A stretch of DNA of 64,000 nucleotides from Branchiostoma floridae (taxonomy: Eukaryota; Chordata; Leptocardii; Amphioxiformes; Branchiostomatidae), in contig NC_049988.1 in NCBI RefSeq assembly GCF_000003815.2, positions 2,787,898 through 2,851,897 of the forward strand. The letters run 5' to 3'. The notes beneath the pieces are model-generated. The model made no database searches and was not told the origin of the DNA. It saw nothing but the letters and a program-made list of their open reading frames with translations. Shown here piece after piece: positions 1 to 64,000 of the stretch (the first letter of the stretch is position 1; each line of letters starts with the position of its first letter). Position numbers and translations under genes: made by a program.

Positions 1-86
1 GGTCAACCCCTTCTCGGCGGACCAGGCGAGGTCGCCCGAGCCTTTGGTGACGGACCACGCTAGGAGAGACAAAGTCCTGAAACAAC
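1..86 (+). CDS. RETSAT: RETSAT exon 1 (partial, cut by window edge)
   Basis: Frame starts at base 2 and reads VNPFSADQ...[15 protein letters not shown], which fits the RETSAT segment between the N-terminal membrane anchor and the FAD domain. The donor gtgagt follows base 86 in phase 1 and completes an Arg codon with exon 2. The start codon and signal segment lie upstream. Confidence 0.85.
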
Positions 87-3000
87 GTGAGTAGGCCTGC
101 TGAAATTTATTGTACGGTTGTTGTGCATCTACGTGTGGTGTGCTGACGTCCTGTATTTTTGTGGCATTGTGATAATTTGTAATTTTTGTGCGATATTGTC
201 CGGAGGTGCGCTCATTTAATGACTTTAGTTTAAATTCGTTATTTATACGGATTAGCTATACGGATATATGCATACGAGCGGAAGGGGGCTTTCGTAACTC
301 GAACAGCTTTGTAATACATATACACAATACTGCGTGGGTATTGGTTTGCGATCCTCGTAATACCAAGGACTTTATTCTATTAAATGGTACACAAAGCTTG
401 GTCTGTTCAGCACCCAGCTTTTGGGGAAAGAGTATAATGGTAGTTGAACGCACACGTACTACCAGTGGACTTGGTCTACTCTCCTCGCAGAGGTTAGGCT
501 CCGGCTGTTTTTGACGTTTTTTTTAGGCGTCTTCGTCGGGCTTTCTATTTTGTACCGTGTTCTTTATGTTCTCACAGCTACAATGTCTTGAAGTGATTAG
601 GTTTATAATAGTTCCGTGTGGCGGCATAGGTTAGACCGAGAGACACCAAGAAAACGGTACAAAATAGAAAGCCCGATAAATACGCCTGAAAAGCGTCACT
701 GAAACAGCCGGAGCCTAACCTCTGCTTGGAGAGTAGACTAGGCCCCTGCTGTAGTGATTTGCTCAAAGCTGTGTGGTAACATACACTCTCATAAGCCATT
801 ATACCGCCAGCTAAAGAAACGTTGTTATAGAGGCCCTTCTCAAGATTGTCTTCAACACCTAAATATCTGAATTGTATTACATTTAAGATATCTAACATTC
901 GGTGTTCAAGACAATCTTGGGAAGACCTCTTTACTAACGCTTTTTAGGTGGCGGTATAATGACACCTGGTGGAATTATGGGTTACAAGGGCTATAGAAAC
1001 GGATATGTTTTTTTTAATCTAGGCATCATAGTGAGTTACCTGGGCAAATCTTCTTTCTAAACAAAAAAGACAGGTGAATCTCTAATGTCTCTATACAATC
1101 AGGTGGGGCTAAAGGTGGGTATTGTTTACCTAGTAACAAAGCAATGATGTAAGGATGGACCGATATCACGATTGTTCTTTGTGTCCACTATAGCGGACTT
1201 TATTACTCAATTGTTATGACGTTTCATGTCTATGTATTAGGGTTGGGTTTTTCTTATTGGACAGGTGCGGAAAAACCGGACCTGAAAAAAATCGGATGTT
1301 GGACCTTTTGGAAAATGAACAGGTTATATGATCAGGCATTCACACGTTTTGGGGGCTTACCGGTCAAGGAAAATAACAAGAGTGAAGTAGAGTAGAGTCT
1401 ATAGTCATTTCTACGAAGTTTTACCGTCAATCGTACAGAGGCAGTTAGCCTAGTAGGATTTTAAAACGCCAGTGGGAGTCGAATACTCCACAAAACAGAT
1501 TTCTTGTAGTGAAATAGACCGTTGTTGTGAGTATCGTCCATTCACAAGTTTTCAGGTCCAGGTTCAGGTCCGGACCTGGACCTGAACCGAACCTGGACCC
1601 GAATTTTCTGTACCGGTACCCACCCGACTATGTATGCTACCACAAGGAGGAACTGCGTTGATTTTGCTAGCGAAATACTAAACCTGAAATCCGTACAAGC
1701 CAGGAATGCGATGTATCGAATGGCATATTCCCACGGCGTTTGTAACTGTGTTTTGCTATAGATTAATATAAGCCAAGTATCGTGAGTAAAAAAGGCCCCA
1801 AATTAAATCCCCTGGGAATATAGAAATCCCTATGGCACTAGCTAATGATCTCAGAGTATATCGTTTCATTGTCGTTGTTCTACATCAATATTTCTGCAAC
1901 ACTGGTACTTTTTATGGTAAAGTTGTTTTCTTTTCCTTAATTCTTGCCCGTGAGTTAATTGCAGGTAACACAAGAGATTCAAACAGTGTAAAAACAATAT
2001 CACAAGTGTCTACTCTAGTCTAAAGTTAGTAAAAGCTAACTCTAGATACAGGGTTATTGGGTTCGACTCCTTTGTAACGGTTATGTTTTGACGGTTCAGT
2101 TCCGACCGATAGTATACGTAGATCTACATAAGGAGATGAACCGTTAAGAAAATAAGAAATACAATACTAAGATAATTCCAGTGTTGCAAAAACAGACACT
2201 AAACACCGAGAACAAGCCAAATCCTAACATCTGCTTGGAGTTTGAAAATCCCACAGTCTATTGAATGAATCTGTTGGTTACGTTACCAACGGAGATGGTA
2301 TTATTATTTGCTAAGGTGTGTGCTCCCGTATTGGATCGGTAGACCGATTGAAAAGCGTATAGTGTGTCTAGTGTAGTGCCGTATTTGTCTGTGCGGCCTT
2401 TTAAACACGGGACCGTACGTTAATGATAGCGGATGGGGTTGTTAAGGCGACTGATCCAGTCTCAAAGTACTAGTAGACATGTCAGCTGGATGAAAAAAAA
2501 AGAGGAATTTGGCCCAATAAGTTGCCATGGGATTTCGGTCAGTCTTTTGCAGTCTATCCAGCTGGCCGGTCAGTTCACTCCTAGGTCAATGAACTCCTGC
2601 TTGGCTTTTATCCCTAACTTGGCCAAAGTCGACCCCTATTTACTATTCAGCCAGGCCGGAGCCTGGGTATAGAGACTAAACTGATCTAGGCTGACCCTAG
2701 CAAAATCTGCCGACCCTAGCCTTTTTCGGGGGATTGTTTGCCCTCGTATTAAAATTTTCCCGTTATGCGTTTCTGACCTCTATGGTGTCACATCGGGGCA
2801 ACGATCTTTGTACCTTGTACGCTCATCTGACGCAGAATAGCCTAAACATAGCCTGACTAAAATAGCGCTCCTAGCGGCCGGCCCTATTATACAGTTGCCG
2901 TGGAGGGGGTCATTAACCCCAGTCAGCGAGGGATTGTTTTCTACGTAGTACCCAAGGTCACTTGGTTCAAAATCAGTGTAAGAATTCATTGAATCATAAA

Positions 3001-6000
3001 ACGAGTGAATTATCAATTTGAAATCATAAGAGAAGGGGAGCCAGACACGTCATAACACCGTTATGACAATGTCGAAATTACATAGTTGATTTATAAGGGG
3101 GTCCATATTAAAAGGAAAGCGTACCATCTGAAAGACTTAGGGAAACGTCGATCAAAACACCAAACATCTGCTTGGAGATTTTCGCTCGCACGCACGCTCG
3201 CACGATATTCGGGCATTTCCGTTCCTTGTCGAATTTCGGTTCAATTAACAATCGGATATTTCCGCGTATGGTCGGATTTCTGATCGGTGCACATTCGGTC
3301 ATTTCCGTGCCGTGTCGGTATGCATTCGGACATCTCCGTGCCGAGTCGAATTTCGGAACACATATTCGGCTATTTCCGGAGCGTTTCCTAACCATATAAG
3401 GCGTTATTCGGGTATCATCGGCTAGAAGACTCATCTGCATCATCCACCAGGGAATTTTTGGCGGCAGGAAGACGAACTCGTGAGGTGAGAAAGTTTTCTG
3501 TCTTAAAATGTCGTCAAATATGTAAAGTTTATTGTGAATCCTTCGGACAGGATAAAACAGACATTCTAAGACACAATTTGGTGTATAGTTTGTTTGGTTT
3601 TGTGGCATTTTTTTTGCTCAGTATTCGCAAAAATTTAGAGAGTGTGTGAGAATTTTAGTTGACACAGGAGAACGAGGTGGTATGGAAAATTCCGTACTTT
3701 GTCGTCTTTAATAGAGGCGAAAATGTGTACATGTATTTTATATGTGTTTAATATCGCGAGGGCCGTACAGATGGTTTGCTGAGGGTTGAATCTGAGTGGG
3801 AATAACTTTAAAGATACAAAATGAAGGGGTTTTTGAGGGGGTTAGGCTATTCTCCNNNNNNNNNNNNNNNNNNNNNNNNNNNNNNNNNNNNNNNNNNNNN
3901 NNNNNNNNNNNNNNNNNNNNNNNNNNNNNNNNNNNNNNNNNNNNNNNNNNNNNNNAGTTTATGGGATGACATCCCGGGTCTAGAGTGACCAAAAAAATGC
4001 CCATAAAATTCAATCCATTGCAGGTTTGGTTTGTCACATGTTTTGACTGTAAGAGCAAGGGCACTGTGCCCCCATGCCTTCAGACCATGTGCCCCCTTAT
4101 CCTAGAAAGCAGAGGTATTGAGTGGTAAGCATAAAATTTTGATTGAGTAACCTGCATCATAGACCCTGGGCAATGCAGATGGAGTTTTTTTAATAGGGGG
4201 TGGGAGGCGCTCTCTTTCTCGGAAAGGGGATAGCCGCATCAACTAGTATGCTACGAAGTACAGGCTTTTGGGGAAATATAAAAGAAAAATATAAAAGTAT
4301 AGCAATAGGTGAAATATTGGGAGCAAATACTAAAGGGAAAACTTATAATTTGCATCGTATTTTCAGTAGTTTTTTTCAGTAGTTTCACTCTTTTATAGTA
4401 GTATGGTCAAGTCTGATTCCAAATCTGAGCCATTCTGTGTCCTTCTTGGGCATCAGCTGTAGGATCTTGAACTATGACCAAGACCACAATGTACATTCCA
4501 CTTCTCATGCACACTGAAATATGCAAGATCGCTTTTACCAAACACTTAATGATATAATTGTGCCGATATGAATTATCACCTTAGGCCATGTTGATTTGAT
4601 TATATGGATGACATCCTCTGCGAATCCAAAAACTGCAAGCGTGCAAATAGAATAAAAATTCACCAAAAAATGTTGTCCTCATTATCATTATGAAGTCAAA
4701 GTGGTCAGGAAAGTTGAATAAATGACTGAACACACAGAATATACTATACGGAACAATTGGATTCTTCATTTTTGTTCTTTCACATCTTCTTTGACCTTTT
4801 GATGGTCTATGGCATTATTATACGTTTTCCAGTATTTACATTTGCAACCCACGGCATGTATTTGCTTATTTTGTGCGGTTTAGAGTATGGTTGAAAATTG
4901 ATGTGTGAGCGGATGTCATCCATATAATCAAATCAACATGGCCTAACGGTCAGTTAAGTATTGCTGTCTGACCCACGTGTTTCAGCACAGCAGTTTCTGT
5001 ATGTACAGTTTTGCCCAGAGGGGGTAAGTCTGCTATCTCTGATCACCTTGTTTTTGTTGTCATTGCAGGTGTCTTACTCTTAACTGTTGGTATGGCATCG
5101 AGTGGCAAAAGTTCAGGTGACCACAAAAGAGAAGTAAAAGGGGCTACTAGCATGAAAACCTACAGGTGTGAGGAGTGTAGCAAGCAGTTCAGTTGTCTGA
5201 GTCAACTGAAGAGGCACAGGCAGACTCACACCGGGGAGAAACCCTACAGGTGTGAGGAGTGTAGCAGGCAGTTCAGTCAGCTGGGTGATATGAAGAGGCA
5301 CAAGCAGACTCACACCGGGGAGAAACCCTACAGGTGTGAGGAGTGTAGCAGGCAGTTCAGTAGATTGGCTAATCTGAAAACTCACATGCGGACTCACACA
5401 GGGGAGAAACCATACAGGTGTGAGGAGTGTAGCAAACAGTTCAGTCAGCTGCATGATCTGAAGAGGCACATTCGGACTCACACGGGGGAGAAACCTTACA
5501 GTTGTGAGGAGTGCAACAAGCAGTTCAGTGACCTCGGTACTCTGAAGAGCCACATGCTTACTCACACCGGGGAGAAACCCTACAGATGTGAGGAGTGTAG
5601 CAAACAGTTCAGTCAGCTGGGTGAGCTAAAGAGGCACATCCGGACTCACACAGGGGAGAAACCCTACAGGTGTGAGTTGTGCAGCAGTCAGTTCAGTACC
5701 CCGAGTAATCTAAAGAGACACAAGCAGTCTCACACAAGGGAGAAACAATAAAGGTGTGAGGAGTGTAACAGGCAGTTCAGTAGGCTGAGTAATCTAAAGA
5801 GACACAGGCAGACACTGGGTCAGAAACACTACAGACATGAGAAATGTTTAGTGGGCTGGATAACTAGAAGTCTCTCATGGTTTTAGTGAACAACAAATGC
5901 GGACTCGTAGGTAAGATCTCTGGAATGGATGATGGGTGATTTCGTGAGCAAGAGTTTTGTTGTTGTTTTTTTACCATTTTTTGACCATTCCTTTAGTTGG

Positions 6001-9000
6001 TTAACCTTCTTGCAAAGTGACATCAAAGTTATCATTTATTTTGAGATGTCTTAAGGCTATATCTTAAATGCAGTACAATCTGTACATGATATATAATGAT
6101 ATTCCTCTGTAGCCAATCTTCTATAGCCAATCTTCTATATAAATATAGAAATTAAACAAGTAATGCAGTTGACTTGTATACAAGAAATGTAGACTTGTAG
6201 ATTGAGTTATACTTAGAACTTTTGGGAACAATTCTATAACCTTTGATCTGAAGCTCTAAGTTACTACAAATGTCACTGTGAGATATGTTCTAGAACTACA
6301 GTATTATCTGTTCATTGGTTCATGTTACATGGATGATTTATATTTGGAGCCAATGCATCTTGTTGAAAAAAAACTTTCAAATAAAGTCACTCTGTTACAA
6401 CTTCAGAACCTTGATAGTGTAAGGTTGCATCAATGTCCGCAGGCTGGCTAGTTTTTAAAGGCTACCGTATATGTTCAATGCTGTACAATCATGTATGAGG
6501 CGTAGGAAAAAATGTTGAGTTTCCCTACCTACCCTAGAAAAACCTGCCGACCCTAGCTTTTTTGGGGGGTGGGCAGTGGAGTCACATACCAGTAGCTTCC
6601 ACTTAGAATTTTTATTCAGCCTGCTTCCTACTGAAGTAAAAACACTGCTTGTCTTGTCTAATTAATTATAAATGTATCTATTAAAGTTAAAATCTAAGTC
6701 TGACATTGAAAGACAAGTGTTGTCGTGCATTTCAGTTTACTTTGTTCAACTGTATTTGTAATATGTATCACTACAGTTTTGGCCAGCCTAAAAAAATGAA
6801 AAGAAAAAAAAGATAATCGCTACCTACCGACTCTATTTTTTTCCCTAGGCCTAATGATCTTCCTCTCTTGTCATAATCTTCTATATAGAAATTATACATG
6901 TAATATTGTAATACAAGGAGGGTAACGTCCTTGGACTAATATCAAGCTTGCAGATTAATGAGTTACACTTAGAGTGCATCTTTTTTTAACAATTCTGTAA
7001 CCTTTGAGTAAATACATCTATTTCTGGAACAATCCAATATGACCTTGTTCCCCAAACATCTCTTGAGACCAACTCTTCTCTTTTGAATTTACCATTAATA
7101 TTGCCAGTGAGACACAAAAGGCAAGTAGAACAGTCTCCCGGGATTCGAACCCGGGCCCGCCAAGTCACAAACCCAACGCCAGAGCTTCTAGGCCAAAAGG
7201 TCCGGATCTTTGTAAGCACTTGAATCCCACTGTTACAATAGGTTGCTGTCAGGAATTGCCAGAATTCTCTAATCTCAAAGCAGATCCCACGGTGCCATAA
7301 GATTGTATCAAAGCTGGCCAAGGAGTATAGCCGGCTAAGGGAGTCTAAAACGGCTACGTTACGTTTGATACTATTATTACAGTACGTCACCGTGGATCTG
7401 GTTGGAGATTACCCATGTAGGCCCTCATTCAGGATAAGTTTCATACATGTAACGTTATATTGATATGCAAAGTTATATATGATGTTTGGGCCACCATTTT
7501 AACCATGAATTCATATGTCAATTGTACTTGTGCCTACAGGCTTCACTACAAAGAAAGTGCCTGATGACTTGGATGCGATCGTGGTCGGCAGCGGGATCGG
7601 AGGGTTGTGTACAGCTGCGCTCCTTGCCAAGACGGGAAAGAAAGTCTTGGTACTGGAACAACACGACCAAGCCGGAGGATGTTGTCACACTTACGTGGAC
7701 AAGGGCTTTGAGTTTGATGTTGGTGAGTGTTGATAATACAACCAGAAAGATGTTATACACATTCATGTTGTGCTACAATCCCTGTAAAATAATTCAAAAC
7801 TGTGAAGCTATTAAAGCTCAACCAAAACTAACCCTTCTGCTAAGGGGAACCCCTCGCACGCGACTTAAGGTCCCCGTGGGAGTACTGCATACTAATTGGA
7901 ACAGCAGACGGCTATGTAGGGAAGAATTTCAAAATAGGTAAATTACTTGTCTTACTTAAGTCTTTAATTGTTTACAGTGGTGTTACTGTATTACAGAATA
8001 ATTTCAACTGCAACCATAAATCACTCCAAAAAGCCTCTCCCGAGCTACTGCAAAAATAAATGAATTTGCAGTACTGTACAATTCATGGAGAAGGATTGGA
8101 TGAAGCCTGAAAGTTCAAAGGACCAATGTTTTGAGTATCCCCCATTCACAAGCAATTAGGTCCAGACCTGGACCTGATCCTCTGGACCTGCACCGTACCA
8201 GTAGTACCTGAATTTTCTATACCAGTACCCACCCAAGAAGTAAATGTTTGTCAGTGTTTGCTTGAAGTTTTATGAAAAGAATGACTTGTTGCAGGTATCC
8301 ACTACACGGGTAAACAGAACTGTGTGCGGACATGGCAGAAGGTCCTGAAGGGTGGGACAGTGAACCAGGCTCTGGTACAGCAGATTACTGAGGGACAGCT
8401 ACAGTGGGCCGAGCTGGACAAGAGTTTCGATATCGTCATGATCCAACATGGCGAGAAGGTAACATTTAAAAATTTGTATGTTCAGTTTCGATACTGTGTC
8501 TCAATTTTCAGTACGCATGATGATATTGTCATTCCGTGGGTCCAAAAAAAAATCAGCATTTCATAATTGGTTTTACAATTGCGTATCTGATCATATTCAT
8601 ACTTGTATACTGTGGCTTGAGTCACCAGATAAATGCAACCTCAATGCTTAGCCATATACAAATGTAGGTTGAATTCCGTTGATGCATGCGTATGAATTCC
8701 ATCCCAGCGTCAGCGGACATGTTGTGAGGGATTGCAAGTGTAACAGTGGGGTTCAAGCATCGCCAAACTGATCATGCCAAAGGCTTGGAGCTTTTGGTAT
8801 AGCGGTTCAGTATGTTGGGTTTGTGATCTGACGGCCCAGATTCTAATCCCGGGAGCCAGGAGACAGTTTTAATACTTGCCTCTCTGCTTCTTTCTGTGGT
8901 TCCCATGCCGGGAATCGAACCCAGGCCATGAAACAAGTAGAGAAGCAAGTAGAAACAGTTTCCTGGCTCCTGGGATTCGAACCCGGGCCGCCAGATCACA

Positions 9001-12000
9001 GACCCAGCACGCTAAACCGCTACGCCAAAAGCTCAGAGCCATTTGCATGGTCAGTTTGGCGGCACTTGAACCCACTCACCATTTTGAATGTTCAAAGTGT
9101 TGCAGGCCCTCCTGAATTTTCTGTTAAGCGTTGCCGGCTTGCTAATTTACCGTTAAGCATTACCAGGATCCCCCCAGCAGACCCTCATACGTGGCTGACA
9201 GTGTCTTTTTCTTCTTCTCTCATACAGCGACTAGAAGTGCCTATCAAATCCAGCAGGGAGGAACACAAGAAAACCCTACTGGAACACTTCCCAAATGAAG
9301 GAAAGGCCATCGACGAGTTCTTCAGAATATGTGATGTAAGTATTGTTAATTCTAGCTCAGAATTGAGCTGTACTTTCCAACACAAAAATTTGACATATTT
9401 TTGACTGTCCCAACTCCAGTCTTTGTCAAGGAATGAGCTTGAGAAATCCAATTTTGGGGGGTTTTGACACATTGTAGTGAGGGATTTCAGGGCTCGAAAC
9501 ACTTTTTTCTGCATACCTGCACTGGTGCAGGTAACAATGAAAATTACCTGCACCAGACAAATTTCACCTGCACCACTCTGAATTTAGGAAGTATGGATCA
9601 TGCTAAAATTGTTCAGAAACCATTGCAATTTTTTCTTTTATACTTTATAGGTGGTAATAGTCAATGCAGCATAGGATATCATTTATAAAAACATGGACCT
9701 AGTGCAGATTGGGTGCAGGTAGACATCAGAAATACCTGCACAGCTCCAGTTTTACCTGCACTAACCTGCATATGCAGGTGGTATTTCGAGCCCTGGATTT
9801 GAATAGCCGCCGACAATGTATAAGAGGGTCAGTATGGGGGGTCCTGACAACGATTTACGCTGAATTCAGGAGAACCCCCTACGTATTACGCTAAATTAAG
9901 GAAGCCAATTACGCTAAATTTCGTCACCTCGCTACGATTTACGTAGATAAGATGGTTTTCCCTACGAATCACGGGAAATAAAATAGGCTGCCTACGCCTT
10001 ACGTAAAAGAGCTGCACAGTGTTCTCGCCAGGCCTTTTCAGCATAGCGGGCCGATACGCTGTGGGCTGGAAAAATGACGCTGTAAAAAGCCCGCTACGCT
10101 GTATTTTCACCCAGCGTAGCGGCAAAAAAATGGGGGAAAACTGGAAAAATACCGTAGTAAAAATGCGAAAGCACGTGCCAAGCACGCGCCTCCGCTGTTT
10201 CAGGAAGTTTCAGCTAGAAGGGAGGTGTTTTATAGCACCCCGCGTACCGCTATCTCGCAGCCCCCACCCAGGACCGCCCCTTGCGCGGCGTGCGTTCTGT
10301 ACTGTAAACAGAGAACCGGCACAAAACTTGTAAAAAGTTTCGGTTCAAGTCCGGTTAAAATCGGAACGGCAAGAAACGCTTCTTGGACTTGCACAAAAAT
10401 AGCACTTGTATACATTCCCTTTTATGTTGCAGTATACTTGTAAATCATCTAAAACCTTCCAAAGATCGAGGAATTTGCGTTGAGAAATGACGAAAAACAT
10501 CGTGCGTGCATGCATGCAGGCAGCTAGCGGTAATGGCGGCGAAAACATCGTAAAATCTCGCAAAAATTCTCGCGAGATCTGATGCGTCTCTGTGACGTCA
10601 GGGGAAGCTAGCGATCTCATTGGTTTAGGGCAAATTTCAGTATTTCCGGACTTGCGCAGATGACCCAGTTTTAGTCCCCTCAGAATGCTTAGGTAGGCTT
10701 GGGAAAAGTGGCTGTAAAATTGTTTTTCTTGGGATATGTTTGGATTTTGGGGGTGCATCTTATAGGCAAGGGTTGTAGCTTCTATATTGTGTTGAAAAAA
10801 CAGATTTTTAGTGATATTTGTGGTTGCAGTAGGCCTTAGAAGTTAGGTGTTTTGGTGTTGTTTACATGCAGTGAAAGGGGGTGAAAAGGTCTCCCACCTA
10901 TGTTTTCATGGCGTATAATATAATTCCGCCGTAAATTTTTTCCCTTTTTTGTCGTTAAATTACTCTTCAGAGGTCGGACAACCTTGCCAATGTGAGTTTT
11001 TCATGTTCTAAAAGTCAGGTAGGTGATTTTTGACAGCCTCTTTCTCCCATGATTCCCATTGTTAAGAATATGCATAGGAAATATTGAAATTTAGCCTTTA
11101 GGATAAACAACAGCAACGACCGCCATTTTTGGCAGGGCAAATTTTACCGTATTTTACCCCGAAAATTTTTGCCGTTTTGGAGATTTTGCGGGCCCAAAAC
11201 TCATATCAAAAGGAAGCAAAGGTATTCTTGTTGTTTTTACGTCCAACACCTCTTATGTGAACGCATTATTCGTCCGCCGATCGCGAACTTGAAAGTCGGC
11301 CGGGGATTCCCCGTGCCGAGCACATGTTTCTGCGTGTTTTGTTCTGTTTACGATGAAAAAAATACGATGAAAACAGAGACTGTCGAAGTTGTTTATCTAG
11401 AAAAAGTTGGTGGCAAACCGGACAATATTTATGAGTACTGTTGAGCTGAGTAAAGTTTGTTGTTTATGAGTTTTTAGTTGTCTTTGATGCTTTGACTCAA
11501 AGTATCGTTACGTCAAACTGCTACAATTATCGTAGATATGCCCCTAAAAACTGATACAATAAGCCTTCTGAATAGCCTAAAATGCAAGAGCTTCAGGGGG
11601 GCTTCGCCCCCCTGGGGCCCCCCAATGGGGCTCTGCCCCTGGACCCCGCCGGGGGCCTTCGGCGGCCCCCAAACCCCTGCCCTGACGCTGTGAAAAAATC
11701 CTGGCGAGAACACTGGAGCATACAGACCCTCGTATAACAATACCCGGAAATTCTTCCTGCAAGCTCACTGAGTCACGTGTTCTATCTGCATAATGTGATG
11801 TCACAGCAATAGTGGATTGTTCATTCCTTGACAAAGACTGGTGCTGTTGAGTGGAGTCCAATTTTTGTGTTGGATATTACAGTTAAACTAATTCAAGAAT
11901 ATCCAGAAATGTTTGCCCACATTTTCACCTGGCAGAAGTAATTCATACCTGCGAGACGCCAGGTCCTATAACTTTGGTTGGGTTCAATATAATATCATTT

Positions 12001-15000
12001 GAATGTGTTCTATTTCTAAGTATTATCTTAAAACAGACAATCATACGTGATCACAGTTTGTGAGAAAAATCTCAATTGGGATGCAATTCTGTATCTATAT
12101 AGCCAGTATAACTGCCCCTCTGCGTAACACACCAGCTTCGCAAGCACGCAGTGCGGCAGCAGCTTGTTATATTATACCGAACGACCCGTCACACAGAACA
12201 ATTTGTTGGATTCAACTAGTTTGTTGAAAACTACCAAAACTGTTGATAACCGGAATTTGAAAGAATGAACCAATCAGAAAGACAGATACATAGGACACTT
12301 ACCAATCAGAATGAAAGATACACAAAATGTAGGCTGCACGCATGCGAGTTCAAACGGTTCAAACCATACTCCCTGAAATATGATATATGTGACGCATGGA
12401 AGTAAAGGATAGCTCAACATGAAATACATTACATGACACAACATATTACAACACTTAAAAGGATACAAAAACATGGAAGGCAGTTCAGCACCAAGGGCAA
12501 ATAAAGTGAAAGGTAGACTTTCTTGAAAATACTTCCTCCTTGTCATTTCCAACCAAATTTTATATACATAACAGGTTTTAAATATATATAATTACAGGAT
12601 TCAAATTTGTCTTAACTCTTCACTTCAGGTGCACACTGGGACTCTGGACGGCTTCATCTTCATGAAGATCCTTCCACTGTGGCTGGTCAAGCTTCTGATC
12701 GGGACAGGACTGGTCAACAGGCTGACCAGCTTCTTCAGTGTCATGTCACAAAGCACCAGGGACGTGCTGGACAGCATCACCGACAACCAGGACCTGAAGG
12801 CAGTACTGTCCTACAACTACGGAGACTTTGGTAGGGGTTTTGTAAGAAAGGAGTAGAAACAGAAAGTATTAATATCCTGAGTCCTGGGGTTTGAACCCGT
12901 GCCAAATCCAGGCCCCCAGATCAGAAATCCAGACGCTAGACCGTTACCCCGAAAGGCTTACACTTTCCAAGATTCGTCCTCGAATCTCCGAGTTCGATAT
13001 CCCTGTGTGGCGAATCTCTAGCCAATTACATGCATTGTGGCATGTCTCGAAAATACAGTATTTTTTGAGATCCTGTGCAATATCCTCAAATAAAGTGTGC
13101 AACAAGTCATTGGCAGCAACTTTCGATTTTGAATTTTTGGGAAAATGACTATTGTGTAATTTAATCCTGACAGGCTCTCCACCGAAGGACTCAGGTTTCC
13201 TGATGCAGGGTATGACAGTGCTGCACTTCCATGAGGGAGCGTACTACCCGAAGGGCGGGGCCAGCGAGATAGCCTTCCACATTATCCCCGTCATCGAGAG
13301 GGCCGGGGGGGCCGTGCTCGTCGCTGCACCTGTCACTCAAATTTTGATTGACAGCGATGGAAAGGCTTGTGGTAAGTACATATAGAATACAGCACGGGGT
13401 ATTCCTTATTGCCCAAGGTATGGCTTGACCGCGGGTAGGATTGCCTGAAGGCCAGAGGGCGATCCCACCCGCGAGAGGGCCAAAACTGAGGGTGATACGA
13501 AATACACCATATTTATATCATGCCAACCCGAGCAAACTTGAGTTTATCACACACAAAATATAGACATCAACTGCACATTGCGTCAACAGCTTCGTCAATT
13601 CGAAAAAAAAAAGAACCTGACAAAGAAACGAAACAGTTTTTAACAGAAGCGCACTCAAGCGAGTTTGAATAGTTTGAATCAAACTATGGATCCCTGCGCC
13701 ACACCATAAAGTACAGACCGGTCGGAACACTGATATCAGACGTAAATACGGACCGAGTATGATCTAAAGCTAAGTATTGAAATTGAATGAATTTCATAAA
13801 CCTCTGTGATATTATTTTTCATTCCAATCTAGCTCCTAAATTGTTCCCTGGCATGTTTAACCTTTCGCTTACCAATAAGAGATTAGATGATGCTGATTTC
13901 TGTCTGCTCATTTATACATTGCGTTTGTGCATGTGCTATTCTAGGTGTTCGTGTGCACAAGAGCAGCGGAGATGTGGACATTCACGCGCCGGTTGTCGTC
14001 TCGGCGGCGGGGGTCTGTAACACGTACCAGAAGCTCGTTCCTCAACCTGTGGTCAGCTCACACGGTAAGGCATTGATGTCCTCATCATTTATACGTGGTC
14101 AAACCTGCTCAAGTGACCACATCTGCATAAGGACCAACTCGTCATTGTGGCTAGTTTTTCATGGTTTCTTTAATACTGTAAATGCATTTAAGTTCGCGGA
14201 GATTTAATTTCGCGGTAGCGGGAAAATGGACTTTTCGCGGTGGATTTAATTTCGCGGTAGCACCATGCACTGTAGTCCCTTACTGTTAAGGAAAAATTTT
14301 TGCGGTGGTTTTAAATTCGCGGTGAACCGGCTGCCGCGAAAACCACGAACATTAATCCACCGCGAAAGTTTCTGCATTTACAGTAATTTTTCCCATTGAT
14401 GCATAACATAAACAAACGGAAGGCAGTTCAGCACCAAGGGCAAATAAAGTGAAAATTTAAAGAAAGCTAAAACTTTATCATAAGACACTTCCTCCTTGTC
14501 ATTTCCAACCACATTTGATACTTAAACATACTATAACTTATCATTAAAAGTAGTTACTGTAGTAGTAGTAAAACAGGTTTCCAGTGTAGTGACAATCAGA
14601 CATCCAATGATGATTGGCAAGATCTACCGAAAATTCATTGTGTCATTTTGTTTTGGAACAGAGCTCACATGGATTCTACCAAGTGACATAGATTAGCAAA
14701 TCTATTGACATAGGTGAAAATATGATGATAATCATGGATTCTTTTAAACAAGGGAACAGCGGCGCTGCGCCCTCATGCCCTGACCATGCGCCCCCTTACC
14801 CTGGGGAGCAGATCCTCTGATTGACCAGGGATCACATGTGGCCACTGTCTTCAACTGTGACTTATCTGATAGTAGTGGAGGCCCCTATAGGAAGCCATAG
14901 AATGTCCCATTTTAACTTAGAATTATCAAAAACTTTGTAATCTTGTAGGGAGAACCCTCTTGGTGGTGACACTCAATTGCAGTGCTCCTTCTTGAATTTT

Positions 15001-18000
15001 TTTTTCTAGAAAAACCCTGATAGTGATAATTGTTGTTGACTCCCTGCAGGTTTAGATGACATGTTCCACCACGTGAGTCCGGGCCTGGGAGCCTTCAGTG
15101 TGTTTGTTGGGCTAACTGGAACCTCACAGGAGCTGGGCTTGAAGGCTCACAATGCTTGGATGTTTCCAGGTAAATTCTGCTTACATTAAATATAATGTAT
15201 TTGCTAATGATTAATATATATATGCCTCCTGGCGTCCGAGAACGATATTGTTAGAGTGCTGTCATGCTCTGATGCTGTCTCCACAAGCACTTTCTGGAGT
15301 AACTACTGTAAGGTCGTGCACAGACCACGTGCACGATGAGACGCAATGTGAGTCTTGTATTTTTTATTTTAAACAGTAGATTATTGTTCTTTCTTTTAAA
15401 TGTACTGTCAATTGTCCGTCCATATGGGCCATAGTGCCTGATAATAAACAGAACACAACAATATAGCAAAGTAACATTGACTCTCATATTTCCACTGGAT
15501 GCCATACTGTAAATGCAACATTAGAAGATATCAATTTGGGTAAATGTGAGTTTGTAGCTTTCATCATTATGCAACATAGCTTCATTGCAGTGGTATGTAC
15601 CAAAGTGCTGTATTTTCTCATAGAAAAAATAATATTAGGGGCAATGAAACCTGATGATGTCATCCGCATGACACAAAAAAATCAGATCTATGAATATTCA
15701 TTACGGTTCCATTCTTTCTTAATTCAATAATGAGAAAACAATGGAAGGTTAAAAATGCCAATTTATCCAGGTGAAATACCTTAATGTAGACTGAAAAGTT
15801 GAAAATCCATAGACAAAAGTTAGTCTTTTTATTTTACCTGCCTACTCTACATGTACTTACTGTAATTCCTGATTTTTTCAATGTTCTTTTATGTTCACAG
15901 TTTTCACGGTGACGACTGTAACATGAACTTATCATAACCGACAACAAATAAATCACTGACCTTTTTTACACGTACCTGCTGCCACTGCAAACATTTAGTT
16001 CCGAGAACAAGTTCAATTTTCTCAGACCGTTACGGTTTAGTACCAAGAAGACAATTTGTAAGTAAATTTTCTCACAACATCCAAGAACGACAGTAATATA
16101 TTGCTACATGTATGGCTTTATGGTTGTACATTGTCCCTACCACAGGAAATGACCATGACAAGTTGATAGAAGACTACTCCAGACTGACGGTACAGGAGGC
16201 TTGTGAGGAGGGAACCAAAACTCCTGTTCTCTTTGTCTCCTTCCCATCTGCAAAGGACCCCACATGGAACGCACGCTATCCTGGTAGGTATTGCCATGTT
16301 CATTACTAGTATATATACTGTAATTCCTGATTTTTTTTTCAATTCAATTTTATGTTCACGGTTTTCACGGTGATGACCGTAACCTTATATCACCGATAAC
16401 AAATAATTCGTCTTGGTGACGATGACAAATAATTCGTTCACGGTGAACATTTAGTTCCGAGAACAAGTTAAATTTTCTCAGACCGTGAAAGTTTGGTACC
16501 GGGAAAACAAAGTTAATTACAGTATATGTATGACATCCTCTGGGAACCCCAATTGAAAACTAATGCCAGCAAATTCAAAAACAAAGAAGTTTTGCCCCAA
16601 AAATTGTCTTCATTATGAAATTTACTGGTCAGAAGGTTAAGCTAATGACCAAGAGTATGGTATACCAAACAATAGATTCTTTATTTTTGTTCATTCACAT
16701 CTTCCTCTTTTACATTTTTACTTTGAGACATTCGCATTATTCAACATTAGTTATCATCATCTGGTGTATTTTGCCAGCCAGTAGGTACCCAAAGTATGAG
16801 TAATGAGGCTTTTTAACGTGGTCGAGGCACCTCCTCGAGCACGGGACCCCCGTTTTACGTCCCTCCCGGAAGACGATTTCGTGGAAAACTTCGTGAGGCT
16901 ACAGCAATCCGGACGTCCTTGGTTGGTCCCCCATCCAAGCACTATCCGGACCACGCGTTGCTTAACTTCCGAGATCGAGGGATCGGGTGTACCAACGCGC
17001 CACACGGCCGTAGCTATTGTATTGGGTTTTTTTTTAGCAATCTAAGGCATATATTTGCTCCAGTTACACCTGCAGCTACTTTGTACAATATGTTTTTTAT
17101 TTTTTTGGAAACGGACGAAAATTGACAAACACGTGATACATGTTTTACATATAGCCAATCACATCATTCTCTCTCTTGTGTTGAAATATTCCTTTTCCCC
17201 CAGGAAAGTCGACTTGTATCATCATCTCCTTCACGCCTTACGAGTGGTTTTCTGAGTGGCAGGAAGGGAGAGTGAAGCACCGTGGCGAGGAGTACGAAAG
17301 CATCAAGAACAGACTCGCCCAGAAGATGTGGAGACAGGTCTGCCAACAGTACCCTCAGCTGCAGGGCAAGGTGAGCAGGCAGTGGGGACATCTAGTGATG
17401 TTTGGTGGTACTGCAGCTGCCATTACAAGCTATCAAATGAGGTTCTGTGTGCTATTTGTAGGCAACCTCAGCTTGAAAGCTGAAAGATAGGTTGCCCATG
17501 AACATTTCAGATTGGTGAAGGTTTAAAACCCTAGACTGAAGCCCTGTAAAGGTTTTTAACTGTTTAACATTGTTTATTAACATTGAGTTTAAAGATTTTT
17601 CATGGTAATAAAATGCCTGTAGAAAGAATCCTCTGTATACAGCTATTAACTGTTATCAGATACATTTGTAACATCATGCAATTAGGTAAAATTTAGATGT
17701 TGAGAATCAAATTAAGGACTCTTTTCTATCAATTTTATTGATAATGATTAGCTATCTTTATTGTGCAACAATTGTACAAGGTACAAAGTATAGCATCTAC
17801 TAGTACATAAGTACAGTTCTATAAGGCTAATCTACTTGATACAAGGATACATAGTATGGGATGAAAATGGTCTATGGAGGGATTTCTAGCGTCTAGACAT
17901 TCTTTAATATATTTTCCTATGTATACAGTACCATACAGAGGTTGTCACATGTCATAGTATATCAAAGTTTAAATTTACTATCTAAGTCCATTTTCTCCCT

Positions 18001-18728
18001 ACTACAAAATCAAATCATTAGTTATTTTCCATGTAGGTTGAGTACATGGACGTGGGCACCCCCCTGTCCAACAACTACTACCTGGGTTCCACACGTGGGG
18101 AGATTTACGGACTCGATCACACCAGGGAACGCTTCTCTCTGGACATCCTCACCAAACTCCGGCCTGATACCCCCATTCCTGGACTCTATCTCACAGGTAT
18201 GGCCACAGCAAGTAAATTTTATGGATGACATCCTATGAAGATTTGAAGTGTCAAAATGTGGCATCACAACTATCAAGGCATTCATTGGTAAAAGTGATAC
18301 TATTGTGGTACACTGGTATCACTTGCAAGTTGGCAACTACATTCGTTGCCTCCATATTGGTGCCACTTTTAAAACTATCCAACAAGTTTCACTTCTGAAA
18401 CTACAGTCATGGCTACCTCCCTAGTGTCACTTCTAGAAGTATGATTATTAGGCTACAACACAACATGTTTGCCTATGTTGGTCTATCTGACCGTCCCCGA
18501 AGAGTGCCTTACTTTTTCCTCAGCCTTACAAAATAAGTGTGTTAACATTATACTGGCATCTTATCGTTTCCAGGACAGGACATAGTGACAGCTGGCTTCG
18601 CTGGTGCGCTGGTGTCGGGGCTGCTGACAGCAGGTGCTGTGTTAAACAGGCATCTGATCCTGGACCTCATCATTCTGGAGGCTAAAGCCATGTTCAACAG
18701 CAACAACAACAACAAGAAGCTGGATTAA
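1..18728 (+). CDS. RETSAT: Retinol saturase (all-trans-retinol 13,14-reductase), 12 exons, 5'-partial
   Basis: FAD-dependent ER enzyme that saturates the 13-14 double bond of all-trans-retinol (known for the family). Exons: <1-86, 7540-7722, 8295-8458, 9228-9335, 12629-12830, 13174-13371, 13945-14064, 15050-15169, 16146-16283, 17204-17370, 18037-18196, 18574-18728. All junctions are GT-AG and every phase agrees, giving 599 residues plus TAA; the human protein is about 610, so only the short N-terminal signal/membrane segment is missing, upstream of the window. Seen: the dinucleotide-binding motif VVGSGIGGL at about residues 43-51, then LVLEQH and [42 protein letters not shown]; and the C-terminal [14 protein letters not shown]-closing motif. 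These blocks match vertebrate RETSAT in order. The bacterial or plant carotenoid isomerase (CRTISO) is a relative, but the FPSAKDPTW block and length favour RETSAT. Intron 1 carries a zinc-finger gene and an assembly gap. Confidence 0.95.
472..745. repeat. Imperfect long inverted repeat (hairpin-type element)
   Basis: Left arm 472-565 and right arm about 650-745 are reverse complements. Shared blocks include AGGTTAGGCTCCGGCTGTTT / AAACAGCCGGAGCCTAACCT and GGGCTTTCTATTTTGTACCG with its complement. Arms are about 95 bp with a loop of about 85 bp. Probably a foldback or MITE remnant. Confidence 0.75.
1238..1627. mobile_element. hAT-like MITE, family A (GGTACC-rich), copy 1
   Basis: Starts TAGGGTTGGG and ends ACCGGTACCCACCCGA. 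Flanked by an exact 8-bp target-site duplication CTATGTAT (1230-1237, 1628-1635). The interior carries the family's repeated GGTCCAGGTTCAGGTCCGG / CCGGACCTGGACCTGAA blocks. More diverged than copies 2 and 3. Confidence 0.85.
3184..3395. repeat. Degenerate tandem repeat, unit about 45 bp
   Basis: The words ATTCGG, CATTTCCG and TGTCG recur roughly every 40-50 bp: for example ATTCGGGCATTTCCGTTCC, CATTCGGTCATTTCCGTGCC, CATTCGGACATCTCCGTGCC. No coding signal. Confidence 0.6.
3856..3955. other. Assembly gap (100 N)
   Basis: Exactly 100 consecutive N, the conventional length for a gap of unknown size. It lies in RETSAT intron 1, between exon 1 and the zinc-finger gene. Confidence 0.99.
4584..4943. 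mobile_element. Harbinger-like MITE, family B, copy 1
   Basis: Terminal inverted repeats GGCCATGTTGATTTGATTAT / ATAATCAAATCAACATGGCC extend about 35 bp through a GGATGACATCC core. Flanked by TTA and TAA. The same termini occur at 38220, 51931, 55969 and 58793. Confidence 0.85.
5092..5751 (+). CDS. C2H2 zinc-finger protein with seven tandem fingers
   Basis: 219 residues. Seven consecutive Krueppel-type fingers (CxxCx12Hx3H) joined by TGEKPY linkers run from about residue 24 to 215, so a sequence-specific nuclear DNA-binding role is expected; the target is unknown. Finger bodies are near-identical ([11 protein letters not shown]...), differing mainly at the DNA-contact positions, as in lineage-expanded arrays. 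I place the start at the ATG at 5092 ([12 protein letters not shown]), because a good acceptor (tgtcattgcag at 5058-5068) lies just upstream, suggesting a spliced 5' leader; an in-frame ATG at 5011 would need the acceptor to be coding. The frame stays open past the stop as a decayed eighth finger. The gene lies on the same strand inside RETSAT intron 1. AATAAA occurs at 6381. No KRAB or BTB domain is visible. Confidence 0.85.
   Translation: MASSGKSSGDHKREVKGATSMKTYRCEECSKQFSCLSQLKRHRQTHTGEKPYRCEECSRQFSQLGDMKRHKQTHTGEKPYRCEECSRQFSRLANLKTHMRTHTGEKPYRCEECSKQFSQLHDLKRHIRTHTGEKPYSCEECNKQFSDLGTLKSHMLTHTGEKPYRCEECSKQFSQLGELKRHIRTHTGEKPYRCELCSSQFSTPSNLKRHKQSHTREKQ
5752..5840 (+). pseudogene. Decayed eighth zinc finger downstream of stop
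   Basis: In frame after the TAA, the sequence reads [18 protein letters not shown] and then RQTLGQ, so the second zinc-binding His is lost. The stop arose where the other units encode KPYR: AAACCCTACAGG has become AAACAATAAAGG. The gene probably once had at least eight fingers. Confidence 0.8.
6499..6851. mobile_element. Harbinger-like MITE, family G, copy 1
   Basis: Termini GGCGTAGGAAAAAATGTTG and TTTTTTCCCTAGGCC are inverted. The interior has CTGCCGACCCTAG and GTGGGCAGTGGAGTCACATA, shared with the copy at 27139-27506. A short fragment lies near 2690-2735. Confidence 0.75.
7120..7220 (-). mobile_element. tRNA-headed SINE fragment
   Basis: On the minus strand there is a tRNA-like head with a B box GGGTTCGAATCCCGGG and an A-box-like stretch about 45 bp upstream. 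The same head recurs at 8776-9060 and 12848-12965, so this is a repeat rather than a tRNA gene. Confidence 0.65.
7540..7722 (+). CDS. RETSAT: RETSAT exon 2, FAD-binding motif
   Basis: Acceptor tgcctacag, donor gtgagt, phase 1 to 1. Encodes the Rossmann-type GSGIGG loop, the acidic end of beta-2 (VLVLEQH) and AGGCCHTY, the most conserved part of the enzyme. Confidence 0.95.
8125..8236. repeat. Family A MITE fragment
   Basis: Contains CCAGACCTGGACCTGATCC and ACCAGTACCCACCCAA, the right-hand half of the GGTACC-rich hAT-like family, in RETSAT intron 2. The left terminus is missing. Confidence 0.65.
8295..8458 (+). CDS. RETSAT: RETSAT exon 3
   Basis: Acceptor ttgttgcag, donor gtaaca, phase 1 to 0. 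Encodes GIHYTG and [12 protein letters not shown], followed by [11 protein letters not shown]. Confidence 0.93.
8776..9060. mobile_element. Two tRNA-headed SINE copies, head to head
   Basis: The plus-strand copy (about 8785-8885) reads TAGCGGTTCAGTATG with a decayed B box. The minus-strand copy (about 8890-9050) has A box TAGCGGTTTAGCG and B box GGTTCGAATCC. Both lead into a GAAGCAAGTAGA-type tail, so the pair forms an inverted repeat in RETSAT intron 3. Confidence 0.65.
9228..9335 (+). CDS. RETSAT: RETSAT exon 4
   Basis: Acceptor ctcatacag, donor gtaagt, phase 0 to 0. Encodes 36 residues with the [16 protein letters not shown] helix that corresponds to the FPQEEAIIDKY region of vertebrate RETSAT. 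Confidence 0.9.
9488..9795. mobile_element. MITE family E (CAGGGCTCGAAA), copy 1
   Basis: Begins CAGGGCTCGAAACAC and ends GTATTTCGAGCCCTG. Flanked by a 5-bp duplication GATTT. The interior is built from ACCTGCACTAACCTGCATAT and GTGCAGGTAGACATCAGAAA. Copies at 47436-47774 and 59151-59877. Confidence 0.85.
9835..10010. repeat. Degenerate tandem repeat rich in CTACG/TTACGCTAAAT
   Basis: About five loose units of 30-40 bp share CCTACG...TTACGCTAAATT words. It abuts the large inverted-repeat element that starts at 10017 and may belong to it. Confidence 0.55.
10017..11715. mobile_element. hAT-like non-autonomous transposon, 1.7 kb
   Basis: Inverted termini CAGTGTTCTCGCCAGG / CCTGGCGAGAACACTG bound a 1.7-kb insert in RETSAT intron 4. 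The flanking 8-mers (GAGCTGCA, GAGCATAC) agree only partly. A very GC-rich block near the right end (11595-11685) has GGGGGGCTTCGCCCCCC hairpins typical of some hAT subterminal regions. The interior holds a CpG-rich, promoter-like cluster at 10533-10600 but no transposase frame; the open frames present are short and show no recognisable domain. Confidence 0.7.
10533..10600. promoter_or_regulatory. Promoter-like site cluster inside the hAT-like element
   Basis: Within 68 bp are ATGGCGGC (YY1-type, 10533-10540), the palindrome TCTCGCGAGA (10568-10577) and the palindromic CRE TGACGTCA (10593-10600). This combination is common at CpG promoters, so it may be the former transposase promoter. Inference only. 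Confidence 0.4.
11716..12628. other. RETSAT intron 4, right part
   Basis: No coding or RNA signal seen. Bases 12475-12560 share a segment (GGCAGTTCAGCACCAAGGGC ... CTTCCTCCTTGTCATTTCC) with 14415-14515 in intron 7, a repeat I cannot name. Confidence 0.6.
12629..12830 (+). CDS. RETSAT: RETSAT exon 5
   Basis: Acceptor cacttcag, donor gtaggg, phase 0 to 1. Encodes a hydrophobic segment ([13 protein letters not shown]) and the block [14 protein letters not shown], equivalent to the family's ELQAVLSY motif. Confidence 0.92.
12848..12965 (-). mobile_element. tRNA-headed SINE fragment
   Basis: Minus-strand B box CGGGTTCAAACCCC and an A-box-like stretch, similar to the heads at 7120 and 8890 but more diverged. 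In RETSAT intron 5. Confidence 0.55.
13174..13371 (+). CDS. RETSAT: RETSAT exon 6
   Basis: Acceptor cctgacag, donor gtaagt, phase 1 to 1. Encodes [13 protein letters not shown] and [11 protein letters not shown], one of the best conserved blocks of retinol saturases, ending in DSDGKACG. Confidence 0.95.
13945..14064 (+). CDS. RETSAT: RETSAT exon 7
   Basis: Acceptor gctattctag, donor gtaagg, phase 1 to 1. Encodes the strand [14 protein letters not shown], matching the PIVVSNAGLFNTY region of vertebrate enzymes. Confidence 0.93.
14175..14384. mobile_element. Palindromic MITE family D (ACTGTAAATGCATTT), copy 1
   Basis: Termini ACTGTAAATGCATTTAAGTT / AACTTTCGCGG...TGCATTTACAGT are inverted, with CGCGG words throughout both arms. 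Nearly the whole 210 bp can fold on itself. In RETSAT intron 7. Confidence 0.85.
15050..15169 (+). CDS. RETSAT: RETSAT exon 8
   Basis: Acceptor tccctgcag, donor gtaaat, phase 1 to 1. Encodes [20 protein letters not shown], corresponding to the RPGLGMTSVFICL segment of the vertebrate protein. Confidence 0.92.
16146..16283 (+). CDS. RETSAT: RETSAT exon 9
   Basis: Acceptor ctaccacag, donor gtaggt, phase 1 to 1. Encodes [22 protein letters not shown], which carries the diagnostic FPSAKDPTW block. Confidence 0.95.
16755..17014 (-). mobile_element. 5S-rRNA-headed SINE
   Basis: Read on the minus strand from 17014, the first roughly 100 bp resemble 5S rRNA: GCTACGGCCG, CCCGATC, GATCTCGGAAGTTAAGCA and TGCTTGGATGGGGGACC, in the right order and spacing. 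A body follows with GGGACGTAAAAC, GGTCCCGTGCTCGAGGAGG and CACGTTAAAAAGCC (16870-16808). 5S-headed SINEs (the SINE3 class) are known in other animals. The non-5S body and the changes from 5S rRNA argue against a functional 5S gene. It sits in RETSAT intron 9 beside a family-B-like fragment (about 16527-16740). Confidence 0.75.
17204..17370 (+). CDS. RETSAT: RETSAT exon 10
   Basis: Acceptor ttccccccag, donor gtgagc, phase 1 to 0. Encodes [19 protein letters not shown] and the following helical [20 protein letters not shown]. Confidence 0.95.
17371..18036. other. RETSAT intron 10
   Basis: AT-rich, no recognisable repeat or RNA gene. Bounded by gtgagc and catgtag. Confidence 0.6.
18037..18196 (+). 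CDS. RETSAT: RETSAT exon 11
   Basis: Acceptor catgtag, donor gtatgg, phase 0 to 1. Encodes [22 protein letters not shown], then [12 protein letters not shown], the start of the C-terminal FAD-contacting motif. Confidence 0.95.
18197..18573. other. RETSAT intron 11
   Basis: Begins with a fragment GCAAGTAAATTTTATGGATG also found at 23465-23485 and, inverted, near 23900. Nothing else seen. Confidence 0.5.
18574..18728 (+). CDS. RETSAT: RETSAT exon 12 and stop
   Basis: Acceptor gtttccag. Encodes [21 protein letters not shown] (hydrophobic, FAD-closing) and ends in a four-Asn run and KKLD before TAA. The human protein also ends in a lysine/asparagine-rich tail. Confidence 0.93.
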
Positions 18729-19869
18729 ACAGAGCTATCTCCAGGAATTGTCCCTTTTTGCCAGAAATTTGCTTGATGGGACAAACAAAATTTTCACATC
18801 CACCCCAGAAATTTGAACTTAATGACTGGAAATCAATGAAAATGCATTTTTCCTAAAATTTTGTCACGGAAATAATAACATAGGCTCCCAAAATACAGGG
18901 AGACACAGAATTTTAAAGCTGGAGACAGCCCTGAGCTGTAGTACCACCTCATTCTGATAGGTGGCGTTAGGGACACATGAGAACATCCCAGCAGCCTGGA
19001 ATCCATGCTACTCTAGGTCCGGTTCGTTCAACGATCGCAAGAAAAGTCTGGCCCCCCTAATGCCCATTCTAGATGTATGATCCTTACATCCTAAATTATC
19101 TCGGGGAGCAAATATTTCTCAGAGTGTAACTTCCAAATTCTTGTTTTAATCCTTGTAATATGCCATTATATGAGGACCGTATGAATTGCAGCCAATCAGA
19201 AGTCTCGCCTGTATTGTAGGCTAATATTCAAATGCCAATTGTTTTTCTATTAACAGATGGCATATTATACTACAGAGAAGCAATAAGAGGAGCGAACGAA
19301 GCTAGGATATTACAGGGTATTACCACAAAAAACTTGTACATTGTATACACGAAGAAAGTTGGAAACAGCAATGCACTGCAATGCAAAACTGTGTAATAGT
19401 AAATGTGTGTGACATTATAAGTAACATGTGTATGAATACTGTAGATTCATTTATTTTTGTGGGGATTTAATTCCAAGTACATAGAACGGAATTTTTTGCT
19501 GTTTTGTTTGAGGTGCATTTGGTAGCAAAAGAATACTGTCGCGATTTTGTGCTAGAACACTGTAATAATTGAAAAGAAAGCCACCACAAAAAAGGCAAGA
19601 TCTACAGTAGTAAATGGAAATGATGCACTTTTTTTTAGTTCAATAGCAATTTCTTTCCCATTTTCCAATTGTTGTGCCAAATGCCTAAGTGCAGTTTTTT
19701 TCTGATGCCAAAAGAAAAATGTACTTTCCTGCAGGGCATTTTTGCACAATTAAGTGTGCATATTAAAGTAAAAAAAAGAATTTCTGATGAAAATTGATGT
19801 GTAGATGTCGTCCATACACTACTTAACAGTTACTGTGTCCATTATACTGCAATTTCACCTCACAATAAA
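18729..19869 (+). other. Probable RETSAT 3' untranslated region with AATAAA
   Basis: No coding block follows the TAA. A canonical AATAAA at 19864-19869 is the first good poly(A) signal on this strand. The stretch holds a diverged repeat around 18930-19030 that also occurs near 27785-27890 (both contain a taccacct core). The UTR end is inferred only from the hexamer. Confidence 0.4.
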
Positions 19870-20545
19870 ATCAGTTCTTTCATCCAACTTTTGATGTGTC
19901 AAAGATTTGGTGTGAGCTAGCTATTTTAATACCTCAGTGTCTTAGATCAGTAAAATAGTTTCTGGGAAGTTATTGTTGTCCTAAGAAGGTAGTTTCAAAC
20001 TGTGAAAGTAGCACTTTAAACTGGAGACCAACTTACAGCATGGATGTTTGCTGCCTTTGCAACAACCTGAGATAGGTCACTTTTTTTAAATAGATAAGTT
20101 CAAACATGTTCAAACTTTCATTTCAATTGTTTGAACAATTTAAAACTACATTGTATTGTGTTTGAACTATTCTTTTATTTGAAATAGTCAAAACGTATTA
20201 CAAATATTTAAAATCTCTCGTAGCCCTGTTTTACTAAGTTACAATCAAACTCAAGTTCTACAGTTGCATACACTTTTCCATCTACACAGTTGCAAATGTT
20301 TTCTGCAGTACTGTTGCTATCCGTCACGGGGCGCTGCTAAACATGCCACCATGTCTAGAGCCTGCCGGATTTCCTGGTTCACTGCTTGTGACTGCCATGG
20401 TTAGCTGGGCTCAGAATAAATCTGAACAGCTTGTCTTTACACACTTTCAGTCAGAGGCAGTGATTCACAAACCAAGGGAATACTGCTGGTAAAATCCTTT
20501 TAAGAAAACAGCCAATCAGTGCTTTGTACATCCTAGATCCTACTA

Positions 20546-20719
20546 CAGTGGAAGCCGCTTAATTGCACACCCAATTTGCCAGCGAATTCCGTGCGATTAT
20601 CCGGCGTGTGCGATAATGCGAAGTTACCCAGTTGGACCGCACCGCCACGGGATTTGGGGATTCCGTGCAATTGACCGAAGTGTGCGTTTATCCGACGTGC
20701 AATTAACTGGCTTCCACTG
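20546..20719. mobile_element. Short TA-flanked MITE (CAGTGGAAGCC termini)
   Basis: 174 bp, CAGTGGAAGCCGCTTAATTG at the left and CAATTAACTGGCTTCCACTG at the right, flanked by TA on both sides. Termini and TA target fit a mariner/pogo-type non-autonomous element. Confidence 0.8.
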
Positions 20720-21127
20720 TATTATTATCCAACCACTTGGCTAGTAAAACAAAGAGGTCACAAAGCGTGACATCACAAGGCTCTGGTAAGAGTGAGGCTG
20801 AGGTCAAGGTTAGCCAGATTGCTAACACAGAGGGGATCGTTGCAAAAGTTCCATGTTCCTCCCAACATTCTAATCTGAACCATTTTGCACCCGATTTAAA
20901 CTCGACATCCTTGACAAAATTGAATACCGTTAGTGGAAAAAATCTTCATACACATAATTTCCATTTTTTTTTAAAATTGGTACTTAAAATTTTCTTTTGT
21001 ATGATAACACCCCAGTATTTAAATTGATATCAAAGTACAAATATTTATAACATTTTCATTACATTCTAGCTTTTACTGGAGTGTGAGATGGAACTAGAGG
21101 TCAGGGGTTTGAGCCCTTTTGGTTGTA

Positions 21128-21747
21128 CAGTCAAACCTGCCCAAGACGGCCACCCGGGGGACCGGAAAAAAGCGGTCGATTTGGACAGGTGGTCGCTGAG
21201 AAGAGTATCCACTCAAAACATGCCCGATGCAAAGTATAAATGGTTTCCGTTGTGTTTAATGGCAAATAGCAAGCACACTGCACGCACTCAAAGAAGCGAG
21301 GTCTTTTATGTCAAATACAACACGCACACTGTAAACTGTAAATTTAACCCAAGCTTTTATCGAGCTTCTGTAACAACTGAATTCGGATTTTCTTACAACG
21401 AAATTTCCTCCCATTAGACTGTCCCATTGACCCACCTATTGACCGTCGCTATCTTTATTCTAAACATAACATCGTAATGGCAGTCAAAATCCGACGCAAA
21501 CTGGCCGATTTCGGCACAAAATCGCGCTAGTTATCATAAAAAAATCGATGAAAACCTCAATTTTGAAAATGATATGGTCGTTATGGGTCCCAATTTGGGC
21601 CGGTCGCGGTCACGTTGGCCAGGTGGTCGTTGAGAAAAGGTCGCTTAATGCTTACGTCAATGGGAAAAAAAATCGGGACCGAGAAAAAGCGGTCGAAATG
21701 GCCAGGTGGTCGCTGAGAAGAGGTGGTCGCTCGGGCAGGTTTGACTG
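21128..21747. mobile_element. TA-flanked inverted-repeat element (CAGTCAAACCTGCC)
   Basis: 620 bp with inverted termini CAGTCAAACCTGCCCAAG / GGGCAGGTTTGACTG, flanked by TA. GGTGGTCGCTGAGAAGAG motifs repeat in both arms. A fragment of the same family lies at 14097-14160. No transposase. Confidence 0.8.
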
Positions 21748-23453
21748 TATGTCAAATCTCTGCATGTATAAAAGTCAACAGAACACACTTGTCAAGATGA
21801 TTAGGGGTCACCTAGTGTGATACGCATGGACAAGGTATATCCTTTATGTCTTACACAAAAATCCAAATCTTTCAAATACTCAGACACAAGAAAAGTCTGA
21901 CAAGATACTGTTTGTAAGAAGAAAAGGTGTTTTTATATAATCCCATCCTGACAGTTCTCTCTATATTCTTAAACTTCTTTACAGTCAGTGGTTTGCTAGC
22001 ATCACAATACCAAAGTTCACTGTACAAGTCAGCTATAACATCACCGCTCTATAGGAAATGTTTGGCAGTAGTAAGTCTTCGGGATTCTTTCTCCCACATT
22101 GTACAAGATTACTAGAAATATTGTGGATTCATCATCATATGATTTTTGCTTTTCAATATACACCGTAAGGGGCTTAAAAAGTTTTCTATAGACACAATGA
22201 CTACCAAATTGTTATGCTCAGAAATTTTTCCCTAGGATCATGTAAAATTGTAACAAAATCAACTCTACATGTAAAGCAGTCTGCAATTATTATCCATTGA
22301 GGAACCAAAATCAACACATATCAGTTCATTTACAAAATGTAGTTAAAATAAAACAAAAAGGTGTATTCCAAAAATTCAGACATGCATGCCTCATATAAAA
22401 AGCTATCTAATTGTCTAAATTTATGTACATTCGAACTATCCACTATTAAATGACGGACAGTCTTACAAAATGCCACACAAACACGTTTCCTTTTTCCTCC
22501 TAATTGTGATAAGTTAAGTCACATTGAACCAATGACAGACAGACGTTAACTAGTCTACTAAAGTACCAAAGCCTACCGTACGGTTCTTACACACAGATAT
22601 ATACAGATACGTCCATCCAAGTCAGTTACTACTGTTTTCAGTGGTTTATACAGCAACCTATGGGTACAAAATGGCTCTTCATCTTTCTCAGTTCATGAAA
22701 ACTGCTATAAAACGTAATCAGACATAGAGAAAACTAGTCTATACATAGTTGCACCACATTTTGACTTTCTGTACCGGGCATTTTGTGACTGTTTCACCAT
22801 CTTTCTTGTGATACCATGTTTTGTAATAGATAGGGGTTGGGTAGGAAAAAGTTCTACATTTCCAAAAAAGGATGTATTTTTTTTGTTTTTCCATGGGAAA
22901 ATATTGAATCCTAACCCCTTTCGATGTATAATTTCTGTTAAAACATTAAGCTTTTTTTTTACTCTTGACTATTTCATCTGGCATTTGCTCTCATCTTTTA
23001 ATGTTCTATAATATATGTAACCATTTCTTTGAAGCAAATATGAAATATAAAGAACCTTCTTTCAGAATTTTCCTTCAGTGCCAGATTTCTTAATTTGCAA
23101 GTTGCCAATTTCATTTTTTAGAATTAATGCTAACAGTTCATGTACACATCCCCATGATTTTTGTTATTATTGCCCTATCACTTGAATTTGAATAAAGGTG
23201 GGTTTTGAAACTGCCAATGTCTTCATGATAACTATTTGTAAATTCACTGAGCTATGTTGCAACATTTCTTTGTATCTTGCATGCCCAAAACATTTTAACA
23301 TAAATCTTTCTATCGCCTGGGTGCCATCCTAGTTAGTTTCCTTCAGTGTCACAGTATGGTAGACCCCTAAAACAAACTAGGATGCCCTGGGCAAACAATC
23401 TAACTTGACAATTGCTATAGTACATGCAAAAAAACTACACAGAGCAACAGAAA

Positions 23454-23924
23454 AGGCTACAGCAAGTAAATTCTATGGATGACATCAGAGCACACCATGA
23501 TTTTTGCTTGATTTTGGGAGGGAAAAAAACAAATTCTATTTGCTCCAGAGATGGTCAACATGACAAGGAAATATTTTAAATGGGAAAATATGAAACCTTG
23601 AGTATACTTGAAGAACCGACAATAGTGGACAGCTACTAGTAAGGTAGCCATAAGTATAGTTGTATATAATGATACTAGTTCCGCAGTTGTCAAAGAGATA
23701 CTAATGTTGTAGCTTTGAGTTTCGATGCATAAAACTAACGCTATCTCACTGCCGTGACTTTATGCACTTCTTAAGAACATCAATTTTTGCTAGTACATTT
23801 AAGGCCTATATCAAAAAGACTTTAGGCATCTTGTTTTTTTAAACCGAATTCTTTTCTTTTCTTCCCCCTCTCCCATTAGATTTAGTCTGCAGAGGATGTC
23901 ATCCATGGGATTTACTTGCAGTGG
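23454..23924. mobile_element. Diverged inverted-repeat element (ATGGATGACATC core)
   Basis: Left GCAAGTAAATTCTATGGATG and right CATCCATGGGATTTACTTGC are inverted about 470 bp apart. It shares the GGATGACATC core with family B but has different outer ends. Confidence 0.6.
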
Positions 23925-25076
23925 CCTAAAAATCAAGCACCACTTCCCACCCTTAAGTGTTTGCTATTATTCAAATCACTTATCACCTTCTCTAAGAAGA
24001 TTTTCTCCTTAAAGTGGTAAGCCTTGGTTGGTGCAAAGACAAGATACTACTCCAAAACTTTTTGGTGGTTTCATCTTCATGAAATCTCAACCATTATGTG
24101 TAAAACTGTATTACTATGTATTACTATATTTCCAATGTATTACTGTATTTCTCACAAAGAACTTTTTTCTGTACAATATAACCACTGTGAAACTAAAAGA
24201 CTTTCCACTAGCGATGAAGAACTTAAAACTCTCACAGCCTAGGTACCAGAGTTGTGTTGGTTTGGGGTATGGCATAATGTTTTTGAGTCTAAATTCAACT
24301 ATCCTGATAACTGTGCGCAGAGGGCTCCTAGCTACCTTGACAAGTACTGCATATTCCTTTATTTTCAGCAGCACCACCCCATCTCTTGGACTCGATTTTG
24401 TCAGAAGAGTCAGATTTTACTGTGGATTTGTCGCAACCTAATTTCATGGTCATTTAATAGATCACTGCTATCATAAAACCACCACAAACATTTCAAAACT
24501 TTCATTTTCATATTTGCCAAAATTTTTCCAATGACTTGATAGTAATGGATTTGTAGCTGGAAATTTATAACTGTTGTTTCAAATACTGTGCAGTATATGA
24601 CTACAGCACTGTTGTAACCTTAAAACTGACGCCAACAGTCCATTTCATTCCTACAATAAACGTCAAAGCAAACTTCAAATACATTGTGACTAAAAGTAAA
24701 TACTTGTATAGCCCCCAGCCAACAACAACTGAAACAAGAAGTAGTATTAGAATTTGACAAATCAGACAATTTGGGAACTTCTGTCTTGTCTTAACCAACT
24801 CAAGGCTTACCACAAGGGTTAACACGGATATTGTAAGAACATCATGTTTGGGCTTTGGGCCTAAAACATGATGTCCAAATTTCAAGGTGTCCAATTCAAC
24901 AAGTACGTACTGTGTTCTAGGACACCAAAGCAGCTCTGTGAGACCAAATAAAAAAACACAGTAAAACTACAAGTACACACGTACTTGCAGAACTGCAGCC
25001 CTACTTTTTTAACCGCTTTACTTAAAACACTTTCAATTGCAAATTTTTTTGTTTTAAAAAAATGGGGTGCTGAGTT

Positions 25077-25636
25077 TTTATTTACATTTTCAGAACTTCA
25101 TGGATGTTACCGTACATGAATTTTATTCTGCGGCTCTACAACTTTTGCAGAGGGCATCTACGTTAGATAACGCCTTCTTTAAGTGCCTTCAGGAGGCCCC
25201 TGTACTGGAAATTCTAAACAGTGATGCAAACTGACCGGGTTGTGGCTTGATTTTATCAGGACCCCCTTGTACTGACTGAGGTAGGAAGAGGAATATCTTT
25301 TGCAAAACTGGCCAATCGGATGCTTGCAGAACTGACCAATCAGCTGCTTGCACAACTGGCCAATCAGCTGCCTGTACAACTGGCCAATCAGCTGCTTGTA
25401 CAACTGGCCAATCAGCTGCTTGTACAACTGGCCAATCAGCAGCTTGCACAACTGGCCAATCAGCTGCTTGTATAAATCACCAATCAGCTGCTTGCACAAA
25501 TAACCAATCAGCTGCTTGCACAAATAACCAATGAGCAGTTTGCACAGCTGGCCAATCAGCTGCCTGCAAAGCTGACCAATCAGCTGCCTACAAGACGGGA
25601 GGGGCGTCGATGTCATGTCTACCAGATGGCCTCGGG
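25077..25636 (-). other. MLLT10 3' untranslated region
   Basis: Follows the TGA. Holds a 12-unit 24-bp array (25306-25593) and two minus-strand AATAAA hexamers (25122-25127, 25077-25082). The end point is inferred from those hexamers. Confidence 0.55.
25306..25593. repeat. Tandem array, 12 units of 24 bp with CCAAT and CAGCTG
   Basis: Plus-strand unit AACTGGCCAATCAGCTGCTTG plus three bases. Nearly every unit keeps CCAATCAGCTG, a CCAAT box fused to a CAGCTG E-box. Because the period is a multiple of three, the minus strand stays open as a QLIGQLCK-type octapeptide repeat. It lies in the MLLT10 3' UTR. Confidence 0.9.
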
Positions 25637-25684
25637 TCATTTCTTGTTCTTCTGACTACTTGATTTGCTTGTTTTCTCTGACTT
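25637..25684 (-). CDS. MLLT10: MLLT10 exon 14, C-terminus and stop
   Basis: Acceptor tcttcacag. Encodes KSEKTSKSSSQKNKK and TGA, a short basic tail. The stop overlaps an ATG (ATGA) of a frame running through the 3' repeat array. Confidence 0.85.
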   Translation of the reverse strand, partial: KSEKTSKSSSQKNKK

Positions 25685-28600
25685 CTGTGAAGATACAAAA
25701 AAAGAAGCTTGAGTACAACAAAATATGGCAATCAGTCGGCAAATCTACATCTAAATACATATGATCATTCATTTTTTGGCATACCTTTTCTGAAACTTCT
25801 CTGACGGACTGAACTGAACTTGACACTTGAATGTCAAGACACGAAAAAAGAATATATTGTTTGGTATACCAGGTTCTGTAAGTTCATTTTTTTTCCGCAC
25901 ACCCAACTCAGTTTTGCAGTGCCCAGTGGATGTCATGACTATGGCGTAGACATGAAATCGTACCTTTGCTGTACTACTGTCCGGCGGGCCATGGCCGTCC
26001 ATCTGTGCCATGCCCGCTGGCCCGTGACCATCGCTCGGCCCCATCCCCTGCTGTAACATCCCCGCTACCATCTGTCTGTGCATCAGTTGGTACACCAGCT
26101 CCTGGGGCATCATGGGACATAGAAATGCATTATGGGTCACAGAAATGCATTATGGGACACAGAGTGCATTATGGGACATAGAAATGCATTATGGGTCACA
26201 GACATACATTAGGGGTCACAGAGATGTATCATGGGACACAGAAATGCATTCTGGGACATAGAAATGCATTATGGGTCACAGACATACATTAGGGGTCACA
26301 GAGATGTATCATGGGACACAGAAATGCATTATGGGACACAGAAATGCATGATGTGACACACGTGCATTATGGGACATGTGAAACTTCAACAGCAGTCAGA
26401 CTCAGAAAAGGTTTTTTTTCCAGAATGAAAATTTGAACTGTTCCTCACCTGTCTTGCTTTCTGTCCAGGTGGCATAAAGAATAAGACTCAACATGAATGC
26501 ACGGTAATTCAAGTACACTGCAGCAATGCTAATCCATTCAGGGTTCTAGCCAGGATTTCATTTCAGCGTAGTGGAAATGGCATGGTAGCGAAGCAACCAA
26601 TCAGGAGATTGGTGTGGAAGGGGGGTTTGGCCCCTCCACGGTGAGATTTTGACAAATTGTAGAGTTAAAAGTTGGGACTCTGTGAACATCACATGTACAG
26701 TAATTTGAAGGATTTTTTGGTCAGTTTTGAATGGCAATATCATCATTTTTCATTGTTCAGACTTTGAACATTGTTGAACAAGCAAATGACAGCAAAGCAC
26801 CACTACACTAAAAATTAGCATAGTGGCCCTTATTTTAGCGTAGTGGTCACAAATTGTAGCGTAGCGGCCCATCACACTAAAATGCACAAGCTAGAACCCT
26901 GCCTGACCATCAATTCTAATGTCTTTAGATGAGTGTGATTCAATTTGATTTGATATGGTATGGACTACTTGGGAAAATCAATGGGACGAAAATACACACA
27001 GACACTGTAAACAAATCTATGTTTGCAGGGATTTAGTTTTACAGTTAAGACAAAATACTTTTCTACTCCCTAACTCGTATCCCATCCCCACCCCCCAGGT
27101 CCCCACCCCCCAGGTCCCCACCCCCTGCCCTTGCCTTAGGCCTAGGAAAAAAAATGTTGTGTTTCCTGTTTCCCTACCTTCCCTAGAAAAACCTGCCGAC
27201 CCTAGACTTTTTTTTGGGTGGGCAGTGGAGTCACATAGCTTCCAGTTAGAATTTTTATTCAGCCTGCTTCCTATTGAAGTAAAAACAGTCTGCTTGTCCT
27301 ATCTATTGTGCACAAAATCAAAGTTTGACATCGAAAGACAAATGTCCTCATGCATTTCAGTTTCCTTTGTTCAACTGTATTGTAATATGTATCACTAGAT
27401 TTTTGGCTAGCCTAAAAAAAATTACAAAAAAAAAAGATATCCCCTACCTACCGACCCTAATTTTTTCAGGACTGAAACAGGAAACACAACATTTTTTTCC
27501 TAGGCCTTACCGGACTGAGCTGTTGTTGCTGCTGTAGTAGTTGGCTCATCTGTTGTTGCTGGTAGAACAGAGCCTGTCTCTGCTGGTCCGACAACATCTG
27601 TAGTGTCCCCATCTCCCTAAACATGTGCAACACACAATTTACATGTCAGGAATTTGTGCTGCACAAGAAAAACTTTTCCTTGCCTTGTATTTTTGTGTAT
27701 TTTCAATCACAGAAATTAACAACATGGGGTCATAAATAATGAGTGGAATGGGAAAAAATTACATCTAGATATGCAGACAAACCTTAGCTGTAATACCACC
27801 TGTTTATGACAGGTGGTATCAGTGAGACATTGTGCCTATGAAAACATCCTAACAGCCTTATAGCCTTCCTTTTCTAGCTCGTTTGCTTTCTTCAGACTAT
27901 TACAGCACCATCCACATTTAAGGTCTGGTATATACTTTATGTTTTGTATCAGTTCATGGATCAAAGATTTCTCAGAAACAGTATCATTCTGTCTAAGAGC
28001 CGTGTGACTTAGACTTCAACACATGTACATGTAAAACCCTTTCTTAACATTTTAGGCCAATATTCAGCAATGAAAACAACCAGGGCTTTTAACCAGTGCT
28101 CTAGTTAGAGTGTAATACCAGGCGAGTTATTTCTACCACTTGTATGGAATAACTACAAAACACTAGAATACAACATTTGATGTACAATGTAGCTAAGGAA
28201 CCAGTAAGTGACTGCCATATGCATGTTGTTGTTTAACTTTAACCAGTAGTTAGCTAGCACAGGTGATTTTTTTCCTAATGTGATAACACAGTGAAATCTA
28301 TCTTAAATTATAGCTCTTGCAGCCCCGAACAAAATGCCGTTTTCGGATTTCAAATCGGATGAACTTAAGTCTAGAAATTAAATTTTGAAGTAATTAATTT
28401 GGGTATTTTTGTGGAAAACCTTAATCATTAGTTCAATGGGGCCCAAATGGCACCGGAGGGACCTGTAATTAGAGCAAATCAATACACTACACACACACTA
28501 TATGCATCATTAGCATGATTTATTTTCTTAACACCAACAGACATTCAAGTTGATGCAACTGTCTAACCAAATCCAGCAAGTAGACAGTACACTTAGTCTA

Positions 28601-31600
28601 TAATTAGTAAATGATTATGTTAATTATTGAAATTAGTATGTCTGCATACTAATTAGGTTAATATCACATACTATATTCAGGTATCCTCTACACATTCAGG
28701 CTACATTTCTCTCTCAGGTTACCTCAGACATCTGTCACTACATGATCAGCAAAGTGTCAGTTGCAAATAAATTCTTATGTAATGACTGATTTGCATATTT
28801 GCATATTAATTAGACAAAACCATCAAATTGGATAGACATCATCTACATACACACTTTCTTTATGCCCACCTCTAAACGGAGTAATGGAACTGGCAGCTGT
28901 CACAATATAGCTAACAAATAGATGATCTTAAGTATTCTAATTAGTATATGATTAGTGTTTTAGATTATGTTAATTATTGAAATTAGTATGTCTGCATACT
29001 AATTAGGTTAATATCACATACTATATTCAGGTATCCTCTACACATTCAGGCTACATTTCTCTCTCAGGTTACCTCAGACATCTGTCACTACATGATCAGC
29101 AAAGTGTCAGTTGCAAATAAATTCTTATGTAATGACTGATTTGCATATTTGCATATTAATTAGACAAAACCATCAAATTGGATAGACATCATCTACATAC
29201 ACACTTTCTTTATGCCCACCTCTAAACGGAGTAATGGAACTGGCAGCTGTCACAATATAGCTAACAAATAGATGATCTTAAGTATTCTAATTAGTATATG
29301 ATTAGTGTTTTAGATAATATAAATAATCCAATTTCAGCATTCTAATCACTGCAGCTTTCATAAATTACAGAAGATACATTTAAAAAATACATATATTATA
29401 CAATTGTCAGCTGACACAGCATGGGTGACCAGCAAGTTCAAGTTATCATACCAATTCTTGTTGTATAATCATTTAACATATTTGCATATTAATTAGACCA
29501 ATAATGCATATAATAAATAATAATCCAATCAATTCATGGCTTTGAGAAAAAAATGCACTTATACTATGTTTTCAACTGTTTTTGACTTAATTACTTCAAG
29601 ATTACTTATTTAACTTTTTGTCATCCACTTCATAAATAAATAATTAACATCAATTACTTTTTTGCATATTAATTACATCATTTTTACAAGTCATACCTTT
29701 TTTCTGCAGAAATATGTGAATACTATTGTATCTAAAATATCATATCAAATATTAACAAATTCCTACTGTCTCTCTTTGCTTGTCTCGCTTCTTCACTTTT
29801 GCTTTATCAGTTCAAGTCTTCTGTTCAAAGCCATATTACAACAAATATAATCAAACAAATTCCTAAAGTCTCTCTCTTTGCTTGTCTCGCTTCTTCTTCA
29901 GTTTTGCTTTTTCTGCCTGTATCAGTTCTAGTCGTCTGTCCGTAGCCATGTACTTTGTACCCTGTTCAACTTCCTGATCTGAGTCCTCATCTTCATCCTC
30001 CTCATTGTTGTTATTGCATCTTAAAGTGTTCATACCTATCAGCTCAAGCAAGTTTTCCTTTAGTTCTGACATTGAAAACTTTTTCACCGACCCATTCACA
30101 GTCATCTGTTGCTGAACCAAGTATCTTTTGTCTGTTGGTAGAGGGTCCTCCAGAACTACTTTGTGAAATCTGAGCTGTGCAAGGATCTTCTCTTTCTTCT
30201 TTGAATCAGTTGCACACTCACAGAGTCTCTGCTCAACCTCCTCTGGAGTCTTCCATTCACCGCCACCTTGCCTTACTGCTTCACAAATCTTGGATTTTTC
30301 CTGGGATACCCTTCTTATCTTTCTTTCCTTCTCATCTTGTTTCTGCCTCAGCAGTTCGAGGCGGTGGCTCAGAATTTCCTGTTCTCGTTCTTTCTGCTTC
30401 TTGATGCATCCTGGAGCAGCTTTTCGAGCTGTCTCTAATGCACGTTCTTTGTCATCTTCAGACAGTTTTCCCAGCCAGTCTACTGTGTGGTTTGTAGAGA
30501 GTAGAAGCAGTGATTCGATGTGTAAGGTCTTTGCAGATGGTTTCAGCTGGTGTAACCTATTTCGGTACCCAATGCTTCTTTCACATGTGACATTTGTTGT
30601 GGGAACATGTTTAGATTTCTGTTTCAGGTTTTCATCAGGATTATCATACATTCCTCCAGGTAAGTAGTCGGTGAGCTGTTTTTCTATCAGAATCACCCAG
30701 GACGAGAAGATCAGCTCCAGGGCACTGATGGTGAGAGCATCCAGCTCAGCATCCTCAGAATCTTTAAGAAGGGCATGGCACACATCATCCTCATCAACCA
30801 CCTCCCGGCCGGGAAATATGGTTTTATTGTCAGGCACAAGTAGTTCTGATGCGTCCTCTGATAGTCTAAGAAATTCCGCTCTCATTGTGAGAGACTGTCT
30901 GTTCAGATCGAGGATGCTGGTAGCAGCTAAGATTTCTTGCCACATTGGCGTGGTCACTCTCTTCTCCAGGATACCTAGCGCCCTGCATCCAGCGATAGCA
31001 ACTTTGTTGGATAAGTGCTGCTGCAGACAAGAGTGGGACATACTTAGGGTACCACCACCTTTCCAGATTTCTAAGAACTCCCTCATGTCCTCCAAGTGAA
31101 AGAAGAAAGCCGCACCATTCACAAATTGGATGTTGCATCTATTCCCGATTAATTTGGAAAACTGGCACTTTCTACCTGGCTCCTTCCCATACAGGAAAGC
31201 CTGGAAAGCCGCCGCTTGCCCCGTTCTTTCATCGCACTGTTTTTGAAACGTGCGACAAGCTGCATACAGTGCATCCTCAGTGACAGCCCTTCCATTTTTG
31301 GTTGGCATGCCTTTCTTTTCAATGGCGCACACATCGAAACATTTTAATGCATCAAGTGCAACAGAAGCCATATTGATAAGGACGTGCATATAACAATAAA
31401 AGTTATTGACTTTCTCTACTGAGCTTGACGTGTCCTTGATTATCTCCCCCCTCCACTCTTCAAAAGCACTGTTAAATGCTTTCATTACTGAACCTCTGTC
31501 CGACATCGTTGATGTTATCATTGATAACAGATTGGTCAGTTCCATTTCTGGGTCAGTACTGTCAAATTTTGCCAGAATTTCCGCTACCTCCTTCAGCGTC

Positions 31601-34600
31601 TGCTTGTTGCCTTCGAACACAGCCTGTGCATTCTCCTCGGCCATCTCGTATAGTCCTAGTGACAGGGTTCCTGATGGAGTGGTCACACTTGTAGTGTTGA
31701 ATTTCTTTTTCTCCTGTGTTGACCCGTCATTGTGAAGTGTTGCGTGACCCTCCAGCATGGCTTTGCCTGCCTGTATCACTGAGAGCATTCGTCCTTCAAC
31801 AGCCAAAGTTCTGATCAAAGTCTCAGAAGGTAAATGTCCTGTGATGTTCATCTTTGCCAGTTTCTCCAAAACTGTTCTTATCACAGAACTAACATGCTTG
31901 ACACTCACATTTTTGGACAGCAGATCTATCACAACTTCCCTTATCTGGTTTGTATATCCCTTGTCATGTTTGGTTTCAAGTGTTTTCATTGCTTTCACTG
32001 TATCTTCTAACATGGTGTTTTCTTCCTCTAGCTCACGCTTCTCTTGCTCCAGTTTGTCTATCTTTTCTGTGTTAGCACACACAATAGCTTGTGGACTTTC
32101 CATTTTCAGCTTTGCTTTCAGTGTTGAGGCTTTCTTCTGTAGGTGGACCTTTTCTGTAGTCAGCTTTTTGTTGGTGACTTCTAAGTCCCTAATCCTTGCC
32201 ATCATCTCTGCTATGAGTGTATCTTGATGTTTCAGTTTTTCTTCACAGATTGAGATCTTCTTTTTTTTTGACTTCTCCCTTTTGTTGAAGTTCCTTACAT
32301 TCCACTTGCTCAGTTTTTCTGTTGCGTCTTGTAACTTTTTTGATTGAGAGTCAAAAGCATTCTCTATTTCCTTGATGTACTTTTCCAGCTCCCCATTGTT
32401 GTTGTTCATCAGTTTCATTTTTTCTTCTGTGTCCTCAGTGATCTTGTCGCATTCTTGCACAGCAGCTGTATATTCACTGATCAAAGTCTCCAGCTCTGTT
32501 TGCACACACTGCATATTGTTCTTCCATTCTTCTGCACTACCCAGTTTCTTCTTCAAATGTTTGTTGGCCATTCTTGCTTCTTCCAGATGCTTTGCAAGTT
32601 TCTTCTTTCTCGGTGTCCATGGAGCTCGAGACTGTGGAGTTTGGTTTTGCTTTGGGGAGTTGAAAGTCTGATTTAACAAAGATTTCAGTTCCTTTTTATC
32701 CTTCGACAATTTCTTCCTTTTCCCTGCTAGGCGTGAAATACTGCTCCAGAGTACTTTAGTTTCCACCCTGCTGTCAATGGATGTGAATGTTTCCTTGAGC
32801 AGTTCCATCTTCTCTCTCACCTTGAGTCGTTTGTGTTGTCCACAGAACTGTAGGATATCTCCATTTGTGGCCATGGTGCCTATGTAAAATCACCAAAAAT
32901 AATTAGCAAGATATAATATACAAGATAATAAAACAAAGAAAACATCTTCAGGCAACACTGAATGATAGTACAAAAATTCACAACTGAACTATTCCTTTAC
33001 CTAAATAGATGTACATGATTGTGAAGAAAGTGTTTTAATTCTTTTATATTGTTGTGAAATTGAATAACAATTTTCAACAACAGAGAAAAAAGAAACTTGC
33101 AAATCATTGTCTCACCTGTCCAATTCCTTCCCTCTGTGTCACTTGTATGATTTGAAGAAGTACAGAGAAGAAGAAGATAGAAGAGAAGTCCACTACTAGG
33201 CACTAGTCACAACAGGTTCTCTGGCATCATAACTGAGAAGAAATGTAAAGTTATAATTAAATGGCTTACCAAAAGATATCAGACAGGATTCTGAAAACTA
33301 AATCCCATCTAGCCTCATAGTACGTACGCACTTAACTTAATTCTCTATGCAAGAAACGTGTGAGGAGCCAGTGAATAACACTGCGTTCGCCACGCCCCCC
33401 TCCCACGCCCCGCGGCGCGGCTTCCCGCCAAAGAACAGCACTGAAAATAGCGATTTCCGCCGTGTATATACCAAAGTAAATGTTATAAATCTGGTATCAA
33501 AATAAAGCTAAGAACATGTTCTATCGTATTTCCGGTGCCGCAAATAGATAATTTAATTCTATCGGGGGAAAAATCGTGGTCAAAGTTTTTAAAATAGTCA
33601 TAAATAGACTTACCTTGGACGTAGAAATTTGCGGCACACACCAGAATACTCCCCACAGTCTCTATAATGCATTCATGAAGTTTCTATGGACCATAATCCT
33701 CGGTATATCCGGCGGAAACGGGGTCAAAGTGTGGAACGCATTTTTGCGTTCGGCGGAAATGGTGCCCGCCGCGGGCGTAGCTCGCCAGCCGGGTGGCCCT
33801 GCCCGTTAATCACGCTCTAACTAAACATCGGTAACTTGTTTTTAAAAGAAATTTAGTACACATAGAGATAAAATATTGATTGAAAAGCACAAGTAATTTG
33901 GTGATTGTGAGTATTAAATTTGTTTTTCTAGAATTTTTTTAGTTGGCCGATCGCGGCCCGTAACGCGTGGGAGTCATTTTCCGCGCGGCATATAGGGGGC
34001 AATTGCGCTCGCTACAGTAGTGCATTAAGCCAGTGTCACATCATCAAACCATAACAACCATTGGCCAGAAAGTTGCTAGATTTCAAAATAGTCTGAGAAT
34101 CGAGGGTACATTTTGCCTAAAATCTACAACATTAGACAGTACAGTACCCTAAAAACTCTGGGTGATCCCTAACAATCACAAAGTGGTTGAGAGGACACCA
34201 GCTGCTAAAATTTCAAACTGTGCGGAAAATCACTAGATACAAACAACATGCAGATCTGGCATCATTCTCTTATCAATCATTTTTGAACTTTTTAGAAGAG
34301 TTTTCTCACCTCCCTGCCATCATAACTGGCATCCCTGCACCCGGCATCATCTCATGTCCATGACCCTTCATGACCTGGTGATGACCTGGGTTGTCCTGTG
34401 AACTCTGACCTTTGACATGACCGTGACCCTTGGCTATCTCACTGATAACAGAGGGGTGTGGGTTCGACTCCTGGGCTGGGAGCTGACCTAGACCAGAGCC
34501 GAGGCCGGATTTCTTGTTGTGGTTTGGGTTGGATTCGGGGCTGTTGTCGGACACGTGGTTCAACATCGAAGCATCGCGTGCCGCCATGTTTGGCGAGATG

Positions 34601-37600
34601 TTCTTGGGTTGGTGGTTGGGGGTCGCCCTGTTGGCGCGGGATTGCTGGGGGGTGTTGGATCTCTGGGAGGAGCCGGGACTTTTGGACTTCCTCCCGGCGG
34701 AGAGCTGGTTAATGTCCTGCATAGAGAGGCTGAGCTCGGCGTGGCTCCGCTGAGGACTGGGTCCGGGGTTGGACGCGGGGGAGCGCCCCTGTACCGGGGA
34801 CGGGTGGGGCTCCCCCACCCCACCCGCGGGGAGTTGGTTCTGCAGGGGCGTGCTCGGTAACGGACTGTTCCCCGTGTTGCGGTGAGGGTTCCCGTTCAGT
34901 GCGATCCCCTGCAGGGGGTTGTGTCCGGGGGAGTTGTGCGGAGTGCCCTGCGCGTTGAGCGGGACGGACAGCCGCGCTGTGACGGCCAGCAGGTGGTCGC
35001 GCCGTGCCAGCAGCGTGTGAACGTGCTCCTCCAACCGCTGGTTCTCCTGGCGAAGCTGGTGTAGGCACGACAGCAGGGTGGCAACTTGCCGAACAGGTGG
35101 GGAGACAAAGGGACCGCAAAATTAGATAACTACATGTCTCACGTCGAAAAATAGTTACTCAAGCAGCTGGATATGGTTTTGGAAACAGTCAGACGTTTCA
35201 ACTACTATCCAGTAGTTTTCGTCAGTGTCACTGAATCTTGTTGGATGATAGTTAGGATAAAAGTGTTCTCCAACAACATCTCTTCAGTGTCACTGACAAA
35301 AACTACTGGATAGTAGAAGCTGAAAAGTCTGACCGTTTCCAAAACCATATCCAGTTGATTGAGTAACTAATTTTTGGCGTATCTTATTACCTAGATGTCT
35401 AACCTACATCCGACGTAGCTTCATGTCTTCTCTGAGTTAGGCCAAGTTGATTGGATTATATGGTCGACTCCCTTTAGGGGAGACTAAACTGTTAAGAATT
35501 TTTCCCCAGTAATACATGTAACCCAATGGGGAAGTGGAGAAAACAAATGTGTCATTATCTCAAGAATTAAAACTTGAAGGTAGCAGAACACAGTTTTCGG
35601 CCTACGGGGATTTCTATAGTTAAGGGCCTCAAGGTGACTAGCTTCGACGCATTGAAAAATATACTAGGGTGCACTTTGGGAATACCAAAATCCGATATGT
35701 TTGAGTTGAAGGTACAAGCCACAAAATATTAAAAAACAAAAAAAATCCTGTCGGCGTATCGTCTTCTCACGCCCTCTTTGAAATGCCCCTCTGCGGAGGT
35801 CATAGAACTGCAGCCGGCTCATGCTAGAAAGGCAGTTGCATAATGGGGCGCATTTATACACGAAATAGAAAACTTTCACAATCCAAACCATGCAGTCTCA
35901 GAGTCAACACCTTCCGTGACCACGTAGCACAGGCTATATCTGGCTGCCCCTCAAATAAGGCTTTTTACCTCTCCTTCAACAAGTTTATCCGTACTATTTT
36001 ATGTACCCGCGTCATACACCCCGGGGTTTGCCCATTAATACTGTGTTCTGCTACCTTGAAAGCCATACAAACTTACCCTCAAATGATAGCCTACTCTCTC
36101 CAGGCTCATCAAATGCATTTGCAAGAATTTCTATACAGCTAGTCTTTAGAAGGCTTTAAAAGATTTTGCTAGACATGTAAGCCAGTGAGAATGGTACATA
36201 CTGTCAAAGTGCGCGGCCTGTTCCATCAGGAACTGGGACCCTTCGTTCCACTGTCGCTCCAACAGTTGTTCTATACTGGTCGGGAAAGGTTGCCTGGAAT
36301 GCATCATAAGTAGGGGTGGGTACCGGTACAGAAAATTCAGGTCCAGGTCCGGTTCAGGTCCAAAGGATTAGGTCCAGGTCCGGACCTGAACCTGGACCTG
36401 ATTCAGTATGACTCATACCATTGGTCCATTTCACTACAAAGAAATCTGTTTGGTGGAGTATTAGACTTACACTGGCATCTTAAATTCCTACAATGCTAAC
36501 TGCACCTGTACGATTGACTGTAAAACCTGGTAGAAATGACTATAAACTCTACTCTACTTCACTTTTGTTATTTTCTTCCACCTGCAAGCACCAAAACGTG
36601 TGAATGCCTGATCAAATAATGTGTCAATTTTCTAATCGGTCCAACATCCGGTTCACCTAATTTTTTCAGGTCCGGTTTTTCTGGACCGGTCCAATAAGAA
36701 AAACTGGTTTTGTACCGGTACGCTGTACCGATACCCAGCCCTAATCATAAGCATGCAATAAAAATTAAACCTTTAAATATAACTTTTAAGTGTAGCTTCA
36801 AGCATTCCATATACGTTTTCCATATTCCAGATATCTGAATGCATGCATCAAGGAACTTCCAAGCATCTTGACTCCAAACTTAAATGCTTCCGTTAGATAT
36901 GTGGCTAAGAAATGCAGCCTGAAATGTTCACACAAAGCAAAAGTTGACCTAGGTTTTTCTCCCCAACGTTGCGTGTGTCTCATAAACTTACATGGAATGG
37001 TTTGGTCCTTCCGAAAACCTTGGTGACATCGGACCCCGCGACGAGCCGCCCGACGGGTGTCTGGGTCCGTTGAGCGCTGTAACACCAGGGGTGGACAGGG
37101 GTGGGGGGTCGACTGCAGATGCCCCGTCCAAATCTGTCATGGGGTAGTGAGAAAACTTTCAGCCCAGGACTTAGACTTTATCTAAAAAAAAAGTTTGATT
37201 TAATACCAACAGAGTTTTTAATACCAAAAGAGTTTTTACCAACAGGGATCTAACAATTTTTTTGGGGTCATACAGATTTGGTGAAGTTCTCTCTGAGCTA
37301 TCATAGAAAAATTATATCATAAATGGATCCGTGTGTATGTTTGTGCTTAAGTTACTTCATGCAGTTTTGGCTCCGACCTGAAAGTATTGCCAAAAACATG
37401 ACTTCATAATGGGTCAATGTGTTTGTGTTTCTGGTTAGCACTTTAGTCACTTCATCAAGTTCATGCAGCTTTCATAAGGTACTAACTGGTTCCATATGTG
37501 TGTGTGTGTTTGTTTGTGTGTGTCTTTGTGCTGAAGGTGCTAAATGGTTCCGCCACAGAGCTTTTGCCAAAAACAGTATTTTTTGGTGTCCAATAGCTAC

Positions 37601-40600
37601 CTCTTCTTCTGAGCAGTTCACTGGAGAAGGTGGCATGGTTCATGTTGAGCTGGTAGGGGTGGGCAGGGCGGCTGTCCCTCGCTTGCATCTGACTCAGCAA
37701 ACCGCCTGATCAAAAGAGAATGAGACTTTTTTTTAAAAACACTTCTTTTCAAGGTCTGACAGTTGGTTAGTTTGGTTTACTGTCTCCTCCGGGATTGGTT
37801 GCACAATAACTGTGATAATAAGAAAAATGACACCACAGGATGTAGAGAAATGTAGCAATGTTGGAAAAACTTCGATGGTCTTAGCTTCTGAGGTACATCA
37901 TGTATTGTGTAGTAAGTTATATACAGAAAAAAATTGCCACGTATCCATCCTATGTTTAATAGAGATAGAAATATGATTGGCATTTACACATTCAAGGAAG
38001 ATATACGTGTATGCAAGACCTCTGTATTGGACAGGGAAGCAATCATAGGGGATAACAAGGGGTAGTAAAGGAAGGATTCCAGGCTAAGAAAAATAACTGT
38101 CACACACAGAACCATGCAATTTTGCAAATAATCTCATACATGTACAACCAGCACCACATATCATATTTTCAGGACATGCTTCTCCTGTTTTGGATCAGCC
38201 TTACTCCAAGAATTAGTAAGGCCATGTTGATTTGATTATATGGATGACATCCTCTGGGAAACCCAAAACTGATTGGAGGGTGCGAATGAAATGAGAAAGT
38301 TTGGCAAAAAAAGTTAGCGTTTATTATGCAATAGAAGTGGTCAGGACGGTTTAACAATTGACTCAAAGAGTGTGGTATACACCTTTGTCACGCGGCGGCC
38401 ATGATAGATCTAAAACGAGTTCAATGTGGCAAACAAAAGGCTGTCCATCATAATTAGCAGTTCGACCAATGGTAGCCTGCCAATTAGGAAATCGACCAAT
38501 AAGTGAATGGCTGCAAATTCGTTAATAATTTGCATTATTATGTTTTTATTTTGCATCTCTTAATGGACTATGGGATCAGTCTACACTACTCTAAATTGCT
38601 ACATTTTTCGGTGCATAACACTTCTTGTAATATTTATTATTCCATCTTATATCATGAAAATTTGTGTGGTTTGGGGGAAAACTAAATGGGACCTGATTTT
38701 AGAAATAAGTTTTGTCTGTTTGCCTCATTGACCTCTTCTTGGATCTATCATGGCCGCCGCGTGAGAAAGGTGTATACCGTACAATGGATTCTTTTGTTTT
38801 TTCACATCTTCTATATCTTTGAAACTGAATTTAGAATTCTATGACATTAGTACGTAGCTTTGGCTCCTCCCTGGAAGTATTGCCAAAAACATTACACCCA
38901 CATGGATCCATTATGAAGTAATTCTTTTAAATTGGTCAATCTTTTTTTGTTGAAAACAGCCATGAATTGATGTGCACAGATGTCATCCATATAAACAAAG
39001 TCAATGTGGCTAAAATCATACATTAAAATCACAAGAAATTCCACTGTAGAGATTGAAGAACAGGAGCTGTCACCAATGAATCCTTAGTATCAATTTTTAT
39101 AGTATGATATCTAACGAACCATCTTCTGTTAGACGCTGGAATATGATTTGGTCGTCTGTCTGAATCTCTACTTCTCTGGGCTCTGCAACTGTAAGCAAAG
39201 TTGGTAGGCATATGTGCCAATTTATGACCATAAGGTATAATCCATAGAACAGCTAACATCATGTCGATATACGCAATTCTCTATACAGAAGGCTGTCATT
39301 TTGTACACAAGGATTTATCCAAATGGACCTGAAGTGCAAATTCAGATACATAATGACATGTGACAATCCCTGCATGGCAGATATAGGAAAATATATCAAA
39401 GAAGGTTTTGACATTAGAAATTCCCCAAATGATTGTAAGAGCCTCCAATGATTGTAAGAAACTTATCCCATACTACAACTCCTGTATTAGTTAGATAAGC
39501 CTTAAGTTAAGTTATAGCACTGTAGTTATGTAGATGCCATACTTTGTACCTCATACAATTGATGTGCAATAAAGTTATGTCAAAGTCGACTGTGATTTGA
39601 TCAAACTCTAGAAGGTGTTGCGTTCCAATAGATAACAACCTTATAAAGTAAAAAGGTACTATACTTTAACTTTAAGCAGTTTCAACACACACCAAAAAGC
39701 ATTGAGTACTCTACTAAATTCTCCAAGTACCTTCTAAAGTCTAGTTGAACGAGAAGTTATCTCAACCTATGGCTGAAAACAATGTGTCTGAGAAGTCCTG
39801 AAAAACTTACAACGTTACAAAATTAAGTTCAGGGAAAAATTTGAAAACTTGTTTAGTTATGTGTTCTTTGATATAAACAATTACATTTTTTATCACAATT
39901 GTGTTTCCAAAGATCAAAATATGGTGTATTTTGGTGTGATAATGTACAGTTGTCAAAGAAACAAATATCAGTAAGAAGTGCCCATTGAAGCTGAGAGACT
40001 GTCCCTACCTGATGTTAAAGAAACAGATATCAGTAAGAAGAGTCCAGTGAAGCTGAGAGACTGTCCCTACCTGATGGGATACGAGGAGAGGTGTTGGATG
40101 AGGTAGACTGTGTCGGCGACACCTGCGACAGCGGGCCGTTCTGCTGTCCCAACGCGCTAGCGTACATCGTAGTCACGTTGTCCCGGTTCGAATACCCGCT
40201 CTGAATTCCCGTCGGACTCTGTAGCGCTCTCTGAGCGTTCTCCACCGCTTGCTGCTGCATGGTCACCAACTCTTTCACCGTTTTCGTTTTCGGGGGTCTT
40301 CCCGGGCCGTCGTGCTTTTTCTTGCTGATTCTGTGCTTCTTCTTCTCGGGTTTGTCGCCTGACTTGGCCGCCCGCGGTCGCTTGACGGCTTGAGATGGTT
40401 GCGAGCTAGACGAAGCCAAGTTTTCCTGTGGTAGCGACGTGACCGCTGTTGTTGTGGTCGTTGCTGTCGCTACCGCAGTGGTGGGACTAGGAGTAGAATT
40501 CATGCTCCCGGCACCCGTGCCATATTTGGATTTGATAAAGTCCTGGAAACTGCTCTCGTATGCTTGGTGCGGGGAAACGGCCGCGGACGATTTGGACGCT

Positions 40601-43600
40601 GTCGTTGATATGGCTGAAGTCGTCGTCACGGAAACCGTGGTTGATGCCACCGACACGGGTGTGGCAACTCTCTGATTGGCAGATTCAGACGGACCCGACG
40701 CGCTCGAGTGGTTCGATGTCAAAGATGGCGGCCGAGGCTGTGGCGTGGGAGGCTTGGAGTTATTATCGTCCGACGTCCGGGACTGCTTGTCGGAATCTTG
40801 ACTCGTATCCATGGGGGTAAAACCGTGGAACTCTGAAGCCGACGTGATGGAACTTTCTGAGTTTTTGTCCTGATTGTTGTTCTGGTTTGAAGCCACATTT
40901 TTTGCGCTGTTCGGTTTCCGACCGGGTTTTTTCTTCAGTACGACCGGCGGGCCTTCGTAGTTGGGTTGGATAGGGGTTAGCTGGGGCGGCCCGGGGCTCT
41001 CGATAAAGTTCGCACTCGTAAACTTCTGGGTGGTTTCTTCTAAGCTCCTAAGGGAGCTGCTAAACATACTGTTCATCGCGGCCGGGCTGGAGCTAGGAGG
41101 GGTGTCGGGCGCCGACGTCGTGGCCGTCTCCGCAACCTTAAGCTTCTTGGGTTTCACCGTTTTCTCGCGGTCAGCCTTTTTATGTCTCTGCTGAGGTTTT
41201 GACGGCGCTGGGGTGGGGCGGTCCGGGGGCGTGTACGAATCTGTCAACTGGTAGCGAAACGCCGGGATAGGTTTGATGTTGGAATCTTTCTTCTGTGAAA
41301 TCGAAGACAAGAAGAACACTTACTAAATTATAACAACACATCATTCTACAATGCTGGTAAAACAGCATAAAAATTTACCTTTGGCCTCAATAACTGTGGT
41401 GACTCTGCGCTCAACTTGCAAATCACTTCAGATATAAACCTTACATATTCCTTAATCACTAGGTCAGAAAAAAATTCTATTGGCAATACAAGGATTTTAC
41501 TTCAAAATTCATAAAATCCATAAAATATGAAGGACTAGTCTCATCAAATATGTGTTGTTGTTTTTTACTAAGTTTGCATGGGGCTCATAATTAAACTACA
41601 ATGTAGAAAATATGTGGCATGAAAAATCTGACTACTTTTTGAGCAAAAAAAAATTGAAATCTGGAAATTGTTCACTTACAAACTTACAATCTAAGCAAGA
41701 TATCATTTGTAAATACGACAGGAAAAGTGTCATTGTGGAAGAAATTTCTGTCCACAGACGAAAAAAAATGTGTCTTAAAACACATTGCAGATGGGTTTAA
41801 GGGCTGACGTCACAGTTGAGTTGCGCGGTAGAAGGCACAAAATGGGAAGACGATTTGGGTGTGACTTAAAATCCTTTAAAATCTTCTTTTTCCTTGAAAA
41901 TTTTGGCCCAACCTGGAGACTTTTTGGGATAGAAGGAACAGGTAAGGTCTAATCTTTCCCATTTTGGTCAAAATTTGCTCAGTTTAGCAGTTTAGGTGGC
42001 GCATGGAAGGATTTTAGTTGTTGTGTCATATTGGTGGTATCAGGAGAAAACTGGGGTCAAAGGTGAGGTTTCTTTCATAGAGCGGGGATTCCTCGGAGTT
42101 TGAGCTGGATAACCCTCTGTTTTCTTTTAATGGTTACAAAGATGACCCTTGTGACTGTCTGGTGGAGAAATTTTTTTAAGATTGAAATTGGGGTTAGTAC
42201 TTTTCTGAAGCCTTGTTTTGGTGTATTTTATCATGCTTCCCTATGTAGAGGTCCAACTGTAATGTCAGCCCTTAATTGTCCTTATAAATTTAATTATTAG
42301 GTTAAAGCTTTGTGATCACCTGTAAAATGTGAATGCACCAGTCCAATGTACTACTAAGTCTAAAGTGTTTCAACTTAATACACTGCAAGAAAACCTCCCT
42401 TCTATTTAGGGGCCTGCAAAAATAAATGAATTTACAGCACACTAACATTCAGAATTAGCTTTTCGATAACAGTGTGTCAAGTATTCTGACGTTGTGTTTG
42501 ACTCTTACTCAACCAATTGCTGTGAACATCTGCTACATAAAAACACAAATACTTGGACACAATCATCATAATAAATAAGTTCTGGGCGGTAATTTTTGAC
42601 CCCACGAAATGACAGTATTGGAGTCAGGAATACTTACTTGCTGTTGCGGATCAACTGGGCCTTGTAGAAAACCAAGTTCCTGCATGGGACAACAGAGGGC
42701 CACATTTAAACCATGGCCCCAATATCTTACACAGCACACTTTGGAAGCCCCAATTTGCACCAAGACAAAATAGGCCCCACCCCGGAGGTGTAGTCAAAAA
42801 GACCTTGCCAAGCAGGAATAAAGAACAAGGAAAACAGAGAGTCAAGCACCAATCTTTACATTGAATTTTATCATTCCTTTTTTTAGAGGAAAGACCTCTG
42901 AATAAATTGCCAAAATGAAGAAATGTGGTTGTCCCAGCAATACTTTGGTTCTCCACATGTTTGTAGAATAGGAACATATAAATATATTTACTCTAAGGAC
43001 TACTTTGTATACAATGGTGTAACATGTTTTACAAAGTTTTACTGACAAAATAATAATACAACCTGTGATTCAAATTCAGATGAAATGACAGCATGTCATT
43101 TTCAAAGGCTGCAAGAAAAATGCCATTTTCCTAGACAAATACATACACAACATATTAAGATGAGCATGCACACATGTGCACACTCAAACACACACACATG
43201 CATAAATGTGCACATATAAACAAAAAATGCACACACTCAAACATATGCACACACTCAAACATTTGCACACACATACTGTACACGCAAACACAAACGCATA
43301 CATGCAAACACATACACAAACACGCATACACACACACATACACACGTGAACACATAAAGATACATATGCACACAAACACGTTCATACACAAACACATTCA
43401 TGCAAATACAGATACAACATGCATACACACACACATGCAAGCACACACATACATGTACACATACACATGATACACACACAAATACACACACACAAAATAC
43501 ACAACTGTACAAAGTAAAGTTGAAACAGATGGAGTGACTATAGGAAGGACCCCACACACTACACGTGCACTCACATTTTTCACCAGTTTGGAGTAGTGGT

Positions 43601-46600
43601 GGGAGCAGTAGCCACAGTACTTCACGTTCTGATAGTTGCCCTGTTCCTCACAGAGAAGACCTCCCATCTGAGCACTGGAGAAGACACAAAATCATTAATT
43701 GTCTAGCTATAACAAATACACATAAATAGGGCTGGGTATCGGTACAGCGTACCGGTACAAAACCGGTTTTTCTAATTGGACCGGTCCAGAAAAACCGGAC
43801 CTGAAAAAACCAGTGGTGGACCGGATGTTGGACCGATTAGAAAATTAACAGATTATTTTATCAGGCATTCACACGTTTTGGCGCTTGCAGGCGGAAGAAA
43901 ATAACAAGAGTGAAGTAGAGTAGAGTTTATAGTAATTTCTACCAAGTTTTACAGCCAATCGCACAGGTGCAGTTAGCGTTGTAGGATTTTAAAACGCCAG
44001 TGTAAGTCTAATACTCCACCAAATAGATCTCTTTGTAGTGAAATGGACCATTGGTATGAGTCATAATGCATCAGGTCCAGGTTCAGGTCCGGACCTGGAC
44101 CTGATCCTTTGGACCTGAACCGGACCTGGACCTGAATTTTCTGTACCGGTACCCAGCCCTACACATAAACAATGTTAACTTGGAACAATGGTTTACATGG
44201 AATAAAGAGACTCTTTTTACACAACCACTGTTTTATTCAAACCAACATTTTGGTGACCGTCTGTCACCTTCTTCAGGGCAATTCTGACTGGTTTAAATTG
44301 TACTGCAGGACAGGTGTCGCTGCTCACAGTTCAGATGCGGTCATTGTAAGTGCAGCAAACACTAAAACACTGCTCAACTTTTTTTCCTACTGTTTGTAAA
44401 TGCAAGACATATGGAATAATGCAATAAAACTAAATATGCTATTAAAAAGTCTCACTGTAAATGAATCTAAGTTTGCAGGGATTTAATTTTGTGGTAGAAA
44501 GAGAAGGGGATTTTTCACTGTGGTTTTAAGTTTGCTGTAGCACCATGGACTGTAGTTTCTTACTGCCATGGCAAAATGTTTGCGGTGGTTTTAAGTTTGC
44601 GGTTAAGCGGCCACCGCGAAAACCGCGAACATTGAACACCGCGAAAGTTTGCGCATTTACAGTATGTGCCTGGAAATGAAAATATAGCCATACAACTTCA
44701 AGAAGTTGCTTAGAACTGTAATTGCTTGCAACAATGAGTTGTACTTTACAACATTTACACTTTGTATCATCACTGTACATATGTATATATAGCACGTGAG
44801 CACCACCTATCAAGAAATACCCGTACTGCAGCACTGTTGGTCTTTGCTAGATGAAAAATATTTCGTATACATTTTCAAACTATGGTATAAAATTCTACAG
44901 CTAAGGGGTTCTTGTAAGGAAATATCTTTCAAAACTCATCATTTAGATACAAAACTCATCAGATACAAAATTCCCTTCTAGTTTAATACCGGTACTTGAC
45001 AGAAACAAATACTGGGAAAAAGGATTTCCCTTACAATCTTTCTTGCAATCATTGTTCCATCACTATATCCTCATTTCAGTTTGACTTGACAAATGCACAG
45101 CAGTGTAAAATCCATTATATCCTTTTATTGGTAAGTATGACACTTTCTACAGTATACTGGTTACTGCTACATATAACACAATAGCATTGTAAGCCCAAAA
45201 TAACCAGGCACTCCATCACATTGTCACAGGACAGCCTTCAGTACACTAAATTACAAAAAACTCAGGCACTCAATCAACATCTGACAGGACAGCTTTCAGC
45301 CCTGTACAGTTCAGTAAGTAAAAACTTATGCTTTTAAACTGTGAAAATTAAGATTTCCCAATATCTTTTGAGTTAGCGATTAAAATTTGTACCATAGAGC
45401 AAATGTTAAAACATCCTGTTGACTTGGCCCCGAAAGAAGACAGAAAAGAAAAGAAAACTGCGATTTTAAAAGATGCCGTGTAAATTTCAGAGTCTACGGT
45501 AACAAGCACTTTTCAAGACAGGCAGAGCTTTGACAGCTCTTTTAGAAATGATTAACAACCATTTAAATCTATTGTCAACACCAAGGAAAGGTTTTAAGAA
45601 ACTTAAAAAATCAGCGACAATGAAAATCACTAGTTAAGAACGAAAGAATATTCATAACTACTTACATAAACCTTGCTGAAAAAGTTTGGCATACAGTTCA
45701 ACAAGATGTATCCATTTGAAAGTTAAACTACAAAATCTGACGACTAACAACAAAAGAAGGCAGCTACTCAATCATTCTCACATCCATAATTATACTGACA
45801 GCTCAAAAGACTTGATTTCCAAAGATCCTATCTTCTAATGATAGATGGTAAGTGACGCCCCCCTCCCCCTTTCCTGTTCTTCTCTCTACCTATGATACAT
45901 TACAAGATTTGTCACTTGTGACATTTGATACAACAGTTAGGTCTAACTTTTGTAGCGATCGGATCTATTGAGGGACAAAAGAATGGTTGTCCTAAGGATT
46001 GCTTATATCTTAAAAAACACACTACACTCAAACTAGGTCTTTGTGACCAGTGGTATATATGCATATATTAAAATTTTGAAATTAGAACTATCATTTGTAC
46101 AAGGAGACAATGGTGTCAAGCTGTGCTTTAGATTTAGCTTTGGGTAGCCTACGGGCTTGTTGAAATAAGAGACTGAACTTCCGAAAGGGACATCGAAAAT
46201 GTGGAAAAGGATCGCCTACCTATAATATAAAATGACAAAAATAAGAGCTTTCTGGTTTCAAAACCTGCAACTTTATATGTACACATGTATATCACCACAT
46301 ATGTGAATTCAGTTTTTGTCCCACACTGCGATACATCATGTGGTAGCTATATGTCACAATCTGTTATAGTGACTGACAAGTGCGAAAGGTCTACAAAAAC
46401 CTATCCCTACACTTCATACATAAAAGGAACTAAAATAAAAGTAACATTTTTGAATGTTTTCTTATGTGGGTATGTCCAAGACAAGAAGAAAAGTCACGCA
46501 GGAAAAAAAATCTGAGATAAACAAACTTTTTCCTTTTGCTTTCTTGATTCAAACAGGGACAATACAGTCTATAGAAGCCCCATGCACAGCTTGAGGTGAT

Positions 46601-48924
46601 ACAAAGAACAAATTCATCATTCTCAATAGAGTTGTCAAGACCCAGGCCCAACATTTAGGTTGATAAGAATAAGATGTCCCTTGTCTGAGTTTGAAACCTG
46701 TAATCAAGGCGGTAGGAAGGAAGATCATATTTCCAGCCATCAGGTTATATCCGTTCTTCATTTTTCATTTTTGTTAAGAAAACAAACAAATGCCATGAGA
46801 AACATTGGGCATACCTACAAGGTGGCAAGTTCTGTAGGACAATTCTAACTGAAGCGTAACAACCACTTTCTTTGATCGGGCAAACTTCTTGCTATTTACA
46901 TGAATACATGAAACTGCGAATGTTTATTATGTTGCGGAAGGAAAACGTTTTGTTTTCAGGCCTACTGGCATGCGTACTTTTTCTTTCTTCTGTGGTCAGC
47001 CAATCAACACTCGGCTGATCACGTCAGGAAGCTAAAACATTTCATAGCTTAAATCGTCATGATGTAGTGTACCTCAGCGAGTAGTTCAACTACATCTATA
47101 ATGTTTAAGGTCCCACCTTGGAAGTTTTTCTCTTCTTTTGTTTTCCTCTTTAGACATATACCTTTTATATACACCTCTCCCATCTCACGAACAGGGCATT
47201 ACACATTTGACAATCGTTTTTTTTTTTAATTTCTTTTCTGGCGATTTTTCTTTTTTTTTTTCCCCTTCAGAAACATCCTGCATTTTCATCGAAAATGTGG
47301 CATTTCTAGTTTATCATGTTTTATGTTTTATATATCTTACTAAGGTAGTATTGCAAACAGTGTATAGAAATAATCACAGAAACACCCAAACACAAAGACA
47401 AGCAAAACAATACCTCTTGGGGTAACATACATGTACAGGGCTAGAAATACCACCTGCATATGCGGGTTAGTGCAGGTAAAATTGGAGCTGTGCAGGTATT
47501 TCTGGTGTCTACCTGCACTGGTCCATGTACTGGGTTTTATAAATAAATTTCCTTTGATTTAGATGTATAGGGATTGTTATTAGCTGCATTGACTGTTACC
47601 ACCTATTTAGAATAAAAGAAAAAAAAATAGCAATGGTTCCTAAATAATTTTAGTATGATTCATACTTCCTAAACTCAGAGGAAGGTAAAATTTGTCAGGT
47701 GCAGGTAATTTTCTATGTTAGTTATTGTTACCTGCACCAGTGCAGGTATGCAGAAAAAATTCTTTCGAGCCCTGATGTAAAAAGAAAGAAAAGAAAGAAT
47801 GATCGATTTACCATGTTACGTGGAAGGATTGTCGGCACCCGTTCTTGTTACACGTCATGCACGCGCCCGAACTCGCCTTGCTCTCTCGGCCTGACTCCTC
47901 GCAGATGTAACAAATCTGTAAACAACAACAACAACAACAAGGGTTGATACAAAACAACAACAACAAGGATTGATACAATCTGGAGATACCCAATGTTACA
48001 GGAAGGAGACTACACAAACTTATTTACCACCCCAATATCCTCATATGGAAAGGTAACCTTTTGAGTTTTGTCCATAATCAGCAAGGGAGCTTCTACTAGT
48101 GTGTAAAAATCGCAATGAAGGACAAAAGAACATTGTGGTTTTTTCGTTCATCATTTAAGCGAGTAAAAACCTTGTTGGGAGACAAGATTGCATGATATTT
48201 AGATGTCTAACAAATAACAAAGATGCAATTGTAAAACCTGTACGTATTAAAAATTTACCTGTATAATATGTTTCAATAAAAATTTTCAGAAAATTTTACA
48301 TCTTTTCAAAGTCAAAATTCAAAATATCTTATAAAACTGACCAGAAATCGACATTTAAAGTTTACATATACAGGGTTGAACAAGTTTTCTAAAATTCACT
48401 TGTCCTATCGGGCAAGCACATAAAAAATGTACTTGCCTGAAGCAATTTTTCACTTGCCCAAAATTCAAATGTCACTGTTCCTAGTATATGCATTTTCACT
48501 TCCAGCAAGGGAATTCTCTGTAGACAATTGCTTGATGTCATGACTGTAAAAAGTAACAAGTATATCAAAATTGCACTAAAATCAATGGAAAAATCTTACT
48601 TGCCCGATCGGACAAGTGGGGTAGGACATGCACTTGTCCGAACAGCACTTTCACTTGCCCTGGACAATAGGGCTAGTGGACTTGTTTATCCCTGATATAT
48701 CTCTTCAAGCTGTCCACCAGTCAAAATAGCTCTACTTAAGATACTGCCTACCTACATGAGACTGTGAAGAGTATGCAGTGCAGTATTTCTGCCAGTGGTG
48801 TAGTTAGAATGTTATTGTACTCAAACAGACAGACTTTGGACCTTGTACTATACACATGTAGGCATGTTTGTTTCCATAGCTGGTGTGTTACCTTCAGCAA
48901 GAAGGTTCTGTTTTTGGCAGCATT

Positions 48925-48957
<33 letters not shown>

Positions 48958-51900
48958 ATGTGTGTGTGTGTGTACTCTCAGTCTCATGTCCCTAATAAAC
49001 GTACCGGGACGTTTATTTTTTTCAGCCACACAATCCACCCGGTACGTTCTTATTTTGGACGGTACGTTTATTTTTTTTCAGTACCTGTGTGTGTGTGCAA
49101 TGCATGCAGGGCCCAAAATTCATTTTTGGGAATAGGTGCACTGGTGCACCCAACCTAGAAAATTGGGTGCACCAAAATATTTTTGGGTGCACTACATAGA
49201 ATAAAGTAGAATATCAGAATAACCTAATTGCAAACCTACTAAATAAGTAATTTGATCGGAGCTCTTCAGAAATCGGAAGTACTATGACAGTCATTTTATG
49301 ATCTTTCTAACATATAGATGTCAAGCAGGCCTCGAAATTAACTTTTTCCCCTACTGTCCCAGAAGTGTTCCCAAAAATAAATTCCAATCGTCCCGAAGTG
49401 AGGATGGATGGTCCCAAGTAGGAAGTATGTATTACAACAATAAATATAATGTTGAGTCAGACTCAGAGTACAAAATTTCTATATAACTAATTGTCAATTA
49501 CATGTATACAGTAAACTCAAAATCAATGCAGATTCAAACGTGTCTTGTCCAGAAATTTGAGACAAACCAAACATAACAAGTGGAGGTTAGGAAGAAAAAC
49601 TTTTTAACTGGTGATTTTGGGCCATCAGAAGGAGAATTATTATCTTCTGACAGTAAAAATGTACACTGTTTGTGTAGAACTTTAACGACGTGGTGCGCAG
49701 CTGGGAACATCCTTTTTTTAACCTCCTTGGGAGAATCGAGCAGAGCATCAGTAAATAAGCTGCAACCAAGCTCCCGTAACCCCAGTTAACTTCTTAATAA
49801 AAACACTATATGACATATTACAGAGTCTAAAACGTTTCCAAAAATTTTTCTCTGGTAAGATGGCATTGTTTTCACTTTGTTTTTTGAGGTTCACGTGCCA
49901 GGATTTCCACGCACAATGCGCTGTAATACACTAGACCTGGGGAGCACGGATCTAATTTGGGGGGCTTTTGAGAGTCGAAAACTGATTTTTTTCATTCTGC
50001 AAATTTGCAGATTGATTTATTTTTCTTCTGTAATCTTGAAAATCCATCTGTAAATTGCAGATTGCAGACGGGTATTTCGGACACTGATGGGGTTTACATT
50101 CTGATGTTGATTATTTTTCTATCGTCCCAAAAAAGGTCCCAAAGTGATTTTCTAGTGTTCCCGGCCTAAATTTTTGGTGCCCCGGGCCTACGGGACTATG
50201 TTAATTTCGAGCCCTGTCAAGAATATGGTGTTTACTTAGTATACTGACATCTTAACATACATAAGCCTATGAAAATATTTGGGTGCACAGCTCCAATTTT
50301 GGGTGCACCTGGGTGCACAAAACCCCAGTATTTCGAGCCCTGGCATGTGTCCATGTGTGCGTGCGTGCATGCATACATGCGAATTTGGATCCAGATTTGT
50401 AATACTCGCAATACCTACACAACTGCAATTCTACTTGAATATCGAATATGCAGCTGGTATTTTAAGTCTCTTTACATAAATCAACTTACTTATATAACCA
50501 TGATAGTATGTGTGTGAGTGTCTATTGTTTTGTCAAACTACCAGCTTTTAGCTAGGTTTACCTCTGAGTCTGAATGCTTTCTGGCTTTGGATCCGGATTT
50601 GTAATACCTGCCATACCAACACGACTACAATTCTACCTGAATATGCAGCTGGTATTTTGAGTCTCCTTACATAACTTACTTATACTAGTATATTATATAA
50701 CCATAACACCTACAATGTACATTTACTAGTATCAGTGGCTTTGTCCTTTAGAGGGGATGTATGTGTAAAACCTTTGGTACAATGAGCTTCAGGTACTGTA
50801 AATGCATTTAGTCCACAGTGATTTGTTTTCGTGGTAGGGAAAAATTTGAGTGTTCTCTGTGGTTTTGACTAAAATTTGAGTTTGCTATACACCTTTCTCA
50901 CGCGGCGGCCATGATAGATCGAAGAAGAGGTCAATGAGGCAAACAGACAAAACTTATTTCTAAAATCAGGTCCCATTTAGTTTTCCCCCAAACCACACAA
51001 ATTTTCATGATATAAGATAGAATAATAAATATTACAAGAAGTGTTATGCACCGAAAGATGTAGCAATTTAGAGTAGTGTAGACTGACCCCATAGTCCCTT
51101 AAGAGATGCAAAATAAAAACATAATAATGCAAATTTTTAACGAATTTGCAGCCATTCATTATTGGTCGATTTCCTAATTGGCAGGCTACCATTGGTCGAA
51201 CTGCTAATTATGATGGACAGCCTTTTGTTTGCCACATTGAACTCGTTTTAGATCTATCATGGCCGCCGCGTGAGAAAGGTGTATAGCAGCTGCACTGTAG
51301 TCACAAACTGCAGAATAATGGAAACACAGCTGATACCTTTATGGACAGAAAGTCGGAAACAACATACTGTTACTAGCAACTGGGCAAAGATGCTGGACAG
51401 AAAAACTGTCACTTTCACAATTTAAGCAGTGCTGGTGTCATCTAACCGAATCTACATAGTACTTCTACTACTGGAGTCTGTGGTTGTAAAAATGCGACAA
51501 AAACTTAGTTATTATCTGCTGCAAAATGACATTACAATTCAAATACTAACATGGCTAAAAAGGGTAAGAAGTATTTTTTGGTGTACATATAACTAGAGTT
51601 TATTACTATCTTCTGGAGTGGATCAAATATCTGGAGGGGATCAACTAGTGTAAATGCAGAAATGTTCACGGTTTTGGATTAATGTTCGCGGTTTTCGCAG
51701 TGACCACTTCACCGCGAACTTAAAACCACCGCCACATTTTTCTACTATAGTATTAGATTGCAGTCTATGGTGTTACTGGGAAATTAAAACCACCACGAAA
51801 AGTCATTTCTGCCGCTACCGCGAAATTAAATCCCAGCTTACTTAAATGCATTTACAGCGTTTGAAATTTTGACCAGCAACCAGTTTTCTCCACCCTTCTT

Positions 51901-54900
51901 TGTTTTCTGTTTTTCTTAGTTTTTCGCTTAGGCCAGGTTGATTTGATTAAATGGATGACATCCGCGCTCGCACCAATTTTCGGCCATTTCCAAAGAAAAA
52001 AAAAGTTTTCGACCACACAATAGATTGTGCAAAGCAGCTGTAAAATGAGCACAAATATTCCGTAGATTGAAAAAAAAGTATCAGAAAACAGAAAACTAAT
52101 GCCATAGAATGCCAAAATGAATCTTAAGTCAAAGAATAAGATGTGAAAGGACAGAAAGAAAAAAAATCTATTGTTGGTTGGGGGAGGTACCAGTACAGAA
52201 AATTCAGGTCCAGAGGATCATTTCCAGGTCCGGACATGAACCTGGACCTGATTGTCTGTGGAAACTTGAGAACTGGCAATACTCAAAACAATGGTAATTG
52301 GTCGATTTTGCTACAAAGGAATCTGTTTGGTGGATTATTGGACTCCCACTGCATTTTAAAATCCCATCTCCATGTAATAAAGGCTAACTGTCTCTTGACT
52401 TCGCTCTTGTTGTCTTCTTGGCCCCCCGGTTAGACCCCAAATGGCTGCTGACATAGTGTGTCCATTTTGTAATTGGCGAAACCTGTTCCTCTGTTGTTTT
52501 TTTCAGGTCTGTTTTTTTCCGATTGGTCCAAGAAGAAAAAAATGTTTTGCACCCGTATGATGTACTGGTCCCTAAACCTAACTGTTGGTATACCATACTA
52601 TGTGTGTTTAGTCCTATGTTCAACCTTCCTGGCCACTTTGATTTCATACTGAAGGCAACTTTTTTTTTTGGCCAAACTTTTTTTTTATTCGCTCGCTCGC
52701 ATCAGTTTTGGAGTTCCCGGAGGATGTCATCCATATAATCAAATCAACATGGCCTTAGTGTCAAAGCAACTTCTGTTCTCTGATATTATCAACCCAACTT
52801 TTTCATTGCCTAACTTCTTCCTCCCTGGACAGTTCCCTGCATGATAGTTTTGGCCAGAGATCGGGACCAATGTTTTGCATGACTCTATTCTGTACTTCGA
52901 GGTGCGGTCCTGGTATGTGATCATAGATTCTGTAAGATTGTGTGGCATAATTGGCAGCACTTTGGGCTCAGGCCCAAGAGGTCCTGGGTTCAAAACCTGC
53001 CATGTCACCGATCTTGTGCCCTTGGGAATGGCACTTTACACAACTTTCCTCACTTCACTCAGGTGAAAAAGTTAGTACCAAGCTTCACCTAGGGCCATCC
53101 CTTGGATAGGACTTTACATTGAGGTCCTGTGTTTGAGGAGAGCCATACTTTGAGCACGTTAAAGAACCCGCCAAACTTATCGAAAAGAGAAGGGGCCCTT
53201 CCAACTGCAAGTGGATCATACAAAGGTACCCATACCTTGTGTACGTGCCATGATGATCTATGTCAAGATCATAGGCATTAACAGAAGAGGAAAAGTCCCT
53301 CATACATGTACACAAACGTGCATGTGCATCCAGAATTTGGGGCCTTGATTAACAGAATGTAATAATCATTGCTTCCCTCCAACACGTACCTTGTTGAATC
53401 TGTCATGCGGGACCATAGACAGGATGATGGGTTCCATAGTGGCCACATTCCCAAACTGCACTTCTGGGATATACAGGGCACAGATCACATGGGCCCAGCC
53501 TGGAAACACACAATATAATACAGTCAGGGAAAAACTGCCCCAACACAGACTCTGTTTTAGTATTGTTCAGTGGAGTATCTTTCTGTGAAGTTCATATTCA
53601 GTATGAAAAACTCTGTGAAGAAGGATTTTCCTTTGTTCCAACATAACCAAATGAAAACAAGACCGTCTGAAAGTGAGTCATAAGCTACAGGTCAAAGGTC
53701 ATCAGAAGTTTATAGCGCCCCCCGTCCCGGTTCAATAAAGGATGATGGGTAAGGGAAGCTACCATATCTACCTCACAACTTACAACCACCTTTGACACCT
53801 TGCTTACATCACAGATTCAGAAGGCCCAACTTGGTGAAAAAATGTAGTGATCGTTCCCTTTTACATTGGAATGAAATTTAAACACTTCTCAGGGTGACAA
53901 AACATTTCAGTTTTTGCCGGGCAAACATTGAACTCATACAAGTAACAGCAATTTCTTAAACAACAAAAACAAAATAAACAAGTTTACGTAATTATGCAAA
54001 CATTCTATAGCCTGATGTCCATCCTATTCTAGCTCTGGTTTGCTCCTTCATTCAATCACTTCTTCTTCTTTTCAGGTTTCTGCCAAACAATCTTGGACAG
54101 GTAATCCATGTCGTCCTCATGATACCATGGTGTAACAGATATCAAACAAGCATTCAAAAGTTGGATCCCTGTTATATTGCTTCTGAAAAATACTTGATTA
54201 CTAAAACATATTGTCTCAAAGGGAAAAGAGTCCAGAATATTCGTCTGGAGACCTGCACATTCAAACCGTTTGGTGCTAACGGCAGTTAATGAGCGAATCA
54301 AGGAATAGATTCTAGAGCGCTCGCTCTACAGGGTTCTAGCTAGTGCACTTTAGCGTAGTGGGCCACTACGCTAAAATTTGTGACCCCTACACTAAAATAA
54401 GGGCCACTACGCTAATTCTTAACTAGTGTAGTGGTGCTTTGCTGTCATTTGCTTGTTCAATAATGACTAATGAATGTCTGAACAATGAAAAATGATGATA
54501 TGCCACTCAAAACTGACCAAACAATCCTAACTTTTAACTCTACAATCTTCAAATCTCACTGTGGAAGGACCAAGGCCCCCCTTCCACACCAATCTCCTGA
54601 TTAGTCGCTTTGCTACCATGCCATTCCCACTACACTAAAATAAAATCCTGGCTAGAACCCTGTTCTATGACAACAGGCCCTCCCGCAAGCAGATCTGGAG
54701 AGCTTGTCCGGTGTTAGAACGCCTGTTCGAACGAGCGCTTGAACCCATTCCATAATTCACTCCTGTGTAGGGACCAATCAGCGCTTGGGTCCAAAATTTG
54801 GACGATTCCAGACGGTAACGTGGTTAAGGTTCCCAGACGGAACAGCAGAGAAGCGATATATATATGTTGTATAATGAATGTATAATGATGATGATGAAGC

Positions 54901-57900
54901 GACTGTATATAGTATATAATGAACGCCGGAGCGAACTACATTCCGCAGGGTTCTAGCTAGTGCATTTTCGCATAGTGGGCCGCTACGCTAAAATTTGTGA
55001 CCACTACGCTAAAATAAGGGCCACTACGCTAATTTTTAACAAGTGTAGTGGTGCTTTGCTATCGTTTGCTTATTCAACAATGTCTAATCAATGTCTGAAC
55101 AATGAAAAATGATCATGTCATTCAAAACTGACCAAAAAATCCTTCAATTTACTTAACTTTTATCTGTACATTGTCAAAATCTCACCGTGGAGGGGCCAAG
55201 ATTTCACCAATTTCCTGATTGGTTGCTTCGCTACCATGCCATTCCCACTAGGCTAAAATGAAATCCTGGCTAGAACCCTGCTTTCCGTATGGTACCCAGG
55301 CTAAGAATAAGATGGACTCCAGGCTAAGAGAAGAAACATCCACCACCAAGAGCTTTACTGTACCAAACATGTTCATACTCGTATCCTTGATCAGGGTTAT
55401 TTCCGTGGTGGGAGCGTCCTTTTTGTCTTTTGAGGCTTTACCGGACGCTGGCATCGTTTTGGTGACAACAACTGCATCAGAGAACATCAAACGGAACGTT
55501 TGCAATGATGGAGAAATAATACATTTGGAGTGAGGGATGTGTGTGGTGAAAATACAACTTTTCCGTCATTTAGATATCATCAAAATTTTTGATTCACAAA
55601 TATACATATAATTATCATGATAATGGCTGACATTTGCGCACGCATCAATTTTCGGCCGTTTCCAAAATTAATGAAAACGGCTTTCGACCATTCCCTAAAT
55701 TGTACAAAGCCGCTTCAAAATAAGCAAATATATGCTGTGGATTACAAAAATAAATTATTAGCAAACGTATACTTATGTCAGAGAACTTTATAACACAGGG
55801 TCAAAGAAGATGTGAAACAACAAAAATGAAGAGTCTATTGTTTGGTATACTCAACCTTTTTATTAGATTTCATAATTTTTTGGGGGTCAAACTTTTTTTT
55901 CATACTCACACTCACATCAGTTTTTGAATTCAAAGAGGATGTTATCCATATAATCAAATCAACATGGCCTAACAAAAACAAGTATTTGAACACTGGACTA
56001 TCAAAAAAGCATTACACTTTAGTAAAAGATCTTAGAAAGAAGAACTTGAAAAGTTGTGGGGGAACGTTGCAAAACGACTTTTACCTGATGTGTCTGTTCT
56101 CTTTAGTGCTCCCTCTCTGTGAGGACACAGTTCACACTTCTGAAACAAACAAACAAACAAACAACTCAATAAACATACACAGTATGAAAGTACAAGGGGC
56201 ATTCATTAAAAAATTGGGGGCCTAAACTCTTTATGATCAATACAATACATAACAAAATATATGACTTTCCGAATGTGCAGTTTATAGTTACACGGTTCAG
56301 TACAAACCTGATGTGTTATGCCATAAGGGGGAACGGGTTTTCTGCGCGTTAAAAATCTGCGCGCGCGTTAAAAATCTGCGCGTTAAAAAATTAAGTTGTG
56401 CAATGAGAAATTCTTAGGCAGAAAAATGTGACCCCATTATATGATTTTACATCTGTTACCTGAATTTTTGGTTTGAAAAGCCCCTAATTTTTAGGTCCCT
56501 TGGGAATAGGCTAATTTGCATATCCAGAAGATTTCAAAATCACTTGAATTAGACACAAATACATGGAAAAATTACTAGTGTGAGGCTTTATATCATAAGA
56601 TATAACTGCTTGAGGCTTTTTTCCATTCTACAAGCTTCATTTCATCTTTTCTCAAGCAGATTGTTTCACATGCAAATATCAACCTTTGTTGCGCGTTAAA
56701 ACTTAATGTTTAAAAATCACTTTAAAACTCCTGGAAAGGGATATTTGTACTCTAGAATGCAACAATATGATAATTAATTTCATTTTGTGTTATTTTCTTC
56801 AAGCTTTTAAGTTTAAAACTGCAAAAAAATTGTTCAAATCCCCAGGGAATCAGCTAATTTGCATATTTTAACGCGCAGGTTTTTAACGCGCAAGTTTTAA
56901 CACGCAAATTTTAACGCGCACAAAACCCCAACCCCCATAAGGCGGTTTACCCGATATGCAATACAAACAAAACACAGTGCCACTGTCTCATTTTTTAGGT
57001 CTACATTGCAATTAGAATATCAGAATTAAGGAGAACATGAACAAAACAACTGTGATCATATCAGGTAGGATCAGAAATCATAATCTTTACAATGGGGTAA
57101 GAAGAATTCTTTTGCAAACTCTTAAACCTTACATGGTACTGTTACTGTAAATCCTGAAATGTTTGTAGTGGGGCTTATTTTCAGTGTTTGCTATGACCCT
57201 TCCACCACTAAACCATAACACAGTGAATATGCTCGCTACTGTCCCTTAGTTTCCTGCAAAACTACAGATTTTGTTTCAAACTGGAAAGTTGCAAAAACCT
57301 CATTTCCAGGGATGTCCCCCAAAAATTATTGAATTTACAGTAGGAGAAAGAAATTATTAGATTGGATCAACATACACATGATGATCCATAGGAACGTCAA
57401 TTCATACACGTTTTGTTCAATGAAGGAATAATATGCACTCAAAAAAAATTACTTCAAAACTAGTGCATTCCCCCATTTAGATGTAGTCAAAGATTTTATA
57501 AGAACAACATCATGAATATGAGGCTACGAAAACCTGCAACAGCAGTCTCTTATCACTGATTTTAACTCTTTCATAGGTAGCAAAATAACCTACTGACAGC
57601 ATCAATATAATACTTTACTAATAAGATCAAGGTCAATTTCTGCCTGAAACAAGGTGACGAGTTCATAAGGCTAAATATTTCAAATCCCGATCCCCAAAGC
57701 AAAACTCCACCTTTTGGGGCTCGAAATTAATTCTTATTAATAGAATACAGCATTTTCTTGACATCTATAATGTGTGAGAAAAAATAATAAAACCTTTCCT
57801 GAAAGTTGTATTAACTATTTACCCATCAAATTTCTGGCACTCAAGCAGAGCAGTAAGGTATATAATTAGGTTTGGAATAATTATCATCAAATTTTTAGGT

Positions 57901-60900
57901 TATTAGAAGTGAATCTAAATTTTTAATTCAGCTACACCAGTTCCCCAACATTCCCCAAAATAAACTTCGAGCCCTTAACGGGGTGAAGTTTTGCTAGAGG
58001 GACATACTGTAAATGCATTTTAAGTTCGCGGGGATTTAATTTTGCGGAAGCGGGAAAAAGGACTGTTTGCGGTGGTTTTAAGTTCGTGGTAGCACCATGC
58101 ACTGTAGTCTCTTACTGCCATTGGTTGGAAAAATGTTTGCTGTGGTTTTAAGTTTGTGGTATATTTGCAACGCGAAAACCGCAAACATTAAACCCCCGCG
58201 AAAATTTCTGCATTTACAGTACAACAGAACAAAGGGCTGACCTAACAAAAACATGTGTGCTATGCTACGTGCATTGTGTGCTTATTGATGATAGCTTAGC
58301 CAAGGTCACCTATAGTTGGGACAGAAATGTACTATAGATCTCTTTGTCTAAAACACAAAGCCTTATTTCACAAAGAATGAAAAATTAGCAAAAATAAAAG
58401 TTGTTGTTATTAAAAAGAAAAGAAAATATTGGATAATGACAACAGATTTAAAACATATGCTAACTGGTGGTGCAAAGCAGTCCATTGTGGCCTTGTGGTC
58501 AGGGTTGAAAACTCAAAATATAAAAGTTCTGAATTTGAATCTCTGAATTTTGTTCTGGATGTTGTGGAATGGCACTTTTATAACTCAACTGAAAGTCTTC
58601 ATTTTTTGTACCTTTTTTTATCTTCCTCCACTTTATAATTGACACTTGTATCTGTTTTTCAATATTTTTATAACAACAGCATACATCTGCATCTGCTTTG
58701 CATGATTCATAGTATGGTTGAAATTTTTTGGGAAATGAACGAAAATTAGTAGTGTGTGGATGTCATGATTTTTATATAATCAAATCAACATGGCCTAACA
58801 AAATGTACACACAACCAAAATAATGATTTTCAATTCAAGTGGCTTATATATAGTACCCATAAAATAATAACAGATGGCATCATAAATTTGCTTGCTCCAA
58901 ATTTACATATACATTACATGTACAGAGGTACAAGTCACAGTCTTTGTATCTCTGGCATTATCATACTGTAAATGATGACAATTTTGCAACTATAATTTTT
59001 CACGATGACCTTTGGCCACAGATTTACCACAATGGGAACATATGTTCCAACTTCTTTTGATAGAGTTTTTTTATTATTATATTATTCAGAAGCAACATTT
59101 ATTTTCACCATGCAACGGAAGTAAAAAAAGAGAAAAAACAAATATAATGTCAGGGCTTGAAATACTATTTTCCGTATACCTGCAGTGGCGTATTACCTGC
59201 ACCAGACAAATTTTACCTGCACGACTCAGAATTTAGGAAGTAGGGATCATACTAAATTTTTTCAGGAACCATTGCTATTATTTTTCTTATAATATATAGT
59301 TATATACTTAATAGGTGGTAACAGTTAATGCAGCTAATAACAATCCAGATACACCTACATCATATGACATATACTGAAAAATGTTTGCGGTAGCGCCATA
59401 GACTGTAGTAAAAAATATAGTGGAAAAATGTTTGCAGTGGTTTTAAATTTGTGGTGAAGTGGCCCAGTACATGGACCAGTGCAGGTAGACACCAGAAATA
59501 CCTGTGCACAGCTCCAATTTTACCTGCACTAACCTGTATATACTCAGTACATGGACCAGTGCAGGTAGACACCAGAAATACCTGTGCACAGCTCCAATTT
59601 TACCTGCACTAACCTGTATATACTCAGTACATGGACCAGTGCAGGTAGACACCAGAAATACCTGCACTGCTCCAATTTTACCTGCACTAACCTGTATATA
59701 CTCAGTACATGGACCAGTGCAGGTAGACACCAGAAATACCTGCACAGCTCCAGTTTTACCTGCACTAACCTGTATATACTCAGTACATGGACCAGTGCAG
59801 GTAGACACCAGAAATACCTGCACAGCTCCAATTTTACCTGCACTAACCTGCATATACAAGTGGTATTTTGAGCCCCGCAACCCCTAAATGCATATTACCA
59901 GGTTCCAACCAATCAGGAAGTTGGGTGTTTTTTTTGTCTTTAATCTAACAGACTTTGAAGATTTTGCAAAAACGAATAATGTATAATAAGTTTTTCACTG
60001 GGAAGCCAAACCCGTCACAAAACAGTTAAATCTCACACACTAGAGATAATGATTCTAATGGGCACCCCCCCACACACAAGCATATATCTAGATATAAGTA
60101 TAATATTTAGTATTTATTCATTATTCATTTATTGTCAAATTCTATCTAGTGCATTTTAGCATAATGCTATCATTTCTTAACCCTAAACCATTACGCTTAT
60201 TTTCAAAGTACACAGTATATGTATATACTTTGCTAATATGTACAAGTTTGTGTAAAAATGTCAGATGAAATATTGAAAAAAGCTGACATTGCCCTCCAAA
60301 CTTATAGAAAAAACTCATGCTATATCACATACCATTACTAAGAGCAAGGAGGTTAAACCTCCTTGCTAAGAGGGTCCCTTAGAATGCCAAATTTCTACCT
60401 TAGAATTTTCAAAATCTCAGGTAGATCTCCCCTTTTGGTTGCTTCTCTACCTCGCAATTACGATTATTATATATATAAAAGATATCAAGTCCTGGCTAGA
60501 ACATTAAATCTCTTTATTTTAAATCTCTTAATATGCTATAGAGGTTTCAGGTACGTGGTTTTTGCGGTAGCCTCTCCAAGACCCCGTTCACACTCAAAAA
60601 TATGAAGCGGCTTCAACGTGGAAGCCGCTTGATCCGGATCAGTTTTCTTGAGTCTGAACGCTCCAAGCGGCTTGGATTTTCACCGATCCGGCTCGTTTGC
60701 AATCCATCCCTGGGAGGTAGTTCGAGACACTTGTGAACAAGCCGCTTGGCTGAAATCGCGAGTGTGAACGCAATGTGGCTAGATTCTATGTAAATTTCCG
60801 ATTTGCCCCCTGTTGGAGGTTATATATCCATATATCGGCGGGAGCAGGAACACACGCCACATTGACAGGTTTGCTCACGTTACTAATTTTTGTGCCCAAT

Positions 60901-62716
60901 GATAATGTCTGGATAGAAAGAAAAAAACGCTGTAGGGTCAAGGCAAGTGGAATGGGAAGCAAACAAAGCTTTTTTTATCACGCGAAGAGAGAGGAACCAC
61001 AGCAAGCTAAAAAAATCACAAAAAACAAGCATATCTTTGAACAGATCTCTCTCTGGATCATGATATAAGACTATTAAGAGTGGGTTTGAGAAAACCTACA
61101 AACAATGTTGTACAAAAAGTACCTTAAGTCCAGATACAGAATCACAATCAGCTTGGATTGTGTGCGATTAATCTGATTGTCTGTAATGAGTGTGAACGTA
61201 ATTTTTTTGAAGCGGATTGCACGTTCAAGCGGCTTCCACGTTGAAGCCGCTTCATTTATTTGAGTGTGAACGGGGTCCAAGTTACAAAGTATACAAAACA
61301 CAAACATTTGTTCCGTTATGCAGTTTGTTTAGGTATCCATTGCAAACTTAATTACCACAAATACTTCCTGAACACAAAATTTTGTCCTTTCAAACTTGAA
61401 CAAATTAACAACAAATATCTTGTTCTGTGTATATTACACATCATGATACATCTTAATGCAATTGTAGTCAGTAGAAGAACTTCAGATAAAAAAGAATTCA
61501 TTACTTTTAGAAAGACTGTTAGCTCTACAAAAGAATAAATCTATGTTGCTTAACTGTAATTTATTAATTGATTGATCGTTTCATGATGTTGAGTTGTTGC
61601 AAATTATGCAATAATAATACACGTGATAATGATCTTTATTGCATGTTTGTGCCCGTAGGCTAAATGCACAAATGGCCACAGGTGATCTAATGGGTAAAAA
61701 GGAAAAAAAAACTAAACTTAAACTGGAATTTTCAACTAGACAAAAGAAAAATGATCTAAAATATCACGTTTTTCTATAGGAAACATCATAGTACTATCAT
61801 TCATCGCTGCATATAATATTTTCGTCTCTCTTTTTGAAGCACACGAACATATATGTCCATAATTCACACTACATTGTACGAAAAGTTCAAAACTGTTGGA
61901 CACAATGTTGGTCACAACAGTTGCGCAACAAAAAATAAACAAGAAACTCACCACACGTGCTGCTCTTTCCTGCGATTCGCATTTCCGACAAAACCACGAC
62001 CCTGTCGGCACTTGTACAATTCCGTAACACGCTGCAAGACACAAAAAACATAAACACGATGACTTGTTGTTTCATTCCAATAACAATATTACTTATAGAC
62101 ATAACTGTTGACACACACAAGTACAAACAATGTGCAAAACAAACAAATCATTATGTGCCATGTGCTAATTCCAGACATCAGCTGATCAAAAATGTAAACA
62201 AGTTGTAGTCGACTTGTTTTGTTTTGATTCTCAAAAAACACGGGAAAACATCACATCATGATAATTTCTACAAAATGGGGCCAAATTCAGTCTTCTAAAT
62301 CTTACAGACTGAGACAAAAATTTATTTTCTTTAACAAAAACAGGCGAGATTTTGTCGAAAATGTCTCTTGCTGAGTACAGCCCATTTTCAACCATGCGTG
62401 AAAAGGTGAACATAATAGAACCTTATCTCCCGCCAAAGCATTCTGAAATCGTCAATTTTTACCTCAGAATTCCTTCACACAAACCCTCACAAGACAATAC
62501 CGCATTGTTTTTCTTTCTCAGGTGAGATTTAAGGTCATTAATAAGAATAATAACAAAGTGGGGAGGGGGGAGAACAAAAAAAGGACGATCTTTTTTTTTC
62601 TCTCTACCTTGATGGACCGCCACATTACATCCGTGCCCGTCACAATACACCAGCGGGTTTTCCGCCCAACCATGCTCGTCTGAGCACACACAGCACCCGC
62701 CAACCATCTCCTTCAT
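25637..62716 (-). CDS. MLLT10: AF10/AF17 homologue (MLLT10/MLLT6), complete, 14 exons
   Basis: Chromatin reader and DOT1L cofactor; in vertebrates the PHD-knuckle-PHD module binds unmodified H3K27 and the OM-LZ region recruits DOT1L for H3K79 methylation. Exons, 5' to 3': 62716-62608, 62031-61952, 56139-56085, 53499-53390, 47915-47812, 43674-43575, 41292-40071, 37705-37601, 37112-36992, 36293-36202, 35084-34310, 27616-27511, 26101-25964, 25684-25637. The spliced frame is 3165 bases, 1054 residues, all GT-AG and in phase; AF10 is about 1070. Seen: PZP with all Cys/His ligands (8-186), SLRSLEETTQKFTSANF (266-282, an AF10/AF17 signature), AT-hook-like KPGRKP (308-313) and GPGRPP (515-520), octapeptide EQLLERQWNEGSQFLMEQ (677-694), leucine zipper (700-745) and the LSDQQRQ Gln-rich tail. 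MKEMVGGCC is taken as the start as in AF17; an in-frame ATG at 62803 would add 29 residues. Vertebrates have two paralogues, so one here fits a pre-duplication chordate. Confidence 0.97.
25964..26101 (-). CDS. MLLT10: MLLT10 exon 13
   Basis: Acceptor gatgccccag, donor gtacga, phase 0 to 0. Encodes ELVYQLMHRQMVAGMLQQGM then two GHGP repeats. ELVYQLM fits the FLYQLM motif of AF10. A minisatellite starts a few bases upstream of the acceptor. Confidence 0.9.
26104..26375. repeat. Minisatellite, about 20-bp unit with higher-order structure
   Basis: Unit resembles GGGACACAGAAATGCATTAT. Variant units (GGGTCACAGACATACATTAG, GGGTCACAGAGATGTATCAT) recur in the same order twice, indicating duplication of a multi-unit block. 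In MLLT10 intron 12, beside the exon 13 acceptor. Confidence 0.85.
26539..26901. mobile_element. MITE family F (CAGGGTTCTAGC), copy 1
   Basis: Termini CAGGGTTCTAGCCAGGATTT / CTAGAACCCTG are inverted. Contains repeated TTAGCGTAGTGG and CACTACACTAAAA words. Related to the copies at 54329, 54946 and (decayed) 60142. No clear target duplication. Confidence 0.75.
27139..27506. mobile_element. Harbinger-like MITE, family G, copy 2
   Basis: GGCCTAGGAAAAAAAATGTT at the left, AACATTTTTTTCCTAGGCC at the right, flanked by TTA on both sides (27136-27138, 27507-27509). The right TTA plus the next C is the gtaa of the MLLT10 exon 12 donor on the minus strand. Confidence 0.88.
27511..27616 (-). CDS. MLLT10: MLLT10 exon 12, Gln-rich
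   Basis: Acceptor atgtttag, donor gtaagg, phase 2 to 0. Encodes LQMLSDQQRQALFYQQQQMS, then QLLQQQQQLSP, matching the LSDQQRQ tail of AF10. Donor base +5 comes from a family G MITE. Confidence 0.93.
28613..29315. repeat. Tandem duplication, two copies of 350 bp
   Basis: The segment starting GATTATGTTAATTATTG at 28613 restarts at 28963 and, as far as I can read, is identical through GTGTTTTAGAT. Each copy contains GATTTGCATATTTGCATATT (octamer-like words). Related TTTGCATATTAATTA words occur alone at 29478 and 29661. Confidence 0.92.
29755..29862 (-). pseudogene. Broken tandem copy of the nested gene's 3' end
   Basis: Just past the stop of the 1003-residue gene, the last roughly 100 bp recur: AACAGAAGACTTGAACTGAT and AAGCGAGACAAGCAAAGAGA parallel the ATDRRLELIQ...KRDKQRER tail. 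Deletions and a stop break its frame. It is a small local duplication, not a separate gene. Confidence 0.75.
29863..32874 (-). CDS. 1003-residue coiled-coil, transposase-derived-like protein, nested in MLLT10 intron
   Basis: One uninterrupted exon. Residues 85-300 are Lys/Glu-rich with coiled-coil heptads. Residues 310-800 look like an RNase-H-fold transposase of hAT-like type: HNDGST (Asp383) and SDRGSVMKAFN (Asp459) sit where catalytic acids are expected, YCYMHVLINMA (494-504) resembles the C..H motif, LIGNRCNIQF (575-584) is a block I recall from large uncharacterised families of marine invertebrates and fish, and TNVTCERSIGYRNRL (760-774) resembles the C-terminal hAT dimerisation motif. 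A charged helix (800-910) and an acidic run (955-970) follow. I cannot name the superfamily or function. No terminal inverted repeats were found around it. The ATG at 32874 follows a likely acceptor (tacatag, 32880), and a leader exon and GC-rich promoter lie upstream, so it reads as a resident gene. Same strand as MLLT10. Confidence 0.8.
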   Translation of the reverse strand: MATNGDILQFCGQHKRLKVREKMELLKETFTSIDSRVETKVLWSSISRLAGKRKKLSKDKKELKSLLNQTFNSPKQNQTPQSRAPWTPRKKKLAKHLEEARMANKHLKKKLGSAEEWKNNMQCVQTELETLISEYTAAVQECDKITEDTEEKMKLMNNNNGELEKYIKEIENAFDSQSKKLQDATEKLSKWNVRNFNKREKSKKKKISICEEKLKHQDTLIAEMMARIRDLEVTNKKLTTEKVHLQKKASTLKAKLKMESPQAIVCANTEKIDKLEQEKRELEEENTMLEDTVKAMKTLETKHDKGYTNQIREVVIDLLSKNVSVKHVSSVIRTVLEKLAKMNITGHLPSETLIRTLAVEGRMLSVIQAGKAMLEGHATLHNDGSTQEKKKFNTTSVTTPSGTLSLGLYEMAEENAQAVFEGNKQTLKEVAEILAKFDSTDPEMELTNLLSMITSTMSDRGSVMKAFNSAFEEWRGEIIKDTSSSVEKVNNFYCYMHVLINMASVALDALKCFDVCAIEKKGMPTKNGRAVTEDALYAACRTFQKQCDERTGQAAAFQAFLYGKEPGRKCQFSKLIGNRCNIQFVNGAAFFFHLEDMREFLEIWKGGGTLSMSHSCLQQHLSNKVAIAGCRALGILEKRVTTPMWQEILAATSILDLNRQSLTMRAEFLRLSEDASELLVPDNKTIFPGREVVDEDDVCHALLKDSEDAELDALTISALELIFSSWVILIEKQLTDYLPGGMYDNPDENLKQKSKHVPTTNVTCERSIGYRNRLHQLKPSAKTLHIESLLLLSTNHTVDWLGKLSEDDKERALETARKAAPGCIKKQKEREQEILSHRLELLRQKQDEKERKIRRVSQEKSKICEAVRQGGGEWKTPEEVEQRLCECATDSKKKEKILAQLRFHKVVLEDPLPTDKRYLVQQQMTVNGSVKKFSMSELKENLLELIGMNTLRCNNNNEEDEDEDSDQEVEQGTKYMATDRRLELIQAEKAKLKKKRDKQRERL
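33116..33232 (-). other. Putative 5' leader exon of the nested gene
   Basis: Minus strand: acceptor cttctcag before 33232 and donor ggacag|gtgaga at 33116, pairing with the acceptor at 32880 just before the ATG. Non-coding. Inferred from splice consensus only. Confidence 0.4.
33385..33432 (-). promoter_or_regulatory. GC-box/E2F promoter candidate for the nested gene
   Basis: CpG-dense block with two CACGCCCC-type GC/CACCC boxes (33391-33410), CGCGGCGCGG, and TTTGGCGGGAAG on the minus strand (33421-33432), close to the E2F consensus TTTSGCGSGAAA. It stands out from the AT-rich intron and lies 0.5 kb upstream of the ATG. Confidence 0.5.
34310..35084 (-). CDS. MLLT10: MLLT10 exon 11, leucine zipper and Pro/Ser-rich region
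   Basis: Acceptor gttcggcaag, donor gtgaga, phase 1 to 2. Begins IATLLSCLHQLRQENQRLEE and continues through RLSVPL, the DOT1L-binding zipper, then a GC-rich coding stretch of Pro, Asn, His and Ser residues. Confidence 0.95.
35153..35368. mobile_element. Long-TIR MITE (AGTTACTCAAGC ends)
   Basis: Arms of about 75 bp are inverted: GGATATGGTTTTGGAAAC and GTTTCCAAAACCATATCC, ACTACTATCCAGTAGTTTT and AAAACTACTGGATAGTAG. In MLLT10 intron 10, 69 bp from exon 11. Confidence 0.85.
35578..36057. mobile_element. Inverted-repeat element (AAGGTAGCAGAACACAGT)
   Basis: AAGGTAGCAGAACACAGT at the left is matched by ACTGTGTTCTGCTACCTT at the right, 480 bp in all, in MLLT10 intron 10. No transposase. Confidence 0.8.
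36202..36293 (-). CDS. MLLT10: MLLT10 exon 10, octapeptide motif
   Basis: Acceptor gcattccag, donor gtatgt, phase 2 to 1. Encodes PTSIEQLLERQWNEGSQF and LMEQAAHFD, the AF10/AF17 octapeptide region. A family A MITE ends 17 bp upstream of the acceptor boundary. Confidence 0.96.
36311..36743. mobile_element. hAT-like MITE, family A, copy 2
   Basis: TAGGGGTGGGTACCGGTAC to ACCGATACCCAGCCCTA, with an exact 8-bp duplication ATCATAAG (36303-36310 and 36744-36751). It ends 17 bp from the MLLT10 exon 10 acceptor boundary. Confidence 0.95.
36992..37112 (-). CDS. MLLT10: MLLT10 exon 9
   Basis: Acceptor tctgcag, donor gtaagt, phase 1 to 2. Pro/Ser-rich, contains SSRGPMSPRF, in the position of the SSPRGSLSPRSP block that precedes the octapeptide in AF10. 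Confidence 0.87.
37113..37600. other. MLLT10 intron 8
   Basis: Contains a short GTGTGT microsatellite (37495-37525). No other structure seen. Confidence 0.6.
37601..37705 (-). CDS. MLLT10: MLLT10 exon 8
   Basis: Acceptor ttttgatcag preceded by a pyrimidine-rich run, donor gtagct, phase 1 to 1. Encodes GGLLSQMQARDSRP, then NHATFSSELLRRR, which resembles the TTFSELL region of AF10. An alternative in-frame acceptor lies at gatgcaag, 30 bp further in. Confidence 0.8.
38220..39012. mobile_element. Family B MITE interrupted by a family C element
   Basis: Left end GGCCATGTTGATTTGATTAT. The right end (CATCCATATAAACAAAGTCA...) is diverged. A 393-bp family C element is inserted at 38380, splitting the ggtatacc site of the family B interior. 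In MLLT10 intron 7. Confidence 0.8.
38380..38772. mobile_element. MITE family C, copy 1 (nested)
   Basis: CACCTTTGTCACGCGGCGGC at the left and GCCGCCGCGTGAGAAAGGTG at the right, flanked by TATA on both sides. Nearly identical to the inverted copy at 50890-51281. Confidence 0.93.
39013..39946. other. MLLT10 intron 7, proximal part
   Basis: AT-rich, with no recognised feature until the duplicated donor segment near 39947. Confidence 0.5.
39947..40070 (-). repeat. 62-bp tandem duplication carrying the exon 7 splice donor
   Basis: AGCTGAGAGACTGTCCCTAC followed by CTGAT occurs at 40051-40075 and again 62 bp lower, with the preceding TATCAGTAAGAAG also repeated. On the transcript this gives two identical ATCAG|GTAGGG donors. 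Confidence 0.9.
40071..41292 (-). CDS. MLLT10: MLLT10 exon 7, large low-complexity and AT-hook exon
   Basis: 1222 bp, acceptor tttcacag, donor gtaggg, phase 0 to 1. Ser/Thr/Pro-rich, with SLRSLEETTQKFTSANF, KPGRKP and KKKHDGPGRPPK (AT-hook type), mirroring the large central region of AF10. The donor is duplicated 62 bp downstream; using the copy reads into a stop at 40030. Confidence 0.95.
41293..43154. other. MLLT10 intron 6, central part
   Basis: No gene or clear transposon seen. GCAAAAATAAATGAATTTACAG at 42417 resembles 8052, a short dispersed repeat. Confidence 0.5.
43155..43510. repeat. CA-rich compound microsatellite
   Basis: About 350 bp of ACACACAT/ACATAC-type imperfect dinucleotide repeats, 65 bp from MLLT10 exon 6. 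The apparent His/Thr- or Cys/Val-rich frames in it are artefacts. Confidence 0.95.
43575..43674 (-). CDS. MLLT10: MLLT10 exon 6, end of PHD2
   Basis: Acceptor tctccag, donor gtgagt, phase 2 to 0. Encodes AQMGGLLCEEQGNYQNVKYC, then GYCSHHYSKLVKN, with the last zinc ligands. Confidence 0.95.
43727..44161. mobile_element. hAT-like MITE, family A, copy 3
   Basis: TAGGGCTGGGTATCGGTAC to GTACCGGTACCCAGCCCTA, 435 bp, with an exact 8-bp duplication CACATAAA (43719-43726, 44162-44169). The best-preserved copy in the window. In MLLT10 intron 5. Confidence 0.96.
44454..44663. mobile_element. Palindromic MITE family D, copy 2
   Basis: ACTGTAAATGAATCTAAGTT to GCGCATTTACAGT, with CCGCGAAAACCGCGAAC in the right arm. 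Same organisation as 14175-14384. Confidence 0.85.
44664..47435. other. MLLT10 intron 5, gene-free stretch
   Basis: AT-rich, with only short domain-less open frames. No recognised repeat, tRNA or rRNA. Confidence 0.55.
47436..47774. mobile_element. MITE family E, copy 2
   Basis: CAGGGCTAGAAATACCACCT to TTCTTTCGAGCCCTG, with a 5-bp duplication ATGTA. Ends 37 bp from MLLT10 exon 5 on the donor side. Confidence 0.88.
47812..47915 (-). CDS. MLLT10: MLLT10 exon 5, extended PHD2
   Basis: Acceptor gtttacag, donor gtaaat, phase 0 to 2. Encodes ICYICEESGRESKASSGACM, then TCNKNGCRQSFHVTC, with the full first set of PHD2 ligands. Confidence 0.96.
48371..48694. mobile_element. Inverted-repeat MITE (CAGGGTTGAACAAG)
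   Basis: CAGGGTTGAACAAGTTTTCT at the left and CTTGTTTATCCCTG at the right, flanked by a 5-bp duplication ATATA. CACTTGTC and CACTTGCCC words fill both arms. In MLLT10 intron 4. Confidence 0.9.
48927..48973. repeat. TG microsatellite
   Basis: About 23 TG units with one TATATGTA interruption. Confidence 0.97.
49107..50342. mobile_element. Outer MITE (GGGTGCAC family), split by a nested element
   Basis: CAGGGCCCAAAATTCATTTT at the left and GTATTTCGAGCCCTG at the right, with a 5-bp duplication GCATG (49102-49106, 50343-50347). GGGTGCACC words lie in both arms. Interrupted at 49326-50216. Confidence 0.9.
49326..50216. mobile_element. Nested MITE (CTCGAAATTAA) inside the 49107 element
   Basis: CAGGCCTCGAAATTAACTTT at the left and GTTAATTTCGAGCCCTG... 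inverted at the right, with an exact 5-bp duplication TCAAG (49321-49325, 50217-50221). 891 bp, no transposase. A decayed relative spans about 57716-57976. Confidence 0.92.
50890..51281. mobile_element. MITE family C, copy 2
   Basis: CACCTTTCTCACGCGGCGGC to GCCGCCGCGTGAGAAAGGTG, 392 bp, flanked by TATA. Inverted relative to 38380-38772 and almost identical to it, so recently active. In MLLT10 intron 4. Confidence 0.95.
51647..51857. mobile_element. Palindromic MITE family D, copy 3
   Basis: AGTGTAAATGCAGAAATGTT to AAATGCATTTACAGC, with CCGCGAACTTAAAACCACC inside. Opposite orientation to copies 1 and 2. Confidence 0.82.
51931..52754. mobile_element. Family B MITE split by a family A element
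   Basis: GGCCAGGTTGATTTGATTAA at the left and AATCAAATCAACATGGCC at the right, flanked by TTA on both sides (51928-51930, 52755-52757). A family A MITE occupies 52179-52581. Confidence 0.9.
52179..52581. mobile_element. hAT-like MITE, family A, copy 4 (nested)
   Basis: Interior blocks AAATTCAGGTCCAGAGG and GGACATGAACCTGGACCTGA identify the family. The termini are eroded. Flanked by TTGTTGGT and CTGTTGGT, a 7-of-8 duplication inside the family B element. Confidence 0.8.
52935..53200 (+). mobile_element. tRNA-headed SINE with conserved body
   Basis: Pol III A box TGGCATAATTGG (52943-52954) and B box GGTTCAAAACC (52987-52997). The body has CCTTGGGAATGGCACTTTAC and CACTCAGGTGAAAA (about 53020-53065), then GGTCCTGTGTTTGAGGAG and GAGCACGTTAAAGAACC (53105-53175). 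The last module is shared with the 5S-headed SINE at 16808-16870. In MLLT10 intron 4. Confidence 0.75.
53390..53499 (-). CDS. MLLT10: MLLT10 exon 4, knuckle and link to PHD2
   Basis: Acceptor gtttccag, donor gtacgt, phase 1 to 0. Encodes WAHVICALYIPEVQFGNVA, then the TMEPIIL strand and VPHDRFNK. Confidence 0.96.
53500..54328. other. MLLT10 intron 3, distal part
   Basis: No gene or defined repeat seen beyond short AT-rich runs. Confidence 0.5.
54329..54662. mobile_element. MITE family F, copy 2
   Basis: CAGGGTTCTAGCTAGTGCAC to GGCTAGAACCCTG, with GTAGTGGGCCACTACGCTAA inside. Flanking CTCTA and TTCTA agree at four of five bases. Confidence 0.85.
54946..55280. mobile_element. MITE family F, copy 3
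   Basis: CAGGGTTCTAGCTAGTGCAT to GGCTAGAACCCTG, close to copy 2 and in the same orientation, 283 bp away. TTCCG occurs on both sides. Confidence 0.85.
55600..55969. mobile_element. Harbinger-like MITE, family B, copy 4
   Basis: Right end CATATAATCAAATCAACATG then GCC. The interior TTTTCGGCCGTTTCC and TCTATTGTTTGGTATACTC match other copies; the left end is eroded. Another right end lies at 58765-58797. Confidence 0.75.
56085..56139 (-). CDS. MLLT10: MLLT10 exon 3, zinc knuckle start
   Basis: 55-bp exon, acceptor gtttcag, donor gtaaaa, phase 0 to 1. Encodes KCELCPHREGALKRTDTSG. Vertebrates have DNGG where this has DTSG at residues 79-82. Confidence 0.93.
56329..56934. mobile_element. hAT-like element with GCGCGTTAAAA arms
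   Basis: GGGAACGGGTTTTCTGCGCG at the left and CGCGCACAAAACCCCAACCC at the right are inverted, flanked by an 8-bp duplication CCATAAGG (56321-56328, 56935-56942). Clusters of TGCGCGTTAAAAA and its complement fill both ends. In MLLT10 intron 2. Confidence 0.85.
56943..58005. other. MLLT10 intron 2, repeat remnants
   Basis: A decayed CTCGAAATTAA-type element spans about 57716-57976. The rest is AT-rich, with no gene recognised. Confidence 0.5.
58006..58220. mobile_element. Palindromic MITE family D, copy 4
   Basis: ACTGTAAATGCATTTTAAGT to TTTCTGCATTTACAGT, with inverted CGCGGGGATTTAATTTTGCG and CCCCGCG arms. Confidence 0.87.
59151..59877. mobile_element. MITE family E copy 3 with internal tandem expansion
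   Basis: Begins CAGGGCTTGAAATACT and ends near GTATTTTGAGCCCC. A family D fragment lies at about 59390-59460, followed by five repeats of a 78-80-bp internal unit. In MLLT10 intron 2. Confidence 0.8.
59465..59865. repeat. Five tandem 78-80-bp units
   Basis: Units start at 59465, 59545, 59625, 59703 and 59781, each CAGTACATGGACCAGTGCAG...ACCTGCACTAACCTGTATAT. Units differ at few positions and by a 2-bp GT indel. Both strands stay open for about 100-145 codons only because the period is nearly divisible by three. Confidence 0.95.
60142..60510. mobile_element. Decayed MITE family F copy
   Basis: TTCTATCTAGTGCATTTTAG at the left and ATCAAGTCCTGGCTAGAAC at the right recall the family F termini; the interior is strongly eroded. 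Confidence 0.5.
60581..61276. mobile_element. Inverted-repeat element (ACCCCGTTCACACTCAAA)
   Basis: ACCCCGTTCACACTCAAA at the left, TTTGAGTGTGAACGGGGT at the right, 696 bp, with an exact 5-bp duplication CCAAG (60576-60580, 61277-61281). Subterminal GAAGCGGCTTC palindromes lie in both arms. Confidence 0.92.
61277..62607. other. MLLT10 introns 1 and 2, exon-flanking DNA
   Basis: Outside exon 2 (61952-62031) I see no repeat or gene. Intron 1 runs 62032-62607. Confidence 0.5.
61952..62031 (-). CDS. MLLT10: MLLT10 exon 2, second half of PHD1
   Basis: Acceptor tcttgcag, donor gtgagt, phase 1 to 0. Encodes ACYGIVQVPTGSWFCRKC and ESQERAARV, nearly identical to vertebrate AF10/AF17. Confidence 0.97.
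62608..62716 (-). CDS. MLLT10: MLLT10 exon 1, first half of PHD1
   Basis: MKEMVGGCCVCSDEHGWAEN through VAVHQ; donor gtagag, phase 1. Supplies the first zinc ligands of PHD finger 1. Alternative upstream ATG at 62803 in the same frame. Confidence 0.93.
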
Positions 62717-62799
62717 GCTGCCGGGGTTCTTCTGCCTACATCGGGACACAAATCCGACGCTGGAACCCGAAGGAAGGACATGAAAATCGGTTTCAGAAG

Positions 62800-62900
62800 T
62801 CAAACAAGTCGCGAAAAATGGTCGAGTTTTTGAATTGCCAACATTTGCTGCCGGGGAGTGGGCATGCGCAGCGCGGCGCCTTCTGGGTAACCTCCAAGCA
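62800..62900 (-). promoter_or_regulatory. MLLT10 promoter candidate
   Basis: GC-rich block just upstream of exon 1 with GCATGCGCA (62862-62870, NRF1-type), GCGCGGCGCC, and on the minus strand TACCCAGAAGG. No TATA box at the expected place. A CpG, TATA-less start is likely; the exact start site is not visible. Confidence 0.5.
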
Positions 62901-64000
62901 GACGTTGGGTGGACAGATTTGCATTTTCAATCTGTTTAAAATCATAACAATTTCTAACTGTTATATTCTTCTGAACGCCCTCTAAATCATCATTCGGAAA
63001 TATTACAATATTTCGCCCGCACTATCTGCTTGGAATGCATCAAAATACGGACAGTGAGAAAACGTTAGGCTCTTCACCGTAACATCTGCTTGAAGATTAG
63101 CATTGTGGATTGTGCAGACGGTGACCTGACAAGGATTGACCCCTAATCTGAGGGTCTAGAAGAGTTTACAGAATGCACAAAATTCATATTTATACGATTA
63201 AACTCCACAAACTCAGCAACTTAGAATACGTCCCATACAAAAAAATAATACTACCTTCTGATGCAATACATAAACGGTGATGGTTATCCTTTTTTTAGTC
63301 TTTAACTGATCCTTGAAACCTTCTTAGCGGCCCTAGAAAAGCGCTTTGTTTTGATGGATGAAAATGCACCTGCTATTCCACTCAATGCACTAAAGCTTTT
63401 TGACATGTGGCATACAAATGGACAGCACACCACAGAACAAAGAAACACTGTTCAAACTAACATTGTGAACATTACATTACGAACCTATCTGGATTTCCCG
63501 TCCTTTTTTTTTTCATATCTTCATATTTTGGCTTCATTTTATAACAAACACGTCCATACCATGGTCATTTTATCTTTTTCTAATTTTAATTGATAGTTTC
63601 CATGCAAGAAGTCACAAGTGAAATTTGGCAAAAACACTTTTCTTATTCTTTTTCTTATTTTTTTTTTTTAGTAACACACTATTAGGGCAAGCCTGGAAGG
63701 TATGTTATAATTATGTTAATGACCTGGTAGATAAACTATAGATAAAGTAGATATAGCGGTGCTCTTTTCTTTCTAACTCGCACACAAATATTATAGGGCG
63801 TGATGCCGGGGAGTATTGTGTGTGAGTAGCTTGACAAAAGGTTGCCTTTCTAAATAAGCTCTTTTTCATTTGGATTAAATGGCAATGTATATGAAAAGTA
63901 CTTTTTGAAATGGAATTAAAAGAATGAATGTAGGCACAATTCTGATTTTTTTTTAATGCTGACAATGAGCAGTGATCTACTTAATTATTGCCCACTTAAT
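62901..64000. other. Upstream flank of MLLT10, no gene recognised
   Basis: AT-rich. Contains three near-copies of the word CATCTGCTTGGAG (62892 inverted, 63027, 63081), also found at 716, 2228 and 3165. Short open frames have no domains. Confidence 0.5.

Follow-up and report, generated by a model that had tools for sequence, protein, structure and literature searches.

What does a long intact reading frame inside an intron of another gene represent? This question is raised by a stretch of 64,000 nucleotides from Branchiostoma floridae (contig NC_049988.1, positions 2,787,898 to 2,851,897), hereafter called the window. A preliminary description had claimed an uninterrupted, transposase-like frame of 1003 residues, and the frame was recovered at exactly those coordinates, running from ATG to TAG on the minus strand with zero internal stop codons (Table 1). 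In 30 simulated order-3 Markov windows of 64 kb, the longest stop-to-stop frame had 257 codons and the mean of the maxima was 180. The observed length is far above anything in the simulated windows. The ORF is most likely a transposase-derived nested gene; it may be "domesticated or host-resident", as had been proposed, or a mobile copy.

Table 1. Positions of the ORF, its candidate signals and residues, and the surrounding features in the window
Feature	Position	Strand	Remarks
Enclosing AF10/MLLT10-type intron	27617..34309	-	phase 2, joins ...MMAGR to EMGTLQ...
CpG-rich block, candidate promoter	33350..34020	-	GC 45%, CpG observed/expected 1.39
Candidate last base of leader exon 1	33614	-	followed by donor AAG/GTAAGT (33613), rank 2 of 3961 GT sites
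Candidate leader exon 2	33116..33232	-	117 nt; acceptor ttctcag, donor CAG/GTGAGA
First bases of coding exon	32875..32879	-	preceded by acceptor ttttacatag; start context GCACCATGG
ORF	29863..32874	-	coiled-coil front ~43-302, DDE-like core ~310-830, K/E-rich tail
Strong donor-like site AAG/GTGAGA inside ORF, after codon 18	32819..32820	-	rank 4 of 3961
D383, candidate first catalytic Asp (HNDGST)	31726..31728	-	putative role; compared with the residues in PMC6027215
D459, candidate second catalytic Asp (SDRGS)	31498..31500	-	76 residues past D383; putative role
C494-Y-M-H497, CxxH	31384..31395	-	35 residues past D459; CxxH role as reported in PMC4763223
R579-C580 (GNRCN)	31135..31140	-	site of hAT Arg-aromatic pair (as given in PMC6027215)
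E765, candidate catalytic Glu in CERS (TNVTCERS)	30580..30582	-	306 residues past D459; putative role
Diverged non-coding duplicate of last part of ORF (29854-29949)	29754..29834	-	73/81 aligned bases identical, three gaps
Exact 350-bp tandem duplication, 3' flank	28613..29315	.	350/350 identical
AATAAA	28519..28524	-	only AATAAA/ATTAAA in 27618-29862

For identification of the host gene, three exon-like peptide pieces of the minus strand were joined, and together they matched the PDB chain Protein AF-10 (E 2.6e-48). The earlier naming of the host as MLLT10 is right in kind, the match pointing to an AF10/MLLT10-type gene of the AF10 or AF17 lineage. The ORF is nested in a single phase-2 intron and shares its strand with the host, so that the claim of same-strand nesting was borne out. 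Of the 3961 GT sites on the minus strand, the donors inferred for the host, at 27510 and 34309, take ranks 5 and 7. Coupling between host and nested gene had also been suggested and is possible, but not as a fusion. Splicing of the host exon to the ORF acceptor (34310/32879 junction) is out of frame. It would yield an AF10 that is cut short and ends in a novel tail; an AF10-transposase fusion protein via this junction is ruled out.

The shared strand and the broken frame would also suit a gene trap on AF10. In such a trap, the acceptor at 32880 and the poly-A signal at 28524 would end AF10 early in some tissues, leaving ...MMAGR with a 34-residue novel tail, and the ORF would be untranslated there. 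The base composition points the same way: among 232 sense windows of 3 kb, those covering the ORF have the highest content of A (36%) and of purines (61%). The GAAGAA motif occurs 14 times in the ORF, versus an average of 6.2 after codon-order shuffling (14 was reached by 6 of 2000 shuffles). Precedents have been described: SAFB proteins are reported to keep long A-biased same-strand inserts with an acceptor and a poly-A signal intronic in mammals (PMC10901741), and nested genes are reported to lead to exonization and cryptic polyadenylation (PMC3192792). However, the K/E-rich coiled coil can by itself account for the excess of A and of GAAGAA. The acceptor at 32880 is of moderate quality, with a pyrimidine fraction of 0.67 and a place among the top 13% of AG sites, and SAFB action in amphioxus is an analogy from other animals. 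We regard a gene trap as very improbable.

A separate transcription unit of the ORF is favoured by the CpG-rich block and the top-ranked donors. The block holds the second-highest peak of the CpG observed/expected ratio among 630 windows, and it is bordered by the CpG-poor ORF and by CpG-poor intron. Two of the top three donor-like sites of the minus strand, at 33613 and 33115, lie just upstream of the ORF, and the site at 33115 ranks 3 of 3961 minus-strand GT sites. On the plus strand, 4 of 3774 donors score 11.3 or more, so such scores arise elsewhere too, and rank 4 of the minus strand goes to a site within the ORF (32820). The acceptor-like site at 33233 has a pyrimidine fraction of 0.72. 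For the 33116/32879 junction that had been proposed previously, the donor proved strong and the acceptor moderate. In sum, the sequence signals agree with the earlier proposal of a candidate promoter, leader exon and acceptor, and they support a predicted promoter and spliced leader belonging to the ORF itself. A TATA-like site is present at 33048, where an alternative start is possible.

The motifs quoted in the preliminary description (HNDGST, SDRGS, YCYMHVL, LIGNRCNIQF and TNVTCERS) are located at D383, D459, C494-H497, R579 and E765. These residues follow the order of hAT transposases, comprising the candidate catalytic D, D and E with an insertion before E and the CxxH. A loose version of this pattern occurs once in the ORF protein and also in 60 of 3000 shuffles, whereas a stricter version, composed after the sequence was seen, occurred in 0 of 3000. 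Several hAT-specific residues are absent. R579 is followed by Cys580 instead of the aromatic residue of the Arg-aromatic pair, which is given as R318-W319 in Hermes and R463-[W/F]464 in Ac (PMC6027215). According to a report on Kat1, a mutant with Ala for the matching Trp could still cleave but was defective in strand transfer (PMC4763223). Past the Glu, the aromatic residue at +3, Ser at +4 and Arg at +14 listed for hAT proteins (PMC6027215) are replaced by Ile, Gly and Pro. The proposed likeness of this region to the hAT-C dimerisation end found no Pfam match up to E 10 with residues 720-830 or 736-806, a search in which the HMMER filters may lose weak matches. Pfam gave no match to a BED zinc finger, either with residues 1-108 or with the full-length protein. 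In hAT transposases, an N-terminal BED zinc finger is common, not universal.

Profile and structure searches, which the preliminary description had put forward as checks, yielded no transposase. Neither the full-length protein nor any of 8 fragments brought a Pfam family to its cut-off; the sub-threshold matches to Phage_Gp17 (E 0.00095), Ig_SibA (E 0.0012) and DUF7018 (E 0.0033) were judged to be due to chance or composition. NCBIfam was queried with the full-length sequence, and the PHROGs search covered residues 360-830. The coiled-coil front that had been described was recovered by NCBIfam, as residues 43-302 match an SMC coiled coil (E 9e-5), with 20.4 bits versus a cut-off of 567. Sequence comparison with the PDB gave one coiled-coil match for the whole protein (E 0.013) and three matches for the core (E 1 or worse). 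The single-sequence structure model of residues 300-830 had a mean pLDDT of 35.5 and was uninformative about the fold. None of the pattern matches in IMG/VR (0/6, 0/159, 0/279 and 0/24) or in GTDB contigs (0/88 and 0/188) was confirmed by tblastn, and residues 300-830 had no match in phages and plasmids. As these collections are viral, prokaryotic, phage and plasmid and do not hold animal genomes, the lack of relatives means little. A keyword search of open-access titles and abstracts found no literature on the gene, which proves no absence.

The lack of a transposase profile in Pfam, the occurrence of the loose pattern in shuffled sequences and the single coding exon could also indicate an ordinary coiled-coil protein gene or an old retrogene, with coincidental DDE-like residues and no transposase descent. 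This is unlikely, because four of five key hAT positions and the CxxH follow one another as in hAT enzymes, D383 and D459 being 76 residues apart and the CxxH lying 35 past the second Asp. In addition, the 3' flank contains no poly-A tract past the AATAAA, which argues against a recent retrocopy with a poly-A tail, a reading that was rejected. Residue order and spacing make the claimed transposase origin plausible but leave it unproved, as several hAT-specific residues are missing and no profile, fold or relative confirms it.

The history of the insertion was addressed via its ends, its copies and the expected decay of its frame. No convincing terminal inverted repeats were found, in agreement with the preliminary description: every ungapped pair at thresholds of 11/12, 13/15, 16/20 and 19/25 has a flanking duplication of 2 bp or less, shorter or gapped ends lying outside this search. 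The 8-bp target duplication of hAT elements was likewise not found at these ungapped pairs, lone 8-bp duplications being uncounted. Exact direct repeats of 9-12 bp between the outer flanks comprised four 9-mers and none longer, with 8-mers uncounted. The ORF shares with domesticated transposase genes a long unbroken frame that lacks visible transposon ends. The divergence of the non-coding duplicate of the ORF tail counts in favour of a resident gene, but the duplication may be older than arrival at the site and does not date residence. Simulated neutral substitution of 5% introduced a mean of 6.4 stop codons, and 1 of 300 replicates stayed open, versus 155 of 300 at 0.5% substitution.

A young insertion would therefore be expected to be intact without selection, and the locus could well be a newly landed copy of a multicopy transposon that may still be active. 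The CpG-rich block, the leader and the 3' tail would then be borne by the element, and its ends would be short, diverged or lost. Many uncharacterised invertebrate proteins have the same motif order, and the exact tandem duplication indicates a recent change of the flank, or an assembly artefact. On the other hand, the flanking duplications of the inverted-repeat pairs detected at the above thresholds do not exceed 2 bp, and there is no second copy in the 64-kb window (best further tblastn match E 1.1). The CpG depletion of the ORF (observed/expected 0.37) suggests time under methylation, but the depletion may have been inherited from the source copy, and location in a methylated gene may alone explain it. 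We consider the recent transposon a serious possibility, although second in rank.

Our preferred explanation, tentatively held, is a protein-coding gene of transposase descent that is resident in the AF10 intron and has its own CpG-rich promoter, leader exon(s) and a DDE-type core. It would be transcribed on the host strand from the block at 33350-34020, and one or two untranslated leader exons would be spliced to the single large coding exon, with an RNA end near the AATAAA at 28524. The long coiled coil would serve oligomerisation. Behind it would lie a DDE-type core of RNase-H-like fold, in which D383, D459, CxxH, R579 and E765 keep the hAT-like order. As an oligomer, the protein probably binds DNA; its cutting activity is uncertain because the Arg-aromatic pair reads Arg-Cys. 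Selection may have retained the gene. A more far-reaching version is very improbable: a transposase-derived family absent from Pfam, in which a coiled coil replaces the BED finger and Cys the aromatic partner of Arg, and which the host has taken over as a nested gene that also tunes the chromatin reader AF10 (full-length versus truncated) through its A-rich same-strand body and acceptor. If resident and expressed, the ORF adds a transposase-derived gene recognised by no Pfam model used, and would show in nature how a chromatin gene copes with a long coding insert on its sense strand. Should it prove to be one copy among many, a transposon family awaiting definition is marked by it.

The closest comparison is with the hAT transposases Hermes, Ac and Kat1, which share with the ORF the order D, D, CxxH, R, long insertion and E. 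The D-D distance of 76 compares with 68 in Hermes and 66 in Ac (from the residue numbers in PMC6027215 and PMC4763223), the CxxH follows the second Asp by 35 residues versus 34 in Ac (computed from PMC6027215), and the second D and the E are 306 residues apart versus 324 in Hermes (computed from published residue numbers). Unlike these enzymes, the ORF has a coiled coil rather than a recognisable BED finger, Cys for the aromatic residue after Arg, and Ile, Gly and Pro at the three conserved places past the Glu, and it has neither an hAT-C profile match nor detected inverted repeats. Domesticated hAT genes (ZBED genes, Kat1) resemble it as transposase-like proteins without visible transposon ends. 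A ZBED gene is reported in B. belcheri and not in B. floridae (PMC10027918); in the ORF, no BED finger was found. The piggyBac-derived PGBD5, reported from cephalochordates to humans (PMC3902484), is a precedent for an old transposase-derived gene across this range, but belongs to another superfamily and has introns. Finally, the SAFB-restrained inserts (L1, Tigger and nested genes), reported in human, mouse and fly (PMC10901741), have in common with the ORF a long A-biased sense frame with an acceptor and a poly-A signal in a host intron.

The preliminary description had placed an intact transposase-like frame (the ORF) on the same strand within one intron of the host gene, and this was borne out. 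The ORF runs from ATG to TAG over 1003 codons; the longest stop-free frame in 30 order-3 Markov windows of equal size was 257 codons. Its base composition differs among the codon positions, which is the pattern of coding sequence. The host gene is AF10-type and may belong to either the AF10 or the AF17 lineage: exon-like frames on the minus strand encode the AF10 PHD region, and three joined peptide pieces matched a Protein AF-10 PDB chain (E 2.6e-48). The intron bounds place the ORF in a single 6.7-kb intron.

Coordinates of the ORF, its flanks and other features of the window
Feature	Position	Strand	Remarks
ORF	29863-32874	-	
Enclosing intron	34309-27617	-	phase 2; joins ...GMPVMMAGR to EMGTLQ
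CpG block	33350-34020		upstream of ORF
Donor	33613	-	AAG/GTAAGT
Acceptor	33233	-	...tttacatttcttctcag
Donor	33115	-	CAG/GTGAGA
Acceptor	32880	-	...gattttacatag
Donor-like site	32820	-	codons 18-19 of ORF; with acceptor 32880 would bound 59-nt exon
AATAAA	28524	-	only one in 27618-29862
Last part of ORF	29854-29949	-	duplicated
Non-coding duplicate	29754-29834		just downstream of ORF
Tandem duplication	28613-29315		3' flank of ORF; exact 350 bp (350/350); possibly polymorphic
CpG peak	2801-3800		highest in window (up to 1.56); close to assembly gap 3856-3955; contains a minus-strand ORF of 166 codons for which Pfam gave no match at E 0.1
Zinc-finger ORF	5011-5751	+	246 codons; seven tandem C2H2 stretches
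5S rRNA match	16896-17015	-	spans whole model, 55.5 bits; probably downstream of AF10 exons
Inverted repeat	35141-35380		long, imperfect, in AF10 locus; 67-nt arms, 87% complementary; perhaps small palindromic element

The CpG observed/expected ratio was 1.39 in the upstream block, 0.37 in the ORF and 0.16 between the two. When 500-base windows were scored (630 in total), the second-highest peak fell in the block and the top one near 2800-3800. According to PMC2957685, lancelet CpG scores are bimodal over the whole genome, and in invertebrates low scores are read as methylated and high scores as unmethylated regions. Read in this way, the high-scoring block would resemble an unmethylated promoter. 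Donors were ranked with a textbook matrix, entered by hand, among the 3961 GT sites of the minus strand. Those at 33613 and 33115 ranked second and third, and the inferred host donors 27510 and 34309 fifth and seventh. However, the donor-like site inside the ORF ranked fourth, and on the plus strand 4 of 3774 sites scored at least 11.3, both of which count against the argument from rank. Together with the two fitting acceptors, the donors define a candidate leader exon of 117 nt, which carries a short upstream frame. Judged from the sequence, the most probable of the readings is a nested gene of transposase descent driven by its own promoter.

The main rival reading treats the ORF as a recently made copy belonging to a mobile family. 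At 0.5% substitution, about half of the simulated frames (155/300) stayed open, and therefore a young insertion requires no selection. At 5%, frames averaged 6.4 stops and 1 of 300 was intact; at 10%, none of 300. The duplicate of the ORF's last part is identical at 73 of 81 aligned bases, with three gaps. Provided that the duplication took place at this site and that the duplicate was free to drift, the ORF has survived a divergence expected to break a freely drifting frame; a duplication brought in with the element would be uninformative on residence. The 350-bp tandem duplication is either a recent change or an assembly artefact. No second copy of the ORF was detected by tblastn in the 64-kb window (best other match E 1.1). 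The motif order of the ORF product is presumably shared by uncharacterised proteins, apparently repeated, in cnidarians, sea urchins and other invertebrates.

Splicing of the host exon to the ORF acceptor (34310/32879) would be out of frame, and AF10 would stop after ...MMAGR plus a 34-residue tail. Of 232 sense-strand windows of 3 kb, those covering the ORF rank highest for both A and purine content. GAAGAA occurs 14 times in the ORF, whereas codon-order shuffles average 6.2 (14 reached by 6/2000). The K/E-rich coiled coil may alone account for this bias. Two papers state that mammalian SAFB proteins keep long A-biased same-strand inserts intronic (PMC10901741) and that nested genes can force exonization (PMC3192792).

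The coiled-coil front of the protein is backed by an SMC match (residues 43-302). Family profile searches gave no match above cut-off, a PDB sequence search found no relative, and the fold model of the core was meaningless. The core was compared with residues and spacings of hAT transposases as printed in PMC6027215 and PMC4763223: D180, D248, H268 in CxxH, R318, W319 and E572 in Hermes, and D301, D367, C401, H404, R463, W/F464 and E719 in Ac. The candidate counterparts are D383, D459, C494, H497, R579, C580 and E765. Because shuffling residues 310-830 reproduced a loose pattern (D, D, CxxH, R, ER) in 60 of 3000 trials, and a stricter one, found in 0/3000, was composed after the sequence was seen, the residue pattern alone is only suggestive. 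The earlier interpretation drew partial support: the CpG block and the top-ranked donors speak for a promoter and leader of its own, and the hAT-order residues make a transposase origin plausible, against which stand the missing profile match and aromatic residue after Arg; the gene may be domesticated or host-resident. Four of the five key hAT positions given in those sources, plus CxxH, are matched in order by residues of the protein; the aromatic residue is replaced by Cys, and after the Glu the protein carries Ile, Gly and Pro where hAT has F/W at +3, S at +4 and R at +14.
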